This document shows, piece by piece, positions 1-33,631 of a stretch of DNA of 33,631 bases. Under the pieces are notes generated by a model. It did not search any database. It was not told the DNA's origin and saw only the letters and a program-made list of their open reading frames with translations. The position numbers and the translations under genes were made by a program. The DNA is from Candidatus Mediterraneibacter pullicola (lineage in GTDB: Bacteria > Bacillota > Clostridia > Lachnospirales > Lachnospiraceae). How positions within the stretch are numbered: the first letter of the stretch is position 1; each line of letters begins with the position of its first letter. The stretch is from NCBI GenBank assembly GCA_019117065.1, contig DXAK01000037.1:1-33631 (forward strand). The letters are read 5' to 3'.

Positions 1-2
1 TT

Positions 3-320
3 CCCTGTGTAAGGAATCTGACGGTGAAAGAGATCAAAGAGTCTTATGAGTGTAATACAGGAAGAGTGATCGCAGATGAATTCAATCAGAGAGGTATTGA
101 TTACAATGCGGTTCCTGTGGCTTTGTGTAAGAATCACGGAGTCTTTGCGTGGGGAGAAAATGCGAAGGAAGCTGTTCATAATGCAGTTGTAGTTGAAGAA
201 GTTGCTAAGATGGCGGCTTTATGTGAGATGATCAATCCTTCCGCAGCCCCTGCGCCAAAGGAACTTCAAGATAAGCATTATTACAGAAAGCACGGCGCTG
301 ACGCATATTATGGTCAGTGA
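3..320 (+). CDS. araD: L-ribulose-5-phosphate 4-epimerase, C-terminal part (5' end outside window)
   Basis: The reading frame is open from the left edge and stops with TGA at 318-320, so only the last ~105 residues are present. They align by eye with the C-terminal end of bacterial AraD: an ESYECNTG stretch, the NHGVFAWGENAKEAVHNA segment with the conserved HG..AWG pattern, a VVEEVA helix, and the terminal KHYYRKHGADAYYGQ. AraD is a class II aldolase-like, metal-dependent cytosolic enzyme that interconverts L-ribulose-5-phosphate and D-xylulose-5-phosphate, feeding arabinose into the pentose phosphate pathway. The next gene starts 20 bp downstream on the same strand, but its membrane-protein character gives no clear functional link. 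The GTG at 24 is internal, not the start. Confidence 0.93.
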   Translation, partial: PCVRNLTVKEIKESYECNTGRVIADEFNQRGIDYNAVPVALCKNHGVFAWGENAKEAVHNAVVVEEVAKMAALCEMINPSAAPAPKELQDKHYYRKHGADAYYGQ

Positions 321-340
321 TAGCGAGGAGGCAGAGGCGT

Positions 341-1159
341 ATGACAATAAAAATGGTATTTCTGGTAGTGATCGGAGCGGTAATACTGGTGGCTGGAACA
401 ACCGGCCTCAAACGTCAGATCAGGCTAAAGAAAGCCGGGGTGATAGGAGCGGGCAAGGTACTTCGGGCAAAGCACATTCAAAAAAGAGATGAAGAAAATT
501 ATTTAATACAAAATTACTATGAACTTCATGTTGAATACTCAAAGGATGGGCGCAGGAAAGCAGTAGATATAAATAGTATAGACCAGTACTGTCCCGGGGA
601 CCAGATCCATTTGACAGAAGATGCGGACCGAAAAAAGAAAATAAAGGTTTCCGGGGAGGAACGGGAAGCAGTTTTTTCCCACTGGACCCTGATTATCTGC
701 GGAATATTGATTACTTCTATTCCGTTTGTATGGAATCAGCTGGGGGAAAAATACGTTTCAGGTATTCTGTCAGCGCTTTTGCTTTTTTCAGGAGCCAACC
801 TGATTGCTGCATATTTTAAAGCAAAATTCCGCAAAACCGAAAAAATAGAGGCGGAGATCGATGATGTGCTGAAATGGCAGCCGGGTACAAAGAAAAAATG
901 GTACTCTCCGGCAGCTTCATATTATCCGATCATCAAGTACAAAATAGAAGGCGAAGAAAGAAAAATGAGAAGCCGTTATAATTCAAGTACAGAGTCTTTT
1001 TTTAAAAAAGGGAAAAAAGTATTGTTGTACAGGGATAAGGGCACGGGGAATCTGTTGGAGAGGGGAGCAAGAAAAAGTATGCTTATAGGGGGCGGCTTCA
1101 TGACAGTGTTCTCATTTGCAGGAATATACAGTACGGTTCTATTATTCATAGGAGGATAG
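341..1159 (+). CDS. membrane protein with two DUF3592-like modules
   Basis: I place the start at ATG 341 because GAGGAGG at 325-331 lies 9 nt upstream; a GTG at 317 in frame lacks a ribosome site and overlaps the araD stop. The 272-residue product begins with a hydrophobic segment (about residues 5-22), then a soluble beta-rich stretch (to ~110), two membrane helices (about 112-155), a second soluble stretch containing YYPIIKYKIEGEE and a Ser/Gly-spaced SSTESFFKKGKKV segment, and a final C-terminal helix. The pattern YYP.I.Y...G followed by G..V.LY is typical of DUF3592 proteins, and the layout suggests two copies in tandem. Function is unknown in the family; no catalytic residues were recognised. 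It follows araD closely and ends before a terminator. Confidence 0.8.
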   Translation: MTIKMVFLVVIGAVILVAGTTGLKRQIRLKKAGVIGAGKVLRAKHIQKRDEENYLIQNYYELHVEYSKDGRRKAVDINSIDQYCPGDQIHLTEDADRKKKIKVSGEEREAVFSHWTLIICGILITSIPFVWNQLGEKYVSGILSALLLFSGANLIAAYFKAKFRKTEKIEAEIDDVLKWQPGTKKKWYSPAASYYPIIKYKIEGEERKMRSRYNSSTESFFKKGKKVLLYRDKGTGNLLERGARKSMLIGGGFMTVFSFAGIYSTVLLFIGG

Positions 1160-1200
1160 GATCTGGAATTAAAGAGAAATTGAACAGGCATCATCATAGC

Positions 1201-1232
1201 AAAGGACAAGGAAAAAGCCCTTGTCCTTTTTT
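1201..1232 (+). terminator. intrinsic terminator after the DUF3592-like gene
   Basis: A perfect 11-bp stem (1201-1211 with 1219-1229), a 7-nt loop and a following T run. It ends the araD-side transcript. Its right arm contains the TTGTCC that I read as the -35 of uvrC, so terminator and promoter overlap. Confidence 0.85.
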
Positions 1233-1256
1233 ATGTAAAAGATTATAATAAAGCTC
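1221..1256 (+). promoter_or_regulatory. uvrC promoter, predicted leaderless start
   Basis: TTGTCC at 1221-1226 and a perfect TATAAT at 1244-1249 are 17 bp apart. The uvrC ATG is at 1257, only 7 bp after the -10, where transcription would be expected to begin. There is no Shine-Dalgarno sequence between them. Confidence 0.65.
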
Positions 1257-3107
1257 ATGGAAAATAATCATTTTGACATACAGGAAGAATTGAAGAAACT
1301 TCCCGGAAGACCCGGGGTATACATCATGCATGATGAGAAAGATCACATCATTTACGTGGGTAAAGCGGTCAGCCTAAAAAACCGCGTGCGCCAGTATTTT
1401 CAGACAAGCAGGAACAAAGGCGTTAAAATCGAGCAGATGGTGACGCATATTCGCAGATTTGAGTATATTGTGACGGATTCGGAGCTGGAGGCTTTGGTTC
1501 TGGAGTGCAATCTGATCAAGGAATACCGTCCGAAGTATAACACCATGCTTATGGATGACAAGACATATCCGTTCATCAAGGTGACGACAAATGAGGCATA
1601 TCCAAGAGTGCTTCTGTCGAGGAAAATGCTCAAAGACAAGGCGAGATACTTCGGGCCATATACGAGCGCACAGGCAGTGCGTGATACTATTGACCTGATC
1701 CACAAGCTCTATCATGTGAGAAGTTGCAACCGCAGTCTTCCCAGAGATATCGGGAAAGAGCGCCCTTGTCTGAATTATCATATCAAGCAATGCGATGCGC
1801 CTTGCCAAGGTTATATCTCGCAAGAGGAATACCGGAAAGCGATTGACGAGGTGATTCGTTTCCTAAATGGGAATTATGACAGTATTTTAAAAGAACTGGA
1901 GGAGAAGATGAATGCTGCTTCGGAAGCTTTGGAATTTGAGCGTGCCATCGAGTACCGGGAATTGTTAAACAGTGTGAAAAAGGTGGCGCAAAAACAGAAG
2001 ATCACAGATTCCAGCGGTGAGGACAGGGATGTGCTCGCTGTGGCTTCTGAGGAAGAAGACGCGGTTGTTCAGGTGTTCTTTATCCGTGGCGGAAGGCTTA
2101 TCGGGAGAGACCATTTTTATCTCCGAATCGCAAAAGGAGACAGCGTCCCGGATATATTGGATAGTTTTATCAAACAATATTATGCGGGAACGCCCTATAT
2201 CCCCGGCGAACTGATGCTTCAAGATGAGGTAGAGGACAAAGGGCTTATTGAGACGTGGCTTTCTTCAAAGCGCGGACAGAAAGTGATGTTGAGGATTCCG
2301 AAAAAAGGAACGAAGGAGAAGCTTGTTGAGCTGGCTGCGGAGAACGCTCGACTCGTGCTTAGTAAGGACAAAGAGAGACTGAAGCGCGAGGAAGGTCGAA
2401 CGATTGGGGCCGTAAAGGAGATTGCGGCACTTCTTGATCTGGAAGAGATTACCCGCATGGAGGCGTACGATATCTCCAACACCAATGGTTTTGAATCAGT
2501 GGGATCAATGATCGTCTATGAACGTGGCAAGCCAAAGCGAAATGATTACCGGAAATTTAAGATAAAAGGGATAAAGGGAGCAGATGATTACGGAAGTATG
2601 AGAGAAGTGCTGACAAGGCGTTTTACACATGGCCTGAAAGAGAGAGAAGAAAACGCTCAGCTTGGGAAATTTACCGTTTTTCCGGATCTTATTCTTATGG
2701 ATGGGGGGAAAGGGCAGGTTAATGTGGCGCTTCAGGTGCTGGATGAGCTGCGGCTGAATATCCCGGTATGCGGTATGGTGAAGGACGACCATCATCGGAC
2801 GAGAGGATTGTATTACAACAATGAAGAGCTGCCAATTGACCGCTCGTCAGAAGCGTTCCGGCTGATTACAAGAATACAGGATGAGGCGCACCGTTTTGCC
2901 ATCGAGTACCACAGACAGCTTAGAGGAAAAGGGCAGGTGCATTCCATTCTCGATGATATAGAGGGAATCGGTCCGGCGCGGAGAAAGGCGCTGATGAGGC
3001 ATTACCTGAGCTTAGACGCTATCAGAGAGGCAAGTGTGGAAGAACTGGCACAAATTCCGTCCATGAACGAAAAAGCCGCTGAATCGGTATACAAGTTTTT
3101 GCACTAG
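1257..3107 (+). CDS. uvrC: UvrABC nucleotide excision repair endonuclease subunit C
   Basis: 616 residues, normal for UvrC. The N-terminal GIY-YIG nuclease domain is visible as GVYIM (20-24) and IIYVGKA (31-37) followed by the catalytic-type Arg43; it makes the 3' incision. A UVR helix-pair region that contacts UvrB lies around residues 203-240 ([11 protein letters not shown]). The RNase H-like half with [17 protein letters not shown] and a [12 protein letters not shown] segment makes the 5' incision, and a helix-hairpin-helix DNA-binding tail ([15 protein letters not shown]) closes the protein. UvrC acts with UvrA and UvrB on bulky DNA lesions in the cytoplasm. The start at 1257 gives the expected N-terminus ([12 protein letters not shown]) although no ribosome site precedes it; see the promoter entry. 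hprK follows after a ~110-bp gap. Confidence 0.98.
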
Positions 3108-3109
3108 TG

Positions 3110-3118
3110 TGGTATGAT
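3110..3118 (+). promoter_or_regulatory. extended -10 element, possible hprK promoter
   Basis: TGGTATGAT just after the uvrC stop matches the TGnTATnAT extended -10 form; no good -35 is visible. It would give hprK a leader of roughly 90 nt. Confidence 0.4.
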
Positions 3119-3218
3119 GTAAATGAATAGCGGCAGGCTCGGAGACTTTGCACAGCGGTTTACGGACGCGGTGTGCCCAAATCATGGAGCCGGTGTATAT
3201 AAGAAAAAGGAGAGGGTT

Positions 3219-4151
3219 ATGGGACACGGGATTAAATTAACCGAAATTGTTGAAAAGATGGATCTGAAAAATCTTACCCCCGAGGTAGAGCTGGTTGATA
3301 AGGAAGTTAACGTGCCGGATGTCAACCGTCCCGCCCTGCAGCTTGCAGGTTTTTTCGATCATTTTGATTCGAACAGAGTACAAGTTATAGGAAATGTTGA
3401 ATACAGGTATGTGCAGACGCTCACAGAAGAACGGCAGGAATACATCTATAAAAAGCTTTTAGAGCATCCCATTCCATGCATGGTGTTCTGCCGGGACATG
3501 GAACCGAGTCAGGAGTTTTTAACACTTGCCACGGAACAGGGGGTCCCGGTCTTTAAGACTTCTAAGCAGACATCAGACTTCACTGCGGAGATTATCCGCT
3601 GGATGAATGTCAGACTGGCGCCTTGTATTTCGATTCACGGCGTACTCGTGGATGTGTACGGCGTAGGCGTTCTCATTATGGGAGAGAGCGGTATTGGAAA
3701 GAGCGAAGCGGCTTTAGAGCTGATCAAGAGAGGGCATCGTCTGGTGACAGACGACGTGGTTGAGATCCGCAAGGTCAGTGACGAAACTTTGGTTGGCTCT
3801 GCACCGGATATCACAAAGCATTTCATTGAGCTGAGAGGTATTGGGATTGTGGACGTAAAATCTATGTTCGGTGTCCAGAGCGTAAGGGAGACACAGAATA
3901 TTGATCTGGTTATTACACTGGAGGATTGGAGCAGGGAAAAGGAGTATGACAGGCTGGGGCTTGAGGAGGAATACACGGAATTTCTTGGTAATAAAGTGGT
4001 CTGCCACAGCATTCCAATTCGTCCGGGCAGAAATCTTGCCATTATCGTAGAGTCTGCTGCAGTCAATTATAGACAGAAGCAAATGGGTTACAATGCGGCG
4101 CAGGAGCTTTATAAGAGGGTTCAGGAAAATCTGGCGAAAAAGATGAAATAG
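3219..4151 (+). CDS. hprK: HPr kinase/phosphorylase
   Basis: The 310-residue product has the family length when started at ATG 3219, which is preceded by AAAAAGGAGAGGG; an upstream in-frame ATG at 3123 lacks a ribosome site. The C-terminal kinase domain shows His140, the P-loop GESGIGKS (155-162), Asp178-Asp179, and the HPrK signature ELRGIGIVDVKSMFG (204-218). The N-terminal ~130 residues are the usual poorly conserved domain. The enzyme phosphorylates and dephosphorylates Ser46 of HPr in response to fructose-1,6-bisphosphate, ATP and phosphate, and so sets CcpA-dependent carbon catabolite control in Firmicutes. A ROK sugar kinase follows 50 bp downstream, consistent with a carbohydrate-control operon. 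Confidence 0.97.
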   Translation: MGHGIKLTEIVEKMDLKNLTPEVELVDKEVNVPDVNRPALQLAGFFDHFDSNRVQVIGNVEYRYVQTLTEERQEYIYKKLLEHPIPCMVFCRDMEPSQEFLTLATEQGVPVFKTSKQTSDFTAEIIRWMNVRLAPCISIHGVLVDVYGVGVLIMGESGIGKSEAALELIKRGHRLVTDDVVEIRKVSDETLVGSAPDITKHFIELRGIGIVDVKSMFGVQSVRETQNIDLVITLEDWSREKEYDRLGLEEEYTEFLGNKVVCHSIPIRPGRNLAIIVESAAVNYRQKQMGYNAAQELYKRVQENLAKKMK

Positions 4152-4201
4152 TGCTCAGAAATTATAATCAAAAACTAATATAAGGAAGGGAGAGGGTTGT
4201 T

Positions 4202-5143
4202 ATGGAGTATTGTTTTGGTGTGGACATTGGAGGAACGACAATCAAGATGGGCCTGTTTGAGGAAAATGGTACTATTGCTGATAAATGGGAGATCACCACA
4301 GATACCTCTGATGAGGGAAAAGCGATTCTTCCAAATGTGGCTACGTCCATCGCCACAAAGATCGAAGAGCATCAGCTTGACAAAGGAGACATCGCAGGAA
4401 TTGGAGTGGGAGTGCCGGCTCCGGTGACAGCAGACGGGGTAGTCAACGGTAGTGCGAATCTGGGATGGAATTACAAAGAAGTTAAAAAAGAGCTGGAGGA
4501 ACTTACGGGGCTTAGGGCAGAGATCGGAAATGACGCCAATGTAGCCGCGCTGGGTGAAATGTGGAAAGGCGGCGGCGCAGGAGAGAAGAATATGATCATG
4601 GTCACACTTGGCACAGGAGTCGGCGGCGGTGTGATCATCGAGGGGAAGATGCTTGTCGGGCAGAACGGGGCGGGAGGAGAGATCGGACACCTTTGCGTCA
4701 ATTACGAGGAGACAGACCGCTGTGGATGTGGAAACAGAGGATGTCTTGAGCAATACGCTTCCGCCACAGGTATCGTACGTCTGGCGAAGCAGAAGCTGGG
4801 TCAGGAGATGCGCCCCACTATCCTAAATAAAGAAGATGTGACGGCAAAGGATGTGTTTGACGCAGTAAAAGCAGGAGATGAGGTGGCGAAAGAGATTGCT
4901 GTTGTATTCGGCAGATATTTGGGATATGGGCTTGCCAATTTGGCAGCAGTGGCAGATCCGGCAGTGTTCGTCATCGGTGGAGGAGTATCCAAGGCGGGAG
5001 AAGTGCTGATTCCTTATATAAGGGAACCGTATATGGAGAGAGCCTTTTTTGCGGACAAGAAAGTGAAGTTTGTGCTGGCCGAACTTGGAAATGACGCAGG
5101 TATCTGTGGCGCGGCGAAACTGGTTTTAGACAGCCGGCAGTGA
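4202..5143 (+). CDS. glcK: ROK family glucokinase
   Basis: 313 residues, the usual ROK size. The phosphate-binding DIGGTT is at 8-13, the catalytic-type Asp111 sits in GNDANVAALGEM, the glycine-rich GTGVGGG is at 137-143, and a structural zinc site is formed by His163 and the CGCGNRGC cysteines (174-181). Such kinases phosphorylate glucose at C6 in the cytosol, supplying glucose-6-phosphate when sugar enters by non-PTS routes such as the maltose system further right in this window. Glucose as substrate is inferred from family resemblance; other ROK members use different hexoses. A purine-rich AAGGAAGGGAGAGGG precedes the ATG. It is 50 bp from hprK and probably cotranscribed. Confidence 0.88.
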   Translation: MEYCFGVDIGGTTIKMGLFEENGTIADKWEITTDTSDEGKAILPNVATSIATKIEEHQLDKGDIAGIGVGVPAPVTADGVVNGSANLGWNYKEVKKELEELTGLRAEIGNDANVAALGEMWKGGGAGEKNMIMVTLGTGVGGGVIIEGKMLVGQNGAGGEIGHLCVNYEETDRCGCGNRGCLEQYASATGIVRLAKQKLGQEMRPTILNKEDVTAKDVFDAVKAGDEVAKEIAVVFGRYLGYGLANLAAVADPAVFVIGGGVSKAGEVLIPYIREPYMERAFFADKKVKFVLAELGNDAGICGAAKLVLDSRQ

Positions 5144-5155
5144 AACATGTATAAC

Positions 5156-5191
5156 AGAAAAAAGAAGGGGTAGATGCCCCTTCTTTTTTCT
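5156..5191. terminator. bidirectional intrinsic terminator between glucokinase and PBP genes
   Basis: A perfect 15-bp stem (5156-5170 with 5177-5191) and 6-nt loop. The arms are A-rich and T-rich at the outer ends, so it works as a terminator for the plus-strand glucokinase gene and for the convergent minus-strand PBP gene. Confidence 0.92.
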
Positions 5192-5245
5192 GCAGTAATC
5201 TGGTTGTATTTTTAATCAGTATGGCCAGATAGTTTTTGAAATGGT

Positions 5246-7906
5246 TCAGGCTGATGGTTCAGTAACTCCGCCATTGCCAGTATTGCCTCCTCCGGTATTG
5301 CCGCCATCGCCGGTACCGCCGCTAGTATTGCCGCCATCACCAGTATTGCCGCTATCGCCGGTACCACCACTGCCAGTATTGCCTCCTTCGGTATTGCCGC
5401 CATCGCCGGTATTGCCGCTATCGCCAGTACCACCGCCGCTGGTATTGCCATCATCATCGGTATTGCTGCTATCTCCTGTATTGCTGGATCCTGTATTATT
5501 TTCGGCATCATCGGTGTTGGTATCATCTGTATTTTCTTCCTCTACACTTCTGTGTCCCGGACAGCTTTCCGTAGCCACAGTATCCTTATCAAAGTATTCC
5601 GTGACTGCCGGACATCCGCTTACAGCAAGCTTTCCAGTCTCTCTACAGATCGTTTTCTGAACGACAGAAGAAGGAGCGGTGAAGTCCTTATACTCAAGGC
5701 CGGAATGGATCCGTTCCATGATCTGTTTCCATATCCTCATGTGCCATGACTGGTTCATATTATTCATGCTTTTATTCTCATCGTATCCAACCCATATGGA
5801 AGCCGTATAATACGGTGTATAAGCGGAAAGCCATAAGTCGGTGCTGTCATTGGTTGTACCTGTCTTTCCAGCAACAGCCATATTGCTCATTCTCGCAGCT
5901 CCGCCTGTACCGTTCGGGCTGGTGATCACGTCCTCCATCGCGCTTGTCAGAAGGTAAGCGGTGGACTCTTTGATCACTTCATGAGTTTCCGGAGTAGAAT
6001 TGTCGATCAGGACATTTCCGTCATGGTCGAGGATCTCTGTATAAAGGATCGGCTCTGTATAGATACCGCCATTTGCGATTGAAGCGTATGCCGCAGTCAT
6101 CTCTATGTTGTAGACGCCGCGGGTGATACCGCCAAGAGCGGTAGCTTGTGCGATATCTGTCATGCCCGGGTAATCGGGATCATCATTTACAAGAGTAGTA
6201 AACCCGAATTTCTGAAGGTATTGATAACCTTTTGCCGGGGTGACAACCTCTGTGAGAGTACGGACTGCACACACATTCATGGAGTGCAGGATCGCGTAAC
6301 GGACGGTTGCATTGCCAATATATTTATTATCCCAGTTTCTGACCTGTTTACCGTTGGCATAATTGTACGGCTCGTCTTTGATCGTCGAGGCAAGGGTCAT
6401 GCCACACTCGTTGAGGGCAGGAGCGTAAGTGGATACGATCTTAAAGCAGGATCCGGGCTGTCTTGGAGAGTCTGTCGCTCGGTTGAGGGAACGGCTCGTC
6501 GTTTTTGCTCCGCGGCCGCCCACGATCGCTTTGACCTGGCCGGTGTACTGATCCATAACGACAACAGAGGTCTGGGGCTGCAGGGTAATATGAAGATTTT
6601 CATCCACAATATCACCTGCTTCTGTGTTGATACCAAGTGTGCTCTTATATTCCTCAACCGCGCTGTACACGGCGTCCTCTGAACTGAATACGAGAGGATT
6701 AGAATCATTGCGCGAGCTTCGGAGATAGGAACCGAGGTTTTCCTTGCTGTAATTTTCGACTGTTCCGTCAGCGCGGTGGATGGTCAGCGCATATTCTACT
6801 CCGTATTCAACGATAGGATAATTGGACTCGTCGGCAGTGACTTCGTCGCAAATCTGCTGAATGGTAGTATCCTGAGTTGACTTGATGGTGAGCCCGCCGC
6901 TGTAAAGCAGGTTGTATGCTTGAGTTTCCGAATAGCCTTTCTCATCCATAAGATCTTGAATTACATCGTCAATCAGAGCGTCGGTAAAGTAAGAGTAAGG
7001 CGATGTATCTTCCGTGACAGCCGCCGTTTGAACGATGCGGTCATAGACCGGGTCAGCTATGGCTTCGTCATATGCCGTCTGATCAATATATCCTTGTTCC
7101 AGCATATTGTCTAAGACTTTTTTGCGTCTCTCAGCGTTTTTTTCAGGATTTTTTACTGGATCGAATCTCGTCGGATTCTGTGTAATTGCCGCGATAACCG
7201 CACATTCGGACAGTGTCAGATCCGCCACGTCTTTGTTAAAGTATCTTGTGGATGCGGTCTGGACGCCGTAGCATCCCTGCCCTAAGTTGATAGTGTTCAT
7301 ATAGAGCTCTATGATCTCTTCCTTGCTCATTTCCTTTTCAACTGCAAGTGCGAGATACTGTTCCTGAAGTTTACGTTCCACTTTATCAAAGAAAGTCTTT
7401 TCATTGACAAAGTCGAAAACATTGTTTTTTATCAGCTGCTGGGTGAGCGTGCTGGCTCCTTCCGAGAAATTAAATCCATTCATAACACCCACGACTCCCG
7501 CCCTTATGATACCTTGAAGGTCGATTCCGTTATGCTCATAGAAACGCTCGTCCTCAATGGCTACGAACGCATGAGGGAGATATTTGGTGTTTGCCGTGAT
7601 CTCATCATAAGTTTTGTACACACGGTTGGAATCCGAATCCTTCAGTGTTTCGAGTACGGTTCCATTCTGATCCGTGATGTACGAAGTGAATCCCTTGGGG
7701 CGGATATCATCCACCGACACAGCAGGAGTGTCATCTATGATCTTTTTGGCGAAGATCACCCCACCTATTAGACAGATTACGGCGAGAAGCAGGATACAGA
7801 TAATAACCGCTTTAAAAAGACGCACCCCGACACGTTTCTGTTTCATTTTCTTTTTTGAAGAAATAGATTTCCTTTTCTTAGAAAGATTATTTTTCCCGTA
7901 ATTCAC
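5246..7906 (-). CDS. class A penicillin-binding protein (bifunctional peptidoglycan glycosyltransferase/transpeptidase)
   Basis: 886 residues from a GTG at 7906, chosen because AGGAGG lies 8 nt upstream. A Lys/Arg-rich cytoplasmic N-terminus precedes one membrane helix (about 31-53). The GT51 transglycosylase domain shows EDERFYEHNG (catalytic Glu118) and EGASTLTQQ (Glu149). The transpeptidase domain shows SCFK (Ser486), SMN (542-544) and KTGT (681-684). It polymerises lipid II and cross-links peptide stems outside the membrane. From about residue 795 to the end the protein is a low-complexity Asp/Asn/Gly/Ser/Thr tail with repeats such as GDSGNTGDGGNT; such tails are common in PBP1a-type proteins of Firmicutes. 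It is a monocistronic gene between two convergent/divergent neighbours. Confidence 0.96.
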   Translation of the reverse strand: MNYGKNNLSKKRKSISSKKKMKQKRVGVRLFKAVIICILLLAVICLIGGVIFAKKIIDDTPAVSVDDIRPKGFTSYITDQNGTVLETLKDSDSNRVYKTYDEITANTKYLPHAFVAIEDERFYEHNGIDLQGIIRAGVVGVMNGFNFSEGASTLTQQLIKNNVFDFVNEKTFFDKVERKLQEQYLALAVEKEMSKEEIIELYMNTINLGQGCYGVQTASTRYFNKDVADLTLSECAVIAAITQNPTRFDPVKNPEKNAERRKKVLDNMLEQGYIDQTAYDEAIADPVYDRIVQTAAVTEDTSPYSYFTDALIDDVIQDLMDEKGYSETQAYNLLYSGGLTIKSTQDTTIQQICDEVTADESNYPIVEYGVEYALTIHRADGTVENYSKENLGSYLRSSRNDSNPLVFSSEDAVYSAVEEYKSTLGINTEAGDIVDENLHITLQPQTSVVVMDQYTGQVKAIVGGRGAKTTSRSLNRATDSPRQPGSCFKIVSTYAPALNECGMTLASTIKDEPYNYANGKQVRNWDNKYIGNATVRYAILHSMNVCAVRTLTEVVTPAKGYQYLQKFGFTTLVNDDPDYPGMTDIAQATALGGITRGVYNIEMTAAYASIANGGIYTEPILYTEILDHDGNVLIDNSTPETHEVIKESTAYLLTSAMEDVITSPNGTGGAARMSNMAVAGKTGTTNDSTDLWLSAYTPYYTASIWVGYDENKSMNNMNQSWHMRIWKQIMERIHSGLEYKDFTAPSSVVQKTICRETGKLAVSGCPAVTEYFDKDTVATESCPGHRSVEEENTDDTNTDDAENNTGSSNTGDSSNTDDDGNTSGGGTGDSGNTGDGGNTEGGNTGSGGTGDSGNTGDGGNTSGGTGDGGNTGGGNTGNGGVTEPSA
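5249..5510 (-). repeat. imperfect tandem repeat coding the Gly/Asn/Thr-rich PBP tail
   Basis: Short repeating units built on GGTGACAGC/GGCAATAC-type codons encode GNTGDGG, GDSGNT and GGGNT motifs in irregular order. The repeat is in frame and could change length by slippage without breaking the gene. Confidence 0.75.
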
Positions 7907-7934
7907 GAATATATCCTCCTTTTTAGCTCTTATG

Positions 7935-7963
7935 ATTATATCAAAGATGACATTTTAAATAAA
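7935..7963 (-). promoter_or_regulatory. promoter of the PBP gene
   Basis: On the minus strand, TGATATAAT (7943-7935) is an extended -10 with a perfect TATAAT core. The -35 position (around 7963-7958) is only weakly matched. Confidence 0.55.
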
Positions 7964-8043
7964 GGAAAAAATAAAATCTTCATATTTTCTTATGTATTTT
8001 TTATACTATAGGGCGGAAAAGAACCCGATCAGCTCTATTTTGG

Positions 8044-8072
8044 TTGTATGGAAGAGAAGGGTCTGGTATAGT
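8044..8072 (+). promoter_or_regulatory. promoter of yigZ
   Basis: TTGTAT (8044-8049), 17-bp spacer, TATAGT (8067-8072) with TG upstream of the -10. It lies 42 bp before the yigZ start. Confidence 0.6.
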
Positions 8073-8113
8073 AAAGGAAGTTCAGGCAGGGAATATCTGT
8101 AAGGAGGCTGAAA

Positions 8114-8746
8114 ATGAGCTGTTATCACACCGTATCCGTAGGAGGAAAAGGCGAGATCATAGAGAAAAAATCCCGGTTTATTGCTGAGGTATATCCGGTT
8201 TCTGATGATGATGAGGCGTTTGCCCATCTTGAAGAAGTGAAAAAAAGGTATTGGGACGCGAGGCATCATTGCTGGGCCTATGTGATTGGACAAAATCCGG
8301 CTTCCGAGAGGATGAGTGATGACGGCGAGCCGGCGGGGACAGCTGGAAAACCCATACTCGAAGTGATAAGGGGGAGGGGGCTGACGAATGTTTTTGTAGT
8401 GGTGACGAGATATTTCGGTGGAACCCTACTCGGCACGGGCGGGCTTGTGAGGGCTTACACGGCGGCAGCAGCCGAAGGTATCGCTCAAAGTACAGTTGTT
8501 ACCAAGATCTATGGGTATAAGTTGAAGATTACCACAGATTATACGGGATTGGGGAAAATTCAGTACATACTTGGAAAGAGAGGGATCCATGTGCTGGATA
8601 CCGTATATACAGACCGGGTCCGCATTTTTGCTTTTGTATCCGGCGATGAGGAAGCCGCGCTGAAAAAAGATATTATGGAAGGCACGAATGGGCAGGCTAT
8701 GTTAGAGAGGGTGGAAGAGTGCTGGCATTCCGAGGAAAGTTCATAA
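8114..8746 (+). CDS. YigZ/IMPACT family protein
   Basis: 210 residues with AAGGAGG 7 nt before the ATG. The N-terminal UPF0029 (IMPACT) domain is recognised by HHCWAYVIG, RMSDDGEPAGTAGKPIL and VTRYFGGTLLGTGGLVRAY (about residues 18-120); the C-terminal ~70 residues match the position of the DUF1949 domain. Bacterial YigZ proteins have an RNA-binding-like C-terminal fold and are linked to translation control by analogy with eukaryotic IMPACT, but a biochemical role is not settled. It has its own promoter and stands alone between divergent PBP and convergent hpf. Confidence 0.92.
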   Translation: MSCYHTVSVGGKGEIIEKKSRFIAEVYPVSDDDEAFAHLEEVKKRYWDARHHCWAYVIGQNPASERMSDDGEPAGTAGKPILEVIRGRGLTNVFVVVTRYFGGTLLGTGGLVRAYTAAAAEGIAQSTVVTKIYGYKLKITTDYTGLGKIQYILGKRGIHVLDTVYTDRVRIFAFVSGDEEAALKKDIMEGTNGQAMLERVEECWHSEESS

Positions 8747-8757
8747 AGCGATGAGAA

Positions 8758-8792
8758 GGGCTGATGAAGATCTTATGATCAAACATCAGCCC
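8758..8792. other. hairpin between yigZ and hpf
   Basis: GGGCTGATG (8758-8766) pairs perfectly with CATCAGCCC (8784-8792), with an inner GATC/GATC match. It has no convincing T run on either side, so it is a weak or factor-dependent terminator candidate for the two convergent genes. Confidence 0.4.
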
Positions 8793-8874
8793 CTGCAGCT
8801 ATATCCGGTCAAATCTTTGGAGTAAAGTAAACCGGTTTGTGTTATGATATAGTTTTAGAATGTATGTTGTTAGA

Positions 8875-9432
8875 TCAGGAAAATTCTGGTTCGATCAATC
8901 CAAAAGAGCCATCCTTTCTTTTATATACTACATTCACCTCATCAGTCTCTGCGTTGGAGAATACGAAGAAACTATGCCCGAGAAGTTCCATTTGGATGCA
9001 GGCATCTTCAGGGAACATGGGCTTGATGCCGAACTTTTTCGTGCGGACAATGCGGATCTCGCTGTCTTCAGGGGTCTCTTCGTCAGATTCAATAAACTCC
9101 GTACGGATACTGCCTGACGGAGCTGATGAAGTGGAGTGTCCCTGACTCTTTGAAACCAGCTTGTTTTTGTATTTGCGGAGCTGGCGTTCGATGATCTCCT
9201 CCACGAGATCGATGGATACATACATGTCATTACTTGTCTGCTCAGAACGGATAATGTTGCCTTTAACGGGGATGGTTACCTCAATTTTCTGACGTCCTTT
9301 CTCTACACTGAGCGTTACAATGATTTCTGTTTCAGGAGTGAAATACCTTTCAAGTTTTGATAATTTCTGCTCAATCGCGTCTTTGAGCCCGGGGGTTACC
9401 TCAATGTTCTTTCCGCTGATGATAAAATTCAT
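8875..9432 (-). CDS. hpf: long-form ribosome hibernation promoting factor
   Basis: 185 residues from ATG 9432; AAGGAG lies 9 nt upstream, whereas an in-frame TTG at 9441 directly abuts that site and is rejected. The N-terminal S30AE domain (about 1-100) has the expected MNFIISGKNIEVTPGLKDAIEQKLSKLE type start, with a MYVSIDLVEEIIERQLRKYK helix. After an acidic linker, the C-terminal S30AE_C dimerisation domain (about 125-182) holds IVRTKKFGIKPMFPEDACIQMELLGHSFFVF. Long HPF joins two 70S ribosomes into inactive 100S dimers in stationary phase. In Bacillus hpf sits directly before secA-prfB; here it is on the opposite strand 9 kb from secA. Confidence 0.96.
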   Translation of the reverse strand: MNFIISGKNIEVTPGLKDAIEQKLSKLERYFTPETEIIVTLSVEKGRQKIEVTIPVKGNIIRSEQTSNDMYVSIDLVEEIIERQLRKYKNKLVSKSQGHSTSSAPSGSIRTEFIESDEETPEDSEIRIVRTKKFGIKPMFPEDACIQMELLGHSFFVFSNAETDEVNVVYKRKDGSFGLIEPEFS

Positions 9433-9519
9433 GCTGTTCAACTCCTTCTGTCGATATTTAACATAAACATATAGAAAAATGATGTTTATATTATGTAAAG
9501 ATTATAACACGAAACAGCA

Positions 9520-10134
9520 TCAATGTATAGACCGTATCACTTCGATACGGGTGATTTTTCCATCCTTCATCTTAGCGATACGAAGGCCGAGGTTTGAAAA
9601 GTATACACATGCTCCGGTTCCAATCTCCATGCCGTCCTCGTGCATTTTATCAAGCAGAACGTCAAGGAGTGTATCGTCTTTATCATTGCTGGGAATATCC
9701 ATGCGGAACAGACGGTTGATCTGATGGATTTTCTGTGTGGCACGGAAAATTGTCTTGTCCGTTTCGTCAAATGCGGAGAAAAGGAATTTTCTCGTGGCAA
9801 ACAGGATCGCGATGGCAACAACGCCCAGCAGACTGTTGAGCGGGGAGGAATGATCGATGATGATTTGGCGTGCGATGGCAAACAGAAGTACTTCGAATAC
9901 GGTGATTGGCGTATGTAGATAGAGCATGCGGATCAGCTCTACTCCAATGATAAGATTAAAACATGCCGTGAGAAGATCATCGTAGTTGGGGTATGTGCTG
10001 ACATCTGTCAGTTCCCCCATGGATAATCCAAGTTTCACGGTCATGACAATGATCGCGCAGGCGAGCAGACCGGCGATTACAAACTCTAGTATTTTTGTCA
10101 GGTGTTTCAAAAAGAGGCGCGCGTATTTCTCCAT
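9520..10134 (-). CDS. PsiE-like membrane protein with C-terminal transporter-associated-type domain
   Basis: 204 residues from ATG 10134, which has AAGGAG 7 nt upstream; an ATG at 10140 sits 1 nt from that site and is less likely. Residues ~10-125 carry four hydrophobic segments, resembling the PsiE (phosphate-starvation-inducible E) membrane fold. The C-terminal ~65 residues, after a short linker, form a soluble module (GTGACVYFSNLGLRIAKMKDGKITRIEVI) that resembles the small domain attached to CorC/HlyC-type transporters. Function is unknown. Weak membership in either family is my judgement by eye. It sits downstream of typA on the same strand and ahead of hpf. Confidence 0.65.
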   Translation of the reverse strand: MEKYARLFLKHLTKILEFVIAGLLACAIIVMTVKLGLSMGELTDVSTYPNYDDLLTACFNLIIGVELIRMLYLHTPITVFEVLLFAIARQIIIDHSSPLNSLLGVVAIAILFATRKFLFSAFDETDKTIFRATQKIHQINRLFRMDIPSNDKDDTLLDVLLDKMHEDGMEIGTGACVYFSNLGLRIAKMKDGKITRIEVIRSIH

Positions 10135-10218
10135 GTTCATTCTCCTTTGTGTTCATTCTTTTTTGTGTTTACGGAAAAGGCAATCGGATTGTCCGGCCGC
10201 CCTGTGTCTGAGGATGTC

Positions 10219-12045
10219 TTATTTCATATTGCTCCTCTTACGCATTCTGGAATCAAGGATTTTCTTGCGGATGCGCAAGGATTTGGGAGTGACTTCCAGA
10301 AGCTCGTCCGTGTCAATAAAATCTAGTGCCTGTTCTAGACTTAAGATTCTAGGCGGAGTGAGACGAAGCGCCTCGTCCGCACTGGAAGAGCGGGTGTTGG
10401 TCAAATGTTTTGTCTTACATACGTTAAGTTCGATATCTTCGGCTTTTCCGTTCTGTCCGATGACCATTCCGGAATATACCTTCTCTCCGGAGCCTATGAA
10501 CAGTGTACCACGCTCTTGCGCACTGTACAATCCATAAGTTACAGATTCTCCAGTTTCAAACGCGATGAGAGAGCCTTGTTTACGATACTGGATATCACCT
10601 TTGTAGGGTGCGTATCCTTCGAAGCTTGTGTTCAGGATTCCATTTCCTTTCGTATCTGTGAGAAATTCTCCGCGGTATCCAATGAGCCCTCTGGACGGGA
10701 TGGAGAATTCGAGGCGGGTGTATCCTCCATTAGATACGCCCATGTTGCGCAGTTCGCCTTTCCTCTGCCCAAGCTTTTCAATGACCACGCCGGTGAATTC
10801 ATCTGGGACATCGATGTAAGCAGTTTCGATGGGCTCCAGTTTCCTTCCATTCTCGTCCGTATGATAGAGAACTTCCGCTTTGCTGACAGCAAATTCATAG
10901 CCTTCGCGGCGCATATTTTCAATGAGCACGGAGAGATGGAGCTCGCCGCGCCCGGATACCTTAAAGCTGTCCGTATTTTCCATTTCCTCTACACGGAGAC
11001 TGACGTCTGTGTTCAGCTCTTTGAAGAGGCGGCTGCGCAGATGACGCGAGGTTACATACTTTCCGTCCTGTCCTGCAAACGGGCTGTCATTGACAATGAA
11101 CTGCATGGCGATTGTCGGTTCGGAGATCTTCTGGAAGGCGATGGGCTCTGGATTCTCCGGTGAGCAGAGAGTATCTCCGATGGAGATGTCTGAGATGCCG
11201 GAGATGGCTACGATTGATCCGATAGTCGCTTCCCGTACTTCCGTTTTATTCAAGCCGTCAAACTCATAGAGCTTGCTGATCTTTACTTTTTGCTGTTTGT
11301 TCGGATCATGGTGGTTAACAAGCAACATTTCCTGATTAACACTGATCGTACCGTTATCCACCTTTCCAATACCAATGCGGCCTACATACTCATTATAGTC
11401 AATGGTACTAATCAGCACCTGAGTAGCAGCCTCGGGATCACCTTCCGGGGCGGGGATATAATTTAGGATTGTCTCAAAGAGCGGCTTCATGTCTCTTTCC
11501 TCATCTGAGAGGTCAAGAACAGCTACGCCTGCTTTAGCCGACGCGTACACAAAGGGACATTCAAGCTGATCATCCGAAGCGCCGAGGTCGATGAAAAGCT
11601 CCAGCACCTCGTCGATCACTGCATCTGGCCGGGCTTCCGGGCGGTCGATCTTGTTGATGCACACGATGACCGGAAGGTCTAATTCTAGCGCTTTTCTTAA
11701 GACAAATTTTGTCTGGGGCATTGCGCCTTCAAAAGCGTCTACAACAAGGATCACGCCGTTTACCATCTTGAGGACGCGCTCGACTTCCCCGCCGAAGTCT
11801 GCATGTCCCGGCGTGTCAATAATGTTGATCTTTACTCCATTGTAGTGGACTGCCGTATTTTTAGAGAGGATCGTGATCCCTCGCTCGCGCTCAATGTCAT
11901 TGGAGTCCATGACGCGCTCGGCAACCTCCTGATTCTCACGGAATACACCGCTTTGTTTCAGCAGCTCGTCGACCAGCGTAGTCTTGCCGTGGTCAACATG
12001 GGCAATGATTGCAATATTTCTTACATCTCCACGTTTTGTATTCAT
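10219..12045 (-). CDS. typA: translational GTPase TypA/BipA
   Basis: 608 residues, normal length. The G domain has G1 AHVDHGKTT (15-23), G2 in ERERGITI, G3 DTPGHADFGGEV and G4 NKID; domains II, III and V follow with the typical ERVGQ/GELHLSVLIENMRREGYEF region, and the family C-terminal domain includes PSRGLIGYRGEFLTDTKG. TypA is an EF-G-like GTPase that binds ribosomes near stringent/stress conditions and helps 50S assembly at low temperature in enterobacteria. A start-proximal AGGAAGAG precedes ATG 12045. It has a long leader (about 115 nt) from the predicted promoter. Confidence 0.97.
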   Translation of the reverse strand: MNTKRGDVRNIAIIAHVDHGKTTLVDELLKQSGVFRENQEVAERVMDSNDIERERGITILSKNTAVHYNGVKINIIDTPGHADFGGEVERVLKMVNGVILVVDAFEGAMPQTKFVLRKALELDLPVIVCINKIDRPEARPDAVIDEVLELFIDLGASDDQLECPFVYASAKAGVAVLDLSDEERDMKPLFETILNYIPAPEGDPEAATQVLISTIDYNEYVGRIGIGKVDNGTISVNQEMLLVNHHDPNKQQKVKISKLYEFDGLNKTEVREATIGSIVAISGISDISIGDTLCSPENPEPIAFQKISEPTIAMQFIVNDSPFAGQDGKYVTSRHLRSRLFKELNTDVSLRVEEMENTDSFKVSGRGELHLSVLIENMRREGYEFAVSKAEVLYHTDENGRKLEPIETAYIDVPDEFTGVVIEKLGQRKGELRNMGVSNGGYTRLEFSIPSRGLIGYRGEFLTDTKGNGILNTSFEGYAPYKGDIQYRKQGSLIAFETGESVTYGLYSAQERGTLFIGSGEKVYSGMVIGQNGKAEDIELNVCKTKHLTNTRSSSADEALRLTPPRILSLEQALDFIDTDELLEVTPKSLRIRKKILDSRMRKRSNMK

Positions 12046-12388
12046 ATGATCTGCACTCTTCCTTTAATAAATATCTTTTCATTTTTTAACTTTTGGTACT
12101 GGCAGATAGGAAACGATATCCTTATCAAGAGAAGGGAGTATTATCCCCTTTGTACACCGACATTATTCTATCACAAAATGTGCATTTTACAAGCCCGGGT
12201 GTATTTTTCTGGAAAAAGGAAGCGTTTTTCCGTGGGAAATGAGAGGTTTTCAAGAGCGGCAGGGGTGACAGAATGTTGAAAAGCGTCGAACGATTTCCTT
12301 TTTCAGACAGTTCTAAAACAGAAAAATTACACATACATTTAGTAGTGAATCAAAAAATACCGAAAAGAGGAAGGGAGAGCTACAAATT
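12046..12388. other. 343-bp divergent intergenic region between typA and the SSB-like gene
   Basis: It contains the typA promoter (separate entry), a small hairpin with GGAAAAA (12211-12217) and TTTTTCC (12225-12231), and an SD-like AGGAAGGGAGAG just before the plus-strand gene. I see no clear promoter for the plus-strand gene and no convincing small gene. Confidence 0.6.
12165..12192 (-). promoter_or_regulatory. promoter of typA
   Basis: On the minus strand, TTGTAA (12192-12187), 16-bp spacer, TAGAAT (12170-12165) preceded by TGA, an extended -10 arrangement. Predicts a leader of about 115 nt before typA. Confidence 0.55.
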
Positions 12389-13018
12389 ATGTCGGATAAG
12401 ATAATTGAGAACAATCAGGTAACAGTCATAGGGATGGTGGTGTCGGAGTTTACATACAGCCACGAGGTATTTGGAGAGGGATTCTACATGGTGGATATCC
12501 TTGTGAAACGGCTGAGCAGTTCAAATGACAGGATACCGGTGATGGTATCTGAGCGTCTCATTGACGTGACAGAAGATTACAGAGGAAAGTGCATCATGGT
12601 ATCAGGGCAGTTCCGCTCGTATAACCGGCACGAGGAACAGAAAAACAGACTGGTCCTCTCCGTGTTCGCGCGAGAGATTGAGTTTGTTGACGAGGAGCCA
12701 GACGGGGCGAGAACGAACCATATCCTTTTGGAAGGGTATATGTGTAAACGGCCTGTGTACCGCAAGACGCCTCTTGGCAGGGAGATTGCAGATCTTCTTC
12801 TGGCAGTGAACCGTCCCTATGGAAAATCTGATTACATCCCATGTATCTGCTGGGGAAGAAACGCCAGATATGCCTCGGGATTTGATGTGGGAGAACATGT
12901 TCGTATACTAGGCAGGATCCAGAGCAGGGAATATGTGAAAAAACTGTCTGAGACAGAGACTGAGACAAGGACCGCGTACGAGGTGTCCGTAAGCAAGCTG
13001 GAGTGTATAGAGGATTAG
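12389..13018 (+). CDS. SSB-like protein with two OB folds
   Basis: 209 residues with GGAAGGGAGAG upstream of ATG 12389. The C-terminal half (about residues 108-205) has the pattern of a single-stranded DNA-binding OB fold: LEGYMCKRPVYRKTPLGREIADLLLAVNRPY, then IPCICWGRNARYA and GEHVRILGRIQSREY. The N-terminal half (about 7-100) shows a similar but weaker rhythm (VTVIGMVVSEFTYSHEVFGEGFYMVDILVKR, then IPVMVSERL and GKCIMVSGQFRSYN), so the protein looks like a duplicated OB fold. It lacks the acidic C-terminal tip of canonical SSB, ending instead in KLECIED. A role in DNA binding is inferred; it is not the main SSB. Confidence 0.78.
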   Translation: MSDKIIENNQVTVIGMVVSEFTYSHEVFGEGFYMVDILVKRLSSSNDRIPVMVSERLIDVTEDYRGKCIMVSGQFRSYNRHEEQKNRLVLSVFAREIEFVDEEPDGARTNHILLEGYMCKRPVYRKTPLGREIADLLLAVNRPYGKSDYIPCICWGRNARYASGFDVGEHVRILGRIQSREYVKKLSETETETRTAYEVSVSKLECIED

Positions 13019-13047
13019 CGGAATCTTGTTTTGAAATCGTTGATTTA

Positions 13048-13093
13048 GGGTATCATATATTGAGATCATAACTCAAATGTGATATCCTTTTTT
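13048..13093 (+). terminator. intrinsic terminator after the SSB-like gene
   Basis: A long stem (13049-13064 with 13072-13087) with two single-base bulges and one G-T pair, a 7-nt loop and a six-T run at 13088-13093. Confidence 0.8.
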
Positions 13094-13163
13094 ATATGAC
13101 AACTCCGGTGTACAAGGGATAAGGCCGACGCCGGGAAAGATACAAAATAGGAGGAATATAATT

Positions 13164-13922
13164 ATGGTAAAGATATTGCTGCACGGATGTAACGGAAAGA
13201 TGGGAAGGATGATCACGGAGATTGTCAAATCGGATGAGAACACAGAAATCGTCGCGGGAGTGGATACATATATGGAAATCCCTAACGATTACCCGGTGTA
13301 TGGTTCCATTGAAAAATGTGATGCGGACGCCGACGTGGCGGTGGATTTTTCAAATGCGGGAGCAGTGGACACCCTTCTGGATTACTGTGTGGAGAGAGGG
13401 CTCCCCGTGGTGCTGTGCACGACAGGGCTTTCTGAGAGGCAGCTTCAGAAGGTCGCTGAGGCATCCAAGAAAACAGCTGTCTTAAAATCCGCGAACATGT
13501 CGCTTGGAATCAATCTGTTGTTAAAGCTCCTTCAGGATGCGGCAAAGGTGTTTGGTCCCGCAGGATATGATGTGGAGCTGGTAGAGCGTCACCACAATCA
13601 GAAACTGGACGCTCCCAGCGGGACGGCGCTTGCGCTGGCGGATTCTGTGAACAAGGCGTTGAACAACGAGTATCATTATGTGTACGACCGCAGCCAGATA
13701 AGACAGAAAAGAGAGAAAAAGGAGATCGGGATCAGTGCGGTGCGAGGGGGAACAATTGTCGGTGATCACGAGGTTATTTTTGCCGGCACAGATGAGGTGA
13801 TCGAGTTTAAGCACACGGCGTACTCAAGAAGCGTGTTTGCGAAAGGCGCCGTCGAGGCTGGGAAGTTCCTTGCAGGAAAAGCCCCGGGCATGTACGATAT
13901 GGAAGACGTGGTTGGACTGTAG
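13164..13922 (+). CDS. dapB: 4-hydroxy-tetrahydrodipicolinate reductase
   Basis: 252 residues, slightly short as in many Firmicutes. The nucleotide-binding GCNGKMG (8-14) opens the N-terminal Rossmann domain; VVLCTTGLS, SANMSLGINLLLKLL, ERHHNQKLDAPSGTAL (141-156, with the catalytic-type His143/His144 and Lys147) and the C-terminal AGKFLAGKAPGMYDMEDVVGL complete the family pattern. DapB reduces the dihydrodipicolinate precursor with NAD(P)H in diaminopimelate and lysine synthesis, feeding both protein and cell wall. TAGGAGG precedes ATG 13164. No dapA neighbours it; fbp follows 32 bp downstream. Confidence 0.97.
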   Translation: MVKILLHGCNGKMGRMITEIVKSDENTEIVAGVDTYMEIPNDYPVYGSIEKCDADADVAVDFSNAGAVDTLLDYCVERGLPVVLCTTGLSERQLQKVAEASKKTAVLKSANMSLGINLLLKLLQDAAKVFGPAGYDVELVERHHNQKLDAPSGTALALADSVNKALNNEYHYVYDRSQIRQKREKKEIGISAVRGGTIVGDHEVIFAGTDEVIEFKHTAYSRSVFAKGAVEAGKFLAGKAPGMYDMEDVVGL

Positions 13923-13954
13923 GAATTTGAGGTGACCCAGCCGGAGGAGAGTGT

Positions 13955-15907
13955 ATGAAAGAGCTAGAGAAAAGATATCTGGAAAGATTGTCAGATTTGT
14001 ATCCTACAATCGCCGCGGCGTCTACGGAGATTATTAACCTCCAGTCTATATTGAATTTGCCGAAGGGCACGGAAAATTTTCTCACTGACGTACATGGAGA
14101 ATATGAGGCGTTTTCCCACGTTTTAAAGAATGGCTCCGGTTCTGTGAGGCGTAAGATTGAGGATGTGTTCGGCAACCGGATGAGCAGCAGAGATAAGCGC
14201 TCTCTTGCGACGCTCATTTATTATCCGAGAGAGAAGATAGATATCGTGCGGCAGACAGAGGCGAACATGGAGGACTGGTATAAAGTGCATCTGTACCTTC
14301 TCATTGAAGTGGGAAAACGTGCAGCGAGCAAATATACCCGCTCCAAAGTGCGCAAGGCGCTCCCGAAAGATTTTGCCTATGTGATCGAGGAACTAATCAC
14401 AGAGAAGGCGGAAGTAAGCGACAAGGAATCCTACTACAATGAGATTATCTCCACGATCATACGGATCGGACGAGCCGAAGAGTTCATCTGTGCAATCTCA
14501 GAACTGATCCAGAGGCTGGTTGTGGATCATCTCCATATTGTCGGAGATATTTATGACAGAGGTCCGGGTCCGCATTTCATCATGGATGAATTGATGACAT
14601 ACCACTCAGTGGATATTCAATGGGGGAATCATGATGTGCTCTGGATGGGAGCTGCGGCGGGACAGAAAGGATGTATTGCTAATGTAATCCGCATCTGCGC
14701 TCGGTACGGTAATCTGGATATACTGGAGGACGGGTATGGGATCAATCTGCTACCGCTGGCGGCGTTTGCTATGCGGGCGTATAAGGACGACCCTTGTACC
14801 TGTTTCCGGTTGAAAGTTTCCGGACGCACGGATTCCGAGGAGATGCAGATGAATCTCCGCATACATAAAGCAATCTCTGTTATCCAGTTTAAGGTGGAGG
14901 GGCAGATCATCAGAAGACAGCCTTCTTTTCACATGGAAAACCGTGCCCTGCTCCACAAGATCAATTATGAGAAAGGGACGATTGTCTTGGACGGGGAGGA
15001 ATATAAGCTGCTTGACACGAATTTCCCAACCGTGGATCCGGAGGATCCATATGCGCTGAATCCGGAAGAAAAGGAGATCATGGACCGGCTTGAGAAAGCG
15101 TTTGTAAATTGTGAAAAACTGCGGAGCCATATGCGTTTTTTGCTGACAAAGGGCGGTCTGTATAAAGTGTACAATGACAACCTCCTATATCACGGAAGTG
15201 TGCCTCTGACATCGGACGGAGAATTGAAGGAAGTGGAGATATATGGGCGCGGATACAAGGGAAGGGAGCTATATGATGAGCTGGAAACGTATGTGAGGAA
15301 AGGTTTTTTTGCTCTTGATGAGAAGGAAAAGCAGGACGGGAAAGATATCATGTGGTATATCTGGCTGCATCCGGATTCTCCCTTGTTTGGCAAGAATAAA
15401 ATGGCAACCTTTGAGCGGTATTTTCTGGCGGAGAAAGAGACCCACATTGAGGAGAAAAACGCTTATTACAGGCTGATCGAGGACGAGCAGGTAGTTGATG
15501 AGATCTTAAAAGAGTTTGGGCTCGATCCGCAGCACGCCCACATCGTTAACGGCCATGTTCCCGTAAAAAGAAAAGACGGGGAAAATCCGGTCAAATGTGG
15601 GGGGAAAGTTCTGGTTATCGACGGCGGATTCTCCCGTGCTTACCAGAAAGAGACTGGAATCGCCGGATATACGCTTATCTATAATTCTTACGGGATGCGT
15701 CTAGTGGCTCTTGAACCTTTTGAGTCTACAGAGGCGGCCATCAAAAAGGAAATGGATATTCACTCGGAGACTACGATTGTGACCACGGTGAAAGATCGCT
15801 GTCTGGTCGGCGACACAGATACCGGGCGGGATCTGAGAGAACAGATCGCAGATTTGGAGCAGCTTCTGGAGGCATACAGAAACGGTGAGATCACAGAGAA
15901 AATATAA
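13955..15907 (+). CDS. fbp: class III fructose-1,6-bisphosphatase
   Basis: 650 residues, the typical length of the Firmicute class III enzyme (B. subtilis Fbp type), which is unrelated to the class I enzyme. The metallophosphoesterase ligands are seen in TDVHGEYEAF (44-53), a VGDIYDRGPGPH segment near 195-206, WGNHDVLWM near 223-231 and IVNGHVPVK near 530. The last step GGFSRAYQKETGIAGYTLIYNSYG is a conserved family signature. It hydrolyses fructose-1,6-bisphosphate to fructose-6-phosphate in gluconeogenesis, and so affects the same metabolite that controls HprK. CCGGAGGAG lies just before ATG 13955. It is flanked by dapB and a sigma factor on the same strand. Confidence 0.96.
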   Translation: MKELEKRYLERLSDLYPTIAAASTEIINLQSILNLPKGTENFLTDVHGEYEAFSHVLKNGSGSVRRKIEDVFGNRMSSRDKRSLATLIYYPREKIDIVRQTEANMEDWYKVHLYLLIEVGKRAASKYTRSKVRKALPKDFAYVIEELITEKAEVSDKESYYNEIISTIIRIGRAEEFICAISELIQRLVVDHLHIVGDIYDRGPGPHFIMDELMTYHSVDIQWGNHDVLWMGAAAGQKGCIANVIRICARYGNLDILEDGYGINLLPLAAFAMRAYKDDPCTCFRLKVSGRTDSEEMQMNLRIHKAISVIQFKVEGQIIRRQPSFHMENRALLHKINYEKGTIVLDGEEYKLLDTNFPTVDPEDPYALNPEEKEIMDRLEKAFVNCEKLRSHMRFLLTKGGLYKVYNDNLLYHGSVPLTSDGELKEVEIYGRGYKGRELYDELETYVRKGFFALDEKEKQDGKDIMWYIWLHPDSPLFGKNKMATFERYFLAEKETHIEEKNAYYRLIEDEQVVDEILKEFGLDPQHAHIVNGHVPVKRKDGENPVKCGGKVLVIDGGFSRAYQKETGIAGYTLIYNSYGMRLVALEPFESTEAAIKKEMDIHSETTIVTTVKDRCLVGDTDTGRDLREQIADLEQLLEAYRNGEITEKI

Positions 15908-15945
15908 AGACAGGGTACAATGGCGAAAGTAAAGGCAGGGAAGAT

Positions 15946-16782
15946 ATGGAAAAAGAACAGAACACAGTGGCAGGCGGAGAAATGTCTGAGCCACTTAGGA
16001 TCTATCTTCAGGAGATCGGTCAGATTCCTCTTCTTTCCGAGGAGGAAGAGAAGGAACTGGGCAGAAAACTTGCTGGCGGAGATATATCAGCAAGGCATAG
16101 GCTGGAGGAAGGGAACCTGCGGCTGGTGGTTTCCCTTGCGAAGCATTATACAGGGAGAGGGATTCCCCTTTTGGATCTCATTCAAGAAGGAAATATGGGG
16201 TTGATGCATGCGGCAGAAAAATATGATTATATGAAAGAAAACCGGTTTTCTACCTATGCCTCGTGGTGGATTAAAGAGGCAATGCAAAGAGCCATCGACC
16301 GGCAGGCGAGGGAGATCCGCGTGCCTGTGCATGTGGCCGAGAACATGAAAAAAGTGCAACGCGCTGCAAACGAACTTAGACAGGAATTGGGCAGAGACGC
16401 TTCTCCGAAAGAGATTGCAGACAGGCTGACCGGCCGGACAGAGGAGGAAGTGAAAGAGATCCTCAGTTATTTTCAAACGCCGGTATCTCTTGAGACACCC
16501 ATTGGCGAGAATGGGGAGGATAGTTTGGGAGATATGGTGGAAAATCAGACGGAGACAACCCCTGAGGAAGCAATGGATATTCTTGTGCAGAAGGAAGAGG
16601 TAAAAGAACTTCTGGAGACGCTTAGTGAAAGAGAGCGAGAGGTGATCCGCCTGCGGTACGGTCTGGAAGACGGGAAAGCGCAGACGCTGGAGGAGATTGG
16701 CGGGCAGCTTGGTGTGACGAGGGAACGAGTGCGCCAGATTGAGGCTCGCGCCATGGAAAAATTGAGAAAAAATGCAAAATAG
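15946..16782 (+). CDS. sigma-70 family RNA polymerase sigma factor (group 2, SigA-like, no region 1.1)
   Basis: 278 residues: region 1.2 about 13-45 (PLRIYLQEIGQIPLLSEEEE), region 2 about 55-122 with the -10-binding FSTYASWWIKEAMQRAIDRQ, region 3 about 128-205, region 4 about 215-275 with the -35 helix-turn-helix TLEEIGGQLGVTRERVRQIE. It is too short for the housekeeping RpoD, which carries extra N-terminal sequence and normally lies with dnaG. I read it as a second, group 2-type sigma factor that recognises primary-like promoters under unknown conditions. The ribosome site (AGGCAGGG) is modest. It starts 38 bp after fbp. Confidence 0.9.
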   Translation: MEKEQNTVAGGEMSEPLRIYLQEIGQIPLLSEEEEKELGRKLAGGDISARHRLEEGNLRLVVSLAKHYTGRGIPLLDLIQEGNMGLMHAAEKYDYMKENRFSTYASWWIKEAMQRAIDRQAREIRVPVHVAENMKKVQRAANELRQELGRDASPKEIADRLTGRTEEEVKEILSYFQTPVSLETPIGENGEDSLGDMVENQTETTPEEAMDILVQKEEVKELLETLSEREREVIRLRYGLEDGKAQTLEEIGGQLGVTRERVRQIEARAMEKLRKNAK

Positions 16783-16794
16783 AAGTCACCTGTG

Positions 16795-16843
16795 CATAAA
16801 TATTGGAAAATCTGCAGATAGTAGAGGTACAACAATATTTATG
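16795..16843. repeat. 11-bp perfect inverted repeat upstream of the lipoprotein gene
   Basis: CATAAATATTG (16795-16805) and CAATATTTATG (16833-16843) are exact reverse complements separated by 27 bp. They span the gap between the sigma-factor gene and the lipoprotein start and could be a protein-binding site or an RNA stem in the leader. Confidence 0.7.
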
Positions 16844-16862
16844 GAAAGGGAGATTATCTATT

Positions 16863-17219
16863 ATGAAGAAAATGAAAACGCTTCTTTTACTCATGACATG
16901 TACCTTTGTCCTGATGGGAGTGAGCGCGTGCAGCAGTAAGGATAACGCGTCCAACAAGGCCGATCAGTCAACAACCGACGACAATGCGGCAGGAGACAAT
17001 AATAGTACGGTAAATGACAATGCAGATACGGCAGACACCAATGACCGTACAATGAACGACGCCACAGAGGGGGACGGGATTCTTGACAACGCGGTAGATG
17101 ATGTGACGGACGGCGTGGACAGGGTTACGGACGATGTTACGGACGGCGTGGACAAGGCGGCGGACGATATGACACAGGATAACGGAGTGCAGAAGGATAC
17201 AGATAATAATAACCGTTAG
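16863..17219 (+). CDS. small lipoprotein with 11-residue acidic repeats
   Basis: 118 residues from ATG 16863 (AAAGGGAGA upstream); an in-frame ATG at 16803 would give a non-signal N-terminus and is rejected. A signal peptide with lipobox VSAC puts lipid on the first cysteine (residue 23). The mature part is almost free of large hydrophobics and rich in Asp, Asn, Thr. Residues near 75-100 carry a clear 11-residue repeat (DVTDGVDRVTD then DVTDGVDKAAD), with a 33-bp DNA period and visible similarity at DNA level. Function unknown. Such 11-mers could form an amphipathic helix, as in LEA-type proteins; that is inference only. Confidence 0.85.
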   Translation: MKKMKTLLLLMTCTFVLMGVSACSSKDNASNKADQSTTDDNAAGDNNSTVNDNADTADTNDRTMNDATEGDGILDNAVDDVTDGVDRVTDDVTDGVDKAADDMTQDNGVQKDTDNNNR

Positions 17220-17239
17220 TGATAAATCAGAAAAGAGCG

Positions 17240-17289
17240 CAGCGCCGGAGGGAATGCCCTTTGAACAGGTATTTGCCGGCGCTGTTTTT
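17240..17289 (+). terminator. intrinsic terminator after the lipoprotein gene
   Basis: CAGCGCCGG (17240-17248) pairs with CCGGCGCTG (17276-17284), with an inner AGGG/CCCT match, followed by TTTTT at 17285-17289. Confidence 0.85.
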
Positions 17290-17315
17290 AGAAAGGGAAG
17301 ACAGGAGAACCACAT

Positions 17316-18095
17316 ATGAGATTTCGGCCATGTATCGATATACATAACGGCAAGGTAAAACAAATTATAGGCGGAAGCTTGCGAGACGAAGGGGATACTG
17401 CCCGCGCCAATTTTTCTTCTGAAAAAGGCGCTGCTTATTATGCAGAGCTCTATAAAAAAGATGGATTAAAAGGAGGGCACATTATTCTCTTAAACCATGC
17501 TGGCTCAGAGTTTTATGAGGAGACGCGGAAGCAGGCGTTTACAGCTCTGCGGGCTTATCCCGGTGGCATGCAGATCGGCGGGGGAATTACTGCGGAGAAT
17601 GCCGGGGAGTATCTCAAGGCTGGGGCAAGTCATGTGATTGTTACATCTTATGTGTTTTGCGGCGGCACGTTCTGCTGGGATAATTTGGAAAAACTGGTCT
17701 CAGTGGTAGAAAGAGAGAAGATTGTTCTCGATTTAAGCTGTCGAAAGAAAGGAGACGCTTATTACGTTGTGACAGACCGCTGGCAGAAATTTACGGATAT
17801 GCGGGTGGATCACGAGACGCTGGATCAGTTGACGGGATATTGTGATGAATTTCTGATTCACGGTGTCGATGTAGAGGGAAAGCGTTCCGGTATGGAAGAG
17901 GAGCTGGTACATATGCTGGGAGAGTGGAAGGATACCCGGCAGGACATTCCTGTAACATATGCAGGCGGGATCGGATCACTGGAGGATCTGGAGCGGTTTT
18001 GGCAGATCAGTGGGGGACGGCTGGACTTCACCATCGGGAGCGCACTGGATCTTTTCGGGGGAGAAGTCCCCTACGAGATGGTTATTCGTGTATAG
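17316..18095 (+). CDS. hisA: phosphoribosylformimino-5-aminoimidazole carboxamide ribotide isomerase, eukaryotic type
   Basis: 259 residues. The N-terminal RPCIDIHNGKVKQIIGGSL with Asp8, the phosphate-binding QIGGGITAENAGEYLKAGA, a central VLDLSCRKKGDAYYVVTDRW with the second acid, and the C-terminal VTYAGGIGSLEDLE form the HisA/HisF barrel pattern. The insertions and the RFRPCIDIHNGKVKQ start match the yeast HIS6/eukaryotic-type isomerase rather than classical bacterial HisA. It opens the ribose of ProFAR in histidine synthesis. It is a single gene here, not in a his operon, which is known for this subtype in Clostridia. ACAGGAGA precedes ATG 17316. Its TAG stop lies inside the first arm of the structured region that follows. 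Confidence 0.88.
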   Translation: MRFRPCIDIHNGKVKQIIGGSLRDEGDTARANFSSEKGAAYYAELYKKDGLKGGHIILLNHAGSEFYEETRKQAFTALRAYPGGMQIGGGITAENAGEYLKAGASHVIVTSYVFCGGTFCWDNLEKLVSVVEREKIVLDLSCRKKGDAYYVVTDRWQKFTDMRVDHETLDQLTGYCDEFLIHGVDVEGKRSGMEEELVHMLGEWKDTRQDIPVTYAGGIGSLEDLERFWQISGGRLDFTIGSALDLFGGEVPYEMVIRV

Positions 18096-18247
18096 TTCAG
18101 CGAGCGCCATTCGTAAAACCGCACTACGTGCTAACTGTGGCTGCCGCCACTGTTTTACTCATGAGCGGGCGCTCTTCCATCCATCTTCTCATTCTCGGCC
18201 TCATGCAAGCATGGTCTGCCTTCGTGTTTGATGGATGGCTGAACTGT
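18092..18247. ncRNA. candidate structured RNA or palindromic repeat (three-way junction)
   Basis: A ~156-nt segment is nearly all self-complementary. Closing stem: 18092-18101 with 18238-18247 (10 bp, one G-U). Arm one: GAGCGCC (18102-18108) with GGCGCTC (18168-18174), then GTAAAAC (18113-18119) with GTTTTAC (18152-18158), capped by two hairpins, GCAC/GTGC (18121-18131) and GTGGC/GCCAC (18137-18150). Arm two: CCATCCATC (18177-18185) with GATGGATGG (18230-18238), enclosing GGC/GCC (18197-18220) and CATG/CATG (18202-18213). No U run follows, so it is not a plain terminator, and it holds no convincing gene. It starts at the hisA stop codon and ends before the secA promoter. Strand is undecided because the pairing holds for both. 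I do not recognise a named RNA family. Confidence 0.6.
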
Positions 18248-18278
18248 TAAGGCAAAATGTTAACAACTTATGAATTGG

Positions 18279-18307
18279 TTGAATTACCCATCACTTAGTG
18301 TTACAAT
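18279..18307 (+). promoter_or_regulatory. secA promoter
   Basis: TTGAAT (18279-18284), 17-bp spacer, TACAAT (18302-18307) with TGT before it (extended -10). Predicts a leader of about 60 nt before secA. Confidence 0.75.
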
Positions 18308-18319
18308 GGAAACCGTGGT

Positions 18320-18343
18320 GGCGTCGGACTTTGCGCCGGCGCC
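18320..18343 (+). promoter_or_regulatory. 5'-leader hairpin of secA
   Basis: GGCGTCGG (18320-18327) pairs with CCGGCGCC (18336-18343), 8 bp with one G-U pair, just upstream of AAGGAG at 18354. It might stabilise the mRNA or control translation; no evidence for either. Confidence 0.45.
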
Positions 18344-18372
18344 AAATTTGTATAAGGAGTTAATTACGAGGT

Positions 18373-20949
18373 ATGGGTATTATAGAAAAAATCTTCGGCA
18401 CTCACAGTGAGAATGAGTTAAAACGGATCTATCCGATCGTGGATCGGATCGAGGCGCTGGGGCCGGAGATGAAAGCGCTGTCTGATGAGGAACTTAGAGG
18501 AAAGACGAGAGAGTTCAAGGATCGGTTAAGCGAAGGAGAGACTCTGGATGATATCCTTCCCGAGGCTTATGCCGTCGTGCGGGAGGCAGCGTTCCGAAGC
18601 ATCGGCATGCGTCATTACAGAGTGCAGATTATTGGCGGCATCATTCTTCATCAGGGACGCATCGCGGAGATGAAAACAGGAGAAGGTAAGACGCTGGTGT
18701 CCACACTTCCAGCCTACTTAAACGCGCTTGCGGGACAAGGCGTACACATCGTTACGGTAAATGACTATCTGGCGAAGCGTGACGCGGAATGGATGGGAAA
18801 AGTCCATGAGTTTCTCGGCCTGACAGTGGGCGTTGTTTTAAACAGCATGGACAGCAAGGAACGCCGCGCCGCATATGACTGTGATATCACCTACGTGACA
18901 AACAATGAGCTAGGATTTGACTACCTACGTGACAACATGGTTATCTATAAGGAGCAGCTCGTGCAGAGAGGGCTTCATTTCGCTATCATCGATGAGGTGG
19001 ACTCTGTTCTGATTGATGAGGCGAGAACACCACTCATTATTTCTGGGCAGAGCGGGAAATCGACAAAACTCTACGAGGCGTGCGACATCCTTGCCCGCCA
19101 GCTTGAGAGAGGCGAGGCGAGCGGAGAGTTCTCAAAGATGAACGCCATCATGGGTGAGGACATTGAGGAGACTGGAGATTTCATTGTAAATGAGAAAGAA
19201 AAAGCGATCAACCTGACAGAGGAGGGCGTGAAGAAGGTGGAGAATTTCTTCCACATTGACAATCTTGCCGATCCCGAGAATCTGGAGATCCAGCACAATA
19301 TCATCCTTGCGTTGCGGGCGCACAACCTGATGTTCAAGGATCAGGATTATGTGGTGACGCCGGAAGGCGAAGTTATGATCGTGGATGAGTTTACTGGCCG
19401 TATTATGCCGGGACGCCGTTATTCTGACGGACTTCATCAGGCGATCGAGGCGAAAGAGCACGTTAAGGTGCGCAGGGAGAGTAAGACTCTGGCGACGATT
19501 ACGTTCCAGAACCTGTTCAATAAGTTTGAGAAAAAAAGCGGCATGACGGGTACGGCTCTCACGGAGGAAAAAGAATTCCGCGATATTTACGGAATGGACG
19601 TTATTGAGATCCCGACCAACGTGCCGGTACAGAGGGTGGACCTCGAGGACGCTGTGTATAAGACAAAGAGAGAAAAATATAAAGCAGTTGTTGAGGAAGT
19701 CAAAAGAGCGCATGCCACGGGTCAGCCGGTCCTCGTAGGTACGATCACTATCGAGGTGTCTGAGCTTCTGAGCGGTATGCTGAAAAAAGAAGGTATTAAG
19801 CATAATGTCCTTAATGCAAAATATCATGAGCAGGAGGCTGCCATCGTTGCTGACGCCGGACTTCACGGCGCGGTCACGATCGCTACGAACATGGCGGGAC
19901 GTGGTACGGATATCAAGCTGGACGACGACGCCAGAGCAGCAGGCGGCTTGAAGATTATTGGTACGGAGAGGCATGAGTCCAGACGTATTGATAACCAGCT
20001 TCGTGGACGTTCCGGACGTCAGGGGGATCCGGGAGAATCGCGCTTCTACATTTCCCTTGAGGATGACTTGCTCAGACTATTCGGATCAGACCGTCTCATG
20101 GGTGTGTTCAACGCTCTCGGGGTAGCTGACGGCGAGCAGATTGAGCACAAGATGCTCTCCAATGCCATCGAGACAGCACAGAAAAAGCTGGAGATTAACA
20201 ACTTCGGAATCCGTAAAAATCTTCTCGAGTACGATCAGGTCATGAATGAGCAAAGAGAGATCATTTACGCGGAGAGACGCCGTGTGCTGGATGGAGAGAG
20301 CATGCGTGATACAGTTTACAACATGATCACGGAATATGTGGAGAATATAACAGACCGCTTTGCTTCGCCTGAGGCGGACGGGGAAAACTGGGATATTAAA
20401 GGACTGGACGTGAATCTCCATGCTGTGATCCCGCAGATGGAACTTCTGGACGAGGCAGAGTGCCGGAACATGCGCCAGAAGGAAATGAAGCACATGCTTA
20501 AAGAACGCGCTGTGAAAGCGTATGAGGCGAAAGAGGCAGAATTTGCGGAAGCAGAACAGATCCGTGAGATTGAGCGCGTGGTGCTTTTGAAAGTTATTGA
20601 TGCAAGATGGATGGATCACATCGATGATATGGATCAGCTTCGCCAAGGTATCGGGCTTCAGGCTTACGGACAGAGAGATCCGCTAGTAGAGTACAAGATG
20701 ACAGGATATAACATGTTCGGGGAGATGACGAACATGATCGCGGAGACCACGATCCGTACTCTGTTCAATATTCGTGTTGAGCAGAAGGTGGAGAGAGAAG
20801 AGGTGGCGAAAGTGACGGGCACAAACAAAGACGAGAGTGCTGTGCGCGCGCCGAAGAAACGGGAAGAAAAGAAGATCTATCCGAATGATCCGTGCCCGTG
20901 CGGAAGCGGAAAGAAGTACAAACAGTGCTGTGGCCGAAAGCAGCTATAA
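18373..20949 (+). CDS. secA: preprotein translocase ATPase SecA
   Basis: 858 residues, normal length. Walker A KTGEGKT (101-107), the DEAD-like [20 protein letters not shown] region, the [11 protein letters not shown] motif and the second nucleotide-binding half with [10 protein letters not shown] and the [17 protein letters not shown] motif are all present. The C-terminal zinc-binding SEC-C motif [13 protein letters not shown] (841-853) is intact, which in many SecA proteins helps bind SecB or phospholipid. SecA drives unfolded proteins through SecYEG at the membrane. AAGGAG is 13 nt upstream of ATG 18373, a longer spacing than usual. It is followed by prfB as in Bacillus. Confidence 0.98.
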
Positions 20950-20977
20950 AAATATGATTGTGAAAGAGGTGAATAAG

Positions 20978-22097
20978 GTGGTTTTATTAGATGAAATAAA
21001 GTCAAAACTGACTGCATATGAAGAACCGCTGAAAGATTTGAGGGATTCACTTTGACTTGGCTTCCAAGAAGCTAAGATTAGAGGAACTCCAGAAACGGTT
21101 GGAAGAGCCGGGGTTCTGGGATGAGCCGGAAGTATCCCAGCAGGTCATGAAGGAGCTAAAAGGACTTCAGGATTCTGTCAAAGAGATCGAGGAGCTGTAT
21201 TCCGGCTATGAGGATATGCTCCTTCTCATTGAAATGAGCGAGGAGGAATCTGACGAGGAGACGTTAGAGGAGATAGAGGAAGAACTGGCACAGTTTGAAG
21301 AGAAATTTGAGGAGCTGCGTATCAGCACGCTTCTGACCGGACCTTATGACCGGGACAATGCCATTGTGACTCTCCATGCTGGCGCGGGCGGGACAGAGTC
21401 CTGCGACTGGGCGGGCATGTTGTACCGCATGTACACCAGATGGGCTGAGAAAAAGGGCTATGAAGTGGAAGTACTGGATTATATGGAAGGAGACGTGGCA
21501 GGAATCAAAGGGGTGACCTTTGAAGTGAAAGGTGAGAATGCCTATGGGTATCTCCGTTCAGAGAAAGGGGTGCATCGTCTTGTGCGTATCTCTCCATTCA
21601 ACGCGGCGGGGAAACGGCAGACGTCTTTTGCTTCCTGTGATGTGATACCGGATATCGAGGAAGATATTGACATTGAGATCAACGACGATGACCTGAAGAT
21701 CGACACGTACCGTTCCAGCGGCGCAGGCGGCCAGCATATTAACAAGACGTCGTCGGCAGTGCGCATCACGCATCTGCCCACGGGGATCGTGGTACAGTGC
21801 CAGAATGAGCGTTCTCAGCACATGAACAAGGATAAGGCGATGCAGATGTTAAAGTCCAAGCTTTATCTGATGAAACAGCAGGAACAGGCGGAGAAGATGT
21901 CTGACATCAGAGGGGAAGTGCGAGATATCAATTTCGGAAACCAGATCCGTTCTTATGTTATGCAGCCCTACACGCTTGTGAAAGACCACAGAACTAACGC
22001 GGAGGTCAGCAACGTAGGGGCTGTGATGGACGGCAGCATTGATCCGTTTATCAACGCATATTTGAGCGCAGATACACAGCAGGCGCCCGGAGAATAG
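20978..22097 (+). CDS. prfB: peptide chain release factor 2 with programmed +1 frameshift
   Basis: The first 25 codons run from GTG 20978 (AGAGGTGA 7 nt upstream) to CTT at 21050-21052, followed by an in-frame TGA; a +1 slip over T21053 joins to GAC at 21054 and a long frame ending at 22097, giving 372 residues. The body has the RF2-type SPF tripeptide (in RISPFNAAGKRQTSF) that reads UGA/UAA, and the peptidyl-tRNA hydrolysis GGQ in SSGAGGQHINK. The start is chosen to give the usual short N-terminal exon; ATG 20954 in the same frame is an alternative. Translation of the UGA requires slippage and is autoregulated by RF2 itself. secA lies 28 bp upstream. Confidence 0.96.
21041..21056 (+). promoter_or_regulatory. 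RF2 programmed frameshift site
   Basis: AGGGA (21041-21045), an SD-like stimulator, is followed 4 nt later by CTT TGA C, the classic RF2 slippery stop with C after the stop. Low RF2 lets the ribosome slip +1 and make more RF2. Confidence 0.95.
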
Positions 22098-22109
22098 ACC
22101 GGGAGCCTG
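22080..22109 (+). terminator. weak hairpin over the prfB stop codon
   Basis: CAGGC (22080-22084) pairs with GCCTG (22105-22109) and CCCGG (22086-22090) with CCGGG (22099-22103), with a one-base mismatch between them. It is followed by only TTT, so termination may be partial. Confidence 0.45.
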
Positions 22110-22182
22110 TTTCGGCTACTATGGAGAATATGAGAAGTATCAAAACTTCATTTATGATAAAAAATACAGAAGGGAGAAAACA

Positions 22183-23400
22183 ATGGTAAATATAGCGGTA
22201 ATGGGATACGGCACGGTGGGATCCGGTGTGGTGGAAGTGATCAATACAAATGGGGATATCATCAACCAGCGGGCAGCGGATCAGATCAATATAAAATATG
22301 TGCTTGATTTAAGAGATTTCCCGGGGGATCCGATTCAGGAGAAGATTGTTCATGATGTGGACGTCATCATCAATGATCCCGAGATCAGGATCGTCGTGGA
22401 GGTGATGGGAGGCGTTGAGCCTGCGTATACATTTGTGAAGAGCTGTCTTGAAGCGGGAAAGAGCGTGGTTACATCCAACAAAGCTCTGGTTGCAAAGCAT
22501 GGCGCGGAACTTCTGTCCATTGCGAGGGACAGGGAGTTGAACTTTTTGTTCGAGGCGAGCGTGGGCGGAGGCATTCCGATTATCCGTGCGCTGAATTCTT
22601 CCCTTACTGCGGATAAAATCGAGGAGATCACTGGGATTTTAAACGGCACGACTAACTACATGCTCAGCAAGATGTTCTATGAAGGGGCTGACTATGCGGA
22701 CGTGCTCAAGGAGGCGCAGCAGAACGGATTCGCGGAGGCGGACCCGACCGCTGATGTGAAAGGTTATGATGCGTGCCGCAAAATTGCGATCCTGTCCTGC
22801 CTGATCTCGGGGCAGCAGGTGGACTTCGAAGATATTTACACGGAAGGGATCACGGAGATCACCAAGGAAGATATGATGTACGCGAAAGAGATGGATATGA
22901 CGGTCAAGCTTCTTGCGTCCAGCAAGCGCCACGGGGATCATCTCCACGCGATTGTCGCTCCGGCGCTGCTTGGAAAGGAACATCCCCTCTGCAATGTGAA
23001 CGGCGTATTCAACGCGGTGTTTGTAACCGGGAATATGCTTGGAGACGCTATGTTTTACGGAAGCGGGGCAGGGAAGCTCCCGACGGCAAGCGCGGTCGTG
23101 GCGGATGTGGTGGATGCGGCGAAGCATCTTCATAGGAACATCATGACGATGTGGAAGAATGAGAAGCTGACCCTTCTGCCCATTGAGGATACCTGCAAAC
23201 GGTTCTTTGTGCGTCTGCAAGGCGGCGAAAATGAACGGCGCGCGGAGATAGAGAATATCTTTGGTGGAGTACGGTTTTTGACCGTGGACGGTCTTGAGAA
23301 CGAATTCGGCATCGTTACTCCGGAAATGACGGAGAGAGAGTACAGACGGAAATCCGAACAGCTCTTCGGTGTGATCCGCATGATACGTCTGGAGGAGTAG
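22183..23400 (+). CDS. hom: homoserine dehydrogenase
   Basis: 405 residues. The N-terminal NAD(P)-binding GYGTVGSG (8-15) is followed by the catalytic core with TSNKALVAKHG, SVGGGIPIIRALNSSL, GILNGTTNYMLSKM and FAEADPTADVKGYDA, the family signature. The C-terminal ~70 residues (KRFFVRLQG and on) look like a short ACT-type regulatory domain. Hom reduces aspartate-4-semialdehyde to homoserine, the branch point to threonine and methionine. AGAAGGGAG precedes ATG 22183. The next gene, a proposed homoserine kinase, starts 42 bp downstream, which makes a threonine-pathway pair. Confidence 0.96.
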   Translation: MVNIAVMGYGTVGSGVVEVINTNGDIINQRAADQINIKYVLDLRDFPGDPIQEKIVHDVDVIINDPEIRIVVEVMGGVEPAYTFVKSCLEAGKSVVTSNKALVAKHGAELLSIARDRELNFLFEASVGGGIPIIRALNSSLTADKIEEITGILNGTTNYMLSKMFYEGADYADVLKEAQQNGFAEADPTADVKGYDACRKIAILSCLISGQQVDFEDIYTEGITEITKEDMMYAKEMDMTVKLLASSKRHGDHLHAIVAPALLGKEHPLCNVNGVFNAVFVTGNMLGDAMFYGSGAGKLPTASAVVADVVDAAKHLHRNIMTMWKNEKLTLLPIEDTCKRFFVRLQGGENERRAEIENIFGGVRFLTVDGLENEFGIVTPEMTEREYRRKSEQLFGVIRMIRLEE

Positions 23401-23442
23401 GATTAGAGATTGATTGAGCGGGAGGCTCTAAAGGAGGACTCA

Positions 23443-24645
23443 ATGAAGTATATCGTGATCTTATGTGACGGGATGGCAGATGAGCCCATTGACGCTTTGG
23501 GCGGGAAGACGCCGATAGAGGCGGCGCGCACAGAGAATATGGACCGTCTTGCAAAGGACGCGGAGATCGGGGTGGTGCGCACCGTTCCCGAGGGAATGAC
23601 ACCCGGAAGCGACACGGCGAACCTGTCCGTGATCGGATATGACCCGAAAAAATATTATTCCGGGAGATCGCCTCTAGAGGCGCTGAGCATCGGCGCCAAG
23701 ATGGAGGATGGCGACGTGTCCTTCCGCTGCAACCTTGTGACTCTTTCCGAGAGCGAGACGGATTATGAGGACCGTGTCATCTTAGACCACAGCTCGGGGG
23801 AAATCTCTACCGCAGAGGCGGCAGAGCTTCTGGAAGCGCTAAAAGAAGGGCTTAAGAAGGACGGTTATACGTTCTATGCCGGAACAAGCTACCGCCATCT
23901 GCTTATTCAGAAGGATGGGAAAACGATGGATTTGACCGCACCTCATGATATACTGGAAAAATGTATCGGGGAGTATCTTCCGAAGGACGAGGTGCTCCGT
24001 GATATGATGGTCAGAAGCTATGATATCTTAAAAGACCATCCCATTAACAAAAAGCGCCGCGCAGAAGGGAAAAATCCTGCCAATTCCGCATGGTTCTGGG
24101 GAGCGGGCACACGCCCGGCGCTCGCATCGTTTGAGGAGAAAAACGGAGTGAAGGGCGCTATGATCTCCGCCGTCGATCTGCTCAAAGGCATTGCCGTAGG
24201 CGCGGGTATGCACAATATCATGGTGGAGGGCGCTAACGGAGGTCTTCATACAAATTATTCCGGCAAAGCGTCGGCAGCGGTAAAAGCGCTGAACGAGGAC
24301 GGATATGATTTTGTCTATGTACATATCGAGGCACCAGACGAGATGGGGCATCAGGGAAGTATGGAGGATAAGATCAAAGCCATCGAGTATATTGATGAGA
24401 GGATCATTGGACCTGTGGCGGACGCGCTTCACGACTCGGGAGAGGATTTCAGGATGCTCATCCTGCCGGATCATCCCACGCCGATACGTGTGCGCACCCA
24501 TACGTCCGACCCGGTTCCGTATCTTCTGTATGACAGCACGAAGAAAACGGACGGACCGGGATTTTACAGCGAGAAGGCGGGCAGGGACAGCGGACGGTAT
24601 ATTGAGGAAGGCTGGCGGCTGATGGAGCATTTCATACAATCTTAA
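23443..24645 (+). CDS. ApgM-type phosphoglycerate mutase family protein, proposed homoserine kinase
   Basis: 400 residues from ATG 23443, preceded by AAAGGAGG at 5 nt; the frame is open from 23410 but without a ribosome site. It belongs to the archaeal-type cofactor-independent phosphoglycerate mutase family of the alkaline phosphatase superfamily: ILCDGMADEP with Asp9, PGSDTANLSVIGYDP with the phospho-accepting Ser62, MGHQGSMEDKIKAIE, and DHPTPIRVRTHTSDPVP for metal ligands. A subgroup next to hom (TIGR02535) has been proposed to be a non-orthologous homoserine kinase in genomes lacking thrB. The gene directly follows hom here, so I favour that role; glycolytic mutase activity is the alternative. 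Confidence 0.85.
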   Translation: MKYIVILCDGMADEPIDALGGKTPIEAARTENMDRLAKDAEIGVVRTVPEGMTPGSDTANLSVIGYDPKKYYSGRSPLEALSIGAKMEDGDVSFRCNLVTLSESETDYEDRVILDHSSGEISTAEAAELLEALKEGLKKDGYTFYAGTSYRHLLIQKDGKTMDLTAPHDILEKCIGEYLPKDEVLRDMMVRSYDILKDHPINKKRRAEGKNPANSAWFWGAGTRPALASFEEKNGVKGAMISAVDLLKGIAVGAGMHNIMVEGANGGLHTNYSGKASAAVKALNEDGYDFVYVHIEAPDEMGHQGSMEDKIKAIEYIDERIIGPVADALHDSGEDFRMLILPDHPTPIRVRTHTSDPVPYLLYDSTKKTDGPGFYSEKAGRDSGRYIEEGWRLMEHFIQS

Positions 24646-24707
24646 GAAAATCTGCCTGTCAAATAAAGAAAAATTATCTTTTAAATAAAGAATATCCTGC
24701 TATGATT

Positions 24708-24755
24708 ACAGCGTCGGTGTATAGGAGTGTGGCTCCCGTACATTGGCGCTGTTTT
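24708..24755 (+). terminator. hairpin after the homoserine kinase-like gene
   Basis: Nested stems ACAGCG/CGCTGT (24708-24713 with 24747-24752), TGTA/TACA (24718-24721 with 24739-24742) and GGAG/CTCC (24724-24727 with 24733-24736), then TTTT. An extended -10-like TGCTATGAT at 24698-24706 is just upstream, so it may instead be a leader attenuator of the next gene. Confidence 0.55.
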
Positions 24756-24799
24756 GTGAAATATTTTCATGAGGTATTTTGTGAAAAGGGGATGTTCAG

Positions 24800-25297
24800 A
24801 TGAAATCGAAAAAAATTACGGTGGGGCTCCTCATATTCTATCTGGCGGCACTGTCTTGGATCATTATCTTCAAGATGGCGTTCTCCGCCATGGAATTGCC
24901 GCATATAAGAAGTATCAACCTTATCCCGTTTGGGGAGTCTGTCATTATAAACGGGAAGATGGATTTCGGGGAGATCATACAGAATCTGCTGGCGTTCATT
25001 CCTTTCGGCATATTGATCTGTGTACTGTGGGAGAAAAAATCACTGCTGAAACAATTCTTTCCCATTATCTGTACCAGTATTCTGTTTGAGGTGATCCAGT
25101 ATGTCTTTGCCGTCGGCGCAAGCGATATCACGGATGTGCTCATGAACTCGGCGGGAGGTCTGTTGGGAATCGGCACCGCCGTCCTCGTTGAGAAGCTGTC
25201 GGAGAAACATTGGGTGAGGATTATCAACATCCTCAGCCTGACCGGGGCGGTACTGCTTGGCGCGCTGATTGTGATGCTGATTTTGGCGAATATGTAA
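24800..25297 (+). CDS. VanZ-like family membrane protein
   Basis: 165 residues with five predicted membrane helices (about 6-27, 60-80, 84-104, 112-132, 142-163). The INLIPFGE and NLLAFIPFGILICVLW segments, a FEVIQYVFAVGASDITDVLMNSAGGLLG region and the overall size match the VanZ-like family, whose founding member gives low-level teicoplanin resistance; most chromosomal members have no known role. AAGGGGA precedes ATG 24800. It is monocistronic and converges on azlD. Confidence 0.88.
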   Translation: MKSKKITVGLLIFYLAALSWIIIFKMAFSAMELPHIRSINLIPFGESVIINGKMDFGEIIQNLLAFIPFGILICVLWEKKSLLKQFFPIICTSILFEVIQYVFAVGASDITDVLMNSAGGLLGIGTAVLVEKLSEKHWVRIINILSLTGAVLLGALIVMLILANM

Positions 25298-25309
25298 CAG
25301 GGGGGATCA

Positions 25310-25364
25310 TGATAAAAGTGTAAAACAGTTCATATTTCGGATAGTGCCTGTTCCTATTTTATCA
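25310..25364. terminator. possible bidirectional hairpin between VanZ-like gene and azlD
   Basis: TGATAAAA (25310-25317) pairs with TTTTATCA (25357-25364), and an inner AACAG/CTGTT match is present. A/T-rich stem without a long T run; a weak terminator for two convergent genes. Confidence 0.45.
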
Positions 25365-25393
25365 AAAGGTATTTCCCTGACAAATTCAAAACA

Positions 25394-25720
25394 TTAAAAT
25401 ACCATCTGCACCAGTATCATATAGCATAGTGTCCCGCCTGCGATGGACAGAAGCATCTGCCGTTTCCACAGGTGGAGCGCCACTACGAGAGCGATGGAGA
25501 TCAGCTCGGGAATCCCATGGCTTCCCGAGAACACGCTTACGTTTCTTAAGGAGTAGATGATGAGCAGCCCGAACACTGCGGAGGGCAGCACCTTTCCGAG
25601 ATACCGGATATATTTCGGGGTTGGTTTTCCCTCTGGGAATACGAGGAAGGGAAGGAATCTTGTCAGCATGGTGGCGAGGACGATCATTGCCACCGTGATG
25701 ATTTCCTGTGAAAGTGTCAT
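25394..25720 (-). CDS. azlD: branched-chain amino acid exporter small subunit
   Basis: 108 residues, all hydrophobic helices, as usual for AzlD. The N-terminal [18 protein letters not shown] with the conserved Arg-Phe-Leu-Pro and a [18 protein letters not shown] segment match the family. The start ATG at 25720 overlaps the azlC stop by ATGA, so the two are translationally coupled. AzlCD exports branched-chain amino acids (and in Bacillus confers 4-azaleucine resistance). The substrate here is inferred from the family. Confidence 0.93.
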
Positions 25721-26532
25721 GCCTGTTCACCGCCTTTCTGCGCGTCCGTCTCTGCTAGGTTCTCGGCGCTGGCATCGAGCCGTGTCTCTGCTGGGGCTCC
25801 TGTATCATCGTCAAGCCGTGTTTCCGGCGGACGGCGGCTGAGCGTGAGGACGATAAGGATCGCCAGCATAGCGGGAATAATGAAGTTATCCGCCCCGAAA
25901 GCCACAAGGCAGATCAGGGAGAGGGCAAGCCCAAGAAGGGAGCTGATATGATTTTTTTCTTTCAGCCACTGTTCCATGAAGATAACCACGAACATGGCGG
26001 TGAGCACGAAGTCTAGACCTTCTGTGTTAAAATGGATGAAGGAGCCGAACAGCCCGCCCAGCGTGGCGCCGGAGAACCAGTAGAAATGATTCAGAAGCGA
26101 CACGAAGAACATAAACCACCCCTTGTTCACATCCCGCGGAACATCAGCCGTATAGTTGATGGAAAAGCTTTCGTCACACATCCCGAAGATGAGATAGAAG
26201 GATTTCCATCCATATCCGCGGTATTTTTCCAGCATGGAGATACCGTAAAACAGATGCCGGGCGTTGATCATAAGAGTCATGGCGAACGCCTGAAGGGGGC
26301 TGAACGCTCCGAGCAGGAGATTCACTGCGACGAACTCCATACTGCCGGCAAAGATAGTAACACTCATCAGCATCGGATAGATAAATGAAAATCCGGATAC
26401 ATTCATATAGATGCCGTATGTCAGCCCGAGGAACCAAAATCCTGCAAAGATTGGGATGGTGTGGGGGAATGCGGCGCGGAAGGCGCGGCGGACGACGCGC
26501 TCTTTTTCAGCTTTTTGTATTTCTCTTGTCAT
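25717..26532 (-). CDS. azlC: AzlC family branched-chain amino acid exporter
   Basis: 271 residues from ATG 26532 with a weak AAGGATG upstream; the open frame extends to 26604 without a ribosome site. Multi-helix membrane protein with the family pattern: [71 protein letters not shown], then [11 protein letters not shown]. It works with AzlD as a branched-chain amino acid exporter. The last ~40 residues are a hydrophilic tail with ETRLD repeated ([18 protein letters not shown]), not typical of the family. Confidence 0.94.
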
Positions 26533-26575
26533 TGTGAACACATCCTTAGGTATTTTCAAAATAACATGCCTGATT

Positions 26576-26604
26576 ATGATAGCATTTTGGCGGTATAAAT
26601 TCAA
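26576..26604 (-). promoter_or_regulatory. promoter of azlC-azlD
   Basis: On the minus strand, TTGAAT (26604-26599), 17-bp spacer, TATCAT (26581-26576). Confidence 0.6.
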
Positions 26605-26613
26605 TGATGGGAT

Positions 26614-26642
26614 TTGTCTTTCTGCTTATGATGTAGTAAACT
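26614..26642 (+). promoter_or_regulatory. promoter of the HD-domain gene
   Basis: TTGTCT (26614-26619), 17-bp spacer, TAAACT (26637-26642), directed away from the azlC promoter. Confidence 0.45.
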
Positions 26643-26674
26643 GTATAGGAATCATAAGAACGGAGGGCACGGCT

Positions 26675-27466
26675 GTGGACTATCATTTTGCAAGAGAAGT
26701 GTTTGAGAGATATCTGGATGGCTATGACAGGGACAATGATAAAGTGAGATTGAAGATCGTGCATACATACGGCGTGGTGGCGCAGAGTACGGAGATCGCC
26801 CGGAGGATGAACCTGTCTAGGGAGGATACGGAGCTCGCGAAAATTATCGCCCTGCTCCACGATATCGGGCGGTTTGAACAGATACGGCAGTTTGACAGCT
26901 TCATGCCCGATACGATGGATCACGCGGCTTACGGGGTGGAGATGCTGTTCGGAGAGGCAGAAGGCTGCCCGCCGCGGATGATACGCCGATTTCTGGAAGA
27001 AGATGAGTGGGACGTCATTATCCGTACAGCTATCGCAAAACACAGTGATTTTGTGCTGGAGGGGATTGAAGATGAGCGGACGCTCCTCCATGCGAAGATC
27101 ATACGCGACGCCGATAAGCTGGATAACTGCCGTGTGAAGCTTAAGGATGATTTTGAGACTTTTATGGACGCCACGGCTAAAGAGACGGGTGCGTCCGTTA
27201 TCACGCCGAAAGTCCGGGAGGACGCGCTCGCGGGGAGGAGTATCCTCTCGGCGGACCGGAAGACGCCCATGGATTACTGGGTGTCCTACCTTGCGTATTT
27301 TTATGATCTGAACTTTCGGGAGAGTCTGGATATCGTGGCGGAGAAGGACTATGTGAGCCGACTTATTCACAGAATCAGCTATACGGACCCGGAGACGGAA
27401 GAGACGATGAAAGAGCTGGAGAAAAGTCTTTTGGCGTATGTGCGGAAGGTTCCGGGAGCGCACTGA
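26675..27466 (+). CDS. HD-domain phosphohydrolase
   Basis: 263 residues from GTG 26675 with CGGAGGG 7 nt upstream; the open frame reaches back over azlC sequence but without a start signal. The HD pattern is visible as His30, LLHDIGRFEQ with His62-Asp63, His83 and a later DADKLDN segment. HD enzymes hydrolyse phosphate esters of nucleotides or other small molecules; the substrate cannot be told here. It lies next to azlCD in opposite orientation and converges on the LacI gene with only 5 bp between stops. Confidence 0.88.
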   Translation: MDYHFAREVFERYLDGYDRDNDKVRLKIVHTYGVVAQSTEIARRMNLSREDTELAKIIALLHDIGRFEQIRQFDSFMPDTMDHAAYGVEMLFGEAEGCPPRMIRRFLEEDEWDVIIRTAIAKHSDFVLEGIEDERTLLHAKIIRDADKLDNCRVKLKDDFETFMDATAKETGASVITPKVREDALAGRSILSADRKTPMDYWVSYLAYFYDLNFRESLDIVAEKDYVSRLIHRISYTDPETEETMKELEKSLLAYVRKVPGAH

Positions 27467-27471
27467 AGAAA

Positions 27472-28479
27472 TCAGTTCCCGGCTGCGGGCTGTTTTGTAG
27501 ATTCCCTGACGATGAGATCCGCGTGGAGTAGGACCGTGCCGATGGAGACCCCATTCATCAGGCTATTCAGCGCATAGTAGCCGCTCTTTCCCAGCTCAAT
27601 GCGGTCTTGCCGGACTGTAGTGAGCGGGGGAGAGGTGTAGGGGCATATAGGGATGTCGTCGAAGCCGATGATGCTGATGTCACGGGGAACCTGATACCCC
27701 AGTTGCCGGCACTGTGTGATCGCTGCGCTGGCAAATGTATCCTGACAGCAGATTACCGCGGTCATCCCCATTCCAAGAAAACGGGGCAGATGCTTTTCCA
27801 TACATTCGGACAGATAATAGGAGCATCCTGAATAGGAGGGATCTGCTTTTAACCCGTGGCGGTGCATGGCTTGGAAAAACGCTCTGTGGCGGATCTGCAT
27901 GATATGGGAGCCGAGGGCGCTGCTTAAGTAGCCGATTTTGTGATGGCCTAGTTCCTTTAAATGACCAACCGCAAGATACATTCCCTCATCGTTGTCAATG
28001 CCGACATACGCGGTGGATGGATTTCCCACAATATGGTTGTCGTAGAGCACGATGGGAGTTCGGCTTGTCTGGAAATCTCTGATCCATGGCTCATTGAGAG
28101 AGAATCCAAGGGCAAAGCCTCCGCTGTAGTCGTTTTGCAGCATGAATACGTCATAGGAAGTTTCTCGCTGTGTGTTGACATCAAGGGGAACCACATCTAC
28201 CTCACATCCGGCAGGTTCTGCCATCTGGCGGAAACCCATCACAATGTCGTAGGCAAAGTGGTGGGGTTCTTTATATTCAATATTGTCTTTCTGAACAAGA
28301 ATACAGAGACGCCGGGAAGGCTTCTTGTACCGGCGTAGTTTTGTATACCCCAGTTCCACGGCTGTTTCCAGTATCTGTTTTTGTAATGTTTCGCTGATAT
28401 CGGAAGCTCCATTTAAGGCTTTTGATACTGTTCCTTTGGAAATCCCCAGTTTATCAGCAATATCTTGAATAGTCGTCAT
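27472..28479 (-). CDS. LacI family regulator, probable maltose operon regulator
   Basis: 335 residues with an N-terminal helix-turn-helix (TTIQDIADKLGISKGTVSKALNGASDISE, about 2-30) and a periplasmic-binding-protein-like sensor domain. It is divergent from malE-malF-malG', with 263 bp of promoter DNA in between, which makes local control of maltose/maltodextrin transport likely; the effector is not shown by sequence. AGGGGAATGAACA precedes ATG 28479. Confidence 0.9.
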   Translation of the reverse strand: MTTIQDIADKLGISKGTVSKALNGASDISETLQKQILETAVELGYTKLRRYKKPSRRLCILVQKDNIEYKEPHHFAYDIVMGFRQMAEPAGCEVDVVPLDVNTQRETSYDVFMLQNDYSGGFALGFSLNEPWIRDFQTSRTPIVLYDNHIVGNPSTAYVGIDNDEGMYLAVGHLKELGHHKIGYLSSALGSHIMQIRHRAFFQAMHRHGLKADPSYSGCSYYLSECMEKHLPRFLGMGMTAVICCQDTFASAAITQCRQLGYQVPRDISIIGFDDIPICPYTSPPLTTVRQDRIELGKSGYYALNSLMNGVSIGTVLLHADLIVRESTKQPAAGN

Positions 28480-28519
28480 TGTTCATTCCCCTGACTTCTT
28501 TGTTTTCTTATATAAAAAC

Positions 28520-28548
28520 ATTATATAAAAAAAGTAGAAAGAAATCAA
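28520..28548 (-). promoter_or_regulatory. promoter of the LacI-type regulator
   Basis: On the minus strand, TTGATT (28548-28543), 17-bp spacer, perfect TATAAT (28525-28520). Confidence 0.65.
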
Positions 28549-28666
28549 TGCGAAGCAATTTAAGTTTAGAAAAGTTTCGGAAATGTATATGAAAATAATA
28601 ATGCACAAAAAAATAGATGATATTTTATGCAAAACAGATAAAATAGAATTGCTAATATAAAAATAA

Positions 28667-28695
28667 TTGACGATAATAGCTTAAAGGTCTATCAT
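28667..28695 (+). promoter_or_regulatory. promoter of the mal operon
   Basis: TTGACG (28667-28672), 17-bp spacer, TATCAT (28690-28695). The start of transcription would fall at about 28702, on the edge of the CGAAACAA direct repeat. Confidence 0.7.
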
Positions 28696-28701
28696 AATGG
28701 C

Positions 28702-28721
28702 AACGAAACAATTCGAAACAA
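28702..28721 (+). repeat. 10-bp direct repeat at the mal transcription start
   Basis: CGAAACAA occurs at 28704-28711 and again at 28714-28721, ten bases (one helical turn) apart and immediately downstream of the -10. It is a candidate regulator-binding site; no inverted repeat was seen. Confidence 0.5.
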
Positions 28722-28742
28722 CAAAAACGGAGGATGGGAAGA

Positions 28743-29981
28743 ATGAGAAGAAGAGCAGTGTCTGTACTGCTTGCCGGAGTGATGACCCTTGGGCTTGCGG
28801 TGACAGGGCTGACCGGATGCGGCAGTAGTACGGACGACGGACAGGAAAAGATTCGTCTGATGGTGTGGTCTCCGCAGAACGACCAGTCAAAGGATAATGG
28901 GGAATGGCTTCAGACGATGTGCGAAACATTTGCGGAACGGCATCCAGAGTGGGATATTACATTTGTCTACGGTGTTGCCGATGAGGCAAGCGCTGCCGGA
29001 CAGGTCGCGCAGGATCCGGAGGCGAGCGCAGATGTATTTATGTACGCGAACGATACGATAACGACGATGACAGATGCCAACGCTCTGGCGAAGTTCGGAG
29101 GAAAGTACCGGGATGAGATAGAGTCCATCAACTCGCAGGAGGTGCTGGATTCTTTGATCATGGATGGGGATTTGTACGGCGTTCCGTTTACGACGAACAC
29201 ATGGTACATGTATTATGACAAGAGCGTGTACAGTGAGGAAGATATAAAAAACATTGATACGATGCTGGAGAAAGGCGTAGTATCCTTCCCATTTGTCAAC
29301 TCATGGTATCTGCCCGCGTTTTATCTGGGGAATGGGTGCACGCTGTTTGGTGATGGAACGGACGAGTCTGCGGGAGTGGATTTTGGCGGAGAGAATGCAG
29401 TCGCCGTGACGGATTATTTAATTGATATGGAGCAGAATCCGAACTTCAAGATTGACGATCTTGGTTCTGGTATCGCTGGACTTCGTGACGGAAGTATTAA
29501 CGCGATGTTTACAGGATCATGGGACGCTAATTCTATCAAAGAGGCGCTTGGGGATAACATGGGTGTCGCATCGCTTCCAACTTACACACTGAACGGCGAG
29601 GAAAAACAGATGCTGGCCTATGCTGGCTCTAAGGCGATCGGTGTCAATCCTAATACGGATTACATGGTTCCAGCCATAGAACTGGCAGTTTTCCTCGGCT
29701 CATCTGAGGCGCAGAAAGCCCATTACGAGATGTGTGGTACAATCCCCTGCAGCACAGAACTTTTGGAAGATCCGGTGATTAGTTCTGACGAAGTGGTTAT
29801 CGCACAAAACGATACGTTTAACAATACCTCTATCCTGCAGCCGTTTGTCTCTAAGATGAACAATTGCTGGACTCCGGTAGAAAATATGGGTAAAGGCATA
29901 CGAAACGGCAGCATCACTCACGAAAACGCTGCGGATCAAACCGTGCAGATGAATGAAGCTATGAATAGTGATGGAATTTAA
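28743..29981 (+). CDS. malE: maltose/maltodextrin ABC transporter substrate-binding lipoprotein
   Basis: 412 residues from ATG 28743, with CGGAGG 9 nt upstream; an ATG at 28734 directly abuts that site and is unlikely. A signal peptide with lipobox LTGC tethers it to the outer face of the membrane. The mature part is a type I solute-binding fold (KIRLMVWSPQNDQS start, DVFMYANDTITTM, YGVPFTTNTWYMYYDKSVYS, FTGSWDANSI) resembling MalE/MdxE. Maltose as ligand is inferred from similarity and from the LacI-malEFG layout. malF begins 15 bp downstream. Confidence 0.92.
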   Translation: MRRRAVSVLLAGVMTLGLAVTGLTGCGSSTDDGQEKIRLMVWSPQNDQSKDNGEWLQTMCETFAERHPEWDITFVYGVADEASAAGQVAQDPEASADVFMYANDTITTMTDANALAKFGGKYRDEIESINSQEVLDSLIMDGDLYGVPFTTNTWYMYYDKSVYSEEDIKNIDTMLEKGVVSFPFVNSWYLPAFYLGNGCTLFGDGTDESAGVDFGGENAVAVTDYLIDMEQNPNFKIDDLGSGIAGLRDGSINAMFTGSWDANSIKEALGDNMGVASLPTYTLNGEEKQMLAYAGSKAIGVNPNTDYMVPAIELAVFLGSSEAQKAHYEMCGTIPCSTELLEDPVISSDEVVIAQNDTFNNTSILQPFVSKMNNCWTPVENMGKGIRNGSITHENAADQTVQMNEAMNSDGI

Positions 29982-29996
29982 AATGAGGTGGCGAGG

Positions 29997-31376
29997 ATGG
30001 GAATATTAAAGAAAAGAGTCAATAATTATCCGACTCCCTATACATGTACAAAGGCAATTAGGGAAGGCGGGCTTGAGACAAAGCTTTCCATGATTTTGAT
30101 GGGATTCGGGAATATCGTGCATGGTCAGAAGATCAAAGGACTTCTATACCTGGCGGTTGAAGTGGCATATGTCGTATTTATGATTGTGAACGGAGTGGGA
30201 TTCCTTGGGATGCTTCCGTCTCTGGGAACAGTGCCTCAGGAGGAGATATGGGACGAGGCAAATCAGGTCTATATGTATACAAAAGGCGACCAGTCAATCT
30301 TGATTCTGCTGTATGGCGTAGCGACTGTGCTGGTGACTTTCCTTATGATCTGCGCATGGCGCGGCGCTTTGCGCAGCGCATACAAGGCAGAATGCCTTGC
30401 AAAGGAAGGGCGTCACGTTAATAATTTTATGGAGGATCTAAAGTCTCTGCTCCACGAGAATCTTCACAGACTGCTTATGACGCCGCCGATGTTCTTTATC
30501 GCTGCGTTTACGATTTTGCCGCTGATTTTCATGATCTGTATGGCATTTACAAATTACAGTAAGATTGATAACCATCTGATGTTGTTTGACTGGGTGGGAC
30601 TTGATAACTTTAAAGCATTGTTCGATTCCTCGAGTATTCTGGGAAGTACATTCTGGTCCGTGCTCGGTTGGACGATTGTGTGGGCGTTTTTTGCCACATT
30701 CAGTAACTATATCTTCGGTATGATTATCTCTCTGATGATCAACCGTAAAGGAACAAGGGCAAAAGGGTTCTGGAGATTCTGCTTCGTTCTCTCCTGTGCG
30801 GTGCCAATGTTTGTATCCCTTCTAATTATGAGGACGATGCTTCAGCCGGAGGGAGCCGTGAATGTGCTTCTGAGAAATCTCGGCCTGATCGCATCGGATG
30901 CAAGCCTTCCGTTCTTCACAGATCCGACATGGGCGAGAGTGACGGTCATCGTCGTAAACGTGTGGGTCGGCGTGCCCTATACGCTGCTTCAGCTTACGGG
31001 AGTGCTTCAGAATATTCCATCGGAACTTTACGAGGCGGCGAAAGTGGATGGGGCGAACGCTTTGCAGATATTCACAAAGATCACCCTTCCATACATGCTG
31101 TATGTAACCACTCCTTACCTGATTACTACATTTACAGGAAATGTCAATAACTTTAATGTCATCTATCTGCTTTCGGGCGGAGATCCGGTTACAGATCTCT
31201 CATCCACGGCTGGAAAGACGGACCTATTGGTAACGTGGCTCTATAAACTAACGATTGATAAACAATATTATAACATTGGAGCTGTCATCGGGATCCTGAC
31301 ATTCGTGATCCTTGCGGTGGGCGCGTTGTTTACATACCGCCGCAGCAAATCTTATAAAGAAGAAGGAGGATTCTAA
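29997..31376 (+). CDS. malF: maltose/maltodextrin ABC transporter permease
   Basis: 459 residues from ATG 29997, with GAGGTG upstream; GTG 29988 is in frame but has no ribosome site. A long N-terminal part with membrane segments precedes the permease core. The ABC permease EAA loop is EAAKVDGANALQIFTKITLP, which contacts the ATPase. The MalF-type INRKGTRAKGFWRFCFVLS and PYTLLQLTGVLQNIP segments agree. MalF pairs with MalG in the membrane; because malG is broken in this window, the transporter as seen is incomplete unless the insertion is excised or another MalG substitutes. Confidence 0.93.
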   Translation: MGILKKRVNNYPTPYTCTKAIREGGLETKLSMILMGFGNIVHGQKIKGLLYLAVEVAYVVFMIVNGVGFLGMLPSLGTVPQEEIWDEANQVYMYTKGDQSILILLYGVATVLVTFLMICAWRGALRSAYKAECLAKEGRHVNNFMEDLKSLLHENLHRLLMTPPMFFIAAFTILPLIFMICMAFTNYSKIDNHLMLFDWVGLDNFKALFDSSSILGSTFWSVLGWTIVWAFFATFSNYIFGMIISLMINRKGTRAKGFWRFCFVLSCAVPMFVSLLIMRTMLQPEGAVNVLLRNLGLIASDASLPFFTDPTWARVTVIVVNVWVGVPYTLLQLTGVLQNIPSELYEAAKVDGANALQIFTKITLPYMLYVTTPYLITTFTGNVNNFNVIYLLSGGDPVTDLSSTAGKTDLLVTWLYKLTIDKQYYNIGAVIGILTFVILAVGALFTYRRSKSYKEEGGF

Positions 31377-31378
31377 AC

Positions 31379-31438
31379 ATGGCTGGAAAGAAAGTTCATT
31401 CCGCAAAAACAAAACGTTTTGTAAATAATACGAAATAA
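31379..31438 (+). pseudogene. malG: malG, truncated after about 18 codons by an insertion
   Basis: Two bases after the malF stop, with AAGGAGG upstream, ATG starts MAGKKVHSAKTKRFVNNT, a plausible MalG N-terminus, but the frame ends at TAA 31436-31438 and no permease sequence follows on this side. The junction lies between about 31409 and 31438. The missing part should lie beyond the right end of the inserted element, outside this window. Confidence 0.75.
31409..31422. other. 14-bp perfect palindrome at the insertion junction
   Basis: ACAAAACGTTTTGT is a perfect palindrome centred on CG, inside the start of malG and directly before the foreign DNA. It could be part of the recombinase attachment site or a chance coding sequence. 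Confidence 0.45.
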
Positions 31439-31481
31439 TCATACCGAGTTTGATACAAGGTATGGGTAAAATTAAAAAGTG

Positions 31482-31515
31482 TGCCCTTGCGGTGTAAAAT
31501 CTGCTCTTGGGGTGT
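31482..31515. repeat. 14-bp imperfect direct repeat near the element end
   Basis: TGCCCTTGCGGTGT (31482-31495) and TGCTCTTGGGGTGT (31502-31515) match at 12 of 14 positions and are spaced by exactly 20 bp, two helical turns. They sit between the malG junction and the abiH promoter and could be a recombinase or accessory-protein binding site. Confidence 0.5.
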
Positions 31516-31516
31516 G

Positions 31517-31545
31517 TTGACAGACCGGGGCATCCCGGCTATTTT
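31517..31545 (+). promoter_or_regulatory. abiH promoter with a palindrome in the spacer
   Basis: Perfect -35 TTGACA (31517-31522), 17-bp spacer, TATTTT (31540-31545). The spacer contains CCGGG-GCAT-CCCGG (31525-31538), a perfect 5-bp inverted repeat that could be an operator or, followed by TATTTTTAT, a terminator-like hairpin. Confidence 0.6.
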
Positions 31546-31574
31546 TATATTGCCGTTCAAATAGGAGGAATAAC

Positions 31575-32531
31575 ATGAAAACATTGTATTTGGTAGGAAA
31601 CGGTTTCGACATACAGCATGGTATTAGAACTCCATATTCTGAGTTCAGAAGTTTCTTAGAAACGCATCATGAGTCATTTCTAACGGATTTTGAGGCTATG
31701 TATAACATTCAGCCTTTAGATGATACAGAGCCTTGGTACACTGAAGCGGCACAAGAAAGATGGAAAAAATCAGTGCTAAAAGATTTATGGCAAACATTTG
31801 AGGAAGAAATGGGTAACCCAGATGTAGAAGGAATGCACGATATGGCAAGTTCCCTTGCAGAGCAAATGCCAGAAGAAGGTATAAAATATACTCTGGATCT
31901 TCACTGGAAGGAACAGTATGGGTTTTCTTCAGATTTACAGAAATATGTACTTGAGTGGTTAGAGTCTATAGATACATCAGGTGTGTGCCCCATTAAAAAG
32001 AGTTTCATAGGAAATTGTTCTGATATTTTCATTAATTTTAATTATACAGATGTCCTAGAGCGGGTATATGGGGTAAAAACAGTTCTTCACTTGCATGGAG
32101 GAGTACCATCATGCTCTGCAATACCACCCATCATGGGGCATGGAAATAAATTTATTATAGATTATTACAAACGAAGAGCACAGTGTGCAAGTGAAGAGTT
32201 CGTAGAATGGGAAGAAAGTATATGCTCCGCGATAGCAAAATTTTGCTCGTCATTATATAAAGACACGGATGCAATTATATCGAGAAATGAATCGTTTTTT
32301 TCAAGTCTAAAAGATATAGAGCAAGTAGTATCCATAGGTTTGTCGTTTGGGAATGTAGACACTCCTTATCTCTTGCGAATTGCTGAAGAAATAAAGCCAA
32401 CATCAAAATGGATTATTTATTATTATAGTGAAGACGATAAAAAAAGACTTAAAGATGTATTTGGAATTCTAGGACTTTCCAGGAAATTTGAAACCTATTT
32501 TCTTCCCAGCAGAATGTTTTGGGATGACTAA
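31575..32531 (+). CDS. abiH: AbiH family phage abortive infection protein
   Basis: 318 residues with TAGGAGG 8 nt before ATG 31575. The pattern matches AbiH: N-terminal LYLVGNGFDIQHG with GNGFD (8-12), TPYSEFRSFL, INFNYTDVLERVYG (FNYTD 155-159), HLHG (172-175), GHG (188-190) and a C-terminal VVSIGLSFGNVDTPYLLRIAE (GLSFGNVD 255-262). AbiH was found as a lactococcal abortive-infection system: the infected cell stops or dies before the phage spreads. The N-[FY]-T-D, LHG and G.S..D spacing resembles the SIR2-like fold. The gene is visibly more A+T-rich than its neighbours, a sign of transfer, and it lies between malG' and a serine recombinase. Confidence 0.9.
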   Translation: MKTLYLVGNGFDIQHGIRTPYSEFRSFLETHHESFLTDFEAMYNIQPLDDTEPWYTEAAQERWKKSVLKDLWQTFEEEMGNPDVEGMHDMASSLAEQMPEEGIKYTLDLHWKEQYGFSSDLQKYVLEWLESIDTSGVCPIKKSFIGNCSDIFINFNYTDVLERVYGVKTVLHLHGGVPSCSAIPPIMGHGNKFIIDYYKRRAQCASEEFVEWEESICSAIAKFCSSLYKDTDAIISRNESFFSSLKDIEQVVSIGLSFGNVDTPYLLRIAEEIKPTSKWIIYYYSEDDKKRLKDVFGILGLSRKFETYFLPSRMFWDD

Positions 32532-32544
32532 TCAATAGCAAAAG

Positions 32545-32589
32545 ACACCTCGCAGCTGGAGAATGATGCTCTCGTTGCGAGGTGTTTTT
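32545..32589. terminator. intrinsic terminator between abiH and the recombinase gene
   Basis: ACACCTCGCA (32545-32554) pairs perfectly with TGCGAGGTGT (32576-32585), with an inner GGAG/CTCT match, and is followed by TTTTT. The A-run on the left gives a weaker terminator for the convergent recombinase gene. Confidence 0.85.
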
Positions 32590-32599
32590 GCGTAGGTGC

Positions 32600-33631
32600 T
32601 TATGCCTTTATTTCCGCACCGTTTTTGAAGGTGATCCGCACATCGTCTGCGGAGTAGACGGTCATAAAATCCACCAGTCCGCACCAGAGGTTTGTTTGAA
32701 AATCGGTGACCAGTCCGTCCTGCTCCCGGAGAACCTTGAGGAACTCCTCAATAGTGCCTCTCCGTGCCTTTTTATCGGCGATCTGCTCGGTGATGGCACC
32801 CAGTTTGACTTTAGCTTCATCGTAGCGGTGGACCAGTCCGTCATAGCGTTTCTGGTATTCTGTCTGGTCAAGGGGCACATGAGCATTTTCGTAGATGCAC
32901 TTTTCAACCGCATCGGCAAGCATCTGTACTTCCTCAATCAGTGCAGTTTCTTGGGCTTGCAGAGGCGTGAGGTCAAAGGCAAGGGCCAAGCCGCCGGTCA
33001 AGGATGCGATGATGGTATCCTTCTGGGCAAGAAGCTGGTTGACTGCCGAAATAAAGTAGCGGTGGATATCTTCATTTGTAAGGTGTGGTGTGGTGCATTT
33101 GTGGTCGCCATCAAATTTGTGATTGCACTGCCAGATGATCTTTTTGTACTTATCATTGGAGTGCCAGGTTTTGGAGCCGTACCAGCTTCCGCATTCGCCA
33201 CAGCGAATTTTGCCGGAGAAAAGGTGGACACCGCTTCGTCTACCGCGCTTGCTGCGCCGTTCCATTTCCTGCTGAACCATCTCGAATACCTCTGGGGAAA
33301 TGATGGCTTCGTGGTTGCCCTCCACATAATACTGCGGAATTTCGCCCTCGTTGACCTTTTTCTTTTTGGTGAGGAAATCAACCGTATAGCTTTTCTGAAG
33401 AAGTGCATCACCCTTATATTTTTCGTTAGTGAGGATACTCCGAACCGCTCCGGCGTTCCATTTATCCTTGCCGCCCGGCGATTTAATGCCGTCAGCGGTT
33501 AGCCTGGCGGCAATGCCGTGCGGCGTCATGCCTTGCAGGAACATACTGTAAATGCGGCGGATGATAACCGCTTCGTCCTTATTCAAAACCAGATTGCCAT
33601 CGGGTCCCCGATCATAGCCGAGAAACCGTTT
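32600..33631 (-). CDS. large serine recombinase, C-terminal part (5' end outside window)
   Basis: The minus-strand frame is open through the right edge, so about 343 C-terminal residues are present, beginning KRFLGYDRGPDGN, a typical segment just after the catalytic domain. Then come the recombinase domain (MTPHGIAARLTADGIKSPGGKDKWNAGAVRSILTNEKYKGD), a zinc ribbon (CGECGSWYG with WQCNHKFDGDHKC), a coiled-coil (near LIEEVQMLADAVEKC to EEFLKVLREQ) and a C-terminal tail. The catalytic serine lies outside the window. These enzymes integrate and excise mobile elements by site-specific recombination. The gene points towards malG' with abiH between, so it most likely belongs to the element that broke malG. 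Confidence 0.92.
   Translation of the reverse strand, partial: KRFLGYDRGPDGNLVLNKDEAVIIRRIYSMFLQGMTPHGIAARLTADGIKSPGGKDKWNAGAVRSILTNEKYKGDALLQKSYTVDFLTKKKKVNEGEIPQYYVEGNHEAIISPEVFEMVQQEMERRSKRGRRSGVHLFSGKIRCGECGSWYGSKTWHSNDKYKKIIWQCNHKFDGDHKCTTPHLTNEDIHRYFISAVNQLLAQKDTIIASLTGGLALAFDLTPLQAQETALIEEVQMLADAVEKCIYENAHVPLDQTEYQKRYDGLVHRYDEAKVKLGAITEQIADKKARRGTIEEFLKVLREQDGLVTDFQTNLWCGLVDFMTVYSADDVRITFKNGAEIKA

Follow-up and report, generated by a model that had tools for sequence, protein, structure and literature searches.

A probable decayed MITE copy with IS66-type ends, and a fold that looks conserved as DNA, between hisA and secA of Candidatus Mediterraneibacter pullicola

Between hisA and secA of Candidatus Mediterraneibacter pullicola lies a short, densely paired stretch of DNA, and the question that it raises is whether such a sequence functions as an RNA or has another origin. 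The first-pass annotation of the window (the whole stretch of DNA analysed here, 33,631 nucleotides of contig DXAK01000037.1) put it forward as an unnamed structured RNA, and also considered a 3'-UTR element and a palindromic mobile repeat. Our analysis points to the mobile repeat, specifically to an old, immobile copy of a MITE (miniature inverted-repeat transposable element) with IS66-type ends that was mobilised in trans and in which the pairing is kept as DNA; we put the probability of this reading at roughly 0.87.

The three-way junction itself, claimed to be unlikely by chance, held up. RNA folding of positions 18092-18247 yields a junction of −62.9 kcal/mol (z = −5.45; none of 200 shuffled sequences equally stable), with a 10-pair closing stem, an arm with two terminal hairpins and an arm with an inner hairpin. 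Almost equally good folds are obtained from the reverse strand (z = −4.93) and from the plus strand taken as single-stranded DNA (z = −4.26). The extent originally given, 18092..18247, is that of the fold, whereas comparison with young copies in other genomes bounds the whole element at 18090..18250 (plus strand, 161 bp), a decayed copy of a MITE of ~164 bp that lies in the orientation of our covariance model R1 and is scored by it at 149.7 bits (E = 1.8 × 10−32). The supposed terminal inverted repeats are likewise genuine, reading GTAACAGTTCAGCC and GGCTGAACTGTTAC in young copies and worn in the window: the left one (18090..18102, plus strand) has decayed to GTATAGTTCAGCG, and the right one (18237..18250, plus strand) is almost intact as GGCTGAACTGTTAA. 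Arm 1 (18102..18174, plus strand), the arm with the better sequence conservation, is composed of a GAGCGCC/GGCGCTC stem, an inner AAAAC/GTTTT stem and two terminal hairpins. Arm 2 (18177..18238, plus strand), the last two bases of which fall inside the right terminal repeat, has a CCATCCAT/ATGGATGG stem and an inner hairpin around CATGCAAGCATG; its sequence varies among copies, yet is mostly paired.

The element does not simply follow hisA (17316..18095, plus strand; the name is that of the first-pass annotation, and the upstream genes of relatives match by tblastn). The hisA stop codon, TAG at 18093-18095, sits within the left terminal repeat, and the last two hisA codons (GTA TAG) are supplied by that repeat (18090..18102). 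Accordingly, the placement of the element between the hisA stop and the secA promoter is right at its downstream side, where a promoter-like site of secA (TTGAAT-17-TACAAT, 18279..18307, plus strand) follows just 3' of the element, but not at its upstream side. No convincing ORF was found in the window copy, as had been stated, the two listed ORFs across it (17924..18250 and 17959..18231) being only overlaps of the hisA 3' end in other frames. No Rfam family reached its gathering score anywhere in the window; at E ≤ 5, the sole match in 18000-18400 was a chance-level snoRNA outside the element, and a tRNA search found none.

Copies of the element are numerous and dispersed in the host genome, in its genus and in other genera, as became apparent from the covariance-model search that had been proposed as a check. 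In the host genome (2.25 Mb, 49 contigs), DNA search gave 26 hits at E ≤ 10 and 16 at E ≤ 10−3, several of which are parts of tandem copies. R1, built from eight copies, gave 18 matches at E ≤ 0.1, of which 14 were at E ≤ 10−10, and four shorter, internally deleted host copies (L016, L017, L018, L024) are known by their ends. Across the genus, 48 of 58 genomes, the host included, match R1 at E ≤ 10−3 (under stricter filters, with at most the best 52 candidates scored per genome). Among the other genera of the family, represented by one genome each with the best 10 candidates scored, 35 of 298 match at the same threshold (36 of 299 with the host), 28 of them at E ≤ 10−9 and seven weakly, with E above 10−9. 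At the level of the order, 10 of 295 genomes match at E ≤ 10−5, five of these in one further family. A plain DNA search of 41 relatives matched none of the 16 genomes outside the genus; thus, the sensitivity of the search matters. None of 72,556 plasmid records matched, and the 10 matches among 50,697 phage records all lie on fecal contigs that are titled 'Bacteriophage sp.' and carry no annotation, with less than 80% of the query covered in each. Full units also occur in tandem, end to end and ~160 bp apart, four of them at L153 (G052:C3) and three at L154 (G248:C56); those in G052 are joined by GTTAAC-like junctions.

The ends of young copies are those of a transposable element. Ten near-identical copies in one genome (G271) and four in another (G324) all have the ends GTAACAGTTCAGCC...GGCTGAACTGTTAC, and perfect 8-bp direct repeats lie outside the ends of 8 of the 10 and 3 of the 4, respectively. 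Among 49 end pairs found by script over the loci in hand (one L148 element being counted with two alternative partners), perfect 8-bp flanking duplications were present in 30, compared to 0.6 in shuffled pairings, and 7/8 duplications in five, compared to 0.4; no exact flanking repeat of 9 bp or more was present among the 49. The duplicated target sites are A+T-rich, and 39 of the 49 pairs span 162-167 bp. In three genomes, the forward/reverse counts of the pattern GTAACAGTTCAGCC were 25/24, 48/44 and 33/32, and the reversed control gave 0. Only two host copies pass the end test, L016 (62 bp, duplication 8/8) and L008 (0/8), so the host copies are mostly worn; the window copy itself lacks a target duplication, with 1/8 agreement between 18082-18089 and 18251-18258. 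Shortened forms carry duplications as well: end-to-end elements of 42-43 bp in G107 (8/8 in L166, L181 and L298, 7/8 in L300, 5/8 in L299), an 85-bp form with arm 2 only (8/8), a 100-bp form with arm 1 only (8/8) and a 136-137-bp form at three sites in G324 (all 8/8). If these forms moved as such and did not shrink in place, this speaks against a strict need of the fold for mobility. A short, gene-free sequence with terminal inverted repeats, a target duplication, dispersed copies and an IS that has the same ends is a MITE, and the mobile-repeat option of the first-pass annotation is in this respect confirmed by the copies, the 8-bp duplications and the matching IS elements.

The same observations bear on palindromes of another kind. 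If a Y1 (RAYT) transposase had moved the element as a REP/BIME-type palindrome, or if it belonged with BOX, bcr1 or the like, it would also be intergenic, palindromic and dispersed, and the tandem unit arrays in G052 and G248 are what might then be expected, but the 8-bp target duplications and the 14-bp IS66-type ends leave this explanation with next to no probability. Y1 elements are not known to make target duplications.

A candidate partner is present in the host's genus. The genome G017 contains an intact IS66-family element of 1820 bp with the ends GTAACAGTTCACCC and GGCTGAACTGTTAC, flanked by the duplication TTTTTTCG (8/8) and adjoined by a MITE copy. Its 485-aa transposase exceeds the cut-off of PF03050 (DDE_Tnp_IS66; E = 6 × 10−21), as do three relatives, and scores 145.6 bits with NCBIfam NF033517, below the cut-off of 180. 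The element has a single long ORF of the tnpC type; a second frame of 108 codons without an ATG is also listed. A scan of GTDB contigs gave 16 related IS loci, and Roseburia inulinivorans DSM 16841 and a Blautia MAG are among the sources. Five of the 16 (L220, which is the G017 element, L222, L223, L224 and L227) have the two ends together with 8/8 duplications, whereas L225 has a 7/8 duplication and poor ends, L221, L228, L232, L234 and L235 have end-like sequences and no duplication, and L226, L229, L230, L231 and L233 have one or both ends absent from the stretch examined. The single ORF, GTAAC-type ends and 8-bp duplication of the partner are those of the ISBst12 group, so that, judging from sequence, the candidate partners are IS66-family elements of ISBst12-like type, ~1.8 kb long with one transposase gene. 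At least nine contig ends in G271 run from MITE-type ends into IS-like sequence, which would be consistent with collapsed IS copies.

Of 10 genomes searched for PF03050, 6 have the domain, with no match in the host genome or in G324, which has young copies, and a close transposase is present in one of the 58 genus genomes. Draft assemblies tend to drop repeated IS elements, which is an excuse for a missing transposase and no evidence of one. When five MITE copies were set against eight IS elements, little was found in common beyond the 14-bp ends: the other matches are no longer than 14 exact bases (the best, of one copy against one IS, having E = 0.007), and one MITE copy has a recurring match of 11-12 bases near the transposase start. 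The matches outside the ends are judged, rather than proven, to be due to chance. G371, G043 and G340 contain IS66 elements of a different type, which lack the matching ends and were rejected as partners. At L210 (G271:C32), a decayed IS66-type element with the same end lies beside an ORF that by eye reads like cas2.

We then come to the level at which the pairing is kept. The covariation set, drawn from a search of 100 loci, comprised 117 copies aligned to the model, of which 113 are distinct. Changes on both sides were observed in 45 of 53 pairs, in 942 cells compared to 260 in shuffles, and 93.7% of the cells are paired, compared to 26-48% when the two sides are slid against each other. Compensatory changes, which the first-pass annotation had singled out as decisive, are thus present, but they are strand-symmetric and hence give no support to an RNA. 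In a true RNA, G.U is tolerated on the sense strand and A.C is not. Here, G.U and A.C occupy 146 and 105 cells, respectively, across all pairs, and 93 and 104 without a single junction pair, 174-326, which is mostly U.G (53 cells) and RNA-like. The counts are 14 vs. 16 in the 19 young copies and 79 vs. 88 in the remaining ones; the model-fitted alignment credits G.U, a bias that opposes this near equality. Alignment of 97 MITE copies with MAFFT followed by RNAalifold gave 26 G.U vs. 45 A.C on 20 pairs, whereas the same procedure applied to 6S RNA as a control (30 RNAs, of 57 genomes with a match) gave 240 vs. 9 on 43 pairs. Only 20 pairs were recovered from the plain MAFFT alignment because arm 2 misaligns, and the 53-pair count therefore rests on the model-fitted alignment. 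With G.U not above A.C, unlike in 6S RNA, the pairing looks kept at the DNA level.

Relative to codirectional genes, 43 copies are sense and 34 antisense (p = 0.36); of the other copies of the 117, 17 lie between divergent and 1 between convergent genes, 8 overlap an ORF, 9 are at an edge and 5 were dropped as duplicates. A fold that works in the transcript, as part of a regulatory RNA or a riboswitch-like leader dispersed as a repeat, would account for the strong covariation, the low folding energy, the conserved unpaired bases and the position directly after hisA, where read-through transcription is probable. However, the G.U and A.C counts, the lack of a significant orientation bias, the absence of an Rfam match and the absence of the element between hisA and secA in 14 of 23 relatives (see below) make such an RNA very improbable, and the element is most likely not an RNA gene.

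DNA-level pairing could also arise without any selection on the fold, if the covariation were purely mutational and template switching perfected the hairpins. The conversion of imperfect hairpins into perfect ones by this mechanism is reported for RNA genes in the source cited (PMC8794818), and it would agree with the excess of Watson-Crick double changes over wobble intermediates and with their strand symmetry. Nevertheless, conservation reaches at least 90% in 11 of 46 unpaired columns, among them a TC/TC internal loop, and simple mutational homogenisation of the stems leaves this unexplained; the unpaired bases and the arm-1 sequence are conserved across genera, and most copies have arms of unchanged length, even if shortened ones also bear duplications. 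We regard a purely mutational cause as a real possibility, somewhat short of even odds.

The hisA-secA locus itself was compared across 30 secA loci, taken from 57 matches in the genus, of which 24, including the window, have hisA upstream. Among the 23 relatives with this arrangement, the full element is present in two (L264, L265) and a partial or altered one in seven (L238, L246, L251, L254, L257, L258, L263), with L257 and L263 scored as partial by judgement, having a different palindrome and a similar arm-2 loop; in the other 14, the site is empty of the element. A sequence resembling the TTGAAT-17-TACAAT site is found upstream of secA in relatives too. The other palindrome in the hisA-secA region of L257 and L263 is long and has a CATGCAAGCATG loop, and the R1 match in L257 is weak (E = 0.0029).

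A former MITE might by now have a role in the his/secA region: it could, for instance, terminate or stabilise the his operon transcript, or keep this transcript apart from the secA promoter. The element supplies the hisA stop codon, 9 of the 23 relatives have a full or partial copy at this site, and 49 of 95 copies are no more than 60 nt away from the 3' end of a gene, a figure that is without a background control. Yet the 14 relatives without the element still have the promoter region, and the terminator-like match inside the element (18137-18150) is weak, with a small region-wide excess of such matches (2 found vs. 0.6 expected). We consider such a role improbable. A separate hairpin at 18319-18344 falls in the secA 5' leader, downstream of the promoter and ahead of the start codon. 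Its 5-pair stem covaries with G.U 29 vs. A.C 2 (30 relatives, 27 of them with sequence at this place), and it is missing in three relatives (L260-L262); given this RNA-like pattern, it is a candidate secA leader element.

Returning to the reading of the element as an old MITE copy, an IS66-family transposase (ISBst12-like, single gene) would act in trans on the 14-bp ends GTAACAGTTCAGCC/GGCTGAACTGTTAC and place the element into A+T-rich DNA, leaving an 8-bp target duplication. The interior would be a separate palindromic cargo, without recognisable descent from the IS, which may fold as single-stranded DNA such that the closing stem of the three-way junction joins both ends. Its pairs would be kept by hairpin-templated correction at replication, by selection on the folded DNA, or by both, with no role for an RNA product. 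The window copy would have inserted at the end of hisA, given the gene its last codons and later lost its target duplication, and it is presumably inert today. A more far-reaching proposal, which we deem unlikely, is that the folded single-stranded junction with its conserved unpaired bases is a module recognised by a protein, of the host or the transposase itself, in replication or transposition, that, carried by IS66-type ends, it has spread through two bacterial families or more, and that it is kept by selection on DNA pairing.

The family is a new one of MITEs with IS66 (ISBst12-like) ends, ordinary in kind and unusual in its conserved DNA fold; no published description of MITEs with IS66-type ends was found in the literature searched. 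It accounts for strongly folded intergenic sequences in gut-type Clostridia that would pass covariation tests and risk being filed as new RNAs, and it ties a transposase of the IS66 type to a large group of small passenger elements. The comparison of G.U with A.C, which tells DNA-level from RNA-level pairing, could be used on other candidate RNAs.

Among known systems, ISDge4 of Deinococcus geothermalis, a member of the ISBst12 group, is described as having a single transposase gene between the ends GTGACTACTCAGCA/GTAACTGCTCAGCA and as making an 8-bp duplication (PMC12898284). The partner IS resembles it in that one PF03050 gene lies between GTAACAGTTCAGCC-type ends and the duplication is of 8 bp, whereas the window element is gene-free and has an interior that cannot be recognised as IS sequence. 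The Cardinium element MITECca01, which derives from an IS of the IS982 family, is presented by its source as short and gene-free, with terminal repeats shared with the IS, mostly intergenic copies and a short IS-derived sequence retained beside its end, and as reported in one strain only (PMC9769881). Like MITECca01, the family of the window element is short, gene-free and multi-copy, with ends common to an autonomous IS; in contrast to it, the interior forms a covarying three-way junction that many genera have kept. The bcr1 repeat of the Bacillus cereus group is characterised as a dispersed mobile repeat with many copies per genome, the mobility of which is tied to a TTTAT motif (PMC6542083). 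The present elements are of similar size and likewise dispersed in many copies per genome, but their ends are of the IS66 type and their 8-bp duplications vary in sequence. A conserved fold, as RNA or DNA, is also a feature of bcr1. BOX, REP/BIME and NEMIS/Correia repeats are intergenic and palindromic, and some are modular; the ends and duplications of the elements studied here point to IS66.
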